DNA of 58,761 bases, from contig CACBQK010000002.1 in the NCBI GenBank assembly GCA_902541365.1, forward strand, positions 65,478-124,238, read 5' to 3'. The position numbers and the translations under genes were made by a program. Below the pieces are notes generated by a model, which was not told where the DNA came from, did no database searches, and saw nothing but the letters and a program-made list of their open reading frames with translations. Within the stretch, counting starts at the first letter, position 1; the number at the start of each line of letters is the position of its first letter. Positions 1 through 58,761 of this stretch are shown in pieces. Source of the DNA: an uncultured SAR86 cluster bacterium (GTDB taxonomy: Bacteria > Pseudomonadota > Gammaproteobacteria > Magnimaribacterales > D2472).

Positions 1-1
1 G

Positions 2-289
2 ATTAGTTCAATAGATGTCGAAAATGCTGTAGCTAGTCATCCAGACGTAATGCAAACAGCAGTTGTTGGCATTCCTCATCCAAAATGGGATGAAAGACCA
101 CTTTTATTTGTTGTTTCAAATTCTGGTGAAGAAATAAGCAGGGAAGAACTCGATGAACTAATGTTGAAAAAGTTTGAGAAATGGCAACTCCCTGATCAGG
201 TGGTTTTCTTAAAAGAATTGCCTATTGGAGCAACAGGAAAAGTGAAGAAGATCGATTTAAGAGAAGAGTATAAAGAGCAATACATGTAG
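2..289 (+). CDS. AMP-dependent acyl-CoA synthetase, C-terminal end (partial)
   Basis: The frame is open from base 2, so the gene begins upstream of the window. The visible 95 residues match the small C-terminal domain of the acyl-CoA synthetase (ANL) superfamily: an ISSIDVENAV segment, a VVGIPHPKWDERP stretch, and near the end PIGATGKVKK, whose first lysine is in the position of the catalytic adenylation lysine. The enzyme would activate a fatty or other carboxylic acid with ATP and load it onto CoA. The substrate cannot be judged from this fragment. A MaoC-type hydratase follows 10 bases later, which fits a fatty acyl-CoA pathway. The family is secure, the specificity unknown. Confidence 0.88.
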   Translation: MSSIDVENAVASHPDVMQTAVVGIPHPKWDERPLLFVVSNSGEEISREELDELMLKKFEKWQLPDQVVFLKELPIGATGKVKKIDLREEYKEQYM

Positions 290-299
290 GGAGAACACT

Positions 300-758
300 A
301 TGCCGATGACATTTGTGAAACCAGAAGAATTAGATAGTTATATTGGCAAGTCACTTGAGCCGAGCGAATGGCTAACTATTGACCAAGAAAGAATAAATAA
401 CTTTGCTGATGCAACGAATGATCATCAATTTATTCATGTTGATCCAGAGCAAGCCGCACCAATATTTGGATCAACTATAGCGCATGGATTTTTAACACTA
501 TCACTTACTTCTGGGATGGGAGAAGAGAATGCTTTAGTTGTTGAGGGCTCAAAAATGAGTCTTAACTATGGCTTAGATAAAATTAGATTTCTTGCACCTG
601 TTCCAGTAAATTCTAGAATAAGAATGCACTCAAAGATTATAGAAGTTAAGGAAAAGAACCCGGGACAATTTCTTATTAAAAGCGAGGTTACTATGGAACT
701 TGAGGGTTCTGAAAAACCTGCTTTTATTGCTGAACAGCTTGGTCTTTGGGTCACTTAA
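300..758 (+). CDS. MaoC-family (R)-specific enoyl-CoA hydratase-like protein
   Basis: This 152-residue protein has the hot-dog-fold MaoC dehydratase signature: a catalytic-type FADATNDHQFIHVDPEQA segment at about residues 36-53 (Asp and His as in R-hydratases), followed by FGSTIAHGFLTLSL. Relatives hydrate trans-2-enoyl-CoA in lipid metabolism; some are called NodN-like. A GGGAGA ribosome site precedes the ATG at 300. A second in-frame ATG at 306 is possible. It follows the acyl-CoA synthetase end closely and is probably cotranscribed with it. Its stop interlocks with the stop of gatB on the other strand (shared TTAA at 755-758). Substrate is not predictable. Confidence 0.85.
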   Translation: MPMTFVKPEELDSYIGKSLEPSEWLTIDQERINNFADATNDHQFIHVDPEQAAPIFGSTIAHGFLTLSLTSGMGEENALVVEGSKMSLNYGLDKIRFLAPVPVNSRIRMHSKIIEVKEKNPGQFLIKSEVTMELEGSEKPAFIAEQLGLWVT

Positions 759-2185
759 GAATTTAGCGCTTTTTTCAATAAATCGTTCACTGCTTGAGGG
801 TTAGCTTTCCCTTGAGTTTCTTTCATGACTTGGCCAACAAAGAAACCGAATAGCTTATCTTTACCATTTTTGTAATCTTCAACTTGTTTTATATTTGATT
901 CGATTACTTTTGTTATTACTTCTTCAAGAAGGTTCTCATCTCGAATCTGAACCAATCCTTGGTCATTAATTATTTCATCTGCATTTCTGCCTGTTTCCCA
1001 AATTTCAGCAAGTATAGTTTTTGCTATTTTTTTAGATATTGTTCCATCAGATATTCTTTGAAGCAGAATATTAAAATTATCTGACGAAAGTTTAGATTCA
1101 TCTATCTTTATATTATCTTTATTCAGCAGGGAGCTAATTTCACCCACTATAAGATTAGCAGCAAGTTTTGGATCGTTTTTAGATTCTACTGCAGCCTCAA
1201 AGAAATTAGATAGCTCTCTTGATGAGGAAATAATTTCAGCTTCACTTTCATCAATTTGAAATTCTGAAACATACCTTTTTGATTTATCTGCTGGAAGTTC
1301 GGGGAATGTACTTCTTATTTCTTCCATCTCATCATCAGAAATAACTACTGGTAGCAGATCAGGATCGGGAAAGTATCTGTAGTCATTTGCAAACTCTTTA
1401 GATCGCATCGGCCTTGTTTCATCCTTTCCACTATCATAAAGCCTTGTTTCTTGGGTAACCTTCTCACCACTCTCCAGTAATTTAATTTGTCTTTTAATTT
1501 CGAAATTAATAGCTTTTTCAATAAACCTAAACGAATTAATATTTTTTATCTCTGTTCTAGTGCCTAACTCAGAATCACCAACCTTTCTGATAGAAACATT
1601 TGCATCGCAGCGCAAAGATCCTTGCGACATATCACCATCACATACATCTAGAAATGTAACAAGTTGATGCAAAGCCTTCATGTAAGCTACAGCTTCTTTG
1701 GCACTAGATATTTCTGGCTCAGATACAATCTCAAGCAGAGGGGTTCCTGCTCTATTTAAATCAATAACAGATTTATCTGGATAGGCATCATGTATTGACT
1801 TTCCAGCATCTTCCTCAAGATGCGCTCTTGTAATGTTTATAGTTTTTTTATCTCCATCCACATCAATATCTATTGATCCACCCTCAACAATAGGCTTTGT
1901 CATTTGAGTTATTTGATAGCCTTTTGGCAGATCAGGATAGAAATAATTTTTTCTATCAAAAGAAGATTCTTGGTTAATATTTGCATCAATAGCTAAACCA
2001 AATCTTATGGCTTTTTTAAACGCATCTTTATTCACAACAGGTAAAACTCCAGGCAAACCCAAATCAACTAAATCAACTTGTGTATTGGGCTCAGAACCAA
2101 ATTTTGTTGATGCGCTTGAGAAAAGCTTTGTATTTGTAGACAGTTGCGCATGGACTTCTAGACCAATTACTGTTTCCCAGCTCAT
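755..2185 (-). CDS. gatB: Asp-tRNA(Asn)/Glu-tRNA(Gln) amidotransferase subunit B
   Basis: GatB (476 residues) is the kinase-like subunit of the GatCAB complex. It binds misacylated tRNA, activates the Asp or Glu side chain with ATP and accepts ammonia from GatA. The start WETVIGLEVHAQL, the DLPKGYQITQ segment and the YRYFPDPDLLPV motif are typical, and a helical YqeY-like tail is present at the C terminus. The ATG overlaps the end of gatA (ATGA), giving operon order gatC-gatA-gatB on the minus strand. An AspRS with non-discriminating residues at the other end of the window suggests that Asp-tRNA(Asn) is a physiological substrate. Confidence 0.97.
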   Translation of the reverse strand: MSWETVIGLEVHAQLSTNTKLFSSASTKFGSEPNTQVDLVDLGLPGVLPVVNKDAFKKAIRFGLAIDANINQESSFDRKNYFYPDLPKGYQITQMTKPIVEGGSIDIDVDGDKKTINITRAHLEEDAGKSIHDAYPDKSVIDLNRAGTPLLEIVSEPEISSAKEAVAYMKALHQLVTFLDVCDGDMSQGSLRCDANVSIRKVGDSELGTRTEIKNINSFRFIEKAINFEIKRQIKLLESGEKVTQETRLYDSGKDETRPMRSKEFANDYRYFPDPDLLPVVISDDEMEEIRSTFPELPADKSKRYVSEFQIDESEAEIISSSRELSNFFEAAVESKNDPKLAANLIVGEISSLLNKDNIKIDESKLSSDNFNILLQRISDGTISKKIAKTILAEIWETGRNADEIINDQGLVQIRDENLLEEVITKVIESNIKQVEDYKNGKDKLFGFFVGQVMKETQGKANPQAVNDLLKKALNS

Positions 2186-3633
2186 GGGCTCTCTCCAAGA
2201 TTAGGAGTTTTGAGATGCCAATCACTGTTTTTTTGATACTGATGTGCAAAATTTAATATTTTTGATTCCTCTAAATAATTTCCTATAAGTTGCAAACCAA
2301 TAGGAAGGCCTTTGGCAAAACCATGAGGTATAGACATTGCAGGTACGCCAGCTAGATTTGAAGAAATCGTAAATAAGTCTTCTAAATACATTTCAATTGG
2401 ATCCTCAGTTTTTGAGCCAATTTTAAAAGCAGAGCTCGGTGATGATGGAGACATTATTATGTCAACTTCACTAAAAGCATCCACAAAGTCATTTTTTATC
2501 ATTCTTCTAGATTGCTGAGCCTTTTTATAATAAGCATCATAAAAGCCTGCTGATAAAACATATGTTCCTATAAGAATCCTTCTTTTAACTTCATCCCCAA
2601 AACCTTCTGATCTTGATTTTATGTATAGTTCCTCTAAATTCTCTACATTTTTTGCTCTATAACCATATTTAACTCCATCAAATCTAGAAAGGTTTGATGA
2701 GCATTCGGCTGGAGCAACTACATAATAAGTTGGAACAGAAAGTTTAATATTTGGCATAGAAATCTCAACAAAATTTGCCCCCAAATTTTCAAATATTTTC
2801 TTTGATTGTTCAAAAGAATCCTGAACTTCTTTATTTAGACTAGAAATATCGAACTCTTTAATAATACCAATTGTTTTACCATTAAGATCATTATTCAAAT
2901 TAACAAGATAATTTTCCTGCATATCGCTAATTGAGGTTGTATCTTTTGTGTCATGACTACAAATATGATTAAGTAAAAGGGCACAATCCTCAGCATTTCT
3001 TGCAAAGGTACCAGCTTGATCAAGACTAGACGCAAAAGCTATCATTCCCCACCTTGAAGCTCTTCCGTAGGTAGGCTTTATACCAGTAATTCCACATAGT
3101 GCAGCAGGCTGCCTTATTGAGCCGCCTGTATCTGTTCCAGTTGCTGCGCAAACAAGGCCTTCTGAAACTGCTGCTGCGGAGCCGCCTGAGCTTCCTCCGG
3201 GAACTCTATCAAGACTCCAAGGATTTCTAACTGTTCCATAAAAACTTGTCTCATTAGAGGATCCCATTGCAAATTCATCCATATTTGTTTTTCCTACACA
3301 AATGCTGCCAGCATTAGAAAGATTCTTCACAACAGTAGCATCATAGGGAGGGATAAAGTTCTCTAGAATCTTTGATCCGCAAGTTGTCCTTAGATTTTTT
3401 GTACAAAATAAGTCTTTTTGGGCGATTGGTATTCCTGCTAGATCACCATTAACTTTACCTTGATCAAAGTCTTTTGCTTTACTCAATGCTGCTTCCTCAT
3501 CCAAAGTAATAAAAGAATTAGTTTTACTTGAGGAAATATTTCTAAACGTTTCACTTACTAACTCAAAGGAAGATATTTCTTTTTTTTCTAAAAGTTTTTT
3601 TAATTCAGATAATGTTTTAAATCTAATACTCAT
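2182..3633 (-). CDS. gatA: Asp-tRNA(Asn)/Glu-tRNA(Gln) amidotransferase subunit A
   Basis: GatA (483 residues) is the amidase-signature subunit that releases ammonia from glutamine and channels it to GatB. The catalytic Lys is in IAQKDLFCT (about residue 73). The glycine/serine-rich motif GGSSGGSAAAVSEG, holding the cis-Ser region, and the TDTGGSIRQPA segment with the nucleophilic Ser are all visible, so the Ser-cisSer-Lys triad is intact. Length is normal. It overlaps gatC by 4 bases (ATGA) and gatB by 4 bases, so the three subunits are translationally coupled. Confidence 0.97.
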   Translation of the reverse strand: MSIRFKTLSELKKLLEKKEISSFELVSETFRNISSSKTNSFITLDEEAALSKAKDFDQGKVNGDLAGIPIAQKDLFCTKNLRTTCGSKILENFIPPYDATVVKNLSNAGSICVGKTNMDEFAMGSSNETSFYGTVRNPWSLDRVPGGSSGGSAAAVSEGLVCAATGTDTGGSIRQPAALCGITGIKPTYGRASRWGMIAFASSLDQAGTFARNAEDCALLLNHICSHDTKDTTSISDMQENYLVNLNNDLNGKTIGIIKEFDISSLNKEVQDSFEQSKKIFENLGANFVEISMPNIKLSVPTYYVVAPAECSSNLSRFDGVKYGYRAKNVENLEELYIKSRSEGFGDEVKRRILIGTYVLSAGFYDAYYKKAQQSRRMIKNDFVDAFSEVDIIMSPSSPSSAFKIGSKTEDPIEMYLEDLFTISSNLAGVPAMSIPHGFAKGLPIGLQLIGNYLEESKILNFAHQYQKNSDWHLKTPNLGESP

Positions 3634-3911
3634 TCAACGACTTTTGGAACTATAAAATAATCTTGATCTGACTCAGGAGAGTTTGAGAGAAAAGCTTCTT
3701 TTCTACTTTTTGAAGTTATTGAATCCTCTCTTTTTGAAGCTACTTTTTCAAGAGGATTAGAAAGAGGGGCCACATCTTTAGTATCGAGACTTTGAAGCTC
3801 ATCAACAAAATTAATTATATTTTCGAGATCCTTGGTGATTTTTTCTTTTTTATCCTTATCAAGCTGTAATCTTGCTAAATAAGAGATAGTTTCAACTGTT
3901 TTATTGTCCAT
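3630..3911 (-). CDS. gatC: Asp-tRNA(Asn)/Glu-tRNA(Gln) amidotransferase subunit C
   Basis: GatC (93 residues) is the small subunit that wraps around and stabilises the GatA-GatB interface. It shows the typical helical N terminus with YLARLQLDKD, then IINFVDELQSLDT and a PLSNPLE segment. It is first in the gatCAB operon. Its ATG lies only 9 bases after a consensus TATAAT box and no ribosome binding site is visible, so the mRNA may be nearly leaderless. It diverges from mreB across a short region containing a dyad-symmetric element. Confidence 0.92.
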   Translation of the reverse strand: MDNKTVETISYLARLQLDKDKKEKITKDLENIINFVDELQSLDTKDVAPLSNPLEKVASKREDSITSKSRKEAFLSNSPESDQDYFIVPKVVE

Positions 3912-3920
3912 ATATAGGAT

Positions 3921-3926
3921 ATTATA
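3921..3926 (-). promoter_or_regulatory. -10 box of the gatCAB promoter
   Basis: The minus strand reads TATAAT here, a perfect -10 hexamer, 9 bases before the gatC ATG. Transcription would start about 3 bases before the start codon. No good -35 hexamer stands out at 16-18 bases. Assignment is by sequence match only. Confidence 0.55.
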
Positions 3927-3929
3927 TTA

Positions 3930-3959
3930 ATGTTGCGAGATGTTAACCTAACGCAACAT
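3930..3959. promoter_or_regulatory. Dyad-symmetric operator-like element between gatC and mreB
   Basis: Arms ATGTTGCG (3930-3937) and CGCAACAT (3952-3959) are perfect reverse complements. The 14-base centre contains GTTAAC (3942-3947), whose own dyad axis falls exactly on the axis of the arms. The element lies in the only space available for the two divergent promoters, so a dimeric regulator acting on both gatCAB and mreBCD is plausible. No T-run follows either arm, which argues against a terminator. The regulator is unknown. Confidence 0.6.
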
Positions 3960-3985
3960 AATTTTATATATTTTTGAGGAAAATT

Positions 3986-5035
3986 GTGGAATTTAATTTG
4001 TTCAAAACTGCAAGAGGACTATTTTCAAATGATCTTTCAATTGATCTAGGCACTGCCAATACCTTAATTTATACAAAAGATGTAGGAATAGTTTTAAATG
4101 AGCCTTCAGTTGTTGCGATTAGGGAGAATAGAGGACAAAAGACAGTTGTTGCTGTGGGTGCTGAAGCAAAGAAGATGCTTGGAAGGACTCCAGGAAATAT
4201 TAACGCAATTCGACCCTTATCAGACGGAGTAATAGCTGATTTCCAGGTAACTGAAAAGATGCTTCAACATTTTATTGCAACTGTCCATGAGCAAAGATTT
4301 ATAAAACCAAGCCCAAGGATTCTAGTTTGTGTTCCGTGTAGATCAACTCAAGTTGAAAGAAGAGCCATAAGAGAATCAGTTCTCGGTGCAGGTGCCAGAG
4401 ATGTAAAACTTATAGAAGAGCCAATGGCTGCTGCAATAGGTGCAGGCTTGCCTGTCGAAGAAGCAAGTGGAAGTATGGTCATAGATATTGGTGGCGGTAC
4501 ATCTGAGATAGCCATACTTGCATTAAATGGAGTTGTTTATGCTGAATCAGTAAAAATTGGCGGAGATAAAATGGATGAATCAATTGTTTCCTATATTCGA
4601 AGAAATTATGGGTGCGTCATTGGAGACTCAACTGCTGAAAAAATTAAACAGACAATAGGATGCGCATCTGAAGATTCTGAAAAACAAGAAATGATGGTAA
4701 CCGGTAGAAATTTAGCAGAGGGTATACCTGAAACATTCAGTCTATCCAGTGATCATGTTTATGAAGCTATGAAAGATCCACTCAATGGAATAATAAGAGG
4801 AATAAGAGATGCCCTTGAGCTTTCACCACCTGAGCTAGCTGCAGATATAGCAGAAAGAGGTATAGTTTTAACAGGAGGTGGAGCATTATTGAGAGATTTA
4901 GATCGATTAATCTCATCTCAAACTGGAATACCTGTAATCATTGCTGAAGATCCCCTTACATGTGTCGCAAGAGGAGGAGGACAGGCTCTAGAAATAATAG
5001 ATAAATACAATATAGAACTTTTATCAACTGAATAA
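3986..5035 (+). CDS. mreB: Rod-shape actin homologue MreB
   Basis: MreB is the bacterial actin that organises lateral wall synthesis at the inner membrane. The nucleotide-binding motifs DLGTANT near the N terminus, [10 protein letters not shown] (phosphate 2) and LTGGGALL (adenosine) are intact. I chose GTG at 3986 because a GAGG ribosome site ends about 6 bases before it; a TTG at 3974 in the same frame would add four residues but sits on that site. The result is 349 residues, the usual length. The N-terminal [16 protein letters not shown] matches the membrane-binding start of the family. mreC follows one base after the stop. Confidence 0.96.
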
Positions 5036-5036
5036 T

Positions 5037-5858
5037 ATGGCAAGATTGCCTGATAAATCATCAAGATTTGTTTTGATATCAGTTTTTCTTTTTTGCACAA
5101 CCTTTTTATTTTTAGACTTTAAATTTAATACGTTTAAGCCAGTTCAAAACTTTTACAGCTCATCGTCACTTTTCATCAAAATATTTTCAAAAGAGTATAT
5201 TTTTGTTCCTATTTATTTATTTCTTACTAGCAACTTTGATACACAAAAGGTTAAAGAAGAAAATATGATTTTAAAAGCAGAATTAAATGAACAATTAATA
5301 ATTAACTACATACTCTCAAATAAAAATATACCCAATCAGAATGCTATTTCAGAAAAATTTGATTCTGAAAACTCCAGCTTTATAGTTATTCCCTCCAGAG
5401 TAGTGGATTTTGATGCAAATCTATATTTTTGCTGTGATAAGCATAGAATGATCTTGTCATCAGATAACAATATTGAGATTGAATCATTCAAAGTAGTTAT
5501 AAATAAAGAAGGGATTATAGGACAGACATTGAAACTTAATAAGAATTTTTTTGAGGTGATTCTTCTTAGCGACAAAAAACATAACATACCTATAGAAAAT
5601 AAAAATGATTTTTATTGCGAAGCTAAAGGTCTAGGGCTCCCACAAAAGATTTTCTGTGATGTTGATTTAACACTATGGGAAGATAATTTTGAAGAAGAAC
5701 AGAAATTTTTTACCTCCGGTTTGGGAGGCATTTTCCCCAGCGGAATTGAAATAGGCCAAATTCATGAAAAACAAGAATTATCAACCAAGGAGTTAAGATT
5801 AATAATTAATCTTAATGCAAATCCACTTTCATCAAACTTTTTTGGAGTTCTTCAATAG
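5037..5858 (+). CDS. mreC: Rod-shape-determining protein MreC
   Basis: MreC (273 residues) is the periplasmic scaffold of the elongasome that links MreB to MreD, RodA and PBP2. A single N-terminal membrane segment (about residues 11-27) is followed by a short helical, coiled-coil-like stretch around VKEENMILKAELNEQL and then by the beta-rich domain, with the conserved GIIGQ and GIFPSGIEIG segments visible. The sequence is divergent in its first half, but position between mreB and mreD and the C-terminal motif make the call firm. The stop overlaps the GTG of mreD by one base. Confidence 0.92.
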   Translation: MARLPDKSSRFVLISVFLFCTTFLFLDFKFNTFKPVQNFYSSSSLFIKIFSKEYIFVPIYLFLTSNFDTQKVKEENMILKAELNEQLIINYILSNKNIPNQNAISEKFDSENSSFIVIPSRVVDFDANLYFCCDKHRMILSSDNNIEIESFKVVINKEGIIGQTLKLNKNFFEVILLSDKKHNIPIENKNDFYCEAKGLGLPQKIFCDVDLTLWEDNFEEEQKFFTSGLGGIFPSGIEIGQIHEKQELSTKELRLIINLNANPLSSNFFGVLQ

Positions 5859-6331
5859 TGAAATTATTAGATTTAATTTTTTTAACATTTGTTTTTATGA
5901 CATTAAGTTATATTGATTCCAAAATTAATTTATATTTGTATAATTTTTTTGTAATTTCTAATATTACTTATTTGCTTCTTTGTCATTTATGCTTTAAAAA
6001 TCCACAAAAAATTAATTCATATTTTGCAGCTTATATTGGATTTTTAATCGATCTTAACCAAAGTGTTTTTTTTGGACTTCATGCAGCACTATTTACTTTG
6101 TCAATTCTTATAGTTAATTACAATTACTATAGGTTAAGGATGTTTTCAAAACTTCAAATAGCGATAACATTTAGTTTATTTACATCCTTTTATGTTGGAT
6201 TTAAGAGCATCTTGTTATCTACAATGAATTTCCAATATCTAATTATATTCCTTAGTTTTTTCCTTGCTTTTTTTTCATACTTATTGGTTACAACTATGGT
6301 TAAATTTTTTCCAAAACAATTAAAAATATAG
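5858..6331 (+). CDS. mreD: Rod-shape-determining protein MreD
   Basis: MreD (157 residues) is a polytopic inner-membrane protein of the elongasome. The sequence is almost entirely hydrophobic, with about five membrane segments, and contains the YIGFLIDLNQSVFFGLHA segment typical of MreD (Gly-x-x-x-Asp before an aromatic stretch). It starts with GTG overlapping the mreC stop. Identification rests on this segment, membrane topology and synteny. Confidence 0.88.
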   Translation: MKLLDLIFLTFVFMTLSYIDSKINLYLYNFFVISNITYLLLCHLCFKNPQKINSYFAAYIGFLIDLNQSVFFGLHAALFTLSILIVNYNYYRLRMFSKLQIAITFSLFTSFYVGFKSILLSTMNFQYLIIFLSFFLAFFSYLLVTTMVKFFPKQLKI

Positions 6332-6334
6332 AAA

Positions 6335-8296
6335 ATGATTTATGCTTTTTTGTTGAGGTCATTTTTGATTATATTAGCGCCACTGCTGATCATTTCACTT
6401 ACTTACTTTCTTTTTTTAAGCAATACTGAACTTTTTTCAAAAAATTTGGAAAGATATAAGTATGAGAACTATGTTTTAAGTTTTGATGATGTATATACAA
6501 ATAAGAATCCTCTATATCCTGAAATTACCTTTAAGAATATTGTCCTTAGTGATAGCTCAAAAGAAATTAGTATTGATGAAATTAAGTTAGGTTTAAATCT
6601 TCTTGGATATTTTTATGATGATCTAAAAATATTTAATTATCTTCGAATTCATACCAAGAAAATGCAAACGCAGGACTATATTTCTCTAATTCCTAAAAAC
6701 TTTGAGGGCTTGACAGATACTTTAACCAATTTAATAGAGTCTGGAATTATTGAAGAGCTTGGGCTTGAATTTATAAATAGTGGTAATGGAAGTTTTAAAA
6801 ATGAAATAGTAATCTCGGATGTAATTCTTAATATTGGATCAAAAAGAAAGCTTGATGCAAAAAAAGCATTTATTGCGGCAGATAGCAATGAGGTTAGGAT
6901 AGTCTTAAAAGAAGGTTTTGTAGAAAATATCCCCTTTAAATCAGTAACTGGATATTTAGATATAGAAACTTTGCGGTTGAAATATGACTCAAGACATGAA
7001 TCCCTTAATAAATATGCTGAAAGCTTTTTTCCACTTAACTCTTTAGATTTTAAAAGCGCTATAAATTTAGATACTTCAGGATTTATAGATTTTAAAAATA
7101 ATAATTACAGAAATTTTGGATTTATTAACTTTGATGATTTTCTTGATATTAAATACCTCGATAAAAAATTTAGTATTAAAACAAATATTTTTATTGAAGA
7201 TTTTGAAAATATTTTTTCGAATATTAGCCTCAATCAAAATGATCATAATTTAGATTTATTTCTTTCTGGTAATGGTTTTCAGGATTCGTTGGATTTGATT
7301 TTTTTCTCAGATGCACAATCTACAATTAATGTTTCCGGAAGCTTTTTTAAAAATAATTTGAAAATTGACTTTACAAGCGAAAACCTGAATGGAAAGGTTT
7401 TAAGAGATGATTCAGGATTTTTTAGGATTGATTTATATGACTCGAAGATAAACTATAGTTTAGGAGATTCGAACTCAGAGAGTTTTCAGCTACCAGATAT
7501 GAAATTTAGAGTTATTGGTAAAAATATTGTTCTCAATGATGCTAATTTTGAATCAATTGATTTTTATTATCTTAAAAATGGAGAAATTCTTACCCTTAAC
7601 GATATTAAAATAGATAGTGACTTTCTCAAAGTTTCAAATTTTCAAGATGAGCCAGCATATTTCTCGATAAATGCAAATCAAGAATTCTTCAAAGTAAAGG
7701 GCTCTTATGAATTAAATAATTTTAAGGATCAATTTAATTTAAATAATTTTCCTGTTATTGATTATTTTCAAACAGATATTAATGTTCAATGGAATAATCT
7801 TTTTGATCTCAAAAATATTGAAGGGAGCATTGATTTTTTAGCAAAAGATTTCCAAATAAATCAAAGAAATCCAAACTCTGCTCTTTTAAATCTCATTGGA
7901 CTTTTAAATATCCAGTCCTTATTTGATGGATATGATGGATCATCTTCGCAAGAATATATCAAATTTAGAAGAGGTGAAGGCAAAATCATTTTTTCAAAGA
8001 AATATGGAAGGATCAAAGAAAAATTTATTTTTGATGCCGATTTTGGAGAAATGATTTGGAATGGATATATAAGGAAAAATGAAAAAGGGTACCTTAATGA
8101 GTTAGATCTTGAGCTTTCTTTAAGATTAGGTTTGCAAGAAAATATTCCATGGTATGCCGCAATTTTTGGTGGTATCGGAGTCGCTGCAGGTACAGCAATA
8201 ATTGGTAATGTTTTTGAAGAGCAAATTCAGGAAATAACAACCATAGGATATTCAGTGCAAGGGAATCTTAACGCTCCAATTCTAGAGAGATTATAA
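6335..8296 (+). CDS. yhdP: YhdP/AsmA-like inner-membrane protein, shortened
   Basis: This 653-residue protein has one N-terminal membrane segment (about 6-30), a long beta-rich periplasmic region and a final hydrophobic stretch, IPWYAAIFGGIGVAAGTAII, followed by the C-terminal QGNLNAPILERL typical of YhdP. The segment around SALLNLIGLLNIQSLF is also characteristic. YhdP-type proteins are thought to form bridge-like conduits moving phospholipid toward the outer membrane. Enterobacterial YhdP is about 1,270 residues, so this copy is roughly half length. It follows mreBCD as in many gammaproteobacteria. The symbol is by homology; the bridge length would be smaller here. Confidence 0.8.
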   Translation: MIYAFLLRSFLIILAPLLIISLTYFLFLSNTELFSKNLERYKYENYVLSFDDVYTNKNPLYPEITFKNIVLSDSSKEISIDEIKLGLNLLGYFYDDLKIFNYLRIHTKKMQTQDYISLIPKNFEGLTDTLTNLIESGIIEELGLEFINSGNGSFKNEIVISDVILNIGSKRKLDAKKAFIAADSNEVRIVLKEGFVENIPFKSVTGYLDIETLRLKYDSRHESLNKYAESFFPLNSLDFKSAINLDTSGFIDFKNNNYRNFGFINFDDFLDIKYLDKKFSIKTNIFIEDFENIFSNISLNQNDHNLDLFLSGNGFQDSLDLIFFSDAQSTINVSGSFFKNNLKIDFTSENLNGKVLRDDSGFFRIDLYDSKINYSLGDSNSESFQLPDMKFRVIGKNIVLNDANFESIDFYYLKNGEILTLNDIKIDSDFLKVSNFQDEPAYFSINANQEFFKVKGSYELNNFKDQFNLNNFPVIDYFQTDINVQWNNLFDLKNIEGSIDFLAKDFQINQRNPNSALLNLIGLLNIQSLFDGYDGSSSQEYIKFRRGEGKIIFSKKYGRIKEKFIFDADFGEMIWNGYIRKNEKGYLNELDLELSLRLGLQENIPWYAAIFGGIGVAAGTAIIGNVFEEQIQEITTIGYSVQGNLNAPILERL

Positions 8297-9631
8297 TAAG
8301 AATATTGTTGCTAGGCCCAGGAAAGAAACAAATCCTATGACATCAGTTACAGTTGTAACTATAACACTGCCTGCTATAGCAGGATCTTGGTTGAATCTTC
8401 TTAAAACAATAGGTATGAAAACTCCTGCAATAACTGAGCTAAGAAGATTTATTATCAATGATGCAGCAATAAGCATCGAAAGAATTAACTGATTAAACCA
8501 AAGATAAGTAACAACACTAATTATCAAAGATAAAAGAATTCCATTAATTATTGAAACTGCCATTTCCCTTTTAAAAAGCCATCGAAGATTGGAATCTGAG
8601 ATTTGTTCTAGAGTAAGTCCTCTTAATACTATCGTTAAGGTTTGAGTTGCTGCAACTCCCCCCATACTTGCTACAATTGGCATTAAAACTGCCAGATATA
8701 CAATTTTGTCAATTGTATCTTGAAAAATATTAATAGCTAAAGCTGCTACAAATGCAGTAAGTAGGTTAAGACCAAGCCAAAGAATTCTTCTTCGAGCAGC
8801 TCTTGCTGGAGGTGAAAATGTATCTTCTGCAATTCCAGTCATGCTCAGAAAGTTTTGATCTGCGTCTTCAATAATTACATCTACGACATCATCAATAGTT
8901 ATTCTACCAATAAGTTCATTATTGTGATTAACAACTGCTGCGGAAATAAGATCATTTTGTTCAAAAAACTTAGAAACCTCTTTATCAGATTCATTAACCG
9001 TAAAGAAATGTGGTTTGTCATTCATAATATCTGATACTTTAAGTTCTGGATCTGAGCTTATAATCTTTGAAATTTTGAGATCACTAATAAAATTATTATT
9101 TTTAGAAACCACAAATAATTTGTCTGTATTTTCTGGAATATCACCTATTGATCTTAGGTATTCAAGAACTAAATTAAGAGTTGAATCTTTTTGCACGCTT
9201 ATAATATCGTTATTTAGTAAGCCACCTGCAGAATCCTCAGGATATTCCAAAACCGTCTCAACTCTTTCTCTGTCTATTTTAGTCATCTTAGAAAGTAGGA
9301 AACTTTTTCTTTGCTCAGGTAAATTCTGCAGAATATCGACCATCTCATCTAGTTCAAGATTTTGAACTAGATCTAGAAGCTTTTCATTTGAAATTTCATC
9401 AAATAAATCTTGCTGTATTTCTTCGCCTAACTCACTTAGTACGTCAGCTTCATTTGATTTATCTATAATTGACCAAATTACCTTTCGTTGCTCAGAGGGA
9501 GTTGATTCAAGACAGTGAGCAATCTCGTGTGAATCCATTTTGGAGAGGATTTTTTGGATTTGAATGAATTTATCCTCAGACTTTTTGCTTAATATCTCAA
9601 AAATCTTTTCTTGATTAAAGGTTTCCATCAA
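8291..9631 (-). CDS. mgtE: Magnesium transporter MgtE
   Basis: MgtE (446 residues) is a Mg2+-gated Mg2+ channel of the inner membrane. The order is complete: an N-terminal superhelical domain (about 1-130), a DSAGGLLN linker, two CBS domains (about 135-255, with DVVDVIIEDADQNFL at the plug helix) and five membrane helices, with PIVASMGGVAATQT and the conserved pore segment near AGVFIPI. Its start overlaps the end of lptB by 4 bases, and its stop shares the TTATAA at 8291-8296 with the convergent yhdP gene. Ion specificity is from family knowledge. Confidence 0.94.
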   Translation of the reverse strand: MMETFNQEKIFEILSKKSEDKFIQIQKILSKMDSHEIAHCLESTPSEQRKVIWSIIDKSNEADVLSELGEEIQQDLFDEISNEKLLDLVQNLELDEMVDILQNLPEQRKSFLLSKMTKIDRERVETVLEYPEDSAGGLLNNDIISVQKDSTLNLVLEYLRSIGDIPENTDKLFVVSKNNNFISDLKISKIISSDPELKVSDIMNDKPHFFTVNESDKEVSKFFEQNDLISAAVVNHNNELIGRITIDDVVDVIIEDADQNFLSMTGIAEDTFSPPARAARRRILWLGLNLLTAFVAALAINIFQDTIDKIVYLAVLMPIVASMGGVAATQTLTIVLRGLTLEQISDSNLRWLFKREMAVSIINGILLSLIISVVTYLWFNQLILSMLIAASLIINLLSSVIAGVFIPIVLRRFNQDPAIAGSVIVTTVTDVIGFVSFLGLATIFLL

Positions 9632-10347
9632 TCAAAAACTTTACCAAAGTATTCCTTTTTTATAAGTGCGCTATTTACAAGATAGTCTTTTTTTCCTTTA
9701 TCAAGGATACTTCCATCTTTTATGACAATTGAGTAATTGCATATATCTATAGTTTCTCTCAGATTATGGTCGGTTATTAAGATACAAATACCTTTATCAG
9801 AAAGTCTCTTTAAAACATTTTTAATATCTTGAATAGCAATAGGATCAATGCCAGCAAAGGGCTCATCTAAAAGTATTATTTTTGGTTTTGAAGCTAAACA
9901 TCGAGCTATTTCAACTTTTCTTCTTTGCCCACCTGATAAAACATAACCCATTGAATTCTCAATAGACTCAAGACCAAACTCTTTAATAGTATTTTGATAA
10001 AAATTAAATAGATCTTCTTTTTTCAAAAAATTCTTTTCTCCAACACCCAAAATATTTGATTTTACTGATAGGTTTCTAAATATTGATGGTTCCTGAGGCA
10101 AATAGCTCATTCCAACTTTGGCTCTTTTATGAGGAGGAATCATAGTTATATCTTTGTTATCAAGAAAAACTTGTCCACTATCTACTTTTATTAATCCTAA
10201 GATTGAGTAAAAAGTTGTCGTTTTACCAGCGCCATTAGGTCCCAAAAGTCCGACAATTTGGCCCTCTGAAATTTCAAATGAGATCTCATTAATAATTTGC
10301 TTATTTTTAATAGACTTTGATATATTTTTAACTCTAAGGACTTCCAT
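9628..10347 (-). CDS. lptB: LPS export ABC transporter ATPase LptB
   Basis: LptB (239 residues) powers extraction of lipopolysaccharide from the inner membrane with LptF and LptG. Walker A is GPNGAGKT (residues 36-43), the signature is LSGGQ (137-141) and Walker B is IILLDE (157-162), followed by the D-loop and ITDHN H-switch. The spacing and the PFAGIDPIAI segment are LptB-specific. One base separates it from the lptA stop. rpoN and hpf, which often follow lptB, are not here; mgtE is. Confidence 0.96.
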   Translation of the reverse strand: MEVLRVKNISKSIKNKQIINEISFEISEGQIVGLLGPNGAGKTTTFYSILGLIKVDSGQVFLDNKDITMIPPHKRAKVGMSYLPQEPSIFRNLSVKSNILGVGEKNFLKKEDLFNFYQNTIKEFGLESIENSMGYVLSGGQRRKVEIARCLASKPKIILLDEPFAGIDPIAIQDIKNVLKRLSDKGICILITDHNLRETIDICNYSIVIKDGSILDKGKKDYLVNSALIKKEYFGKVFD

Positions 10348-10348
10348 A

Positions 10349-10762
10349 CTAGTTTATTTGAAGCTCTCCAGAACCCATATTGAATTTTATTATTTTACCT
10401 CTTATTCGCGAGTTCTTATCCTCTATTAGAACACTCCCAGAGATTTCTATCTCATTATCTTGAATTAAGACTAAGTTTGAAAAACCATTGAAATTATTTT
10501 CTTCGGTGCTTATTTTAAATTTTACAGGCGACCCTTCGATTTTGATTAGCTCTAAATTTCGATTATATTCTGCAACCTCTCCAAATATTTCAAAAGATTC
10601 TGACTGAAAAATAACATTATTTTTAAATTCGATCTTTCCTTCTTTAATTTCTATTTTATCTGAAGAAATTTCTATTTTTTCTGATATGTCTATGCTCATT
10701 TCAGCAGCATTAAGTATTCCAAATATTGAAATAACTAAGCCTACAAGAAATATCTTTTGCAT
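10349..10762 (-). CDS. lptA: LPS transport periplasmic protein LptA
   Basis: LptA (137 residues) forms the beta-jellyroll bridge carrying lipopolysaccharide across the periplasm. A signal peptide is visible (KIFLVGLVISIFGILNAAE, cleavage after about residue 19), then an OstA-like repeat of alternating hydrophobic strands with FKNNVIFQSESFEIFGEVAEYN. It is shorter than the E. coli protein (185). The usual upstream partner lptC is absent at this locus: lptA begins directly after a 35-base gap to the divergent mlaC. Confidence 0.88.
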   Translation of the reverse strand: MQKIFLVGLVISIFGILNAAEMSIDISEKIEISSDKIEIKEGKIEFKNNVIFQSESFEIFGEVAEYNRNLELIKIEGSPVKFKISTEENNFNGFSNLVLIQDNEIEISGSVLIEDKNSRIRGKIIKFNMGSGELQIN

Positions 10763-10785
10763 AAAATTTTAAAAACTAACAAGTG

Positions 10786-10791
10786 TATAAT
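10786..10791 (+). promoter_or_regulatory. -10 box of the mlaC-ibaG-murA promoter
   Basis: TATAAT lies 6 bases before the ATG at 10798. With normal -10 to start spacing the transcript would begin at or next to the A of the ATG, and no ribosome binding site is visible in between. This supports the ATG over the upstream GTG at 10783, which would be untranscribed. Confidence 0.5.
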
Positions 10792-10797
10792 AATGCA

Positions 10798-11415
10798 ATG
10801 TCATACCTAAAAAGAAATTTATTAGCCCTATTTTTATTTTTATCATTCCCAACCTTATCTGATATTAATAAAAATCCATTTGAGCTCATAGATACTAAAT
10901 CAAAAGAAATGGTAGTAGTTTTAACAACAGAAAATGAATTATTCAATACCAATCCAGAACTATTCAAAAATAAGATAAAAAATATTTTTGAACCCTTAAT
11001 AGATTTTAATAGAGTGAGTGCAAGCGTTATGGGGAAAAAGTATTTTTTGAGTGCTACTAAACAGGAGAGAGCTCAATTTATAGAAGTTTTTAAAATTTCA
11101 CTTCTAGATACTTATGCAGAAACCCTTGCCCAATGGGGAGATGCAGAAATAATTACTGATTTTTCTTATGATGAGAAAAAAAATAAGATTGTAAGCGTTA
11201 AGCAAGAATTACTTACTACTAACAATGTTTATCCAATAATTTATAAACTAAGGGAATATAAAAATGGTACTTATAAAATAGTAAATATAATTATTAATGG
11301 AATCAATTTAGGGCAAACCTTCCATAATCAATTTCAAGCACTTGCTGTAGAAAAGAATGAGAATATTTCTTCAATTATTAGTGAATGGAAATCGGATGCT
11401 TTCATAGATGGATAA
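10798..11415 (+). CDS. mlaC: Phospholipid-binding periplasmic protein MlaC
   Basis: MlaC ferries phospholipid between the outer-membrane MlaA complex and the inner-membrane MlaFEDB transporter. Using ATG 10798 the product has 205 residues with a clear signal peptide (LKRNLLALFLFLSFPTLS). The body shows family features: the FEPLIDFNRVSASVMGKKYF segment, EFKISLLDTYAETLAQW-like helices, and a closing LGQTFHNQF region. The frame also allows GTG at 10783, but it overlaps the -10 box. mlaF, mlaE, mlaD and mlaB, normally adjacent, are not in this locus. ibaG overlaps its end by 8 bases. Confidence 0.88.
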   Translation: MSYLKRNLLALFLFLSFPTLSDINKNPFELIDTKSKEMVVVLTTENELFNTNPELFKNKIKNIFEPLIDFNRVSASVMGKKYFLSATKQERAQFIEVFKISLLDTYAETLAQWGDAEIITDFSYDEKKNKIVSVKQELLTTNNVYPIIYKLREYKNGTYKIVNIIINGINLGQTFHNQFQALAVEKNENISSIISEWKSDAFIDG

Positions 11416-11638
11416 TAATCAAATACAAGAACTTATCAGATCTTATTTAGACGATGTCTCTGACCTATCCATTAGCGGTCAGGATTGTAATTTTTCTATC
11501 AAAATTGTTTCTAAAGATTTCATAAATATGAGCACCATAGATAGACATAAAATTATTATGAAATTGTTCACAGATCTTCTACAATCAGGTGAACTTCATG
11601 CAATTAGTCTAGATTTAAAGGCACCAAGCGAGGTCTAA
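11408..11638 (+). CDS. ibaG: BolA-family protein IbaG
   Basis: This 76-residue protein has the BolA fold pattern: an N-terminal helix (IQELIRSYL), beta strands with DCNFSIKIVSKDF, a central RHKIIMKLF helix carrying the conserved basic residues and a short C-terminal LHAISLDLKAPSE strand. It lies between mlaC and murA exactly as ibaG (yrbA) does in E. coli and Pseudomonas. BolA/IbaG proteins partner with monothiol glutaredoxins in iron-sulfur handling and acid stress. The conserved Cys/His ligand positions are only partly recognisable, so metal binding is uncertain. Confidence 0.88.
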   Translation: MDNNQIQELIRSYLDDVSDLSISGQDCNFSIKIVSKDFINMSTIDRHKIIMKLFTDLLQSGELHAISLDLKAPSEV

Positions 11639-12898
11639 TTGGAAAAATTATTAATTAAAGGTGGAAAAAGTCTTTCAGGTCAGATTGACTGCTCAGGAGC
11701 CAAGAATGCTGCTTTGCCAGTAATTGCAGCATCAATTCTTTCATCTAATGATATAACTCTTAAAAATCTTCCATATCTTCAAGATATTACTACCATGTTT
11801 GAACTCATAGGCTCAATGGGAGCTGACATTTCATTGGATGAGAGAATGAATTTTAGACTCAACACATCAAACCTCTCTAACCTTGAGGCAAGATATGAGT
11901 TGGTAAAAACTATGCGAGCCTCTATCCTAGTTCTTGGATCTATGGTGGCTAAATATGGATATGCGAAGATTGCTTTACCCGGAGGGTGTGCTATTGGAAG
12001 TCGTCCTGTGAATTATCATCTTAAAGCTCTTGAAAAACTTGGTGCAGAAATATCTCTCAATAATGGATATATTGAGGCAAAAGCTAAAAAGTTAACTGGA
12101 GCTAATATAGAGTTTGAGGGAGTTACTGTTACGGGTACAGAAAATCTGATGATGGCTGCTTCACTAGCTGAGGGATTTACAACTTTAACTAACGTTGCAA
12201 AAGAGCCAGAAATTTCTGACTTGGCAGATTTTTTAAATTCAATGGGAGCTAAGATTTCAGGAGCAGGAACAGATGAGATTAAGATTGAAGGTGTGGAAGA
12301 ATTGACTGGCACAACTTTTAAAATTCCTGCAGACAGAATCGAGGCAGGTACATATCTTGTAGCAGCAGCTATTACTAATGGAAAAATTACAATCAATAAG
12401 ATTGATCCAAAAAGAATGGGCTCAATTATAGAAACTCTTCAAAAAGCTGGGGCTGAAGTGTATTCAAATGTTAATTCTATTTCCCTAGATATGACGAAGG
12501 ATGCTATAAAGCCTGTTGATATTGTCACAGCTCCGTTTCCTGGGTTTCCAACAGATATGCAAGCGCAGTTTACTGTTCTCAACTGCATCGGACCTGGTGA
12601 ATCAAGTGTTACAGAGACTATATTTGAAAATAGATTTATGCATGTTCAAGAGCTTAATAGAATGGGTTCTGATATTACAATTAATGGAACCACTGCACTT
12701 ATTAATGGAGTTGATTCTATTTCTGGGGCTCAAGTAATGGCAACAGATTTAAGGGCATCAGCAAGCTTGATACTAGCTGGATTAATAGCAAAAGGGGAAA
12801 CTATTGTAGATAGGATTTATCATATTGATAGAGGCTATGAAAGAATAGAAGAGAAATTATCAAATCTAGGAGCAGAAATAATAAGATTACCTAATTAG
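11639..12898 (+). CDS. murA: UDP-N-acetylglucosamine 1-carboxyvinyltransferase MurA
   Basis: MurA (419 residues) commits UDP-GlcNAc to peptidoglycan by adding enolpyruvate from phosphoenolpyruvate. The N-terminal SGAKNAALP with the catalytic Lys (residue 22), the PGGCAIGSRP loop with the reactive Cys117 (target of fosfomycin) and the C-terminal GAQVMATDLRASASL are all intact. Start is TTG immediately after the ibaG stop; no better in-frame start exists. The stop TAG lies in the palindrome CTAATTAG (12891-12898), which also provides the TAG of the convergent protease gene. Confidence 0.97.
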   Translation: MEKLLIKGGKSLSGQIDCSGAKNAALPVIAASILSSNDITLKNLPYLQDITTMFELIGSMGADISLDERMNFRLNTSNLSNLEARYELVKTMRASILVLGSMVAKYGYAKIALPGGCAIGSRPVNYHLKALEKLGAEISLNNGYIEAKAKKLTGANIEFEGVTVTGTENLMMAASLAEGFTTLTNVAKEPEISDLADFLNSMGAKISGAGTDEIKIEGVEELTGTTFKIPADRIEAGTYLVAAAITNGKITINKIDPKRMGSIIETLQKAGAEVYSNVNSISLDMTKDAIKPVDIVTAPFPGFPTDMQAQFTVLNCIGPGESSVTETIFENRFMHVQELNRMGSDITINGTTALINGVDSISGAQVMATDLRASASLILAGLIAKGETIVDRIYHIDRGYERIEEKLSNLGAEIIRLPN

Positions 12899-13883
12899 AT
12901 GCAATAGTCTTAACTGAAACTTCTTTATTTTTATCTTTTCCATAAATCTCAAATAAAATCTCATCACCTGGTAAGGTTAATTTTAAAGCTGTTGTCAGAT
13001 TTGCCCAAGTTGCTGGCAGATCATTTATCTTTAATATTATATCGCCCTCTGATATTCCATTGAGCTCAAGGGGATTTGCAATACTAGAAGTATCATCAAT
13101 TTTTATAATACTTAAAGCTGGCACTAAATTATTGCTCAAATTTAATCTTATCTGCCTTACCTGAAAGTCGCCAATCCATGAATTCCTTACCTTACCAAAC
13201 TTTATGAGTTCGGAAGCAACTTGAATTACTTTTTCAGATGGAATTGCAAAACCAATACCTGAGTAAGTCCCAGTTTTTGAATATATGCTTGAATTAATAC
13301 CAATCAAATTTCCCTCTTCATTAAGCAATGCACCGCCAGAGTTTCCTGGATTAATTGCTGCATCAGTCTGAAGTAATTCCAAATAAGGATTTCCATAATC
13401 TCTTCCGGTTGCACTAATGATGCCACTTGTAACAGTTTTTCCAACACCAAATGGGTTCCCTATAGCAAGAACCTCATCTCCAACTTTTATATTGCTAGAT
13501 TCAGCTGACTCAATAGGATTTAAGCCCTCAAAATCATTAATTTTTAATACTGCAATGTCTGAATATTTATCTGCGCCAATCAACACTGCCTCTGTAATTT
13601 CACCATCATTAAATTCCACAAAAACAGATGTCGCATTAGTTAATATGTGAGTATTAGTTACGATGTGACCTTCTTTTGAGAAAATTACTCCAGAGCCTAC
13701 AGCATTCCTGGCTCTATTAATTCCTCTGTTGCTTATAAATATATTAACCACTGATGATGAGGCTTTTTCTGCTGCAAAGGACAAATCTTCTTGAGAACCT
13801 TTTTTATAACCAGTTTCGAATGAAACTATACTAATAAATGCGGCAAATATAATGCCGCTAATGATAAACTTATAATTTCTCAT
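12891..13883 (-). CDS. degS: DegS/AlgW-type membrane-anchored serine protease
   Basis: This 330-residue protein has one N-terminal membrane segment (about 6-24), an S1C trypsin-like domain with His79 (TNTHI), Asp109 (YSDIAVLKI) and Ser182 (GNSGGAL), and a single C-terminal PDZ domain (about 245-325). One PDZ plus a membrane anchor is the architecture of DegS/AlgW, which senses misfolded outer-membrane proteins and cleaves the anti-sigma factor RseA/MucA. Proximity to murA and zapE resembles the Pseudomonas algW region. Its ATG and that of zapE diverge with only 11 bases between them. Confidence 0.88.
   Translation of the reverse strand: MRNYKFIISGIIFAAFISIVSFETGYKKGSQEDLSFAAEKASSSVVNIFISNRGINRARNAVGSGVIFSKEGHIVTNTHILTNATSVFVEFNDGEITEAVLIGADKYSDIAVLKINDFEGLNPIESAESSNIKVGDEVLAIGNPFGVGKTVTSGIISATGRDYGNPYLELLQTDAAINPGNSGGALLNEEGNLIGINSSIYSKTGTYSGIGFAIPSEKVIQVASELIKFGKVRNSWIGDFQVRQIRLNLSNNLVPALSIIKIDDTSSIANPLELNGISEGDIILKINDLPATWANLTTALKLTLPGDEILFEIYGKDKNKEVSVKTIASN
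13871..13876 (+). promoter_or_regulatory. -10 box of the zapE promoter
   Basis: TATAAT ends 18 bases before the zapE ATG, predicting a leader of about 12 bases without a ribosome binding site. The box lies inside the first codons of the divergent degS gene, because only 11 bases separate the two start codons. Confidence 0.45.
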
Positions 13884-13894
13884 TTCTAAAAAGT

Positions 13895-14920
13895 ATGTAT
13901 CAAACTATTTTAAAGAAGTTTTCAGAAGATGGCATTCATTTAAATGATGAACAAGACAACTTTCTAATTATTTTTGAAAAAAACCTTCCTAGAAAGTCAT
14001 TTATTACCAACTTTTTCAAAAAAAAATCAAAAAAAGGTTGTTACGTCCATGGCGATGTTGGAAGGGGAAAAACTATGATGCTAAATGCAATATTTAAAGA
14101 AATTAAACTTACTAAGTGTTCATATCATTTCATCGAGTTTATGAAATTTATTCATAATGAGCTTGGGTTAGTTGAAAACACCAAAGATCCAATAGAAATA
14201 ATTGCAAAAAGAATAGCTTCAAAGTATAGAGTAATCTTTATCGATGAGTTTCAAGTTGAGGATGTTTCAGATGCAATGATAATTGGCAAACTTTTAAATC
14301 TTTTATCAAAAATGAATGTTTTCATAATGCTCACATCAAATGCAAAGATAGAAAATCTATATAAAAATGGACTACAAAGAGAAAAATTTATTAAACAAAT
14401 TAAACAGCTTGAAAAAGACTTCGTTGTATTTGAATTTATTGGAGACAAGGACTATAGATTAACGAATATAGATTTAAATTCATCAAAGGATGGAAAAAAC
14501 CTTAGCCAAGATCAAATCTTCGATTTTATTAAGAAAAACTTTAACTTTATCGGTGATCTTAATAAAGATATTAGAATAAATGATAGAACATTTGCATGTA
14601 AAGGGAATACTAAAGACTTTATTTGGCTTTCATATAAGGATTTCTTTAGGCAAAATTTAGCAATTTCTGATTTTTTAGCTATATGTGAAAAATATAACTG
14701 GTTTTTCATCGATGATTTTGAACAAAATGATGATTATGGCAAGGATAAAATTAGAAGGTTTATTGGTTTTATTGATATTGCCTACATTGAAAAAGTGAAA
14801 ATTAAGTTTTTTTTTAATGGTAATGATATTAGAAGTCTCTATACTGGAGAAGAGCTTTCATTCTTATGGGACAGAACCATCAGCAGGCTTGAAGAAATGC
14901 AAAATATTAATGATAAATAA
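13895..14920 (+). CDS. zapE: Cell division protein ZapE (AFG1-like ATPase)
   Basis: ZapE (341 residues) is an AFG1/ZapE P-loop ATPase reported to associate with and destabilise FtsZ filaments in gammaproteobacteria. Walker A is GDVGRGKT (53-60) and Walker B is VIFIDEFQVEDVSDAM, with LTSNAKIENLYKNGLQREKF after it; the C-terminal FFIDDF and RRFIGFIDIAY regions are typical. It sits just before rplM-rpsI, the usual position. Base composition is slightly more A-rich than its neighbours but the gene is complete. Confidence 0.92.
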   Translation: MYQTILKKFSEDGIHLNDEQDNFLIIFEKNLPRKSFITNFFKKKSKKGCYVHGDVGRGKTMMLNAIFKEIKLTKCSYHFIEFMKFIHNELGLVENTKDPIEIIAKRIASKYRVIFIDEFQVEDVSDAMIIGKLLNLLSKMNVFIMLTSNAKIENLYKNGLQREKFIKQIKQLEKDFVVFEFIGDKDYRLTNIDLNSSKDGKNLSQDQIFDFIKKNFNFIGDLNKDIRINDRTFACKGNTKDFIWLSYKDFFRQNLAISDFLAICEKYNWFFIDDFEQNDDYGKDKIRRFIGFIDIAYIEKVKIKFFFNGNDIRSLYTGEELSFLWDRTISRLEEMQNINDK

Positions 14921-14933
14921 ATTATAAAAATTA

Positions 14934-14962
14934 TTGATTAAATAGCTCTTAACCTTTAATAT
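14934..14962 (+). promoter_or_regulatory. Promoter of rplM-rpsI
   Basis: TTGATT at 14934-14939 and TAATAT at 14957-14962 are separated by 17 bases, a good sigma-70 arrangement. The transcript would begin near 14969, about 15 bases before the rplM ATG. Confidence 0.55.
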
Positions 14963-14983
14963 TCGTCCACACAAAATAGTGAT

Positions 14984-15418
14984 ATGAAAACATTTAGCTT
15001 AAAAAATACTGAAGTTTCTAGAGACTGGGTTGTATTTGATGCCTCAGATAAAATTTTGGGCCGTTTTGCAACTAAAATTGCAGATAAATTAAGAGGAAAA
15101 GATAAGCCAACATTTACTCCTCATGTAGATGGTGGCGATTTTGTAGTTGTAATAAACGCAGATAAGGTAAAAGTTACTGGAAATAAGGCAGAGCAAAAGA
15201 AATACTATAAACATTCTTTATACCCTGGAGGCCTGAAAGAAAAGTCATATAAAGAAGTTCTAGAGAGCACTCCTGAAAGAATTATTGAAAATGCTGTAAA
15301 GGGTATGCTGCCAAAAAACAAGTTAGGAAAATCAATTATAAAAAAATTAAAAGTTTACAGTGGTTCAGAACATCCTCATGAATCTCAAAATCCAAGTGTA
15401 TGGAATCCAAAAATATGA
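14984..15418 (+). CDS. rplM: 50S ribosomal protein L13
   Basis: L13 (144 residues) is an early-assembly protein of the large subunit that binds 23S rRNA. Start [20 protein letters not shown], the [23 protein letters not shown] region and the [22 protein letters not shown] segment match the family throughout. The stop overlaps the start of rpsI (ATGA), as in the standard rplM-rpsI operon. Confidence 0.98.
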
Positions 15419-15807
15419 GCAGTGAAAGACTTTATGCGACAGGCAGAAGAAAAACATCTTCAGCCAGAATATATCTATCTCAGGGAGAAGGCTCAATAAA
15501 AGTGAACAATAAAGAGCTTTCCGATTACTTTGGTAGAGAAGTGGCCCAAATGCTTGTTAAGCAACCACTAGAGCTTTGTAACTTAATCGATAAAGTTGAT
15601 ATAGTAGCAAAAGTAAAAGGCGGCGGTAGTTTTGGTCAAGCAGGAGCTATCAGACATGGTATTTCTAGGGCTCTTTTACTTTTTGATGAAGAGTTAAGAC
15701 CGCAACTAAAAAAAGCTGGTTTTCTTACGAGAGATTCAAGAAAAGTAGAACGAAAAAAGCCTGGATTAAAAAAGGCAAGAAAGAGCTCACAATTCTCAAA
15801 AAGATAA
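15415..15807 (+). CDS. rpsI: 30S ribosomal protein S9
   Basis: S9 (130 residues) has a C-terminal tail that reaches the P-site tRNA. ATG at 15415 is chosen because it overlaps the rplM stop as ATGA and gives the family length; an in-frame ATG at 15400 would add five residues lying within rplM. Motifs [30 protein letters not shown] and the terminal QFSKR are conserved. No hairpin terminator follows; a 244-base structured spacer separates it from petA. Confidence 0.98.
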
Positions 15808-15828
15808 ATATAATTTATTACTAAAATG

Positions 15829-15892
15829 TACTTCCAATAAGTATGTTTTTGTATTATATTGTGCGTACTTTACAAACACATACAAGGAAGTA
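15829..15892. repeat. Long imperfect inverted repeat between rpsI and petA
   Basis: Two nested pairs form a stem: TACTTCC (15829-15835) with GGAAGTA (15886-15892), and GTATGTTTTTGTA (15841-15853) with TACAAACACATAC (15871-15883, 12 of 13 complementary). Small internal loops (AATAA and AA) separate the pairs and a 17-base loop closes the hairpin. There is no downstream T-run, so it is not an ordinary terminator. It could be a leader RNA structure of petABC, an operator or a mobile-element remnant. The spacer 15808-16051 contains no convincing gene. Confidence 0.7.
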
Positions 15893-16021
15893 TATGGGTA
15901 CAACAAACAAAAGATACCCCAATATAATAGGGCTTTCAAGAGATTCTATATTTTTTAAGAGCTCAAATACATCCGTCCATTTCATTATCATGAGTACCCT
16001 AATTTTTACATATGGGTACAA
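15892..16021. repeat. Direct repeat pair ATATGGGTACAA with flanking small hairpins
   Basis: The 12-base sequence ATATGGGTACAA occurs exactly at 15892-15903 and at 16010-16021. Each copy can also pair locally: GGGTA (15896-15900) with TACCC (15915-15919), and GTACCC (15994-15999) with GGGTAC (16014-16019). The second copy ends 30 bases before the petA ATG. The arrangement suggests a paired protein-binding site or alternative RNA structures, but function is unknown. Confidence 0.6.
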
Positions 16022-16051
16022 TCCTGACTTATATTATTTGCTTTTTTAATA

Positions 16052-16921
16052 ATGACAGAAATTACAGAAAAATACCTTACTCTAAGAGGAGCTAATAATG
16101 ATATTTATTTTTTTCAAAAAAGGGTTAGCGAAAAGGTTGCTGACATTATTGGTACCAGTTTTGTAAAGACATCGCTAAAGACTAAGGATCTCACTGAGGC
16201 TATATCTAGCAGAGATGAGCTTGTAGATGCATTAAATCAACTTGAGAATTCTGACATATTGGATATTAGTGATAATCTTCGAAGCATTTTGGATGGTTTT
16301 GGTATCTCTATTTCAAAAGAAAATGCATATAAAAAATCTGATATCAGCAATGAACCAGATCAAGGAAGAAGAAAGGTTCTGATTGGCCTTACTGCTGGTT
16401 TTGCCGCAGCTGGTGTTGCTTTTGCAGCTACTCCATTTGTAACAACTTGGAATCCAAGTGCAAGGGCTAAAGCAATAGGATCTGCCGTGAAAGTTGATGT
16501 TTCTAAAATGATGGTTGGTCAGCAGATTCAAGTTTCATGGAGAAAGCAACCAATATTAATTATTAGGCATTCACCATCAGCATTGTCTGGTTTGGCTTCA
16601 GTGACATCAAAACTTGCTGATCCAAATTCAGATAGTATTGACGAACCTTATAAAAACATTAATGCTACAAGGTCTTTAAGTGCAGAATATTCCGTGCTAT
16701 CAGGAGTCTGTACCCACTTGGGCTGCTCCCCTAAATATTATCCTGAAGTCGAACCTAAGCCGTGGGATTCCTCTTGGGAAGGTGGTTTCTTTTGTCCATG
16801 TCACGGTTCAATGTTCGATTTAGTGGGCAGAGTTTACAAAGGTGTTCCTGCACCAACAAATTTAACCGTACCCCCTCACTTCTTTGAAGGGAGTATTTTA
16901 ACAATTGGAGAAGAAGCATAA
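16052..16921 (+). CDS. petA: Ubiquinol-cytochrome c reductase Rieske iron-sulfur subunit with integrase-like N-terminal extension
   Basis: Residues 105-289 are a normal Rieske subunit of the bc1 complex: twin-arginine GRRKV (105-109), a membrane segment (about 110-130), box I CTHLGC (220-225) and box II CPCHG (248-252), the [2Fe-2S] ligands being C220, H222, C248 and H251. Usual length is about 200 residues; this one has 289. Residues 8-65 (YLTLRGANNDIYFFQKRV, then TSLKTKDLTEAISSRDEL) resemble the N-terminal domain of tyrosine recombinases of the DUF6538 type. The frame is open throughout. A TTG at 16289 would give a 210-residue normal-length protein, so an in-frame integrase remnant upstream of the true start is the alternative. 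No ribosome site precedes the ATG. petB overlaps by one base. Confidence 0.93.
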   Translation: MTEITEKYLTLRGANNDIYFFQKRVSEKVADIIGTSFVKTSLKTKDLTEAISSRDELVDALNQLENSDILDISDNLRSILDGFGISISKENAYKKSDISNEPDQGRRKVLIGLTAGFAAAGVAFAATPFVTTWNPSARAKAIGSAVKVDVSKMMVGQQIQVSWRKQPILIIRHSPSALSGLASVTSKLADPNSDSIDEPYKNINATRSLSAEYSVLSGVCTHLGCSPKYYPEVEPKPWDSSWEGGFFCPCHGSMFDLVGRVYKGVPAPTNLTVPPHFFEGSILTIGEEA

Positions 16922-18129
16922 TGGTAACGAAGGTTCTAAACTGGATTAACTACAGACTACCCATAATTAATACTTTCGAAAGGCATCTTTCGAAGCATCC
17001 TGTCCCAAAAAAAGTTAACTTTTGGTACCTATTTGGGGCTCTTGCTTCAATTGTGCTTATTCTTCAAATAGTTACAGGAATCTGGTTAATGATGCCATAT
17101 TCAAACACTGAAGAGGGAGCATTTGCATCGATTGAATACATTATGAGAGATGTTGATTATGGATGGATAATCAGGTACATGCATACCACAGGAGCATCGA
17201 TGTTCTTTGCAATAGTTTATCTTCATATGTTCAGAGGCCTTCTATATGGCTCATATAAAAGACCTAAAGAATTAGTTTGGATTTTTGGATGCACTATTTA
17301 TCTAGTAATGATGGCTGAGGGATTCCTGGGCTATGTTCTTCCATACGGCCAAATGTCATATTGGGGCGCACAAGTTATTATCTCTCTTTTTGGAGCAATA
17401 CCGTATATTGGCGAATCATTAGAGATTTGGGTAAGAGGTGACTATTATATTTCTGGCATAACAATCTCAAGATTTTTTGCACTTCATGTAGTTGCACTAC
17501 CGCTTATACTAATTGCACTAGTTTTTCTTCATCTTGTTGCATTGCACGAAGTTGGTGCTGGAAATCCAGAGGGTGTTGATATTGAGGAATATATCGATGA
17601 TGATGGAGTCCCATTAGATAGTGTTCCTTTTTTCCCTTATAAAGTTTTGAGTGCAATGCCTGCAATTGGAGTTTTTGGACTGGTTTTTTGTGTGATAATG
17701 TTTTTCTTCCCAGAGGGTGGTGGATATTTTCTTGAATTAGCAAACTTCGAGGAAGCAAATCCACTAGTAACTCCCGAACATATAGCACCTGTTTGGTATT
17801 ACTCGCCTTTTTACACAATGTTAAGAGCAGTTCCAGATCCACTTGGAGGACTTATAGTTATGGCTGCAGCAGTGGCAATATTATTTGTTGTACCTTGGTT
17901 GGATAGAAGTAATGTTGCATCAATAAGATATAAAGGGATATTGAGTAAGATAGCGATAGTTTTGTTTACTGTAAGTTTTGTTACCTTAGGATACTTGGGA
18001 ACTGTTACTGTTACAGAGACAGGGAAAATTATGTCCGTAATTTGTACTCTAATGTATTTTGCTTTTTTCCTATTAATGCCTATTTATACAAGCATTGAAA
18101 AAACCTATGAGGTGCCAGATAGATTGTGA
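16921..18129 (+). CDS. petB: Cytochrome b subunit of the bc1 complex
   Basis: Cytochrome b (402 residues) carries the two haems and both quinone sites of complex III. Eight membrane helices are visible. Haem-ligating histidines lie in RYMHTTGAS / VYLHMFRGL and in FALHVVALP / VFLHLVALH. The Qo-site motif, usually PEW(Y/F), appears as PVWYYSPFYTML. It starts at the last base of the petA stop and overlaps petC by 4 bases, so petABC is one translational unit. Confidence 0.97.
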   Translation: MVTKVLNWINYRLPIINTFERHLSKHPVPKKVNFWYLFGALASIVLILQIVTGIWLMMPYSNTEEGAFASIEYIMRDVDYGWIIRYMHTTGASMFFAIVYLHMFRGLLYGSYKRPKELVWIFGCTIYLVMMAEGFLGYVLPYGQMSYWGAQVIISLFGAIPYIGESLEIWVRGDYYISGITISRFFALHVVALPLILIALVFLHLVALHEVGAGNPEGVDIEEYIDDDGVPLDSVPFFPYKVLSAMPAIGVFGLVFCVIMFFFPEGGGYFLELANFEEANPLVTPEHIAPVWYYSPFYTMLRAVPDPLGGLIVMAAAVAILFVVPWLDRSNVASIRYKGILSKIAIVLFTVSFVTLGYLGTVTVTETGKIMSVICTLMYFAFFLLMPIYTSIEKTYEVPDRL

Positions 18130-18917
18130 TTAAATCATTAATAATAATTAGTTTTTTATCATTTTCGTTAGTTCCAAATGTGAATTCAGCCGAGGGAGGT
18201 CCATGTAAAGACTATGGAGACTGTGATCAGTTTAAACCAGATTTAAATAATATGGCTTCGCTTCAAAGAGGCGTAGGCACTTTTATGAAATATTGCTATA
18301 GCTGCCATTCGCTTAAATATTCTAGATGGGGAAGGGTTGCAAATGATCTTCAAATACCCGAAGACATTTTCTTTGAATATCTTGTACCAGATAAGGATGC
18401 TGGACCATTTGATTTAATGGTTGCACCCATACATGAGTTAGAAATTGATAATGCCCCACCTGACTTAACCTTGGTTGCAAGAAAAAGAACTTCAAGCTGG
18501 GTTTATACATATTTGAGAGCTTTTTATGATGATGCTTCAACAACCTATGGATCAAATAATCTTGTTTATCCCGGAGTAAACATGCCTAATATTTTGGCAC
18601 CAATTCAAGGTAATCAAAAACTCGGGTGTAAAGAAGTCCCTGTATTAGCTAAAAATGGTGGTGAAAAAAGAGATGAATTGGGAAATACCATTACTAAAGA
18701 AAAATGTGGATATCTAAAGCATCAAGACGGCTCAGGTTTGTTAAATGTTGAAGAGTTTGATGATTTTATATATGATCTCACAAATTTTTTAACATATGTA
18801 GGTGAGCCTAGCAGGGCAGAAAGGGAAAGAATGGGAGTATATGCGATAATATTCTTTATTATATTTACATTTCTTTCTGCGCTTCTCTACAGAGAATATC
18901 AAAAAGACTATCACTAG
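18126..18917 (+). CDS. petC: Cytochrome c1 subunit of the bc1 complex
   Basis: Cytochrome c1 (263 residues) passes electrons from the Rieske centre to soluble cytochrome c. A signal peptide (LIIISFLSFSLVPNVNSAE) precedes the haem c site CYSCH (about residues 56-60); the axial Met is probably in the VNMPNIL segment; a C-terminal anchor (YAIIFFIIFTFLSALLY) holds it in the inner membrane. The usual WFG before APPDL is replaced by EIDN. It starts with GTG overlapping the petB stop. Confidence 0.95.
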   Translation: MIKSLIIISFLSFSLVPNVNSAEGGPCKDYGDCDQFKPDLNNMASLQRGVGTFMKYCYSCHSLKYSRWGRVANDLQIPEDIFFEYLVPDKDAGPFDLMVAPIHELEIDNAPPDLTLVARKRTSSWVYTYLRAFYDDASTTYGSNNLVYPGVNMPNILAPIQGNQKLGCKEVPVLAKNGGEKRDELGNTITKEKCGYLKHQDGSGLLNVEEFDDFIYDLTNFLTYVGEPSRAERERMGVYAIIFFIIFTFLSALLYREYQKDYH

Positions 18918-18929
18918 GAGAAGTTCAAC

Positions 18930-19541
18930 ATGATTTTATATTCAGAGAGAGATAATCACTATAGCCACAGAGTTAGAATAGTTCTAGCTGAGAAAGATAT
19001 AGCATGCGAAATAAGAGAATTAGATATTGATGAAGCTCCTGATGATATTCTCTCGCTAAGCCCTTATCACAAATTACCAATTCTAGTAGATAGAGATTTA
19101 GCTCTTTATGATACATCAGTAATGCTGGAGTATCTCGATGAAAGATTTCCACATCCTCCATTATTACCAGTTTACCCAGTTGCTAGAGCTAATTGCAGAG
19201 AGTTAATGCTAAGAATAGATAGAGAATGGTGTCCATTAGTAGATTCAATAATTTCAGGAAAGCTAACAAAACCAAAAGAGAAAAAGACAAAAGAAGAGCT
19301 GATTCAAGAGCTTGCTACGATTTCACCTATTTTCAAGGAGTTTCCATTTTTTATGAATGAAGATTTCACTCTAGTTGATTGTTATCTAGCACCGATTATG
19401 TGGAGATTAACATCCATGGGCATCAATCTTCCATATAATAAGCATCTGAAACCTCTCCTTGATTACCAGAACAAAATTTTTGAAAGACCAGGATTTATTG
19501 ATAGTTTGACAACAATCGAAAAAGACCTCAGATCTGACTAA
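18930..19541 (+). CDS. sspA: Stringent starvation protein A (GST-fold RNA polymerase-associated)
   Basis: SspA (203 residues) has a glutathione-transferase fold without transferase activity and binds RNA polymerase in starvation and acid responses. The N-terminal thioredoxin-like half begins with ILYSERDNHYSHRVRIVLAEKD and contains KLPILVDRDLALYDTSVMLEYLDERFP; the helical C-terminal half has LMLRIDREW. A strong AGGAG precedes the ATG. Position after petC is the usual one; sspB, normally next, is absent. Its end overlaps the convergent lpoA-like gene by 14 bases. Confidence 0.92.
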   Translation: MILYSERDNHYSHRVRIVLAEKDIACEIRELDIDEAPDDILSLSPYHKLPILVDRDLALYDTSVMLEYLDERFPHPPLLPVYPVARANCRELMLRIDREWCPLVDSIISGKLTKPKEKKTKEELIQELATISPIFKEFPFFMNEDFTLVDCYLAPIMWRLTSMGINLPYNKHLKPLLDYQNKIFERPGFIDSLTTIEKDLRSD

Positions 19542-20493
19542 ATCCTAGATTATCAATCTTGACAAGATTCGTTTGCATATCAGAGCAACTATTTTGTGAG
19601 AACCGAATATTTGCAAACTGGCCAGCAATTATTTGAGAATTACCATTATTTTTTTTGATTGCAGAAATAAGTATTAAATCCTTCAAAAATGATAACTTTG
19701 AGAGCTCATCAAGATTTAATGACTCATCTGCTCCCAAAAATGAGTTAGGAACTGTGAGAATAACTTCAGAAAAGTCTAACAATTTTTTTCTATCTTCAAT
19801 TCTTGTCACCGATTGCGAAGATAGGTAGATTTCTTTACCTAAGATATAGTTAAACCTTAATGAAGGAATAAAGTTTTTAGACTCATCATAATCGGCAATA
19901 ATATAGATCTTTTCAAAATCCTCTCTTGGCCTTGGAACAAAACTTATTTCATCCTCTTGAACTAATCGATTTATTAAATCTCCTCTGCTGTTACTTCCTG
20001 ATAATTCAAAAACACTTTTAACAAGATCGTCATAATCCCCCTCCAGCTTAAAGATTCTTACACCAGGGTATTTGTTCTCTATTGTATTTGCTTGGGATTT
20101 AAATCTTTCACTATAAAAAACAAAAATCTCATTATTTTTCTTCAAATCAAACAAGTATTTCTCTGTAACTTCTTCAAGATAACTATTTGCAGATTTACAG
20201 AAATAAGCGAACTCTTGATTAAGAAAGTTATTTGATATTACAAGAACTTCATTATCAATTTTATCTACAAAATCTATTCTTATATCAGAGTCTAGTGAAA
20301 CTATTGATTTAATAATAAGCTGTTTTACTTCCTCATTAGCGCTAATTTTTAATTCTAGTTGTCCAATATTATCAAGCAGATCATTAAGCTGATCTTCTTT
20401 TGAAGTATCAACTAATTGTATTGAAGAACAGCTAAGAAAAAAAAAGCAAATAAAGCTTATAATTGGTAGATTGATGAAATTTATAGTTTTCAC
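19528..20493 (-). CDS. lpoA: LpoA-like outer-membrane lipoprotein (PBP1A activator family), short form
   Basis: The 321-residue product has a lipoprotein-type signal (ISFICFFFLSCSS, lipidation at the Cys, residue 22). Its middle and C terminus match the LppC/LpoA periplasmic-binding-protein-like domain: FEKIYIIADYDESKNFIPSLRFNY-like text, then IYLSSQSV and a closing FSQNSC stretch. E. coli LpoA has about 680 residues with an N-terminal TPR-like domain that is missing here. Divergence from rsmI is the standard gene order. Role in activating a class A penicillin-binding protein is inferred from family. Confidence 0.78.
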   Translation of the reverse strand: MKTINFINLPIISFICFFFLSCSSIQLVDTSKEDQLNDLLDNIGQLELKISANEEVKQLIIKSIVSLDSDIRIDFVDKIDNEVLVISNNFLNQEFAYFCKSANSYLEEVTEKYLFDLKKNNEIFVFYSERFKSQANTIENKYPGVRIFKLEGDYDDLVKSVFELSGSNSRGDLINRLVQEDEISFVPRPREDFEKIYIIADYDESKNFIPSLRFNYILGKEIYLSSQSVTRIEDRKKLLDFSEVILTVPNSFLGADESLNLDELSKLSFLKDLILISAIKKNNGNSQIIAGQFANIRFSQNSCSDMQTNLVKIDNLGFSQI

Positions 20494-20495
20494 TT

Positions 20496-21311
20496 ATGAT
20501 TTATTTAATTTGTACTCCAATAGGTAATTTAAATGATATTTCTTTAAGGTCAATAGAAATACTAAATAGCAGTGACCTTATATATGCTGAGGATACTCGG
20601 AAAGCTCAAAAAATTTTTGATAAGTACAAAATTGATAAAAAAAGTTTTTCTTTTAATGATCATAACGAGAGAAGTAAGACAAAAAGTATAATAAAAGAGG
20701 CTAGAGCAGGAAAAACGGTATCACTAATTTCAGATGCTGGCGCACCCTTGATATCTGATCCTGGATACATATTGGTCAATGAGTGCATCAAAGAAAATAT
20801 TGAGTATTCAGTAATTCCTGGACCCTCTTCGGTAATAAACTCCTTACTACTATCTGGATTTCCTATTAATAAATTTATGTTTTTGGGATTTTTGCCAAGA
20901 AAAGACTCTGAGAGAAAAAAAGTTTTTGAAAATAATATAAAAAATGATGCAACATTAGTTTTTTTTGAATCACCAAAAAGATTAGTCAAGACGCTATCAG
21001 TGATGCAGAAGGTTTATCCATCACATAGACGAGCCGTTATTTGCAGAGAAATGACAAAAAAACATGAAGAAGTAATAAGAGGATCAATCTCTGAGATTCT
21101 TAGGAAGGTATCATTAAGAGATCTTAAAGGAGAGATATGCCTAGTTATCGAGGGAGATAAAGATTTAATAGAACCAACAATAGACTTAGATAATGAAATT
21201 AAAGATTTTATATTGAGGAAAATGTCTCCAAGCGAAGCCGCGAAGCTTTTAAGTTCTATCACTAAACAAAATAAAAGGGATCTCTATAAGTGGCTAACCA
21301 AAAAAAGTTGA
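20496..21311 (+). CDS. rsmI: 16S rRNA (cytidine1402-2'-O)-methyltransferase
   Basis: RsmI (271 residues) methylates the ribose of C1402 in 16S rRNA, working with RsmH, whose gene lies in the dcw cluster below. Family marks: IYLICTPIGNLNDISLRSIEIL at the start (shown in parts), the YAEDTR motif, LISDAGAPLISDPGY and PGPSSVINSLLLSG. Only two bases separate its ATG from the ATG of the divergent lipoprotein gene, and no ribosome site is visible. Its stop overlaps the -35 box of rnpB. Confidence 0.96.
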   Translation: MIYLICTPIGNLNDISLRSIEILNSSDLIYAEDTRKAQKIFDKYKIDKKSFSFNDHNERSKTKSIIKEARAGKTVSLISDAGAPLISDPGYILVNECIKENIEYSVIPGPSSVINSLLLSGFPINKFMFLGFLPRKDSERKKVFENNIKNDATLVFFESPKRLVKTLSVMQKVYPSHRRAVICREMTKKHEEVIRGSISEILRKVSLRDLKGEICLVIEGDKDLIEPTIDLDNEIKDFILRKMSPSEAAKLLSSITKQNKRDLYKWLTKKS

Positions 21312-21335
21312 AGAAAAAGTTTTTTTAAATAAAAT
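21308..21335 (+). promoter_or_regulatory. Promoter of rnpB
   Basis: TTGAAG (21308-21313) and TAAAAT (21330-21335) are 16 bases apart. The predicted start near 21342 coincides with the first base of the P1 helix of RNase P RNA, which supports both calls. The -35 overlaps the rsmI stop codon. Confidence 0.65.
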
Positions 21336-21340
21336 GTAAC

Positions 21341-21664
21341 CGAGTTGGTCGGATGATCGCTGGAAATCCAGAGGAAAGTCCGGACTTCATGAGCAAGGCG
21401 CCAGGTAACTCCTGGGAGACGTGAGTCTACGGAAAGTGCAGCAGAAAATATACCGCCTTAGGGTAAGGGTGAAAAGGTGAGGTAAGAGCTCACCGCATGA
21501 ATGGTAACATTCTATGGCAGTGCAAACCCCGCTTGAAGCAAGACCAAATAGGAGCTCAATAGGAATGCTCATTCTGAGCTCGGGTAGGTCGCTAGAATAT
21601 TATGGCAACATAATATCGAGATAGATGATCATCTTGAACAGAATCCGGCTTATAGACCAACTCA
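21341..21664 (+). ncRNA. rnpB: RNase P RNA, bacterial type A
   Basis: RNase P RNA is the catalytic RNA that removes 5' leaders from tRNA precursors. The helix P1 strands GAGTTGGTC (21342-21350) and GACCAACTC (21655-21663) pair perfectly and define the ends. Conserved blocks are present in order: GAGGAAAGTCCGGACTTC (CR-I), GCCAGGTAACTCCTGGG, AGGGTGAAAAGGTGAGGTAAGAG in parts, GGTAACATTC, AAACCCCGC, AGCAAGACCAAATAGG (CR-IV), GGGTAGG, and ACAGAATCCGGCTTAT (CR-V). Length of about 320 is slightly compact. No hairpin terminator follows, so readthrough toward mraZ is possible. Confidence 0.96.
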
Positions 21665-21676
21665 TATCTTTATAAA

Positions 21677-21714
21677 AAAGTGTTATAAAGTGCGTTAAAA
21701 GTATTGTAAAGTGC
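21677..21714 (+). promoter_or_regulatory. Four MraZ-type operator boxes upstream of mraZ
   Basis: AAAGTGT (21677-21683), AAAGTGC (21687-21693), AAAGTAT (21698-21704) and AAAGTGC (21708-21714) recur at 10, 11 and 10 bases, one helical turn. This is the AAAGTG[T/G]-N3 pattern described for MraZ operators in Mollicutes; E. coli MraZ instead uses TGGGN boxes with the same 10-base period. The boxes lie just upstream of the mraZ -10 hexamer, where a bound ring-shaped MraZ would block RNA polymerase. Autoregulation of the dcw operon is inferred. Confidence 0.8.
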
Positions 21715-21724
21715 GTAAATACTT

Positions 21725-21730
21725 TATAAT
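21725..21730 (+). promoter_or_regulatory. -10 box of the mraZ/dcw promoter
   Basis: TATAAT lies 8 bases before the mraZ ATG, predicting a start within about 2 bases of the ATG. A -35 is not clear; TTGTAA at 21704-21709 overlaps the third and fourth MraZ boxes but is only 15 bases away. No ribosome site precedes mraZ. Confidence 0.55.
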
Positions 21731-21738
21731 ATGTAATA

Positions 21739-22206
21739 ATGTTTGGCTTTAATAACATATCTATAGACAAAAAGAGCAGATTTTCATTCCCTGCTAAATA
21801 TAGAGATGCTTTTATTAATTCAAATGAAAATCAAATAGTTATTACTAAAGATCCTCAATATCCTTCACTTAAGGTTTACTTAGGCAGTGAGTGGGATCAA
21901 ATATCTACAAAACTATCTTCCTTGCAAGGCCTAGATCCAATAGTCAGAAATCTTCAATGGACAATTTTAGGAAATGCAAGCGTTTGTGATTTTGAACCTA
22001 ATGGGAGAATGCAGGTTTTAATTTCTGCTGATCTAAAAAAATATGCACAAATAGAGGAAGCGAAAAGAATATGTTTAATTGGAATGGGTAATAAGTTTGA
22101 AATTTGGAATCAAGAAAATTGGGAGCAAAGACAGACTGGAGGAAGTCTTGCAACAGAGATCCTAGATATTGTTCTTCCAGAATCTATAAAGGATATGAGT
22201 TTTTAG
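21739..22206 (+). CDS. mraZ: Transcriptional regulator MraZ
   Basis: MraZ (155 residues) is a SpoVT-AbrB-type DNA-binding protein forming a ring and repressing the dcw operon it heads. The N-terminal DKKSRFSFPAKYRDAF motif and the second repeat with CDFEPNGRMQVLISADLKKYA are typical, both carrying the conserved basic and D-x-x-G-R residues. Four matching operator boxes lie immediately upstream. Unusually, ftsZ rather than rsmH follows, 10 bases downstream. Confidence 0.95.
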   Translation: MFGFNNISIDKKSRFSFPAKYRDAFINSNENQIVITKDPQYPSLKVYLGSEWDQISTKLSSLQGLDPIVRNLQWTILGNASVCDFEPNGRMQVLISADLKKYAQIEEAKRICLIGMGNKFEIWNQENWEQRQTGGSLATEILDIVLPESIKDMSF

Positions 22207-22216
22207 GGGAGATGAA

Positions 22217-23338
22217 ATGAATTGGGAAGTTGTAAATGATACTGATCAAGCAAAAATAAAAGTTATTGGGGTGGGTGGTGCCGGAGGCAATGCTGTGATC
22301 CACATGATGAATCACAAAATCCAAGGTGTAGAATTTATATGCGCTAATACAGATTCACAGGCCTTAGAAAATGCTAAGGGCGCCACTATTTTAAAGCTTG
22401 GAGGCGGAATGACTAAAGGACTTGGTGCTGGAGCAAATCCTGAAGTTGGAAGACAAGCTGCTGAGAGAGATAGAGAAGCAATTGAGCAACTACTTCATGG
22501 CTCAGATATGATCTTCATAACTGCAGGTATGGGTGGAGGAACAGGAACCGGAGCTGCACCAGTAATAGCATCAATTGCTAAAGAAATCGGCGCTTTAACA
22601 GTTGCAGTTGTGACGAAACCATTTAAGTTTGAAGGTAAGCCAAGAATGAGTTCAGCTGAAAAGGGTCTTGCTGCTCTTGTAGAGGAAGTTGATAGTTTAA
22701 TAACAATACCAAATCAAAAATTAATAGATGTTCTTGGAGCAAATACTCCTATTCCAGAAGCTTTTGCGCAAGCAGATGATGTTTTAAAGGGAGCTGTTCA
22801 AGGAATTTCAGATATTATCATGAAACCAGGTCTCATAAACGTTGACTATGCTGATGTAAAAACAGTTATGTCAGAAAAAGGCATTGCAATGATGGGTACC
22901 GGAAGATCTAACACAAAAGACCGTGGAAGAGATGCAGCTGAATTAGCTGTTGGAAGTGAACTACTTGAAGATATAAATCTTAAGGATGCAAGAGGTGTTT
23001 TAGTAAATATTTCTGCAAAAGATCCAACAATGGGAGATTTTACTGAGGTAAGTGAGGTTGTTGAGGAGTTTACTGCTGATGATGCGACATGTATCTACGG
23101 ACTTGTAATTGATCCATCTCTCAAAGATGAGCTAATGGTTACAATAGTTGCAACAGGAGTTAATCAAAAATCTCCAAAGCTTGCTATCGATAATAAACCT
23201 AAGGCATCTATTAAGCTCTCACCGGTTGGATTAGACAAAGATTTAACAAATAAAGAAGTTCAACAAGTTGGTGCATCGTCTGCAGAGGCAATTGATTTCC
23301 TCGATGTACCAACTTTTATGAGAAAGCAAGTAGACTAA
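22217..23338 (+). CDS. ftsZ: Cell division tubulin FtsZ
   Basis: FtsZ (373 residues) polymerises into the division ring. GTP-binding GGAGGNAV near residue 20, the tubulin signature GGGTGTGAAPVIA, the T7 loop NVDYADVKT and the C-terminal peptide FLDVPTFMRKQVD that binds FtsA and ZipA are all intact; the intervening linker is short. A strong AGGGGAGATGAA ribosome site suggests high translation. Position is atypical: directly after mraZ and before rsmH, whereas in most proteobacteria ftsZ ends the cluster after ftsA. Confidence 0.98.
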   Translation: MNWEVVNDTDQAKIKVIGVGGAGGNAVIHMMNHKIQGVEFICANTDSQALENAKGATILKLGGGMTKGLGAGANPEVGRQAAERDREAIEQLLHGSDMIFITAGMGGGTGTGAAPVIASIAKEIGALTVAVVTKPFKFEGKPRMSSAEKGLAALVEEVDSLITIPNQKLIDVLGANTPIPEAFAQADDVLKGAVQGISDIIMKPGLINVDYADVKTVMSEKGIAMMGTGRSNTKDRGRDAAELAVGSELLEDINLKDARGVLVNISAKDPTMGDFTEVSEVVEEFTADDATCIYGLVIDPSLKDELMVTIVATGVNQKSPKLAIDNKPKASIKLSPVGLDKDLTNKEVQQVGASSAEAIDFLDVPTFMRKQVD

Positions 23339-23341
23339 AAG

Positions 23342-24238
23342 ATGCTTCATTCTCCAGTATTGCTGGAAGAATCAATTGATTTCTTAATAACTAATTCTTC
23401 TGGAAAATATATTGATGCAACTTTTGGTAGAGGCGGACATTCTAGAAAGATATTAGATTCAATAACAAAAGATGGGACTCTTTTGGCTTTAGATAAAGAC
23501 ATCGATGCGATTAGATTTGCAGAAGAAAACTTTAAAGACAAAAATTTTTCAATTAAACATACAGGCTTTGAGGACTTAGATTCAATAAATATAGCAAAAC
23601 AGGCTGATGGTATATTATTTGATTTTGGACTTTGTTCTACTCATTATGATAACCCACTAAGAGGCTTTAGTTTTAGTGAGGCTGGACCGCTCGATATGCG
23701 AATCGATAAAAGGCAAACTAAAAAACTTGAAGATTTACTTCAAACTGTTGATCCTGAAACATTAGCAAACATTATTTACCAATATGGTGATGAGAAAGAG
23801 TCTAGAAAAATCTCGAAAGCTATTATTAACTCTTATAAGGACGGCAGGATTTTAAATACTATTGATTTGGCTGAAGTAATAAAAAAATCAAAAACTAGGT
23901 CACCCAATAAAATACATCCTGCAACACAAACTTTTCAAGCTCTAAGAATTTATTTAAATGATGAGATAACCAATCTAAAAGTAGGATTAAATAAATCAAA
24001 GGATTTACTGAAAACTGGAGGAAGAATAGTTTGTATTTCTTTCCACTCCCTCGAGGACAGAACAGTTAAGCAATCTTTCGCTCCAAAAAAAATAAGTTAT
24101 CCAAAAGAAGTTCCACTGAATAATGAAGTTATTAAAGAATTTAAGGTAGTTGCTAAAAAAATTAAGCCAAGCACTTCTGAACTTCAAAGAAACAGGAGGT
24201 CAAGAAGTGCAATTATGAGAGTTTTTGAAAAGATATAA
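23342..24238 (+). CDS. rsmH: 16S rRNA (cytosine1402-N4)-methyltransferase RsmH
   Basis: RsmH/MraW (298 residues) methylates N4 of C1402, the same nucleotide modified by RsmI encoded upstream. The SAM-binding motif DATFGRGGHSRKIL, the GILFDFGLCSTHYDNPLRGFSF segment, HPATQTFQALRI and ISFHSLEDRTVK are characteristic. It starts three bases after ftsZ and its stop overlaps the ftsL start. Length is normal. Confidence 0.97.
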   Translation: MLHSPVLLEESIDFLITNSSGKYIDATFGRGGHSRKILDSITKDGTLLALDKDIDAIRFAEENFKDKNFSIKHTGFEDLDSINIAKQADGILFDFGLCSTHYDNPLRGFSFSEAGPLDMRIDKRQTKKLEDLLQTVDPETLANIIYQYGDEKESRKISKAIINSYKDGRILNTIDLAEVIKKSKTRSPNKIHPATQTFQALRIYLNDEITNLKVGLNKSKDLLKTGGRIVCISFHSLEDRTVKQSFAPKKISYPKEVPLNNEVIKEFKVVAKKIKPSTSELQRNRRSRSAIMRVFEKI

Positions 24239-24498
24239 TGAAAAATTTTTATCTTCCAATTATATTTTTTCAACTAGTAATAATTACCTACTTATCTTTT
24301 ATTGTCGTTGATGTCAGATGGGAAATAAGATCGAGTTTTAAGTCACAAGAAATACTGACTATTCAAAATGAAGAATTAGAGAATCTTTATTATCAGCTCT
24401 TAACAGAAGAATTCTTTCTTAACTCTCCAGCAAGAATTGAGCAGAAAGCTAGAGAAGATCTTGGAATGGTGAAGGTCAGACCAAGGAAGATTAAATGA
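24238..24498 (+). CDS. ftsL: Cell division protein FtsL
   Basis: FtsL (86 residues) is a bitopic division protein that forms the FtsQLB complex activating FtsW-FtsI. A single membrane segment (about 4-24, IIFFQLVIITYLSFIVVDVRW) is followed by a coiled coil (IQNEELENLYYQLL) and the conserved RIEQKAREDLGMV motif. It overlaps rsmH by one base and ftsI by four. Its partner FtsB is encoded 22 kb away after eno. Confidence 0.92.
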   Translation: MKNFYLPIIFFQLVIITYLSFIVVDVRWEIRSSFKSQEILTIQNEELENLYYQLLTEEFFLNSPARIEQKAREDLGMVKVRPRKIK

Positions 24499-26108
24499 AA
24501 ATTTATTACAAAAATTGGAGATTATTTTTTATTTTTTTATTTCTTTTTTTATCAACTGCAGCAATTGTTTCGAGAATGGTCTATGTTCAAGTTGAGCAGG
24601 GTAATTTTCTTCTACAAAAAGGTAATAATCAAAACACTTCAGAAAGGGTAATCAAATTCAAGCGCGGATCTATTTATGATAAAAATGGGATTCCTCTTGC
24701 AATAAGTATTACAGGTTTTGACTTATTTGCTTTGAGCGGTCTTAGGGAAGATGATTTCTTAAAAATTAAAAATACTCTTAAACTCAATGATTTAGAATAT
24801 AAACACTTCAATAAAAAATCCTTAATAAAGAACTCATTATCTTTTGAAGAGATGCGTAAAATTAGGTCTCTAAGAATAGATAGGCTGGAGCTAGAGAAAA
24901 CTTACAAACGTCACTATCCTCTTGGAGAGCAGGTTGCTCCACTGGTAGGTTTCTCTGGAAGGGATGGGTATGGTTTAGAAGGCCTAGAAAAAAGCTATAA
25001 CTCAATTTTGACTGGAAAGCCTCTTAAAGAGAGAGTACTAAGAGATGGTGCAAGAAGCACAATACAAAGGCTTGAAGTCATAGAATTTGGTGAAAACTCA
25101 AAAGATATCCACCTCACAATTGATAGTAATATTCAATATATTGCATATAAGTATCTCGTTGAAGCCATTAAAAATAATGATGGGACTGGTGGGTCAGTTA
25201 TTATTTTAGATAATTCAGCTAAAGAGGTTCTAGCTCTGGCTAGTTATCCTTCTTATAACCCAAATAACCCAATGAGAAGGATAAAAAAAAATAGGGCTTT
25301 TCTTGAAAGCTATGAGCCGGGATCAATCGTTAAACCACTAGCTCTTGCCGGAGCTATTGAAAACAATCTTATTGGTATTGACACAGAATTGGAGCTACCG
25401 ATAAAGATCGAAGTTGATGGAAATATTATTAATGACAGAAAGAAATATGGGCAACTTAAAGCTTATGAAATTATTAAGGAATCAAGCCAAGTTGGCGCAA
25501 CTCAGATCTCATTTCTCTTAGGAGCAGAGAGGCTAATTGATAATTATAAAAAATTTGGATTTTCAAAACCTGTAAATATTAATTTTCCTTCTACATCATT
25601 TGGTGAGATTAATTCTAGAGATGAAATTTCTGATATCGAAATAGCGACACTTGGATATGGTTATGGATTAACTGCGACACCTTTCCAAATTTCACAGGCA
25701 TATGCAATCTTTGCAAATAAGGGCACCTATTATGATTTTAGTATCATTAAAAATAATGAATCTCAAATTTTCTCAGAACAAATTATTAGCGAAACAACTG
25801 CAAATGATATTTTATTTTCAATGAGGAAAGTCGTAGAAGATGGAACAGGAGCTCTTGCAAAGTTAGAAAACTTTGATGTAAGCGGTAAAACAGGAACAAC
25901 AGAAAAACTTAGAGATGGTAACTATAAAAGTTCAACATATACAGCTTCTTTTATTGGAATTGGGCCTAATCCTTCAAATGAGTTGACCATCTTTGTAAAT
26001 ATTGATGGCTTGGGATCTCAAAAATATTCTGGAGGATCTGTTGCAGCCCCTCTTTTTAAAAAAATCTCAAATGATGTTTTTAGCTATATGGGATATTTTA
26101 ATAAATGA
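24495..26108 (+). CDS. ftsI: Division-specific transpeptidase FtsI (PBP3)
   Basis: FtsI (537 residues) cross-links septal peptidoglycan with FtsW. An N-terminal membrane anchor is followed by the pedestal (RGSIYDKNG, LGFSGRDGYGLEGLE-like) and the transpeptidase domain: S277-IVK (SxxK nucleophile in YEPGSIVKP), second motif S330-S-Q332, and K465TG. The second motif is SSN in most FtsI proteins; here Asn is replaced by Gln (codon CAA at 25488-25490). Overlaps ftsL and murE by four bases each. Confidence 0.97.
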   Translation: MKIYYKNWRLFFIFLFLFLSTAAIVSRMVYVQVEQGNFLLQKGNNQNTSERVIKFKRGSIYDKNGIPLAISITGFDLFALSGLREDDFLKIKNTLKLNDLEYKHFNKKSLIKNSLSFEEMRKIRSLRIDRLELEKTYKRHYPLGEQVAPLVGFSGRDGYGLEGLEKSYNSILTGKPLKERVLRDGARSTIQRLEVIEFGENSKDIHLTIDSNIQYIAYKYLVEAIKNNDGTGGSVIILDNSAKEVLALASYPSYNPNNPMRRIKKNRAFLESYEPGSIVKPLALAGAIENNLIGIDTELELPIKIEVDGNIINDRKKYGQLKAYEIIKESSQVGATQISFLLGAERLIDNYKKFGFSKPVNINFPSTSFGEINSRDEISDIEIATLGYGYGLTATPFQISQAYAIFANKGTYYDFSIIKNNESQIFSEQIISETTANDILFSMRKVVEDGTGALAKLENFDVSGKTGTTEKLRDGNYKSSTYTASFIGIGPNPSNELTIFVNIDGLGSQKYSGGSVAAPLFKKISNDVFSYMGYFNK

Positions 26109-27529
26109 AAGTTTTACGAGATCTAGGCTTAAATATTAATGAAGATATATTTATATCTGGATTGGCAAGCTCATCAGGATTGATAGAAAAAGATCAATGT
26201 TTTATAGCTCTTCAAGGTTTAAGGTCTCACGGACTTGATTATATTGACGAAGCTATTGCTAATGGAGCCAGCTGTGTCTTGCATAATAAAGAAAATTATA
26301 ATGAACAACATAAGATACCTTGTTTTTTTATAGAAGATTTATTTGAGAGACAAAAAGAAATATGTCTTAATTTTTATAATATTCGTGAAAAAAACTTAAA
26401 GTTTCTTATTTTTACAGGGACTAACGGAAAGACTTCGACCGCATTTTTTGCTTACCAAATACTATTAAAAACAAATAAAGATGCTGTCCTTGCAGGGACC
26501 TTAGGACTTGAAAGTAAAACAAGATTTAATGAAACAAGAAACACAACTCCAAATTTATTTGAACTTTTTGAATTTATATCTGGAGAAAAATATGAAGATG
26601 ACCTATTTGTTTGTATTGAAGCTTCTTCACACGGTTTAGAGCAGAATAGACTTATAGGAATAGATGCAGAAACTAGGGCAATTTTGAATATTGAGCAAGA
26701 CCATCTAGATTTTCATAAAAATATTCAAAATTATATTGATTCAAAGCTGAAGATATTAAATTTCTCTTCTCATAATAAGATTATCTTAAATGGGGACTGT
26801 GAAACTTCTACTTCACTTATAGGTAAAGAATTAGCAGAATATGAAAAATGCATAGTTAGCAGCTCCAATAAAAAAGCAGATTACTTTTTTTCGATAGATA
26901 AAACTAATAAAAATGGCTGTAATTTTAGATTAGTATCGAATGATAGATGTATCGACTTAAAAGTAAGATTTTTTCAAAAACATAACATTTATAATTTAGT
27001 TTTTGCGATAGCATGCCTTGATCAAATAGAAAAAAATATTTTTTTTGACAAGGAGCTTATTAAGTCAATAGATCTTCCTCCTGGTAGGGCAAAAATAATA
27101 TCCAAAAATAATAAAAACATTTTAATTGACTATGCTCATAATTTTGGGGGCATCAGAGCTATAGTTAATTCAGTCTCAAATATCTATCATGATTTAATAA
27201 TTGTTTATGGATGTGGAGGAGAGCGTGATAATTCTGAAAGAGGAAAAATCATGAAATTTACATGCGCAAATTCACGAAAAGTCATTTTTACTTCTGACAA
27301 TTGTAGAAATGAAAGTTTCCAGTCAATTTTGGATGATTCTAGAAAAGATCAGGAGTATAGTAACTTAATTGTTGAACCAGATAGGAAACAAGCAATAAAT
27401 AATGGTATAGATGACTTAAAAGAAGATGAAATTTTATTGATTCTTGGGAAAGGGCATGAAGAATTTCAAGAAATAAAAGGAACTAAGATACCATTTAATG
27501 ATCAAAGAGTTGTGGAGGAAATATTATGA
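26105..27529 (+). CDS. murE: UDP-MurNAc-tripeptide ligase MurE
   Basis: MurE (474 residues) adds the third residue, normally meso-diaminopimelate in Gram-negatives. P-loop GTNGKTST, the HGLEQNRLIGIDAETRAILNIEQDHLDFH region (shown in part) and the carbamylated-Lys site near SKLKILNF are present. The diaminopimelate-recognising DNPR motif reads DNCR (TSDNCRNES), keeping Asp, Asn and Arg but not Pro; diaminopimelate use remains likely. A small exported-protein gene follows with an ATGA overlap. Confidence 0.95.
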   Translation: MKVLRDLGLNINEDIFISGLASSSGLIEKDQCFIALQGLRSHGLDYIDEAIANGASCVLHNKENYNEQHKIPCFFIEDLFERQKEICLNFYNIREKNLKFLIFTGTNGKTSTAFFAYQILLKTNKDAVLAGTLGLESKTRFNETRNTTPNLFELFEFISGEKYEDDLFVCIEASSHGLEQNRLIGIDAETRAILNIEQDHLDFHKNIQNYIDSKLKILNFSSHNKIILNGDCETSTSLIGKELAEYEKCIVSSSNKKADYFFSIDKTNKNGCNFRLVSNDRCIDLKVRFFQKHNIYNLVFAIACLDQIEKNIFFDKELIKSIDLPPGRAKIISKNNKNILIDYAHNFGGIRAIVNSVSNIYHDLIIVYGCGGERDNSERGKIMKFTCANSRKVIFTSDNCRNESFQSILDDSRKDQEYSNLIVEPDRKQAINNGIDDLKEDEILLILGKGHEEFQEIKGTKIPFNDQRVVEEIL

Positions 27530-28113
27530 AATATATCACTCTTATAATGTTAGTCTTTTCATCACTCTCTTTCTCTGAAAAAAAAGAAATAATTTGTGAG
27601 CTTGATGGGTCATTTTCTGTAACCTATAGAGATCTTTCCAAAACAGTAATATCGGAAGGCTTAGACTTTTTTAAAAACTTGGCAACTCAGACGCAACAAT
27701 CTATCTTTCTTATCAATAAAGCAAAGACAAATTTTGATAAAGATGATTGGCAAAAAGAATCTTTGCAGGTTGTTCAGTATTGGGAAATTGATGAAAGCGA
27801 CAACCTTATTAAACTTAATTATACATTTGATCCCTCACCAATTTGGGTAAATCCCAAGGCTAATTGGAGTAAAAAGTTAACTGAAAACGGCATAGAAGTA
27901 ATTTCATCGATGACTTTAGGAGAAGATCATCCACTTTTTGATAATTACACTGTCGAGTATTATGGAATCTCAAACTCTATTAACTGGTATACGGGCAAAG
28001 GCAGAATTTTTGGTGATATCTGGCTAAAAAGCAAAGATGGTCGCCAAAACAAGAATCCTAAGTTAGAAATCTTGGCAAAAGGAAATTGCGCGAAAAAAGA
28101 AAGAAAATTTTAA
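27526..28113 (+). CDS. Exported protein of unknown function embedded between murE and murF
   Basis: I do not recognise this 195-residue protein. It begins with a signal peptide (MKYITLIMLVFSSLSFS, cleavage near residue 17), has two cysteines in the mature part (ICELDG near the N terminus and GNCAKK near the C terminus) that could form a disulfide, and a mixed alpha/beta composition with many aromatic residues. It overlaps murE by ATGA and its TAA overlaps the ATG of murF, so it is translated within the dcw operon. No such gene is standard between murE and murF. A periplasmic role linked to wall synthesis or division is a guess from position only. Confidence 0.82.
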   Translation: MKYITLIMLVFSSLSFSEKKEIICELDGSFSVTYRDLSKTVISEGLDFFKNLATQTQQSIFLINKAKTNFDKDDWQKESLQVVQYWEIDESDNLIKLNYTFDPSPIWVNPKANWSKKLTENGIEVISSMTLGEDHPLFDNYTVEYYGISNSINWYTGKGRIFGDIWLKSKDGRQNKNPKLEILAKGNCAKKERKF

Positions 28114-29444
28114 TGAAATTCATTTCTAGTACAAACGATATCAGAAAGTATCTTGGCTTAAAGTCAAAAAAAAATATTAAATTCACAAATATTTCAATTG
28201 ATACAAGAACCATCAAAAAAGATTCACTTTTTATTGCTTTGAAGGGAGAAAATTTCAATGGAAATAAATTCATCGAAAAGGCCTTTTCATCTGGAGCAAT
28301 TGCCGTTTTATGCTCTGATAAATCTTATATTAATAAAAATAATGCTATCTATGTTCCTAGTGTTAGGAAAGCACTTTCAAAAATATCATCGAAGATTGCA
28401 TCTGATTTCAAAGGAAAGAAAATATTAATTACTGGAAGTAATGGAAAAACATCAACAACAAATATCATCTCAAAGTCACTCCCTAAGTGCTCGTCTACAA
28501 TAAAAAATTTTAATAACGAAATTGGCCTTCCCATTAGCATTATGTCGTCAAAAAAAGATAGTAAATATATGGTTTTAGAAGCTGGTGCTGCAAAAAAAGG
28601 AGATATCAAGTATTTATCAAAAATAGTTAAGCCTGATATAGGAATAATCACAAATATCGGAAACTCACATCTAGAAAAACTCATAAATATTGAAGGTGTT
28701 TTTAAGGTCAAGTCTGAGCTTATAAAAAATATCCGTAAAGGAGGAACTTTGATAGTCCCAAATGATATGAACTATCTTCAAAGATGGAAAAATATGGCAA
28801 AAGGCATCAAAGTAATCCCTGTCCCTAAAAAATTTATTGCGAAGAATGAGAAAATCTCAAAAAATAAAAAAGTAATGACTTTTGATATCATCAATAGCTG
28901 TAGCGGAGATAAAAAATCTAAAGCTATTTCTATTTCTTCATCACTCCTAGGAAAGCATAATGTTCAAAATATTTTGGTATGTCATACATGTCTTAATGTC
29001 TTAGGTGAAAGCAACTCAAAGATGCTTAAATCTTTAAAAAATATATCAAGCTCCATTTCAAGACAAAGAATTCTTTCTTGGAGAAATAAATCCACATTGA
29101 TTGACGATACTTATAACGCAAATCCCGAATCAGTCAAGAGAAGTATAGATGTACTATCAGAATTTTCAGGCAGAAAGATTTTTATTTTCGGAGATATGTT
29201 TGAGTTAGGAAGGTTTAGAAAAAAACTTCATGTTGATATAGGCTCTTATGCAAAAATTTCCAAGATTGATATTCTCATAACTTTTGGAGAGCTTTCAAAA
29301 TTTGCATCCAGCGGATTTCAAAAAAAATCTTATAATTTTTATTATGAAGAACAACTCAAGGAATTTATTGCTAACTTTATTAAAAAAAATGATATTGTTT
29401 TAATAAAAGGATCTAGAGGAATGAAAATGGAGAGGTTTATTTAA
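28113..29444 (+). CDS. murF: UDP-MurNAc-tripeptide:D-Ala-D-Ala ligase MurF
   Basis: MurF (443 residues) adds D-Ala-D-Ala to complete the pentapeptide. ATG at 28113 is chosen because it overlaps the preceding stop; an upstream TTG at 28086 would add nine lysine-rich residues inside that gene. P-loop GSNGKTSTT, the MVLEAGAAKKGDI segment, GNSHLEKL and DDTYNANPESV are all typical. The N-terminal half is lysine-rich. One-base overlap with mraY. Confidence 0.95.
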   Translation: MKFISSTNDIRKYLGLKSKKNIKFTNISIDTRTIKKDSLFIALKGENFNGNKFIEKAFSSGAIAVLCSDKSYINKNNAIYVPSVRKALSKISSKIASDFKGKKILITGSNGKTSTTNIISKSLPKCSSTIKNFNNEIGLPISIMSSKKDSKYMVLEAGAAKKGDIKYLSKIVKPDIGIITNIGNSHLEKLINIEGVFKVKSELIKNIRKGGTLIVPNDMNYLQRWKNMAKGIKVIPVPKKFIAKNEKISKNKKVMTFDIINSCSGDKKSKAISISSSLLGKHNVQNILVCHTCLNVLGESNSKMLKSLKNISSSISRQRILSWRNKSTLIDDTYNANPESVKRSIDVLSEFSGRKIFIFGDMFELGRFRKKLHVDIGSYAKISKIDILITFGELSKFASSGFQKKSYNFYYEEQLKEFIANFIKKNDIVLIKGSRGMKMERFI

Positions 29445-30529
29445 TGTTTGAATATTTAGGCACTATTCTTGTAGATATTGATCCTGGCTTTGATGTACTC
29501 AGATATCTTACTGTGAGGACAATTGGAGGAACAATAACAGCGTTATTGCTGACAATATTTTTGGGCCCTAAGCTAATAAGCTGGCTTCAAAGGATGCAAT
29601 TTAAACAATATGGAGTAGAGAGAGGTCCAGATTCCCACAAACAAAAGTCTGGTACCCCAACCATGGGAGGATTGCTAATAATTTCTTCATTGCTAATATC
29701 TACTTTATTGTGGGCAGATTTAGGTAATAGATATATTTGGGTTTGCCTTTTTATTACATCGGGTTTTACCATCATAGGTTTTCTTGATGACTTCTTTAAA
29801 ATTAAATATAAGGACTCAAAAGGCATATCTGGAAGGCTTAAACTATTGTCTCAAAGTATAGTTTCAATTATTGCGGTAAGCTTTTTATACTTCTCTGCCG
29901 AAGATGCAGCAGAAATATCATTAATACTCCTTTTTAACAAAGATTGGATCTTTGAAATGAGCATGCTTTCATTTATTCTGTTTGGCTCATTTGTAATTGT
30001 TGGCTCATCAAATGCAGTAAATCTAACAGATGGCCTTGATGGGTTAGCAATATTGCCAACTATTTTAATTGGTGGTGGCTTAGGATTAATAGCATATGCA
30101 ATGGGTAACCAGTTAATTGCAGAATATTTATTTATACCTCATCTTCAAATTGCAGGTGAGCTAATTGTGTTTTGCGGAGCGCTTATTGGTTCCGGAATTG
30201 GCTTCTTATGGTACAACTCATATCCTGCAGAAGTTTTTATGGGAGATGTTGGTTCTCTTACTCTTGGTGCAATTCTTGGAGTCCTTGCTGTAATTCTGAG
30301 ACATGAAATAGTTTATGCAATTATGGCAGGAGTTTTCATAGCTGAAACTCTAAGCGTCATGATTCAAGTCACTTCTTACAGGTTGAGACAAAAAAGAGTT
30401 TTTTTAATGGCACCAATTCATCATCACTTTGAGCTAAAAGGGTGGCCAGAGCCAAAAATTATTGTCAGATTCTGGATTGTTACTCTTGTTTTAATTTTAG
30501 TTGCCCTTGCAACACTCAAATTAAGGTAA
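29444..30529 (+). CDS. mraY: Phospho-MurNAc-pentapeptide transferase MraY
   Basis: MraY (361 residues) makes lipid I by transferring phospho-MurNAc-pentapeptide to undecaprenyl phosphate. Ten membrane helices are expected and visible. Catalytic signatures are complete: GTPTMGG with preceding SHKQK, FLDDFFK, SNAVNLTDGLDGLA, PAEVFMGDVGSL and the PIHHHFE loop. Overlaps murF by one base; murD follows after three bases. Confidence 0.98.
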   Translation: MFEYLGTILVDIDPGFDVLRYLTVRTIGGTITALLLTIFLGPKLISWLQRMQFKQYGVERGPDSHKQKSGTPTMGGLLIISSLLISTLLWADLGNRYIWVCLFITSGFTIIGFLDDFFKIKYKDSKGISGRLKLLSQSIVSIIAVSFLYFSAEDAAEISLILLFNKDWIFEMSMLSFILFGSFVIVGSSNAVNLTDGLDGLAILPTILIGGGLGLIAYAMGNQLIAEYLFIPHLQIAGELIVFCGALIGSGIGFLWYNSYPAEVFMGDVGSLTLGAILGVLAVILRHEIVYAIMAGVFIAETLSVMIQVTSYRLRQKRVFLMAPIHHHFELKGWPEPKIIVRFWIVTLVLILVALATLKLR

Positions 30530-30532
30530 TCC

Positions 30533-31567
30533 ATGCCATCTTTAATATATGGCTTCGGTGTAACTGGAAAGTCATTTCAAAGATATCTTGACTTCAAAGG
30601 TGAAGAGTTTGAAATATATGACACTTTGCATAGTGATGCATTAAAAATTGCTTCAAAGATTGAAGATGGTTTTTATAAAAATATCTATGTAAGTCCTTCA
30701 GTGCCTAAAGAGAAGTTTAGAAATTTAAAGAAATATTCAACAGTTATTACTGATATGGATATCTTTTTTGATGAAGATGAATCTATAAAAATAGGAATAA
30801 CCGGTACGAATAAAAAAAGTACTACCTGCTATCATTTAATGCAACTTCTACAGGAAAAGTATTCAACAAACTTAGTTGGAAATATTGGTAAGCCAGTCCT
30901 AGATGTTTTGAATAATGGAAAAAAATATTCAATTATTGAACTTTCTAGTTTTCAATTAGATAAGGTTTCAAATATTGATCTTGATTATGGGATACTTCTC
31001 AATATAGATAGTGATCACCTTGATTATCACGAAAATATTGAAGACTATGTTCAATCAAAAAAAAGAATATTGGAGGCTAAAAGAAGTATCCAGAATGATG
31101 ATATAAAGGCTATATATAAATTTATTACTGGATCTATCCCTCCGAAGAAAGAACTAAAAGATCTTCCATTTAGGTTTCAAAAAATAAATCAAAATACTAT
31201 CAATGACTCTAAATCGACTAACTCTCATTCTTTAAAATTTGCTATAAGTGAAGCAAGTAAGATATTTAATGATTTTGCTTTGATCCTAACAGGTAATCCT
31301 TCAAAAGAAGGATATAAAGAAGTTAAGATTTCAAATCCATCATTAGTAGTTATATGCGGCAAACATGCAAATGAAATCTTCTCATGTGTAAAACATGAGA
31401 ATAAAGTTTTATGCAAAAATCTAAGTTTAGCAGTCAAAGAGATTGAAAAAGCTAATATTAAAAATATTCTTTTTTCCCCAGGATATCCCAGCGGCGATGA
31501 CTATATTAATTTTGAAGAAAGGGGGAAGGCATTCAATAAACTTATAGAGGAAATGAGTGGAACTTAA
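30533..31567 (+). CDS. murD: UDP-MurNAc-L-Ala:D-Glu ligase MurD, shortened and divergent
   Basis: MurD adds D-glutamate to UDP-MurNAc-L-Ala. At 344 residues it is about 90 shorter than usual (438 in E. coli). The P-loop reads GITGTNKKST (88-97) where GTNGKST is expected, the Gly before Lys being Lys. The IELSSFQL and DSDHLDYH segments are kept. Most of the region between SKKRIL and LPFRF is missing, including the usual G-H-N-x-x-N motif. The C-terminal domain retains NDSKSTN and a compressed SPGYPSGDDY segment before FEERG. Position between mraY and ftsW makes identity firm; activity is uncertain. Overlaps ftsW by 11 bases. Confidence 0.88.
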   Translation: MPSLIYGFGVTGKSFQRYLDFKGEEFEIYDTLHSDALKIASKIEDGFYKNIYVSPSVPKEKFRNLKKYSTVITDMDIFFDEDESIKIGITGTNKKSTTCYHLMQLLQEKYSTNLVGNIGKPVLDVLNNGKKYSIIELSSFQLDKVSNIDLDYGILLNIDSDHLDYHENIEDYVQSKKRILEAKRSIQNDDIKAIYKFITGSIPPKKELKDLPFRFQKINQNTINDSKSTNSHSLKFAISEASKIFNDFALILTGNPSKEGYKEVKISNPSLVVICGKHANEIFSCVKHENKVLCKNLSLAVKEIEKANIKNILFSPGYPSGDDYINFEERGKAFNKLIEEMSGT

Positions 31568-32663
31568 AAGCAATAATTTTCAAATTCTTTTTACTTTTGT
31601 CCTCTTACTAATCTTTGGAGAAATTATGGTTCTTTCGTCGAGTATGGTCAGGGCTGAATCAATTTATAATAATCCTTTTTTCTTTGCTTCAAGGCAAGCC
31701 ATTTTTATTTCAATTGGCTTTATTATTTTTTGTTTTTTTCTTCTTATTCCATCAGATTTTTTAAGAAAATTTGATTGGTTATTATTGATAGTATCTCTTA
31801 TCTTGCTGATCGCATTATTTTTTCCAGGAGTTGGTACCGAGGTCAATGGAAGCATGAGATGGATAAGATTTGGACCAATCAATATCCAGCCATCTGAAGT
31901 TACTAAGTTTTGTATGCTTATTTATATTTCTGGATATTGCGTAAGAAGGCTTGAGGAAATATCATCAACATCTGGTTTTTTAAGACCTCTTTTCGTTTTA
32001 ACTCTTTTTGCCTCTTTAATATTAATTCAACCAGATTATGGATCTACGGCCATACTTTGCTTGATCGTGATGGTTTTACTTTTCTTTGCTGGTATTTCCT
32101 TTTACCAATTTTTAATTTTGATCACGCTTTTTTTGATACTAGGAGCAATTGCAATATTTTTGGAACCATACAGACTTATAAGATTATTAAGTTTTATTGA
32201 TCCGTTTGAGGATATTCAAGATAGCGGTTGGCAGCTAGCTCAATCCTTAATAAGTTTGGGTCAGGGAGGATGGTTTGGCTTAGGATTAGGAAATAGCATT
32301 CAAAAGAATCTTTTTTTACCCGAGGCACATACAGATTTTATCTTTGCAATATTAGTTGAGGAACTTGGAATAATAGGAGGTGTATGCCTAATTTTGATTT
32401 ATGTATTCTTACTAATTAGTATTTTCAAAGTTTCCTTTGAATCATTTAATAAAATTAGACCATTCCAGGGTTACCTTTGTTTTGGAATAGGATTTTTAAT
32501 ATCACTTCAAGTAATCTTAAATATAGGGGTTAATATTGGGCTGCTTCCTACAAAGGGACTAACTCTTCCGTTCATTAGTTACGGAGGCACTAGTTTACTT
32601 GTAATGATGAGCCTAATAGCTATAGTTGTAAGAATTAATAACGAAAATAAGTTCTATAAATGA
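31557..32663 (+). CDS. ftsW: Septal peptidoglycan polymerase FtsW
   Basis: FtsW (368 residues) is the SEDS-family glycosyltransferase that polymerises lipid II at the septum with FtsI. About ten membrane segments are visible. Conserved blocks include VLSSSMVRAE, NGSMRWIRFG..NIQPSE, QPDYGSTAI, LPEAHTDFIFA (with the catalytic-region Asp) and LPFISYGGTSL. It starts with GTG at 31557, with AGAGG about six bases upstream, inside the murD end. Confidence 0.96.
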   Translation: MELKSNNFQILFTFVLLLIFGEIMVLSSSMVRAESIYNNPFFFASRQAIFISIGFIIFCFFLLIPSDFLRKFDWLLLIVSLILLIALFFPGVGTEVNGSMRWIRFGPINIQPSEVTKFCMLIYISGYCVRRLEEISSTSGFLRPLFVLTLFASLILIQPDYGSTAILCLIVMVLLFFAGISFYQFLILITLFLILGAIAIFLEPYRLIRLLSFIDPFEDIQDSGWQLAQSLISLGQGGWFGLGLGNSIQKNLFLPEAHTDFIFAILVEELGIIGGVCLILIYVFLLISIFKVSFESFNKIRPFQGYLCFGIGFLISLQVILNIGVNIGLLPTKGLTLPFISYGGTSLLVMMSLIAIVVRINNENKFYK

Positions 32664-33703
32664 AAAATATAATCATTTGCGCTGCTAAAACAGGCGGGCA
32701 TATTTTTCCAGCACTTGGTTTTGCTGAGGAGGCTCTTAAAAATGATTATAAAATTACATTCTTAGGAACCAATACTGATCTTGAAAAAAAGATTTTTCAG
32801 CAAAATGAGAATATAGATTTTATAAAATTTGAATTGGATGGCTTCAGAGGAAAAAGCATTACTCAAAAATTAATCTTTTTAATTAAGTTACCTCAAATTT
32901 TTTTTCAAGTCATATCGATTATTATTTCAAGAAAAATATCTTCAGTGGTTTGTTTTGGTGGATTTATAACAGTCCCAGTTGGTTTTGCTAGTATCATCAG
33001 CTCAAGGAAACTATATTTGCATGAGCAAAACTCAGTTGAAGGATCTTCAAATAGAATTCTTTCACTGTTTGCAAAAAAGATATTCACTGCATTTCCACTA
33101 AATAAAAACAAAAAATACTTTTTTGTTGGAAATCCATCATATATACAAAATAAAAAAGCTATAGATATCAATCAAAATGATAATTTAAATATTTTAGTTA
33201 CTGGCGGCAGCCAAGGAGCAGATTTTATTAATAAAAATATTCCCACTACTCTAAATACTTTAAATACAAAATTAAATGTAATCCATCAATGCGGTTTGGG
33301 GAAGATTCAAAATGTTTCAAAATACAATCAAGAAGTTAATGCATCAATCTTAGAATTTATAGATAATTTTGATGAATATATTGAGTGGTGTGATTTTGCA
33401 ATTTGTAGATGTGGGGCAGGCACTCTTAGCGATATTTCTCAAAAAAAGAGGGGAATGATCATGATTCCACTTCCAAAATCAATTGATAATCATCAATACT
33501 TTAATGCAGTATTTTATGAGGAAAATAATCAGGGTAAGATTTTTCAAGAAAAAGACTCACTAGATAGTCTCTCTTATCTTATTAAAAAAATAATTCATGA
33601 AGAAATTTATCAGAATTGGAAAAAGAAAGAGCCGCCTATTGATCACTCAAGAGCAGCTTCTTTAATGTTAGGTGAAATTCTTAAAGATAATGCAGCAATT
33701 TAA
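32660..33703 (+). CDS. murG: UDP-GlcNAc transferase MurG (lipid II synthase)
   Basis: MurG (347 residues) converts lipid I to lipid II at the inner face of the membrane. Its N-terminal G-loop reads KTGGHIFPAL (GGTGGH is usual, one Gly replaced by Lys), the second is VTGGSQGADF, and the donor-binding CRCGAGTLSDI and PLPKSIDNHQ segments are present. Length is normal. Overlaps ftsW by four bases and murC by fourteen. Confidence 0.95.
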   Translation: MKNIIICAAKTGGHIFPALGFAEEALKNDYKITFLGTNTDLEKKIFQQNENIDFIKFELDGFRGKSITQKLIFLIKLPQIFFQVISIIISRKISSVVCFGGFITVPVGFASIISSRKLYLHEQNSVEGSSNRILSLFAKKIFTAFPLNKNKKYFFVGNPSYIQNKKAIDINQNDNLNILVTGGSQGADFINKNIPTTLNTLNTKLNVIHQCGLGKIQNVSKYNQEVNASILEFIDNFDEYIEWCDFAICRCGAGTLSDISQKKRGMIMIPLPKSIDNHQYFNAVFYEENNQGKIFQEKDSLDSLSYLIKKIIHEEIYQNWKKKEPPIDHSRAASLMLGEILKDNAAI

Positions 33704-35084
33704 GAAAATAAGAAATATTCATTTTATAGGCATTGGTGGGTCTGGAATGATAGGAATTGCAACAATTCTTCATAAGAAAGGATATAACATTACAGGTTCA
33801 GATATCTCCAAAACAAAAGATCTGGATGAGTTAGCAAAGTCAGGCGTTGACATAACTTACTCGCACAAAAGCAAGAACATAAACAATAAAGACTTAATTG
33901 TTTTATCCTCCGCAATTGATTCTTCAAATGTAGAGGTATCTTCTGCAAAAAAGAAAAATATACCAATTATTCCTAGGGCTGAAATGCTTAGCGGTATTTC
34001 CAGAGGATACCAAGGAATAGCAGTTGCTGGCAGCCATGGAAAAACAACCACAACAAGCTTAATTGCTCATATCTTTAATCAAGCTTTATTGAGTCCAACT
34101 TATGTAATTGGGGGAAAAATACTTAGTTCAGACGGTAACTCACGTCTTGGTGACGGGAATTTTTTCATATTTGAAGCAGATGAAAGTGATAAATCTTTTT
34201 TAAGTTTTTATCCTGATTCCGCTGTTATAACAAATATAGATGATGATCATCTTGAGGCTTATGAGGGCAATATTAACAACTTGAAAGAATCTTTTTTAGA
34301 TTTTTCAGATAATATTCCTTTTTTTGGATATGTCATTGCTAATTATGATGATAAAAATACCAGGGATATATTAAAAAAAATAAAAAGACGGGTAATCACA
34401 TTTGGTTTAAATAAAAAAAGTGACATTACAGTTAGTGAAATCAATTACTTCTTTGATTATGTTGATTTTAAAATTTATATTAAAGACACAAATAAAAAAC
34501 ATAAATTCAGGTTATCACTCCAGGGGAAATACAATATTTATAATGCTGTTGCTGCTATAGCAGTTGCTATAGAGGAAGGAATTAGTATTCAGACAATCAG
34601 GGCTGCATTGAAATCTTTTTCTGGCGTTGAAAGGAGACTAGAGAGATTTAAGCTAATAATTAAAAATAAGCAAGTTACTCATATTGATGATTATGGACAT
34701 CATCCTAAAGAAATAGAGCAAGTAATAGTTTCTTTAAGAAGGCACTTTAAGAAAAAGAAAGTTCTCATGATTTTTCAACCTCATAGATTTTCAAGAACAA
34801 AAATGCTTTTTAATGATTTTATTTCAACATTAAGCAAAGTTGATAAGGTTTTTTTATTGCCAATTTATTCTGCAAGTGAAAAAGAAATTAAAGGAGTCTC
34901 TTCAAAAAATATGGCACAAAAATTAAATACAATAAATGGAAAAGACTTTTGCAGTCTTGTAAAACATGAAAATGTAAATGATATGGTTGAGCAATGTATA
35001 GATAAATATGATGTTGTAATAACTCAAGGAGCAGGAAATGTTTCTATGGTTTCAAAGGGTTTAATCAAGAAATGGAAGATATGA
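33690..35084 (+). CDS. murC: UDP-MurNAc:L-Ala ligase MurC
   Basis: MurC (464 residues from ATG 33690) adds L-alanine to UDP-MurNAc. HFIGIGGSGM at the start, the P-loop AGSHGKTTTT, FEADESDKSF, ITNIDDDHLE, DDYGHHPKE and QPHRFSRT are all canonical. The frame also allows GTG at 33672, six residues earlier and deeper within murG; the ATG gives the family-typical start. It overlaps murG by 14 bases and ddl by a few bases. Confidence 0.96.
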   Translation: MQQFKKIRNIHFIGIGGSGMIGIATILHKKGYNITGSDISKTKDLDELAKSGVDITYSHKSKNINNKDLIVLSSAIDSSNVEVSSAKKKNIPIIPRAEMLSGISRGYQGIAVAGSHGKTTTTSLIAHIFNQALLSPTYVIGGKILSSDGNSRLGDGNFFIFEADESDKSFLSFYPDSAVITNIDDDHLEAYEGNINNLKESFLDFSDNIPFFGYVIANYDDKNTRDILKKIKRRVITFGLNKKSDITVSEINYFFDYVDFKIYIKDTNKKHKFRLSLQGKYNIYNAVAAIAVAIEEGISIQTIRAALKSFSGVERRLERFKLIIKNKQVTHIDDYGHHPKEIEQVIVSLRRHFKKKKVLMIFQPHRFSRTKMLFNDFISTLSKVDKVFLLPIYSASEKEIKGVSSKNMAQKLNTINGKDFCSLVKHENVNDMVEQCIDKYDVVITQGAGNVSMVSKGLIKKWKI

Positions 35085-35980
35085 AAGAAGTCTGTGTACT
35101 CTATGGAGGGAATTCTTCCGAAAGAGAGGTTTCACTTAAAAGCGGTAAATTTATCCATAAATCTCTAGTAAAGAATGGATATAAATCTCACTTAATTGAT
35201 TATGCAGATCTGACTGAACTGGAAAAGCTAAAAGATTTTAATCTTGTTTTTATTGCATTGCATGGCGAAGAGGGCGAAAGTGGTATTCTTCAATCAAAAA
35301 TGGATAAAGCAGGAATAGACTATACCGGCTCTGGTTTTGAAGCTTGCAAGAATAGTTGGGACAAAGAAATTTGCAAAAATATATTAAGAGAGAACAATCT
35401 TCCCACTCCCGATTTTTCTGTGTATAAAACATTTCAAGAAATAATTGAGTCTAAAAATAAAATAGAAGAGCAGTTTCAAGAAGGTGTATTTATAAAGCCC
35501 TGCAAAGAAGGCTCTAGTATAGATATTATCAAGGTAACAGATTTCTCAAAACCTGATCTAGAGAAGATAAAAGTAGATTTAGTTGATAGAGAAAGAAAAT
35601 TTTTAGTCGAAAGATTTATTGAGGGTAGGGAGTTTACCGTCGGTTTTTTAAATGACCATATTCTTGAACCCTTAGAAATCATTACTAAAAGAGAATTCTA
35701 TGATTATGAAGCTAAATATGATGATGATGAAACTCAGATTATTAAAGCTGATTTGGATGAAAATGACTTGGATACATTAAAAGAAATAGCTAAAAGTTGT
35801 TTCAATGTATTTGGGCTTTCAAGATGGGGCAGAGTGGATATTCTGCAAGATCAAAAAGGAAATTTTTTTGTATTAGAACTTAATACTGTCCCAGGTATGA
35901 CTGATCATAGTCTTTTTCCTTATGCTGCAAGCTTAAAGGGATTTAGTTTTGATGAACTAGTAAATGAAATTACAAAGTAA
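35081..35980 (+). CDS. ddlB: D-alanine-D-alanine ligase
   Basis: Ddl (299 residues) joins two D-alanines, supplied by the alanine racemase encoded 4.5 kb downstream. CVLYGGNSSEREVSLKSG, the FIALHGEEGESG loop, FIKPCKEGSSIDI and LELNTVPGMTDHSL are the expected ATP-grasp ligase motifs. ATG at 35081 forms an ATGA overlap with murC; an ATG at 35072 would add three residues. The C terminus overlaps ftsQ by 17 bases. Confidence 0.95.
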   Translation: MKEVCVLYGGNSSEREVSLKSGKFIHKSLVKNGYKSHLIDYADLTELEKLKDFNLVFIALHGEEGESGILQSKMDKAGIDYTGSGFEACKNSWDKEICKNILRENNLPTPDFSVYKTFQEIIESKNKIEEQFQEGVFIKPCKEGSSIDIIKVTDFSKPDLEKIKVDLVDRERKFLVERFIEGREFTVGFLNDHILEPLEIITKREFYDYEAKYDDDETQIIKADLDENDLDTLKEIAKSCFNVFGLSRWGRVDILQDQKGNFFVLELNTVPGMTDHSLFPYAASLKGFSFDELVNEITK

Positions 35981-36593
35981 GAAAAGAACTTTTTTAGCAA
36001 GTTTTTTAATCCTATTTTTAATTCCTTCGCACTCTGCCGAATTTGAAATTAATTTTATTGAAACCTTTGATGAAAATTACATGCTTGAGGTTATACAAGA
36101 ATTAAAATATGAAAATAATATTAAAAGAATTAAAACTTTCTTAGATCAAAAGCACTGGATTGAAAGATATGAAATCAAAAGAAACTTTTCCAAACCCTCA
36201 TCTATAAACATCTATTCAAGAAAACCTATTTTTGTTTGGAACAACGATAGTTTTGTAGACAAAGATTTAGTTATTTTCCCAAAAAATGAGAATTCCTTGT
36301 CCAACAACATTCTTATGATTAATTGTCCTGAGCCGTTACTTAATGAAGTTTTTGACTGGATAAAGTATCCGATTGACTTGGCAGAAAACAAACTAATTTC
36401 TATAAACTACAACTCAGTCGAGGGATGGACATTCGAATTTGAAGATTTTGAAGCAAAATTGGGTAAAAGTTTAGACAGCTACAAGTTTGAAAATCTTTTA
36501 AAAACTATAGAATACTTATACGCAAAAAGGAAAAATGTAAGTATAGTAGACTTAAGAAGTAATGCAGGAATTTCTCTGAAATATGACAAATAA
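35964..36593 (+). CDS. ftsQ: Cell division protein FtsQ, short and divergent
   Basis: FtsQ recruits FtsL and FtsB to the division site. This copy has 209 residues (276 in E. coli). The hydrophobic N terminus (FLASFLILFLIPSHSAE) looks as much like a cleavable signal peptide as a membrane anchor, with almost no cytoplasmic part. The POTRA-like region is compressed; RKPIFVWNNDSFVDKDLVIFP and the terminal VSIVDLRSNAGISLKY match the beta domain of FtsQ. Position between ddlB and ftsA supports the call. Overlaps both neighbours. Confidence 0.85.
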   Translation: MKLQSKKRTFLASFLILFLIPSHSAEFEINFIETFDENYMLEVIQELKYENNIKRIKTFLDQKHWIERYEIKRNFSKPSSINIYSRKPIFVWNNDSFVDKDLVIFPKNENSLSNNILMINCPEPLLNEVFDWIKYPIDLAENKLISINYNSVEGWTFEFEDFEAKLGKSLDSYKFENLLKTIEYLYAKRKNVSIVDLRSNAGISLKYDK

Positions 36594-37812
36594 TCAATCA
36601 AAAAATAAAGATCTTATTGTTGGTTTAGACATTGGTACTTCAAAAGTTGTTTGTTTAGTTGGAAGGTATGACTCATCTGATAATCTAGAAATACTTTCGT
36701 TAGGAACATATCCTTCAAGCGGTCTTAAAAAAGGTGTCGTTGTCAATATCGATGCAACAACAGATGCAGTAGAGAAAGCTGTTGAACAGGCTCAATCTTT
36801 AATAGATGAAAAGATTAGAAATATTTTTGTAGGAATAGCTGGAAATCATGTTAAAAGCCTAAACTCAGAGGGCGTAGTTGGCATAAAAGACAAAGAAGTA
36901 AAACAATCTGATGTGGATGCAGTTATAGAATCTGCAAGAGCAGTTGCTGTTCCATCAGATCAGACAATGCTTCATGTTATACCTCAGGAATATACTATTG
37001 ATGAACAAGACTCAATAAAGGAACCTATCGGCATGACTGGTGTTAGACTGAAATCTAGTGTTCACCTAGTAACATGTGCATCAAATGCTATTTCAAATAT
37101 TGAGAAATGTATTAGTTCTTGTGATTTGAATGCAAATGCATTTGTGCTTGAGCAACTTGCAAGCTCATATTCAATTCTAACAGAGGATGAAAAAGATTTA
37201 GGAGTTTGTATTGTTGATATTGGAGGAGGCACTACAGATATTGCAATTCTTAATTCTGGATCAATTATTTTTACAGGTGTAATACCAATTGCAGGTGATC
37301 AAGTAACAAGCGATATTGCCGTTGCTTTAAGAACACCAACATCTCAAGCTGAAGAAATAAAACAAACATATGGATGTGCAGTTGCTGAATTTACAAATGA
37401 CGAAGACATGATAGAGGTTCAGGGAGTTGGAGGAAGGCCTCCAAGAGAGTTAGCAAGAAGATCACTGGCTGAGATAATAGAGCCTAGATATGTTGAGCTA
37501 TTTGAGCTAATAAGAGCTGAGATTGAAAGAAATGGATTTGAACATAAGATTCCTGCTGGCATAGTTTTAACTGGTGGAACTTCAAAAATGGAGGGCGTAG
37601 TTGAATTAGCAGAATCAATCTTTCAGACAAGTGTTAGATTGGGAGTCCCAGAGAAGTTTTCAGGAATGGAAAATGTTCTGAGAAATCCAATATATGCAAC
37701 TTCAATAGGTCTATTAGCCTACGGTAATGACAGAATTAAAAACGGACTTGTATCAAACTCAGGAGATAGCTTTGTATCCAAAGCTTGGAGTTGGCTTAAA
37801 AATAATTATTGA
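36583..37812 (+). CDS. ftsA: Cell division actin homologue FtsA
   Basis: FtsA (409 residues) tethers FtsZ filaments to the membrane. Actin-fold motifs LDIGTSKVVCLVG, DIGGGTTDIAI and LTGGTSKMEGV are intact, as is the 1C subdomain between. The C-terminal amphipathic helix (FVSKAWSWLKNNY) that inserts in the membrane is well formed. It is the last gene of the cluster here: ftsZ and lpxC, which normally follow, are absent and an rpsF promoter begins at its stop codon. Confidence 0.97.
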   Translation: MTNNQSKNKDLIVGLDIGTSKVVCLVGRYDSSDNLEILSLGTYPSSGLKKGVVVNIDATTDAVEKAVEQAQSLIDEKIRNIFVGIAGNHVKSLNSEGVVGIKDKEVKQSDVDAVIESARAVAVPSDQTMLHVIPQEYTIDEQDSIKEPIGMTGVRLKSSVHLVTCASNAISNIEKCISSCDLNANAFVLEQLASSYSILTEDEKDLGVCIVDIGGGTTDIAILNSGSIIFTGVIPIAGDQVTSDIAVALRTPTSQAEEIKQTYGCAVAEFTNDEDMIEVQGVGGRPPRELARRSLAEIIEPRYVELFELIRAEIERNGFEHKIPAGIVLTGGTSKMEGVVELAESIFQTSVRLGVPEKFSGMENVLRNPIYATSIGLLAYGNDRIKNGLVSNSGDSFVSKAWSWLKNNY

Positions 37813-37836
37813 TTAGAAACAAATTTTATATATAAT
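37809..37836 (+). promoter_or_regulatory. Promoter of the rpsF-rpsR-rplI operon
   Basis: TTGATT (37809-37814) and TATAAT (37831-37836) are separated by 16 bases, a strong sigma-70 match. The -35 overlaps the ftsA stop. The predicted start near 37843 leaves a leader of about 48 bases with AGGG (37882-37885) five bases before the ATG. Confidence 0.7.
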
Positions 37837-37890
37837 TCACTCACCTTGATTTAGCAAATAAGTGTTAAGTCTTATAACCATAGGGTAAAA

Positions 37891-38391
37891 ATGCAGAATT
37901 ACGAAATAGCTTTAATAATTAATCCTGATCTCTCAAAGGATATTGATAAGTTTTTTACTAGTTTTGAAAAACTATTATCAGATAATAATTTTTCCATATC
38001 TAGGTTAGAAGATGTGGGAAGAAGAAAGCTTGCATACTCAATAGATGACCATAACAAAGGTCACTACCTTTTCTATTATGTAGAAGGTACCCCAGAAAAT
38101 GTTTCCGAAATTGAAAACAAGATAAAGTTTAACGATATGATAATTAGACATTTATTCGTCAAAATTAATAATGTTCCAGACTTTGAATCTGATCTGAAAG
38201 AGGACTCTGCGAAAGAAGAGGATAAACCCAAAAAAGCTACAAAATCAGCTGACAAAAAAGAAGAAACAAAAAAAGATGATGACAAAAAATCAGATGACGC
38301 TAAGGAAACCACAGACGAAGTGGGCGAAGAGGAGAAAGTAACTGAAGATAAACAAGCTGAGAATGAAAAAGAGGAGACTAAAGATGAGTAA
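37891..38391 (+). CDS. rpsF: 30S ribosomal protein S6 with long charged tail
   Basis: S6 binds 16S rRNA as a heterodimer with S18. Residues 1-100 form the normal domain ([30 protein letters not shown] and IIRHLFVKI). The remaining ~65 residues are almost only Lys, Glu, Asp, Ala and Thr, much longer than the short acidic tail of E. coli S6, which receives post-translational glutamates. Low complexity suggests an unstructured tail. The stop overlaps rpsR. Confidence 0.96.
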
Positions 38392-38575
38392 TCTCGATTC
38401 AAAATTTATAAATTATAAAAACATTGATTTACTTAAGAGGTACATCACCGAAACTGGAAAAATCGTACCCGGAAGAGTTTCTGGAGTAACCTCTTCTCAG
38501 CAAAGAAAAATTACAAAAGCAATTAAGGTTGCCAGATATATGGCTCTATTGCCATATACAGATTCACATAACTAA
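38384..38575 (+). CDS. rpsR: 30S ribosomal protein S18
   Basis: S18 (63 residues) partners S6 on the platform of the 30S subunit. ATG at 38384 lies within the rpsF stop region and has GAGGAG (38371-38376) upstream; a longer reading from 38363 would be inside the rpsF tail. [24 protein letters not shown] and the terminal [13 protein letters not shown] match the family. The basic, cysteine-containing N terminus of E. coli S18 (RRRKFCR) is missing. Confidence 0.95.
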
Positions 38576-38577
38576 AT

Positions 38578-39024
38578 ATGAAAATTATATTGCTAGATAA
38601 AATTATTCGCCTTGGTGACATTGGTGATGTTGTTAATGTGAAGTCAGGGTTTGCAAGAAATTATTTAATACCTCAAAAAAAAGCAATGTTTGCTAATGAA
38701 GAGAATATAAAGATAGTTGAAGCAAAAAAAGCAGAATTAGCAGCAGAATCTGAAGATCTTAAAGTTCAAGCTCAAGCAGCAGCAGATGCCGTATCCGGAA
38801 AAGAAGTAGTAATCAAAGTTGCTGTTTCCGAAGAAGGCTCTATGTATGGCTCGATTGGGACTAGAGAAATAGAAGAAGCATGTCAGTCATCAGATATTCA
38901 GATTGATAAGAGTCAAGTTCAACTTCCAGAGGGTCCAATTAAGGAAATAGGCGAGCATTCAGTAACAATATCCTTCCATCAAGAGGTTTCAACCGAAATC
39001 ATAGTAAAAGTAGAATCAGAGTAG
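38578..39024 (+). CDS. rplI: 50S ribosomal protein L9
   Basis: L9 (148 residues) is a two-domain protein with a long connecting helix, protruding from the L1 stalk side. The N domain MKIILLDKIIRLGDIGDVVNVKSGFARNYLIP (cited in part), the helix around KKAELAAESEDLKVQA, and a C domain with LPEGPIKEIGEHSV are all present. Follows rpsR after two bases. Confidence 0.97.
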   Translation: MKIILLDKIIRLGDIGDVVNVKSGFARNYLIPQKKAMFANEENIKIVEAKKAELAAESEDLKVQAQAAADAVSGKEVVIKVAVSEEGSMYGSIGTREIEEACQSSDIQIDKSQVQLPEGPIKEIGEHSVTISFHQEVSTEIIVKVESE

Positions 39025-39062
39025 TTGTTTATTTTTGAATATGATGTAAAAATCATAAACCC

Positions 39063-40454
39063 ATGTCAGAAATAACTAACAATTTTAATCAACAGGCAAG
39101 AGAGGCAGAGAAAGCCGTCCTAGGTGGACTAATGCTGGAAACTGAAAGATTTGATTCAGTTATCCTCAAAATTTCTGATAAAGATTTCCATGGCAAAGAT
39201 CATCAATTAATTTTTGAGAGCATGGGAGAGCTTATTAATGAGAATAAGCCACTTGATCCACTTACAGTTTCTGAAAAGCTTGATAGTAAGAATCTTCTTA
39301 ATAAAATCGGAGGTAAAGATTATCTAATATCTTTAGCAACCGAGACCCCAACTGCAGCGAACCTCGAGGCATATGCCGAAATTATCAGGCAAAGGTCTGT
39401 AGCAAGACAACTTATGAAAGCAAATTCTGAGATAGCTGAATTAATAAATAACCCTCAAGGAATGGATGGTTTTAGTCTTCTTGATGAAGCTGAAAGAAAA
39501 ATATTTTCTTTAAATGATGAAGCTAACAGGTCTCAGTCAAGCATTCTATCAATGAAGGAATTAATACCAAGATCGATTGATAGACTTCATCAATTGGCTG
39601 AAAGCGGCTCTCAACTCCTTGGAAGCTCAACTGGCTTTAAAGCAATAGATAATAAATTGCAGGGACTCCAAGATGGAGATCTGATTGTTGTAGCTGGAAG
39701 ACCGAGCATGGGAAAAACTGCATTTGCAATGAATATAGCTGAAAATGTTTTAGTAGATAACGATGAAAACACAGGAGCAGTGCTTGTATTTAGTCTTGAG
39801 ATGCCTGCAGAATCATTGACCACTAGATTGCTTTCAGGAATGTCTAGACTTGACCAACAGGATGTTCGATCGGGAAAGCTTGATAATAAACAAGTAACTC
39901 AGGTTGTTGAGCAAAGCAAAAGGTTACGTGAACTCCCTCTATACATTGATGATAGTTCTCTACTTTCACCTATGGAGCTGAGAGCCAGAGCAAGAAGAAT
40001 AAATAGACAAGAGCCAAATGGGCTTTCACTAATTGTAGTAGATTATTTACAGTTAATGCAGGTTCCAGGGTCTCTCGAAAACCGTGTTAATCAGATTTCT
40101 GAGATCTCAAGATCCTTAAAGTCTTTGGCTAAAGAGTTAAATGTTCCTGTCATAGCACTATCTCAGCTAAACAGGGCAGTTGAACAAAGAACAGATAAAA
40201 GACCGATGATGGCTGATTTAAGAGATTCAGGAGCAATTGAGCAGGATGCAGATGTTATCTTATTTATTTACAGAGACGAAGTTTACAATGAAGATACTGA
40301 TCAGGGTAACAAAGCTGAGATAATTATTGGAAAACAAAGAAACGGCCCAATTGGAAAAACTTATCTAACTTTCTTGAAACAGTATGCAAGATTTGAGGAC
40401 TTTGTTCCTGATGACAGGCTCCCAGAGGAGGGTCTTTACAGTAAGTTTGAATGA
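39063..40454 (+). CDS. dnaB: Replicative DNA helicase DnaB
   Basis: DnaB (463 residues) is the hexameric helicase at the replication fork. The N-terminal helical domain (EAEKAVLGGLML) is followed by the RecA-like motor: Walker A GRPSMGKTAFA, FSLEMPAE, Walker B LIVVDYLQLM, ALSQLNRAVEQR and the arginine-finger region DLRDSGAIEQDADVI. No intein. It follows rpsF-rpsR-rplI as in E. coli and overlaps alr by four bases. Confidence 0.98.
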   Translation: MSEITNNFNQQAREAEKAVLGGLMLETERFDSVILKISDKDFHGKDHQLIFESMGELINENKPLDPLTVSEKLDSKNLLNKIGGKDYLISLATETPTAANLEAYAEIIRQRSVARQLMKANSEIAELINNPQGMDGFSLLDEAERKIFSLNDEANRSQSSILSMKELIPRSIDRLHQLAESGSQLLGSSTGFKAIDNKLQGLQDGDLIVVAGRPSMGKTAFAMNIAENVLVDNDENTGAVLVFSLEMPAESLTTRLLSGMSRLDQQDVRSGKLDNKQVTQVVEQSKRLRELPLYIDDSSLLSPMELRARARRINRQEPNGLSLIVVDYLQLMQVPGSLENRVNQISEISRSLKSLAKELNVPVIALSQLNRAVEQRTDKRPMMADLRDSGAIEQDADVILFIYRDEVYNEDTDQGNKAEIIIGKQRNGPIGKTYLTFLKQYARFEDFVPDDRLPEEGLYSKFE

Positions 40455-41503
40455 CAACTCACTCAGCTGAGCTAATTGTTGATTGCTCTAAGATTATTAG
40501 CAATATTTCTCATCTAAAATCACTTATAAGCACTGAGTCAAAATTTATGTTCATTGTGAAAAGCAATGCATATGGACACAGCTTAAAAGAGATTGTAAGA
40601 AATCTTGAAAGCTATGTTGATGCTTTTGGTGTCGTTAGAATGGAAGAAGCTATTTTAGTTAGAAAAGCTACAAGTAAGCCTATTCTTCTTATGCAAGGTA
40701 TTTATACAGAGAGTGAAATAAAAACAGCTAAAGAAAATAATATACAAGTAGTTATCCATAAAATGAGCCAGTTTGAGTTAATTGGCAAGAACGATAGCGA
40801 GCTTGGTCTTTGGATAAAGATAAATACTGGCATGAATAGATTAGGGCTTTCACAAGAAGAATTAAAATTAGTCCATAAAAAGGGGATTATAGGTTCAGAT
40901 TCTGTGCTTATGACACATATGGCATGTGGAGATGATCCGGATGATCCAATGAATAAGATGCAAATAAATAACTTTGAAAAAGCTTTTGACTTGGTTGAGA
41001 GGAAAACGAAAAGAAGTATTTGCAATAGCGCGTGTTTAATAAATTTTCCTGAACTTTCATTTGATTGGGTTAGGTCAGGTATAGCTGCTTATGGTGGAGA
41101 ATTTAAAAATTTAAACCTTAAAACAGCAATGACATTCAGAGCCCCAATAATTTCGATAAGAAACATAAGAAAAGGAGAAAGAGTTGGATATGGTGGAAGA
41201 ATGAAAGCATCTCAGGATATGAGAATTGCGATAGTCTATGCCGGGTATGCTGACGGAATCCCACAGACAACAACAGATGGGACTAAAGTGTTGGTTAATG
41301 ACAGACAGGCCAAGATTTTTGGGAGAGTGAGTATGGATTTAGTATCAATAGATATCACAAATCTCCCTCAAGTCTCTGAAAATGATCTTGTTTCATTCTG
41401 GTCTGAAGAACTTCCAATCAATGAATTTTCAAACAATAATGGATTGATTTCATATGAGCTTATGACTAGAATCAGTAGCAGAGTAAAAGTAAAAGTAACT
41501 TAA
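40451..41503 (+). CDS. alr: Alanine racemase
   Basis: Alr (350 residues) is a PLP enzyme that supplies D-alanine to Ddl for peptidoglycan. The PLP lysine lies in FIVKSNAYGH (residue about 36), the active-site tyrosine in RVGYGGRM, and GYADGIPQ and GRVSMDLVSID are conserved. Slightly shorter than E. coli Alr (359). It is coupled to dnaB by an ATGA overlap and abuts the following di-iron protein gene. Confidence 0.95.
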   Translation: MTTHSAELIVDCSKIISNISHLKSLISTESKFMFIVKSNAYGHSLKEIVRNLESYVDAFGVVRMEEAILVRKATSKPILLMQGIYTESEIKTAKENNIQVVIHKMSQFELIGKNDSELGLWIKINTGMNRLGLSQEELKLVHKKGIIGSDSVLMTHMACGDDPDDPMNKMQINNFEKAFDLVERKTKRSICNSACLINFPELSFDWVRSGIAAYGGEFKNLNLKTAMTFRAPIISIRNIRKGERVGYGGRMKASQDMRIAIVYAGYADGIPQTTTDGTKVLVNDRQAKIFGRVSMDLVSIDITNLPQVSENDLVSFWSEELPINEFSNNNGLISYELMTRISSRVKVKVT

Positions 41504-42595
41504 ATGAAAATTAATTATCTTAATAATACACCCAGAAAGGTAATCGACTCAGACGACTTGCCTGACTATATGTCAGCGAATGATGTTACCGATGTTGTTG
41601 AAATTTTTAATACGCCTTTAACGGGATCATATAATTGGGACTATACAATTCAAGATAATAGAATAAAAAAGCTTTACGAGTTAGGGAAAGAGCTTAACTG
41701 GAATTCTAATATGGATATTAACTGGGATAGACCCGTGGTTCATTTAGATGAACCACCGCCAATCTTTTGGGATGATTATGAGCCTTATATAAAGATGTCA
41801 GACAAAGAAAAATTGAGATTTCTTAGACATAGACAGGCATGGAGCATGAGTCAGTTCCTGCATGGTGAGCAGGGAGCTTTACTTGTGGCATCCCAGCTAA
41901 CTAGCTGTGCACCAACTTATAATGCAAAGCTTTATGCAGCTTCACAAACTTTTGATGAAGCTAGACATGTGGAAAGCTTTAATAGATATGTTCAATCGAG
42001 AATGGAGCTCATGTATCCAATTGGCAATGCTCTTAAATCAATTTTAGATAAGATCCTTACAGATCCAAGATGGGATCTTAAGTTCATTGGGATGCAACTA
42101 ATTATTGAAGGACTGGCACTAGCAGCTTTTAGAACCTCAAGGGACTTAACACCAGATCCTGTCTTAAAAGATATGCTTGATTTAATAATCCGAGATGAAG
42201 CAAGACATGTTACTTTTGGCATTAATTATTTAGAAGAGTTTGTAACAACTTTATCCGAAAAAGAGATTGAAGAAAGGGCTCAGTTTGCCTATGAGGCATG
42301 CTACTTAAGTAAAGAAAGACTTGTTTCCATAGAAGTCTATGAACACTTTGGTTGGAACGTTGAAGATGCAAGACAATTTCAGCTAAGTTCAGAAATAATG
42401 CAAACATTCCAAAAACTTCTGTTTCAAAGGGTTATGCCAAATCTTAAGAGGATTGGACTACTAACTGATTCAATTAGACCAAAATTCGAGAAACTAGGTA
42501 TTCTTGAGTATGAAGATGATGCAAGTGATGCTGACATTGATTGGGCTGATCTATCAAGACCATTATTCAAAGAAACTGCAGAGTTAGCACCATAA
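41504..42595 (+). CDS. Ferritin-like di-iron protein, probable oxidase/oxygenase
   Basis: This 363-residue protein is mostly helical and has the metal-ligand pattern of the ferritin-like superfamily: Glu in FLHGEQGALL, then FDEARHVESF, a second Glu in IIEGLALAAF, and IIRDEARHVTF. Two EARH motifs plus two single Glu residues make a typical di-iron centre. Relatives include R2-like, AurF-like and acyl-oxidising enzymes, but substrate cannot be assigned. The conserved acidic C terminus (DADIDWADLSRP) is of unknown use. It starts immediately after the alr stop; functional linkage to alr is not implied. Confidence 0.82.
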   Translation: MKINYLNNTPRKVIDSDDLPDYMSANDVTDVVEIFNTPLTGSYNWDYTIQDNRIKKLYELGKELNWNSNMDINWDRPVVHLDEPPPIFWDDYEPYIKMSDKEKLRFLRHRQAWSMSQFLHGEQGALLVASQLTSCAPTYNAKLYAASQTFDEARHVESFNRYVQSRMELMYPIGNALKSILDKILTDPRWDLKFIGMQLIIEGLALAAFRTSRDLTPDPVLKDMLDLIIRDEARHVTFGINYLEEFVTTLSEKEIEERAQFAYEACYLSKERLVSIEVYEHFGWNVEDARQFQLSSEIMQTFQKLLFQRVMPNLKRIGLLTDSIRPKFEKLGILEYEDDASDADIDWADLSRPLFKETAELAP

Positions 42596-42643
42596 AGCAT
42601 TTATATAATCTTTAATATCTGTTATTCTGTTATCCCATCATGA

Positions 42644-45123
<2,480 letters not shown>

Positions 45124-45124
45124 A

Positions 45125-46395
<1,271 letters not shown>

Positions 46396-46396
<1 letters not shown>

Positions 46397-46695
46397 TGAT
46401 GAGATTAGCGCCTTTAATTATTATTTTATTTTTCCTTCTTATTGCAGCTCTTTTGTATTCATTATTTTTCAGTGAAAGCGGTATTAATGAGAGAAATATG
46501 ATTGTTGAGAGCAACAAAGAGTTGCTAGAAGAAAATCAAAGACTAATGGATGAAAATAAAAAGTTATCTGAAAGTATTAAACAAGCTCAAGAAAACCCAA
46601 ATATGCATATTGAAAATATTGCTCGTGAAAAATTTAACCTCACTATGCCTGATGAAGAGTTCATAGTTTTTGAAGAAGAGGATGAAAATGAATAA
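46396..46695 (+). CDS. ftsB: Cell division protein FtsB
   Basis: FtsB (99 residues) completes the FtsQLB complex. It has a short N terminus, one membrane segment (LAPLIIILFFLLIAALLYSLFF in part), a coiled coil (ELLEENQRLMDENKKLSESI) and the conserved IENIAREKFNLTMPDEEFIVF motif. The start overlaps the final eno stop (two adjacent ATGs, 46396 and 46399). Order eno-ftsB-ispD is standard for gammaproteobacteria. Confidence 0.93.
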
Positions 46696-47821
46696 CAACC
46701 TTTTGATAATTATTCCATGCGCTGGAATAGGTAATAGATTTTCGTCACAAATTGAAAAACAGCATGCTAGTTTGGGAGATTTATCAGTTATTGAGACAAC
46801 TTTAGATACTTTTATGATGTTTAAGCCTGCTTCAAAGATTGTGGTTGTTGTAAAAGATCCAGAAAGTTTCCAAAAAAAAATAAGTATTAAACTAGATGAA
46901 AGATTCTCAATTGTAACTGGAGGAAATTCTAGGTCAGAATCTGTACTAAACGGAATTAGAAGTGAAAATATTGAAAAATATGACTATGTAATGACTCATG
47001 ATGGAGTGAGACCATATATTGACCTTGATTCTTTAGAAAAGATATATGCATCTATCTTGGAATCTGATTATGATTGTATTTTTTATGGGATAAAGCCAAA
47101 AGATTCAATTAAAAGATTAGAGGGAGGATCTTGTAAGGTTGAAGAAAGAGATAATTTTATTTTAGTTCAAACACCTCAAATCTGTGAATCCAAGAAATTA
47201 AAGAACGCTCTTGAAGTACTAACTGCGAAAAATATTTATCCTACTGATGAGAGCTCAGCAATGGAGAGCTCTGGATACAGTGTAAATTTTATTGAGGGGT
47301 CGCAAAAAAATATAAAAATTACTTTTCAAGAGGATTTAGTAAAAGAGGATATTCTTATTGGGAATGGGTTTGATTTACACAGATTTTGTGAGGGAAATTC
47401 AATAGTCTTTGGTGGAGTAAAATTTCCATTCGAATTCGGAATTGAAGCAATATCCGATGGTGATGTAATTTTACATTCTTTAGCTGACTCAATTTTAGGT
47501 GCATTATCTGAAGGCGATATTGGAACTTCTTTTCCAGAAGACGACCCAAATAGTAAAGATTTAGATAGTCGAGAAATAATTACGCACTGTTTGGATTTGA
47601 TGAAAAAGAGGGGATATCATCTAAATAATATTGATATCACAGTCATATCTGAGATTCCAAAAATTAGTCCAATTAGGAATCAGATCATAAAATCTTTATC
47701 TGAAATTTTTTCAATTGATTCAAGTAAAATAGGTTTGAAAGGCTCAACTATGGAAAAAATTGGAACAATCGGAAAAGAGCAGGCTCTTGCAGTAATGACA
47801 TCTGTAACACTAAAGAGATAA
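46688..47821 (+). CDS. ispDF: Bifunctional IspD/IspF (MEP-pathway cytidylyltransferase and cyclodiphosphate synthase)
   Basis: One continuous frame encodes both enzymes. IspD (about residues 1-215) shows IPCAGIGNRF, TGGNSRSESVLNG, THDGVRPYI and TDESSAMESSGY; IspF (about 218-377) shows GNGFDLHRF, SDGDVILHSLADSILGAL, GTSFPEDDP and GSTMEKIGTIGKEQA. They catalyse nonconsecutive steps toward isopentenyl diphosphate, the source of undecaprenyl carriers and quinones. ATG 46688 is chosen for its AGAGG site; 46682 is possible. In E. coli the two genes are separate and adjacent. Confidence 0.95.
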   Translation: MNNNLLIIIPCAGIGNRFSSQIEKQHASLGDLSVIETTLDTFMMFKPASKIVVVVKDPESFQKKISIKLDERFSIVTGGNSRSESVLNGIRSENIEKYDYVMTHDGVRPYIDLDSLEKIYASILESDYDCIFYGIKPKDSIKRLEGGSCKVEERDNFILVQTPQICESKKLKNALEVLTAKNIYPTDESSAMESSGYSVNFIEGSQKNIKITFQEDLVKEDILIGNGFDLHRFCEGNSIVFGGVKFPFEFGIEAISDGDVILHSLADSILGALSEGDIGTSFPEDDPNSKDLDSREIITHCLDLMKKRGYHLNNIDITVISEIPKISPIRNQIIKSLSEIFSIDSSKIGLKGSTMEKIGTIGKEQALAVMTSVTLKR

Positions 47822-47823
47822 AT

Positions 47824-48576
47824 ATGAATATTCTTCTTACAAATGATGATGGTTTTGATGCTGATGGAATTAAGGCCATTAGAACTGCATTAGAAAAGAG
47901 TCATAATGTCTATGTTGTAGCTCCAGAAAAAAATTGCAGTGGCCTTAGTGCATCTATCTCATACATGAAAGAAATTGAAATCAAGAAGGAATCAGAAAGA
48001 CTTTATATTGTTAAAGGAACTCCAGCTGATTGCGCATATATTGGCTTATTAAATCTTCTAAATGATGAAATAGATGTGCTTATATCAGGCATCAATCTTG
48101 GAGCAAATATTGGGAATGATGTTTTGTATTCTGGGACTGTGGGAGCTGCGCTTGGAGGAAGAAAGCTGAAGTATCCGCCAATTGCAATTTCTTCATGTGA
48201 GTACAAGCCTAAATCTATTGAATTTATAGCAAATAAGTCGTGTGAATTAGTTGAATTAATAACTTCTTTTGAAAAACAGGAAATTTTAAATAAAGTTGTA
48301 AATATAAACTTTCCTGATGTTGATGAAAAATCTTTTAAGGGCATTAAAGTGGTTCCAATTGCTAAAAGAGATGTTCCACCAACTCCTGATATTTTAAAAA
48401 ATAATTCTGACATTCAATCATTTAGGTATGCGGCATCAGGAGCGCCAATTATGGAAGATTTTCTTACCGATGCGGAGGCTGTAAAACTTGGGTATGTATC
48501 TATATCAATTTTAGATTATGAATTACTAGATCCTAATTTTAATAGTCTTGAGTTTGAGAACTTCATAAATGAATAA
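47824..48576 (+). CDS. surE: 5'/3'-nucleotidase SurE
   Basis: SurE (250 residues) is a metal-dependent survival nucleotidase. The N-terminal LLTNDDGFDADGI (catalytic Asp pair), APEKNCSGLSASI, GTPADCAYIGL, SGINLGANIGNDVLYSGTVGAA (in part) and KRDVPPTPDI motifs are complete. It lies between ispDF and pcm, as expected, and overlaps pcm by eight bases. Confidence 0.95.
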   Translation: MNILLTNDDGFDADGIKAIRTALEKSHNVYVVAPEKNCSGLSASISYMKEIEIKKESERLYIVKGTPADCAYIGLLNLLNDEIDVLISGINLGANIGNDVLYSGTVGAALGGRKLKYPPIAISSCEYKPKSIEFIANKSCELVELITSFEKQEILNKVVNINFPDVDEKSFKGIKVVPIAKRDVPPTPDILKNNSDIQSFRYAASGAPIMEDFLTDAEAVKLGYVSISILDYELLDPNFNSLEFENFINE

Positions 48577-49234
48577 CCCTAAAGCAATATATGAAAGACC
48601 GCTTGAAGAGATGATTGGAAAATTGCTTGAAATGGGCATCAAAGACTTTAGTGTTTTAGATGCAATGAGAAGGGTGCCTAGACATATTTTTATTGATGAA
48701 GCCCTAAGGTCAAGAGCTTATGAAAATATGTCTTTACCTATTGGCTACAAACAAACCATATCGCAGCCATATATTGTTGCAAAAATGACAGAAATATTGG
48801 TTCGAAATTCAGCAAAACAAAATGAGAAATTTGAAAAGATTCTTGAGATAGGATCTGGTTGTGGATACCAATCTGCTGTTCTTTCTTACTTTGCTGACGA
48901 GGTGCATTCCGTGGAAAGAATTAAACAGTTAGTTAGCAAGGCTCGTGAGAATCTATCAGATCTAAGAATTCATAATGTCCTAATTAAAAATAGAGATGGC
49001 TTTGAAGGTTGGGATGAAGAAATTAAATATGATGGCATTCTTTGTGCAGCAGCACCCCCAGAAATACCCAAAAGCCTTTTAGCTTTTTTAAAGGTTGGAT
49101 GTTGTCTTGTTCTTCCAGTGGGTGGAAGCAAATCTCAGAAATTAAAAATAGTTACTAAAACTAAAAAGGGTTTTGATGAACAAGAATACGAAAACGTTTC
49201 ATTTGTTCCAATGCTAGGTGGTACTTCAAAATGA
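48569..49234 (+). CDS. pcm: Protein-L-isoaspartate O-methyltransferase
   Basis: Pcm (221 residues) repairs isoaspartyl damage in proteins using S-adenosylmethionine. RVPRHIFIDEALRSRAYENMSLPIGYKQTISQPYIVA (cited in parts), the SAM-binding LEIGSGCGYQSAVLS and the VHSVERI segment are typical. It overlaps surE and the following membrane-protein gene (ATGA). nlpD and rpoS, which usually follow pcm in gammaproteobacteria, are absent. Confidence 0.95.
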   Translation: MNNPKAIYERPLEEMIGKLLEMGIKDFSVLDAMRRVPRHIFIDEALRSRAYENMSLPIGYKQTISQPYIVAKMTEILVRNSAKQNEKFEKILEIGSGCGYQSAVLSYFADEVHSVERIKQLVSKARENLSDLRIHNVLIKNRDGFEGWDEEIKYDGILCAAAPPEIPKSLLAFLKVGCCLVLPVGGSKSQKLKIVTKTKKGFDEQEYENVSFVPMLGGTSK

Positions 49235-49917
49235 GTATTAGACTCAGATTTCTTTTGGCTGGTTTTTGTATAGGTCTTGCCGAGTTGCTCCCAGGGATTT
49301 CAGGGGCAACAGTAGCCCTGATGTTTGGTATATATAAAAAACTTATTGAATGTATTTCCAAACTAAAAGATCTAGATCTTCTTGTTCCATTGTTACTTGG
49401 AATGGCTGTAAGCGTTTTTGGTTTTTCAAAACTGATAAATTTTTTATTTTTAAATTACACCAACTTATTCGAGTTTTTTATTGGAATTCTTATGATTTTC
49501 TATGGTGCTTATTTATTCTTAAGCAATATTCAAAAATCTAAAAGAAAAGAACTATTTTTCTTTTCTTTATTGTTTGTTATTTCAGTAGCTATTGGAGTCG
49601 CAATTGGGAATTTATCTGGTTTGGATGCATCTGTTGGCACTTTTCCTTTAGTTATATATGGATTTATTGCGTTTTCTTTTCTTTTGATACCAGGGATATC
49701 CGGGAGCGCTTTTCTGCTAGCAATAGGGATTTATCCATTAATTATTGGATCAGTAGCAGACCTAAACTTATTAGTACTTCTTCCTTTTGCGACAGGAATG
49801 CTTTTTTCATTAATTACTATGCCAAAATTAATAGAAAAGCTTCTATCTAAATTTGATAAGAATATCTATATGATTTTCGCAGGTTTTATTCTTGGTGCTG
49901 GCTCTTCAATAATTTAA
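49231..49917 (+). CDS. DUF368 membrane protein, putative undecaprenyl-phosphate transporter (PopT-like)
   Basis: This 228-residue protein has about seven or eight membrane segments and two copies of the DUF368 signature: [21 protein letters not shown] near residue 20 and [21 protein letters not shown] near residue 150 (quoted in part), an inverted-repeat transporter pattern. DUF368 proteins (PopT) have been shown in other bacteria to recycle undecaprenyl phosphate across the membrane. That would fit the wall-synthesis genes here, but the assignment is by family. It is shorter than typical members (about 270-300). Its TTAA stop is shared with fdxA. Confidence 0.8.
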
Positions 49918-50237
49918 TAATCAAGAAGGTGTTTTTTTTCTTTAATGTTTTTCCATTCATCGGCATTAGGCAGAGGTTCTTTTGCCTCTGAGATATTTGG
50001 ATAAACATCAGCTAATTTTGCATTTATTTCTATAAAATCGATTTGATCTTCTGGCAGTTCATCTTCCGATAAGATTGCATCAATAGGGCACTCTGGCTCA
50101 CACAAAGCACAGTCAATACATTCATCCGGATGTATGACAAGAAATTCTGGTCCCTCGTAAAAGCAATCAACAGGGCAAACTTCTACACAATCAGTGTATT
50201 TACACTTTATACAAGCTTCAGTAACTACAAATGCCAT
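49914..50237 (-). CDS. fdxA: Seven-iron ferredoxin FdxA
   Basis: FdxA (107 residues) is a small cytoplasmic electron carrier with one [3Fe-4S] and one [4Fe-4S] cluster. Cysteines are arranged as C[13 protein letters not shown] near the N terminus and [12 protein letters not shown] in the second motif. The C-terminal extension after [14 protein letters not shown] matches the proteobacterial 7Fe family. It diverges from recA across 114 bases. Confidence 0.94.
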
Positions 50238-50304
50238 GATTACTTATTAGATAGGGTGATTCTAGCTAACAACAATGAAAAATTGTATATAAAGTCTTTA
50301 AATT

Positions 50305-50339
50305 TTGACATTTTTCTAATATACTGTACAAATATACAG
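50305..50339 (+). promoter_or_regulatory. recA promoter with LexA (SOS) box
   Basis: TTGACA at 50305-50310 is a perfect -35. The LexA box CTGTACAAATATACAG (50324-50339) has the CTG-N10-CAG form and complementary CTGT/ACAG ends. The best -10 (TACAAA, 50327-50332, 16-base spacing) lies inside the box, so bound LexA would block RNA polymerase. The recA ATG follows 12 bases after the box with AGGAG in between. This indicates a LexA-controlled SOS response. Confidence 0.88.
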
Positions 50340-50351
50340 TAGGAGTTAATT

Positions 50352-51356
50352 ATGGCAGAAGATAAATCAAAGCAACTTAATGAGACTTTAAGTCAGATTG
50401 AAAAACAATTTGGTAAGGGAACTGTGATGAGAATGGGAGATAGAGAAGTTGTCGATATTCCCTCTATCTCTACTGGATCTTTGGGATTAGATATCGCTCT
50501 TGGAATTGGGGGAGTTCCACAAGGTCGAGTTATTGAGATTTTCGGACCTGAATCATCTGGAAAAACAACACTTACTTTGCAAGTGATTGCAGAATGCCAA
50601 AAGGCAGGTGGGACAGCAGCTTTTATTGATGCAGAACATGCTTTAGACCCGCTTTATGCAAAAAAACTTGGAGTTAATGTTGATGAGCTTCTGCTCTCAC
50701 AACCAGATACTGGCGAACAAGCTCTTGAAGTAGCTGATATGCTTGTTAAATCTAATAGTGTAGATCTGTTGGTGGTCGATTCAGTTGCAGCTTTAACGCC
50801 AAGAGCAGAAATTGAGGGCGAAATGGGAGATCATCATGTTGGACTTCAAGCCAGACTAATGTCTCAAGCTTTAAGGAAAATTACTGGAAACATTCAAAGA
50901 TCAAATGCCACTGTAATCTTTATCAATCAAATAAGGATGAAAATAGGAGTTATGTTTGGTAATCCTGAAACTACCACAGGAGGTAATGCTCTTAAATTCT
51001 ACTCGTCAGTTAGATTAGATATACGAAGAATTGGTGCAGTAAAAGAAGGAGAAGAAGTCATAGGGAATGAGACTAGAGTAAAAGTAGTAAAAAATAAAGT
51101 CTCTCCACCATTTACAAAAGCAGAGTTCCAAATCTTATATGGAAAGGGAATTAATGTTGAAGGAGAAATTATCGACTTTGGACAAAAACTAGGTCTCATT
51201 GAGAAAGCAGGTTCTTGGTATAGCTACAATGATGAAAAAATTGGTCAGGGCAAAACTAATGCAAGCAATTTTTTAAGGGAAAATAAAAAAATACGAAATG
51301 CTCTCGTAAAACAAATAAAAGCTGCCCACATCAAATCAAAAGCAAAGAAAAAATAA
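50352..51356 (+). CDS. recA: Recombinase RecA
   Basis: RecA (334 residues) forms filaments on single-stranded DNA, drives strand exchange and triggers LexA self-cleavage. Walker A GPESSGKT (65-72), Walker [13 protein letters not shown], the L1/L2 region with [11 protein letters not shown] and [21 protein letters not shown] (in part) are intact. The acidic C-terminal tail of E. coli RecA is replaced by a basic end (HIKSKAKKK). A SOS box controls it, and a strong hairpin terminator follows; recX is absent. Confidence 0.98.
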
Positions 51357-51375
51357 TTTAATATATTTGCCTGAA

Positions 51376-51415
51376 AAATGATTGAGTATTAGAATTTACT
51401 CAATCATTTTTTTTT
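51376..51415 (+). terminator. Intrinsic terminator after recA
   Basis: AAATGATTGAGTA (51376-51388) and TACTCAATCATTT (51397-51409) form a perfect 13-base stem with an 8-base loop, followed by a T-run to 51415. This is the clearest Rho-independent terminator in the window. The ribosome site of the next gene (GGAG, 51416-51419) begins right at the end of the T-run. Confidence 0.93.
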
Positions 51416-51424
51416 GGAGTTTTT

Positions 51425-52606
51425 ATGGCAGAAAAAGCATTTATTGTAGAGGCAGTTAGGACTGCTGGTGGAAAAAGAGATGGAAGATTAAGTTTATGGC
51501 ATCCTGCAGATTTAGGGGCAAAAGTACTTGATGAGTTAGTCTCTAGACTGGATATGGATCCTGAGCTAGTAGATGATGTAATCTTTGGTTGTGTTGATCA
51601 AGTTGGAGCCCAGTCAGGAAATATTGCAAGGAATGCTATTCTTTCTTCCTCTTTTCCTGAGTCTGTTCCTGGTACTTCTGTGGATAGACAATGCGGTTCT
51701 TCGCAACAAGCAATTCATTTTGCTATTCAAGCAGTAATGTCTGGTACACAGGATATCGTCATAGGTGGTGGTGTTGAAGTTATGTCAATGGTTCCAATTG
51801 GAGCCGCAGTAAAAGATGGTTTTGATGCAGGTCATGGACTCCCATTTGATTCAGAGGGAATGAAACAGAGATATCCGGGGATATTCTTTTCACAATTTAC
51901 TGGTGCTGAACTTGTTGCAGATAAATGGAATCTTTCAAGAGAAGACCTTGATCAATTTGCCCTTGAAAGTCATCAAAAAGCAGCTAATGCAACAGAATCT
52001 AATTTTTTTGATCGTGAAATTCTTCCAGTTAAAGGCAAGAATGCTGAAGGCATTGAAGATATGGTAATCGCTGATGAGGGAATAAGATTTGATGCAAGCT
52101 TTGATAAATTGGCCGGCCTGAAGACTGTTACCGAAGGTGGGGTTATAACCGCTGGAAATGCAAGCCAAATAACTGATGGAGCTGCAGCAGTTTTAGTTTG
52201 TAATGAATCTGGCCTCAAGAAAATTCAAGCAAACCCAAGAGCAGAAATAGTATCAATCTCTGTCGTAGGAGATGACCCAGTATTTATGCTGACTGGCCCA
52301 ATTCCTGCTTCAAAAAAAGCATTAGAAGCTGCAAATTTATCAATAGATGATATAGATCTTTATGAGGTCAATGAAGCATTTGCTCCTGTTCCTCTTGCAT
52401 GGGCAGCTGAGCTACATGCTAATAAGGAAAAGCTTAATGTAAATGGGGGCGCAATGGCTTTAGGTCACCCCCTAGGAGCTACGGGTGCAAAACTAATGAC
52501 TACACTTCTTCATGAAATGGAGAGAAGAGAGTCAAAATATGGTCTCCAAGCAATTTGTGAAGGTGGCGGAACTGCAAATGCGACCATAATAAAAAGAGTA
52601 AGTTAA
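51425..52606 (+). CDS. Acetyl-CoA C-acyltransferase (thiolase)
   Basis: This 393-residue thiolase carries the nucleophile Cys90 (DRQCGSSQQAIHFA), the VNEAFAPVPLAW segment, GHPLGATGAK with the catalytic His, and the C-terminal Cys in CEGGGTANATI. It could act in fatty acid beta-oxidation or in condensation; the sequence does not decide between FadA-like and biosynthetic types. It starts immediately after the recA terminator with a GGAG ribosome site, leaving no visible room for its own promoter. Confidence 0.92.
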   Translation: MAEKAFIVEAVRTAGGKRDGRLSLWHPADLGAKVLDELVSRLDMDPELVDDVIFGCVDQVGAQSGNIARNAILSSSFPESVPGTSVDRQCGSSQQAIHFAIQAVMSGTQDIVIGGGVEVMSMVPIGAAVKDGFDAGHGLPFDSEGMKQRYPGIFFSQFTGAELVADKWNLSREDLDQFALESHQKAANATESNFFDREILPVKGKNAEGIEDMVIADEGIRFDASFDKLAGLKTVTEGGVITAGNASQITDGAAAVLVCNESGLKKIQANPRAEIVSISVVGDDPVFMLTGPIPASKKALEAANLSIDDIDLYEVNEAFAPVPLAWAAELHANKEKLNVNGGAMALGHPLGATGAKLMTTLLHEMERRESKYGLQAICEGGGTANATIIKRVS

Positions 52607-52637
52607 AGAAATCCTGAGTAGATACTCTTAAATTGTT

Positions 52638-54080
52638 ATGCAATCAGGCCTTGAGAATTCTTTTGCCCAGGATTTGCCTGAGTTATCAAAAAAGTGTATT
52701 CCTACCGGGTTCCAGAATTCTGAAATAATTCTTAAAAATTATGAACTTGGCGAAGAGCTTGGTTTTAGTAAAAAGTTCTTAGACTCTGATAAATGTCTAA
52801 ATGTTTTCAGTGGTAATGCATTACTTAGAGATTCAATACCTATTGCACAAGCATACTCCGGACATCAATTTGGACAATTTAATCCAAATCTTGGTGATGG
52901 AAGAGCGATCTTGCTTGGAGAGATTAACAATCAAGATATTCAATTAAAAGGTATTGGACAAACGCCTTTTTCTAGAAGGGGAGATGGAAAATCTGCTCTT
53001 AGTCCTGTATTAAGAGAATACATAATAAGCGAATTCATGAATGCAGCTGGGATTCCAACAACTCGAGCACTACTTGCTTTAAAAACTAATGAAAGTGTCA
53101 CAAGAGACACTGAGCTTCCTGGAGGTATTCTTGCAAGAGTTGCTAATAGCCATATAAGAATAGGTACATTCGAGTTTGCTGCTATGCAGGGCGCTCAGAT
53201 ATTAAAAAAGTTAGCGAATTATTCTATTTTTAGACATTATCCTGAATTAAAGAATACCAATGAAAAATATATAAAGTTTTTTGCTGCTGTATGTGAAAGT
53301 CAGACAAGATTAGTTTCTAAGTGGATGAATATTGGCTTTATTCATGGCGTTATGAATACAGATAATATGACTGTTTCTGGAGAAACGATTGACTATGGAC
53401 CATGCGCTTTTATGGATTATTATGATCCAAAGACAGTTTTTAGCTCAATAGATGTTGCAGGAAGGTATTGTTACGGAAATCAACCTGCAATTCTTGTTTG
53501 GAATCTTTCTAAATTAGCTGAAGCTCTCATTCCCCTCATTGATGATAATGAGCAAAAATCAATTGAAAAATTAACTGAAGTTCTTCAAGCAGTAATGCCT
53601 TCCTTCGAAAAGTACTTTTACTCGGAAATGGGGGAAAAGCTAGGTATTGATTCGATAAATCAAAACAATATAAACCTTATAAAAGATTATCTTAAAATAT
53701 TAGATTCAAATTCAATTGATTTCACTCTGTCATTTAGAGACTTATCAAAAATCCTCAACAAGACAAAGAGTATAGAGGACTCAGTTTTTAAAAATTCAGG
53801 TGATTTCAAGAAGTGGACTGAAGATTGGATGATAAAAATTATTACCGAAAAGACCAATCTTAAAGACATTACAAAGAAAATGGATTTAACTAATCCATGT
53901 TATATCCCAAGGAATCATATTATTGAGGATGCACTTGAAAATGCTGTAAATGGCGACATGAATCTTATTAATGAAATTCTTGAGCTATATAAAAATCCCT
54001 TTGATGAGAATGAATATACTGAAACTTTTAAGAAGCCCTCTGAAACGAATACACCATTTGTAACATTTTGTGGCACTTAA
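52638..54080 (+). CDS. selO: Protein adenylyltransferase SelO family (YdiU)
   Basis: SelO proteins are pseudokinases that transfer AMP to Ser, Thr or Tyr of target proteins, with a redox role. This 480-residue member shows AQAYSGHQFGQFNPNLGDGRA (in part), QLKGIGQTPFSRRGDGKSALSPVLREY (in part), GIPTTRAL, IHGVMNTDNM and YGPCAFMDYYD, which together form the conserved inverted nucleotide site. The C terminus ends FVTFCGT, with Cys where selenocysteine occurs in some relatives. No selenocysteine is needed. A small dyad GAGTA-GA-TACTC (52616-52627) precedes it. Confidence 0.92.
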   Translation: MQSGLENSFAQDLPELSKKCIPTGFQNSEIILKNYELGEELGFSKKFLDSDKCLNVFSGNALLRDSIPIAQAYSGHQFGQFNPNLGDGRAILLGEINNQDIQLKGIGQTPFSRRGDGKSALSPVLREYIISEFMNAAGIPTTRALLALKTNESVTRDTELPGGILARVANSHIRIGTFEFAAMQGAQILKKLANYSIFRHYPELKNTNEKYIKFFAAVCESQTRLVSKWMNIGFIHGVMNTDNMTVSGETIDYGPCAFMDYYDPKTVFSSIDVAGRYCYGNQPAILVWNLSKLAEALIPLIDDNEQKSIEKLTEVLQAVMPSFEKYFYSEMGEKLGIDSINQNNINLIKDYLKILDSNSIDFTLSFRDLSKILNKTKSIEDSVFKNSGDFKKWTEDWMIKIITEKTNLKDITKKMDLTNPCYIPRNHIIEDALENAVNGDMNLINEILELYKNPFDENEYTETFKKPSETNTPFVTFCGT

Positions 54081-54090
54081 GAGTATTAGT

Positions 54091-54612
54091 TTAGTCTTTT
54101 ATTCTTAGTGTTCCAGCAAAATCAAGTTTACCTATTTCAAGACCCTTAACTCTGAACAGATCATATAATGTTGTAACATGAAAATAGAAATTAGGAAGTG
54201 AAAAAGAAAGAATAAAGTCCTCTGCTGTAAAGGCCCATTCTATTTGCCCCATTTTAAACATTACTTCTTTCCCTGAAAGAGAGTTTATATCTTCATCAGA
54301 AAAATGATTTAATTTTTCCTCAGCATTTTCAAGCATATCAATCAGATCATTGAAGCTTAAATTCTCTGGCATTTTTGGAGGAGCGAATTCACCTACTTTT
54401 AGTGCATCTATAGCGCCTACAGAATGATGTACGACACTGAAAACTTGGAAAGTTAATGGAGCCATGTCCTCTATCAATCTCATTTCAGCTAGATCATTTA
54501 AGTTTGTACCTTCATCAGTAAAATATTTTTCAGCTTTCTTCATAATAGCTAAAGATGCAGGAAGAAGTTGTCTGTAAGTTTTAAGCGATGCATCGCTGAG
54601 CGAAATACTCAT
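54091..54612 (-). CDS. DUF1993 family protein
   Basis: This 173-residue protein matches the DUF1993 family by its helical pattern, with TYRQLLPASLAIMKKAEKY near the N terminus, RLIEDMAPLTFQVF, and SLPNFYFHVTTLYDLFRVKG near the C terminus, where the conserved His and Tyr occur. The family is predicted to adopt a DinB-like four-helix fold; no activity is established. It lies 13 bases after proS on the same strand and converges with selO with only 10 bases between the stops. It has a good ribosome site (AGGAGAAA). Confidence 0.8.
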   Translation of the reverse strand: MSISLSDASLKTYRQLLPASLAIMKKAEKYFTDEGTNLNDLAEMRLIEDMAPLTFQVFSVVHHSVGAIDALKVGEFAPPKMPENLSFNDLIDMLENAEEKLNHFSDEDINSLSGKEVMFKMGQIEWAFTAEDFILSFSLPNFYFHVTTLYDLFRVKGLEIGKLDFAGTLRIKD

Positions 54613-54625
54613 ATTTTTCTCCTTT

Positions 54626-55891
54626 TTAAATTATTTCCTCTACTTCATTCAAATCAGAAGCCACTTTCTCTCCATTCCTGAAGATAATTTCAACCTTGTT
54701 ATGATCCGTAAAATTTTTACCAAAAACGATCGATACAGGAACGCCAATTAACTCAGAATCTTTTATCTTTTTCCCAAAACCATCATCTCGATCATCCAAT
54801 ACTACCTCGAACCCTTTCTGAGTGAGCTCTTTATAAAGTTTTCTGGATGATGCTTCAATATTTTTGTCTTTATCAGCCCCGATTGTAATTATATTTAAAT
54901 CAAAAGGAGATATAGATTTTGGCCAAATAATACCCTTATCATCAAAATTTTGTTCAATTGCAGCCGCGACTATCCTTGAGATACCTATTCCATAACATCC
55001 CATGTGCATGTTCTTAGTTTTACCTGAGTCATCTAAAACAGTCGCATTCATATTTTCGCTATATAGCTTGCCCAATTGGAATATATGTCCCACTTCAATA
55101 CCTTTTGTAATTTCCAGCAATCCATTCCCATCAGGTGATTCTTGTCCAACTAGTGATTTTGAATCTTGACCATTTTCAAGCAAAAGCTCAGCATTAACCG
55201 CATAATCAGATTTATCAGATACTGCAAGAGTATCTTCACCATTTTCTGCAAGTACATGAAATTCCTCAGATTTATCTCCACCAATTGCGCCTGAGTCTGC
55301 TTTTACTATTTTGAAATCTAACCCTATTCTCTCAAAAATTTTTGAGTAGGCATTTCTCATTATTTGGTATGTTTCTTCCAAGCTTTCTTCAGAAAGATGA
55401 AAGCTGTAAGAATCTTTCATTAAGAATTCTCTACTCCTCATCACTCCATATCTTGGTCTTATTTCATCTCTAAATTTAGTTTGTATTTGATATATATTTA
55501 AAGGAAGCTCTTTATAACTTTTGACATTATTTTTAATTAAATCAGTTATTACTTCTTCATGAGTAGGGCCTAGGCAAAAATCTCTATCGTGACGATCTTT
55601 AAATCTAAGCAATTCTGGACCAAATTTGTCCCATCTCTTTGATTCATTCCATAAGTCCTTTGGTTGTACCATCGGCATTAGCACTTCATGCGCTCCCGCA
55701 TTGTTCATCTCTTCTCTAACAATATTTTCAACTTTATTTAAGACCCTTAAACCAAGCGGAAGCCATGTATAAATCCCAGAGGCATTTTTTCTTATCATGC
55801 CAGACTTAAGCATGAGGCTATTACTTATAACTTGAGCATCCTCAGAAGCAGTATCTTTTAGCGTAGGAATGAAATAATTTGACCAAAACAT
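54626..55891 (-). CDS. proS: Prolyl-tRNA synthetase lacking the editing insertion
   Basis: ProRS charges tRNA(Pro). The class II motifs are present: motif 1 around [10 protein letters not shown], motif 2 [23 protein letters not shown] (in part) and motif 3 [13 protein letters not shown], followed by the anticodon-binding domain. Length is 421 residues; most gammaproteobacterial ProRS have about 570 with a ~180-residue INS editing domain between motifs 2 and 3. Here only about 35 residues ([10 protein letters not shown] to [11 protein letters not shown]) fill that gap, as in alphaproteobacterial enzymes. Cis-editing of Ala-tRNA(Pro) should be absent. Confidence 0.95.
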
Positions 55892-55956
55892 ATCTATTTT
55901 ATTTTTGCATATAAAAAATACTTATAGTTTATAATTTTATAGTTTTTTTTAGTTAT

Positions 55957-56238
55957 ATGCCCATTTATGAATACAAATGCTCAAATTGTGGGCACCAATT
56001 TGAAAAAATACAGAAATTTTCGGATGATCCACTAAAAAAATGTCCAAATTGTGATAAAAATGCTTTAAATAAGTTAATATCCAGCCCATCATTTAGGCTT
56101 AAGGGCAGCGGATGGTATGAAACTGACTTTAAAACAGGTAATAAAAAGAACATACTAAATAAAGAAAAAGATACTAAAGACTCCACAAAGTCAAAAAAAG
56201 AGAACAAGGATAGCGGAAAGGTAAGCAATGAGAACTGA
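55957..56238 (+). CDS. FmdB-family zinc ribbon protein
   Basis: This 93-residue protein has the FmdB/regulatory zinc-ribbon start [20 protein letters not shown] with two CxxC pairs (CSNC and CPNC) and the [20 protein letters not shown] block. The lysine-rich tail (from about residue 65) is probably disordered. Function is unknown; it commonly precedes aspS in gammaproteobacteria, as here (overlap of 11 bases). It diverges from proS across 65 very AT-rich bases. Confidence 0.88.
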
Positions 56239-57991
56239 ATACTGTGGGAATGTAACTAAAGAACATTTAGGAAAAGATGTTTCAATATGTGGTTGGGTCC
56301 ATCGAAGGCGAGACCATGGTGGCGTTATTTTTCTTGATATAAGAGATCTTGAGGGTATTTGTCAGGCAGTTATCGATCCATCCAACGAAGAGGCATTTTC
56401 CCTTGCAGATAAATGTAGAAGCGAGTTTGTTATTAAGATAAAAGGAAGTGTCCGTGAGCGACCTGAGGGTACTGTTAACTCTAAAATGAAGACTGGGGAG
56501 ATTGAAATAGAAGTAAGCGAATTAGAGGTTTTAAACTCTGCTGCAACGCCAGCATTCCCACTAGATGATTACCAAGATGTTAATGAGGATGTTCGATTAA
56601 AAAACAGAATCCTAGATTTAAGAAGACCTGAAATGAATAATAGGATTCTTAAAAGATCTAAAATTGTATCTACCATAAGAAATTTTTTGGAAGGCAGAAG
56701 CTTCAATGAAATAGAAACTCCAATACTCACAAGAGCAACTCCTGAAGGAGCAAGGGACTATATTTTGCCAAGTCGTGTTCACCCCGGAAGCTTTTACGCT
56801 CTTCCTCAGTCTCCTCAACTTTTTAAGCAAATGCTCATGATGGGAGGAATGGACAGATACTATCAAGTTGCAAGATGTTTTAGAGATGAAGATCTAAGAG
56901 CAGACAGACAGCCTGAATTTACTCAGATTGATATAGAAGCATCTTTTGTTGAGGAAAAAGATATCATTGAGCTTGGTTCAAGCTTACTAAAGCTTCTGCT
57001 TAAAGATTTTGCAAATCACAACATAGATAATATTGATGAACTTGACTATGCGGATGCAATTAATAAATACGGCTCAGATAAACCAGATCTAAGAATACCT
57101 CTTGAGTTGATAGAGATTTCTGATGAAGCTAAAAAGGAAGAATTTAAAGTTTTCTCTGATCCTGCAAAAAATGATGGATCAAGAGTTGTTGCTTTAAAAG
57201 TAGATGGAGGAAATAAACTTACAAGATCTCTAATAGATGAATATACAAATTTTGTAGGTAAATTGGGAGCAAAAGGGCTTGCTTATATAAAAATTAATGA
57301 TGCCTCTGACATCGAAAATGGACTCCAATCTCCAATTCTTAAGTTCCTTTCTAAAGAATTCATAACTGATCTTTTTAACAAGTTGAATCCTGTAGATGAT
57401 GACTTAATTTTCTTTGGTGCAGGACCTTCTGAAGTAGTTAATTTAAGTATGAGCTCTCTAATAAAGAGACTTGGAAAAGATTTAGATTTATATCAAAAAG
57501 ATTGGGCGCCATGTTGGATAACTAATTTCCCAATGTTTGAAAGTGATGCAGGTAATTTGAAGGCGCTCCATCATCCATTTACAAGACCTAAAGAGGATCT
57601 AGAAAAATTTAGAAAGGATCCATCTGGTGCTCAAGCTTATGCTTATGACCTAGTTCTAAACGGATATGAAATAGGCGGAGGTTCTTTGAGGGTTCATGAC
57701 TCTAAAATGCAATCGGCTATCTTTGATGCTCTAAATATTTCAAGTGAGGAAGCAAGTCTTAAGTTTGGATTTTTGCTTGATGCTCTTAAAACTGGATGCC
57801 CACCTCATGGCGGTATAGCTCTAGGTCTTGATAGAATTGTCATGCTGCTTACTCAAACTGAAAATATAAGAGATGTAATTGCATTCCCCAAGACTCAGAG
57901 CGCATCATGTCTTCTTACAGATGCGCCAAATATTGTTGATGAGTCTCAACTTAATGAGCTGCATATTAAAAAAGATCTTAATGAGGAATAA
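56228..57991 (+). CDS. aspS: Aspartyl-tRNA synthetase, predicted non-discriminating type
   Basis: AspRS (587 residues) has the OB-fold anticodon domain (MRTEYCGNV to about 105), the class II core ([20 protein letters not shown] in part, GLDRIVMLL) and the bacterial GAD insertion. Residue 30 is His (RRRDHGG) and residue 81 is Gly (RPEGTVN). In discriminating E. coli AspRS these are Leu30 and Lys81; His and Gly at these places characterise the non-discriminating Pseudomonas enzyme that also charges tRNA(Asn). With gatCAB in the window, Asp-tRNA(Asn) would be converted to Asn-tRNA(Asn). Confidence 0.97.
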
Positions 57992-57994
57992 ATA

Positions 57995-58738
57995 ATGGCT
58001 GGTCATTCCAAATGGGCAAATATAAAACATAGAAAAGCCAGACAAGATGCTAAAAGAGGAAAGATATATACTAAATTGATCCGTGAGCTTACCGTTGCAG
58101 CAAAAGCAGGTGGCGGTGATCCTAATGATAATCCTAGATTAAGATTGGCTCTTGATAAAGCTAATTCTGAAAATATGCCTAAAGATACAATAAATAGGGC
58201 TATAGAGCGGGGAACTGGTGCAGGAGAAGCTGGGAACCTTGAGGAAATTACATATGAAGGATATGGTCCAGGAGGGGTTGCTGTTTTAGTTGAGGCAATG
58301 ACTGATAATCGAAATAGAACTGTTGCAGATGTTAGACACGCATTCACAAAGTTTGGAGGTAATCTTGGTACAGATGGTTCCGTTAGTTACTTATTTAACA
58401 AAATTGGTCTTGCGATGATTGAAAAAAATCAAGATGAAGATGCTGTAATGGAAATTTTATTGGATTTTGATGGTGAAGACCTTGAAGATACTGGAGATAA
58501 TTTTGTAGCGACTGTGCCATCTCAAAATCTTTCTGCATTTGTAGAGAAGCTCAAGGAGCAAGGGATAGAAGTTGAAAATGCAGAGGTCACAATGAAAGCT
58601 GATACAAGCGTACCTGTTGATCAAGAAATGGGAGAAAAAGTTCTAAGGATTCTTGATTTTTTAGATGAAGTGGATGATGTTCAAGAAGTCCATTCAAATG
58701 CAGAATTTCCTGATGACTTTAAACCTTCGGAGCAGTAA
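57995..58738 (+). CDS. yebC: YebC/PmpR family protein
   Basis: YebC (247 residues) belongs to a family described as a transcription regulator and more recently as a translation factor easing ribosome stalling at proline-rich stretches (TACO1-like). The start MAGHSKWANIKHRKARQDAKRGK (in part), GGGDPNDNPRLR, NMPKDTINRAI and EGYGPGGVAVLVEAMTDNRNRT (in part) are diagnostic. It follows aspS by three bases and its TAA overlaps the next ATG, the usual aspS-yebC-ruvC order. Confidence 0.96.
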   Translation: MAGHSKWANIKHRKARQDAKRGKIYTKLIRELTVAAKAGGGDPNDNPRLRLALDKANSENMPKDTINRAIERGTGAGEAGNLEEITYEGYGPGGVAVLVEAMTDNRNRTVADVRHAFTKFGGNLGTDGSVSYLFNKIGLAMIEKNQDEDAVMEILLDFDGEDLEDTGDNFVATVPSQNLSAFVEKLKEQGIEVENAEVTMKADTSVPVDQEMGEKVLRILDFLDEVDDVQEVHSNAEFPDDFKPSEQ

Positions 58739-58761
58739 TGCCAGTTAATTCTAGAGCAAAG
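58738..58761 (+). CDS. ruvC: First codons of a downstream gene, probably ruvC (partial)
   Basis: An ATG overlaps the yebC stop (TAATG) and opens MPVNSRAK up to the window edge. Eight residues are too few to identify. By synteny the gene after yebC in gammaproteobacteria is the Holliday-junction resolvase gene ruvC. Identity is inference only. Confidence 0.35.

Follow-up and report, generated by a model that had tools for sequence, protein, structure and literature searches.

Integrase-type heads on Rieske and other iron-sulfur proteins of SAR86 bacteria, with matching DNA repeats that suggest control of their own genes

Trigger enzymes such as PutA are a published precedent for proteins that combine a role in metabolism with control of their own gene. 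PutA of E. coli unites a role in metabolism or respiration with a DNA-binding domain, and its sites lie at the gene that encodes it; it acts as a repressor in the cytoplasm and as an enzyme at the membrane (PMC8249747). Precedent is also in print for negative autoregulation of integrases via sites that overlap their own promoter (PMC2951348). In self-regulating tyrosine integrases, for instance IntS of KplE1, the N-terminal domain binds arm-type sites, and these sites overlap the enzyme's own promoter region (PMC2951348), an arrangement that we liken to the one described here at petA of an uncultured SAR86 bacterium.

The petA gene studied lies in a stretch of 58,761 nucleotides, called the window below (Table 1). 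The original prediction held that its product is a Rieske protein fused to an integrase-type N-terminal domain, and Pfam bears this out: DUF6538 (PF20172) matches residues 11-63 of the whole protein (E 1.8e-6, 28 bits), and residues 1-102 taken alone give a stronger match (E 2.7e-7, 30.6 bits), both above the curated cut-off of 27 and hence sufficient for membership of the family. Members of DUF6538 read outside SAR86 and one further genome (G368, below) are integrases or integrase-like frames, several short frames remaining unread. The remainder of the chain is a proteobacterial bc1 Rieske subunit, as UCR_Fe-S_N, the Tat anchor of Rieske proteins, is matched at residues 101-136 and Rieske at 210-272 (Pfam), and residues 105-285 match the NCBIfam equivalog TIGR01416 (Rieske_proteo) with 190.5 bits against a cut-off of 97.4; CTHLGC and CPCHGS, the two Rieske motifs, are both found in the sequence. 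The catalytic Phage_integrase domain is absent from PetA at E <= 10 (Pfam), so that the protein does not qualify as a tyrosine integrase, and a search of PHROGs gave no match for P0001 and nothing better than E 0.09 for the head itself. PetA thus meets the criterion of a trigger enzyme that an intact enzyme part and a DNA-binding-type domain share one chain, binding being inferred from the family. The names rplM, rpsI, petB, petC, iscU, gltB, hemE, plsC and parE, and likewise the korA adjoining the Kor-linked oxidoreductase described below, were assigned by eye; petB and petC are presumably co-transcribed. The word DUF6538 was not found in the open-licence PMC literature, none of the titles and abstract openings listed from it describes such fusions, and the main text of a SAR86 isolate paper has no mention of Rieske, integrase or DNA-binding (PMC11582366).

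Table 1. Positions in the window of petA, the parts of its product, the neighbouring genes and the candidate sites
Feature	Position	Strand	Basis and remarks
Leader rpsI-petA, 244 bp, with four candidate sites	15808..16051	+	rpsI named by eye
Candidate site 1, loose form (TGCGTAC)	15862..15868	+	aligned in 9/9 genomes; no binding data
Candidate site 2 (ATGGGTAC)	15894..15901	+	motif, conservation; no binding data
Candidate site 3 (ATGAGTAC)	15990..15997	+	motif, conservation; no binding data
Candidate site 4 (ATGGGTAC)	16012..16019	+	motif, conservation; no binding data
petA ORF	16052-16921	+	ATG start, 289 aa
Integrase-type N-terminal domain of PetA (residues 1-66; DUF6538 match 11-63)	16052..16249	+	Pfam, purifying selection, model
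Variable linker of PetA (residues 67-105)	16250..16366	+	dN/dS 0.16-0.78, length changes in 2/9 genomes
Rieske part of PetA (residues 106-289) and stop: twin-arginine anchor, [2Fe-2S] domain	16367..16921	+	Pfam, NCBIfam
petB (16921-18129) and petC (18126-18917)	16921..18917	+	ORFs; gene names by eye

Two accounts of the extra N-terminal residues had been proposed, domestication of a mobile-element fragment, read through from ATG 16052, or an untranslated remnant with petA starting at TTG 16289. Comparison of starts across nine genomes contradicts the second. Codon 80, the proposed TTG, is TTG in three genomes, ATG in two and TTT in four, and codons 61-107 are without any ATG, GTG or TTG in three of the nine; a start at TTG 16289 fails because four genomes cannot initiate at this codon and the linker offers no start in three. 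The fusion is full-length, uninterrupted and free of stops in nine of the ten genomes of the genus, that of the window included; a petA match is missing from the tenth, which is 79% complete. In other genera of the family, 21 petA genes were read, and none has a head. The proposed dN/dS comparison of the N-terminal codons (NG86, each relative against the window) gave 0.024-0.072 for head residues 1-66 in seven of eight pairs, the eighth having saturated dS, and over all eight pairs the linker gave 0.16-0.78 and the Rieske part 0.008-0.086. Judged from these comparisons of sequence, the PetA head is a translated domain under strong purifying selection throughout the genus, and domestication in this sense is upheld by the Pfam match, by the nine of ten genomes and by dN/dS.

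The head was modelled with a beta-beta-alpha-beta-alpha topology at moderate confidence (mean pLDDT 73), and the model of the full-length fusion had a mean pLDDT of 44 and was therefore unused. Foldseek found no PDB match at E <= 0.001, a sequence profile search of the PDB gave nothing relevant, and a second structural comparison returned integrase arm-binding domains (3rmp, Z 4.0; 3jtz, Z 3.7) along with unrelated folds that scored equally or better. The net charge of the window's head is -2, as against +3 to +11 in eight other heads compared, and this, like the weak structural matches, counts against the explanation favoured below.

Upstream of the gene, the petA leader has diverged across the nine genomes, yet the repeats in it are retained. 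The loose form TG[ACG]GTAC occurs in four copies at near-constant spacing in 9/9 genomes, and the exact form ATGRGTAC in three copies in seven genomes, two in the genome of L008 and one in that of L009, the most divergent of the nine; the lower counts in these two genomes speak against the explanation favoured below. Invariant columns of the leader make up 21 of 28 within the motif against 40 of 216 elsewhere, a result matched by 15 of 20,000 random placements, and ATGRGTAC is not found before the 21 headless petA genes (0 in 5,460 bp). These conserved, head-specific repeats would satisfy the trigger-enzyme criterion of binding sites at the operon only if the head binds them, which is inferred. 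What is unusual is the clustering of three sites within 126 bp and not the window total, which is four against 1.34 expected and is reached in 5 of 100 shuffles; the whole genome (1.02 Mb) holds 29 ATGRGTAC against 43 for a reversed-pattern control, with three within the 126 bp at petA. A promoter scan of the leader was uninformative (3 sites against 2.4 expected). A further exact ATGGGTAC lies at window 22892-22899, some 6.8 kb downstream from where petA starts. Two members of the genus have an ATGRGTAC pair 19 bp apart (L190 ~1950-1976, L191 ~1926-1952) where the ends of a plsC-like and a parE/gyrB-like gene, as named by eye, converge, and this pair is a possible second target of the head.

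Head and repeats could be a mere relic, the captured start of an integrase together with its arm-type sites and without present function. Repeats of this kind do occur at the genes of integrases of the same type, but a head with dN/dS of about 0.02-0.07 beside a drifting linker, and sites conserved within a diverged leader, contradict this reading because selection acts on head and sites alike, and we regard it as scarcely tenable.

The window's head type, type A, gave strong matches in 50 of 203 genomes of the order, comprising nine PetA, 40 frames of 149-210 aa and one integrase. The short frames read encode tail-anchored proteins of 146-190 aa, in which the head is followed by a variable linker and a hydrophobic C-terminal end; a strongly hydrophobic 17-residue C-terminal stretch is present in 37/38, the exception (L103) running off its stretch. 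In a tree, the PetA heads form a single clade (support 1.0) that branches from among the tail-anchored proteins; for a domain of 65 aa, its position at greater depth is weakly supported. The motif was first noticed at petA and then tested on the tail-anchored genes elsewhere, in other genera, with 38 of 39 loci counted (L091 has no complete frame and was left out). ATGRGTAC occurs 182 times in the 24,029 bp of these genes and their 160 bp upstream and 8 times in the surrounding 327,825 bp, so that the genes are 310 times denser in it, and two or more copies are found at 38/38 loci. The consensus is TATGGGTAC before PetA and TATGAGTACA before the tail-anchored genes. Between 3 and 7 copies lie in and before the tail-anchored gene across L079-L117 (among them L116 of SAR86A and L095 of SAR86B). 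Sites inside the genes run forward in 22 cases and in reverse in 34, and the recurrence of NVP[IM] and MST/MGT in the proteins arises partly because sites fall inside coding sequence. At G083 C1 388553-388669 (within L140), a weak type A match broken by stops is probably a degraded tail-anchored gene. Because the motifs were discovered by inspecting these regions and the loci are related by descent, the enrichments given here, above and below cannot be read as probabilities.

The two carriers of type A heads are proteins of the membrane, and with clusters of 3-7 sites within and before the tail-anchored gene it is conceivable that the tail-anchored protein and the bc1-bound head tether the chromosome, holding the site cluster at the membrane. 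We hold such a tether to be highly improbable, as the sites are at the carrier's own gene and not spread over the genome, and as the carriers of the type B and type C heads described next, PetA excepted, are soluble enzymes.

Type B heads occur on a Kor-linked FAD/4Fe-4S oxidoreductase, on IscS and on KorA, and their profile aligns with that of type A at 96%, the core GGTACA being common to both. DUF6538 matches the oxidoreductase head at up to E 8.6e-11 and falls below the cut-off for one of four heads tested (from G038). Within the window's own family the head is present on 12 of 13 oxidoreductase matches, the exception being in G025; the oxidoreductase of L162 is headless. Among 185 genomes of the class, the enzyme was found in 13 from outside SAR86, and in 13/13 the match starts after the head (query residue 79-89). 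IscS carries the head in family f3 of SAR86, where eight loci were read and the identity of the enzyme was confirmed by NCBIfam in the one locus tested. In these f3 loci (L170-L173, L175-L178) an inverted TGTACC/GGTACA pair lies near the start codon. At L174 (G188), a Kor-linked oxidoreductase fusion is divergent from headless iscR-like and iscS-like genes. Oxidoreductase and IscS together account for strong type B matches in 72 of the 203 genomes. The one case outside SAR86 is a KorA with head in G368 (L164 671-2866), with AAGGTACAG twice within 330 bp upstream, and when 369 genomes of the class were searched, type B heads at E <= 1e-9 came up only there and in one SAR86 genome. Within 260 bp upstream, both strands counted, GGTACA is present at least once at 35/35 distinct type B loci (L138 and L151 coincide and were counted once) and twice or more at 26 (IscS 9/9, Kor-linked oxidoreductase 17/25, KorA 0/1); the single copy at the other 9/35 counts against the favoured explanation.

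A third type of head, type C, is carried by PetA of another SAR86 family, f4, with a strong match in 14 genomes and 13 loci read; in three of eight f4 genomes the petA frame is only 191-200 aa long and leaves no room for a head. Alignment of the type C profile to the type A and type B profiles is poor (hhalign 67% over 19 columns, and 12%), and type C heads match DUF6538 below the cut-off or not at all; PHROGs gave one integrase at E 0.08. The f4 head profile does match an integrase of 382 aa from SAR86 at 2.8e-13, and an integrase origin of this head, as inferred from such matches, may be proposed with less certainty. The same profile matches GltD in 93 of 107 genomes of the window's own family, mostly in frames of 549-625 aa, and a 1,240-aa indolepyruvate:ferredoxin oxidoreductase in G080, with a similar frame in G079. 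NCBIfam confirmed GltD in two loci, that of the window's genome included, and the indolepyruvate enzyme in one (G080); further cases of these two enzymes and of IscS rest on frame length and a matching head. The GltD of the window's own genome (L182 2116-3783, contig C5) has an integrase-type N-terminal extension of ~91 residues, is divergent from a gltB-like gene and has tandem GTCATAC repeats at its start. With 260 bp upstream and both strands again considered, TGTTCAA occurs four times, as two inverted pairs, before 13/13 f4 petA loci, GTCATAC stands in tandem, 10 bp apart, at 18/18 GltD loci (in one of these the second copy runs into the start codon), and TATACACA is found twice or more at 2/2 loci of the indolepyruvate enzyme. 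No head start was found at L162, L203, L205, L207, L226 and L227, and these were excluded from the subtype repeat counts. Strong type A and strong type B matches (50 and 72 genomes) did not overlap among the 203. Many of the genomes compared in this work are single-cell or metagenome assemblies. That each genome holds exactly one such head was considered and rejected, as type C on GltD accompanies both A and B and the window's genome has two.

In all, five head subtypes were distinguished, each with its own DNA repeat just upstream. The repeat accords with the head: PetA has two unrelated heads and a separate repeat for each, and a head shared by several carriers has a single repeat. Related heads on other proteins and subtype-specific repeats thus favour a function in DNA binding and autoregulation over one within the bc1 complex. 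This pairing also bears on whether the head serves in docking or assembly of iron-sulfur and membrane proteins, with the repeats serving another regulator. The enzyme carriers are all iron-sulfur proteins, subunits of iron-sulfur enzymes or IscS, the cysteine desulfurase that donates sulfur for cluster assembly, and they emerged from searches that went by domain and not by carrier, but the repeat tracks head subtype and not carrier, down to the two unrelated repeats of the two PetA heads. A purely docking role was demoted because the repeats were found, and we consider it very improbable.

A rival account is that the heads recognize the repeats as RNA, in which case feedback would be translational, on the mRNA leader. 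The sites are in leaders, several of them near the ribosome-binding region (at -25/-8 for f4 petA and at about -20/-10 in part of the GltD loci), and in most tail-anchored genes the start codon itself lies partly within a site. However, sites occur in both orientations, at the tail-anchored genes and as inverted pairs at f4 petA, which suits double-stranded DNA, where orientation is irrelevant, and not RNA; furthermore, integrase N-terminal domains bind DNA (PMC2951348). Recognition as RNA is improbable, if the least so of the alternatives to DNA binding by the heads at their own genes.

Integrases themselves offer a possible source for both parts of the pair. G011 encodes an integrase of 441 aa whose head is of the window's type; TAGGTACA and TGGGTACA lie around a TATAAT-like stretch before its gene, and the core GGTACA is present at its own promoter. 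Of four other integrases examined, three have repeats before the gene (GGTACGCA twice at L181, TGTGTTAA three times at L187, GTGTGACA four times at L135) and that of L179 has no GTAC there. Viral contigs held no relative of the type A or type B profile, and phage records none of the window's head. The cassette probably derives from integrases that regulate their own promoters, and its simplest origin would be capture of an autoregulatory unit, operators and first 65 codons together, the origin of the sites being inferred.

Matching repeats before the fused genes suggest, from sequence alone, that the proteins control their own genes. Our preferred reading, to which we give a probability of about 0.78, is that the heads are domesticated integrase cassettes, DNA-binding domain and operators, that make iron-sulfur proteins autoregulatory in the manner of PutA. 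The PetA head would be a domesticated integrase domain that still recognizes ATGRGTAC; unassembled Rieske precursor in the cytoplasm would bind the four leader sites (three exact, one loose) and lower petABC transcription, until Tat export and bc1 assembly take the head to the membrane, so that repression is lifted. The signal would then be the amount of unassembled or cluster-free protein. Binding, repression as the sign of the effect, and relief by export and assembly are all inferred, with no binding or expression data. An anchored head may reach DNA poorly; that it binds while at the membrane is still possible. Comparable head-site pairs are found in SAR86 at GltD, indolepyruvate oxidoreductase, the Kor-linked oxidoreductase, IscS, f4 PetA and the tail-anchored protein. 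A broader proposal, put forward only tentatively and with somewhat less than even confidence, is that SAR86 uses such cassettes in place of some conventional regulators, with iron-sulfur and electron-transfer proteins reporting their assembly or cluster state at operators, in one genus from a membrane subunit of bc1.

If true, this would be a recurrent and traceable route from mobile-element proteins to host regulators, in which domain and operators move together. The pairs of head and site yield predictions open to simple binding assays, and propose target sequences for DUF6538, an uncharacterised Pfam family.

The export step of PetA would be a natural switch, comparable with membrane association in PutA (PMC8249747). 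Unlike PutA, the SAR86 proteins would have taken the head, and probably the sites too, from integrases, the head recurs on several iron-sulfur proteins within one order, and its regulatory role is inferred only. The DNA-binding domain also differs, being a ribbon-helix-helix in PutA. Unlike IntS-type integrases, PetA is an enzyme of the host and has no catalytic recombinase part. The AP2-type domains of eukaryotic transcription factors are another case of an integrase-like DNA-binding fold reused for regulation; unlike the SAR86 heads, these regulators are eukaryotic, stand alone and are not fused to iron-sulfur enzymes.
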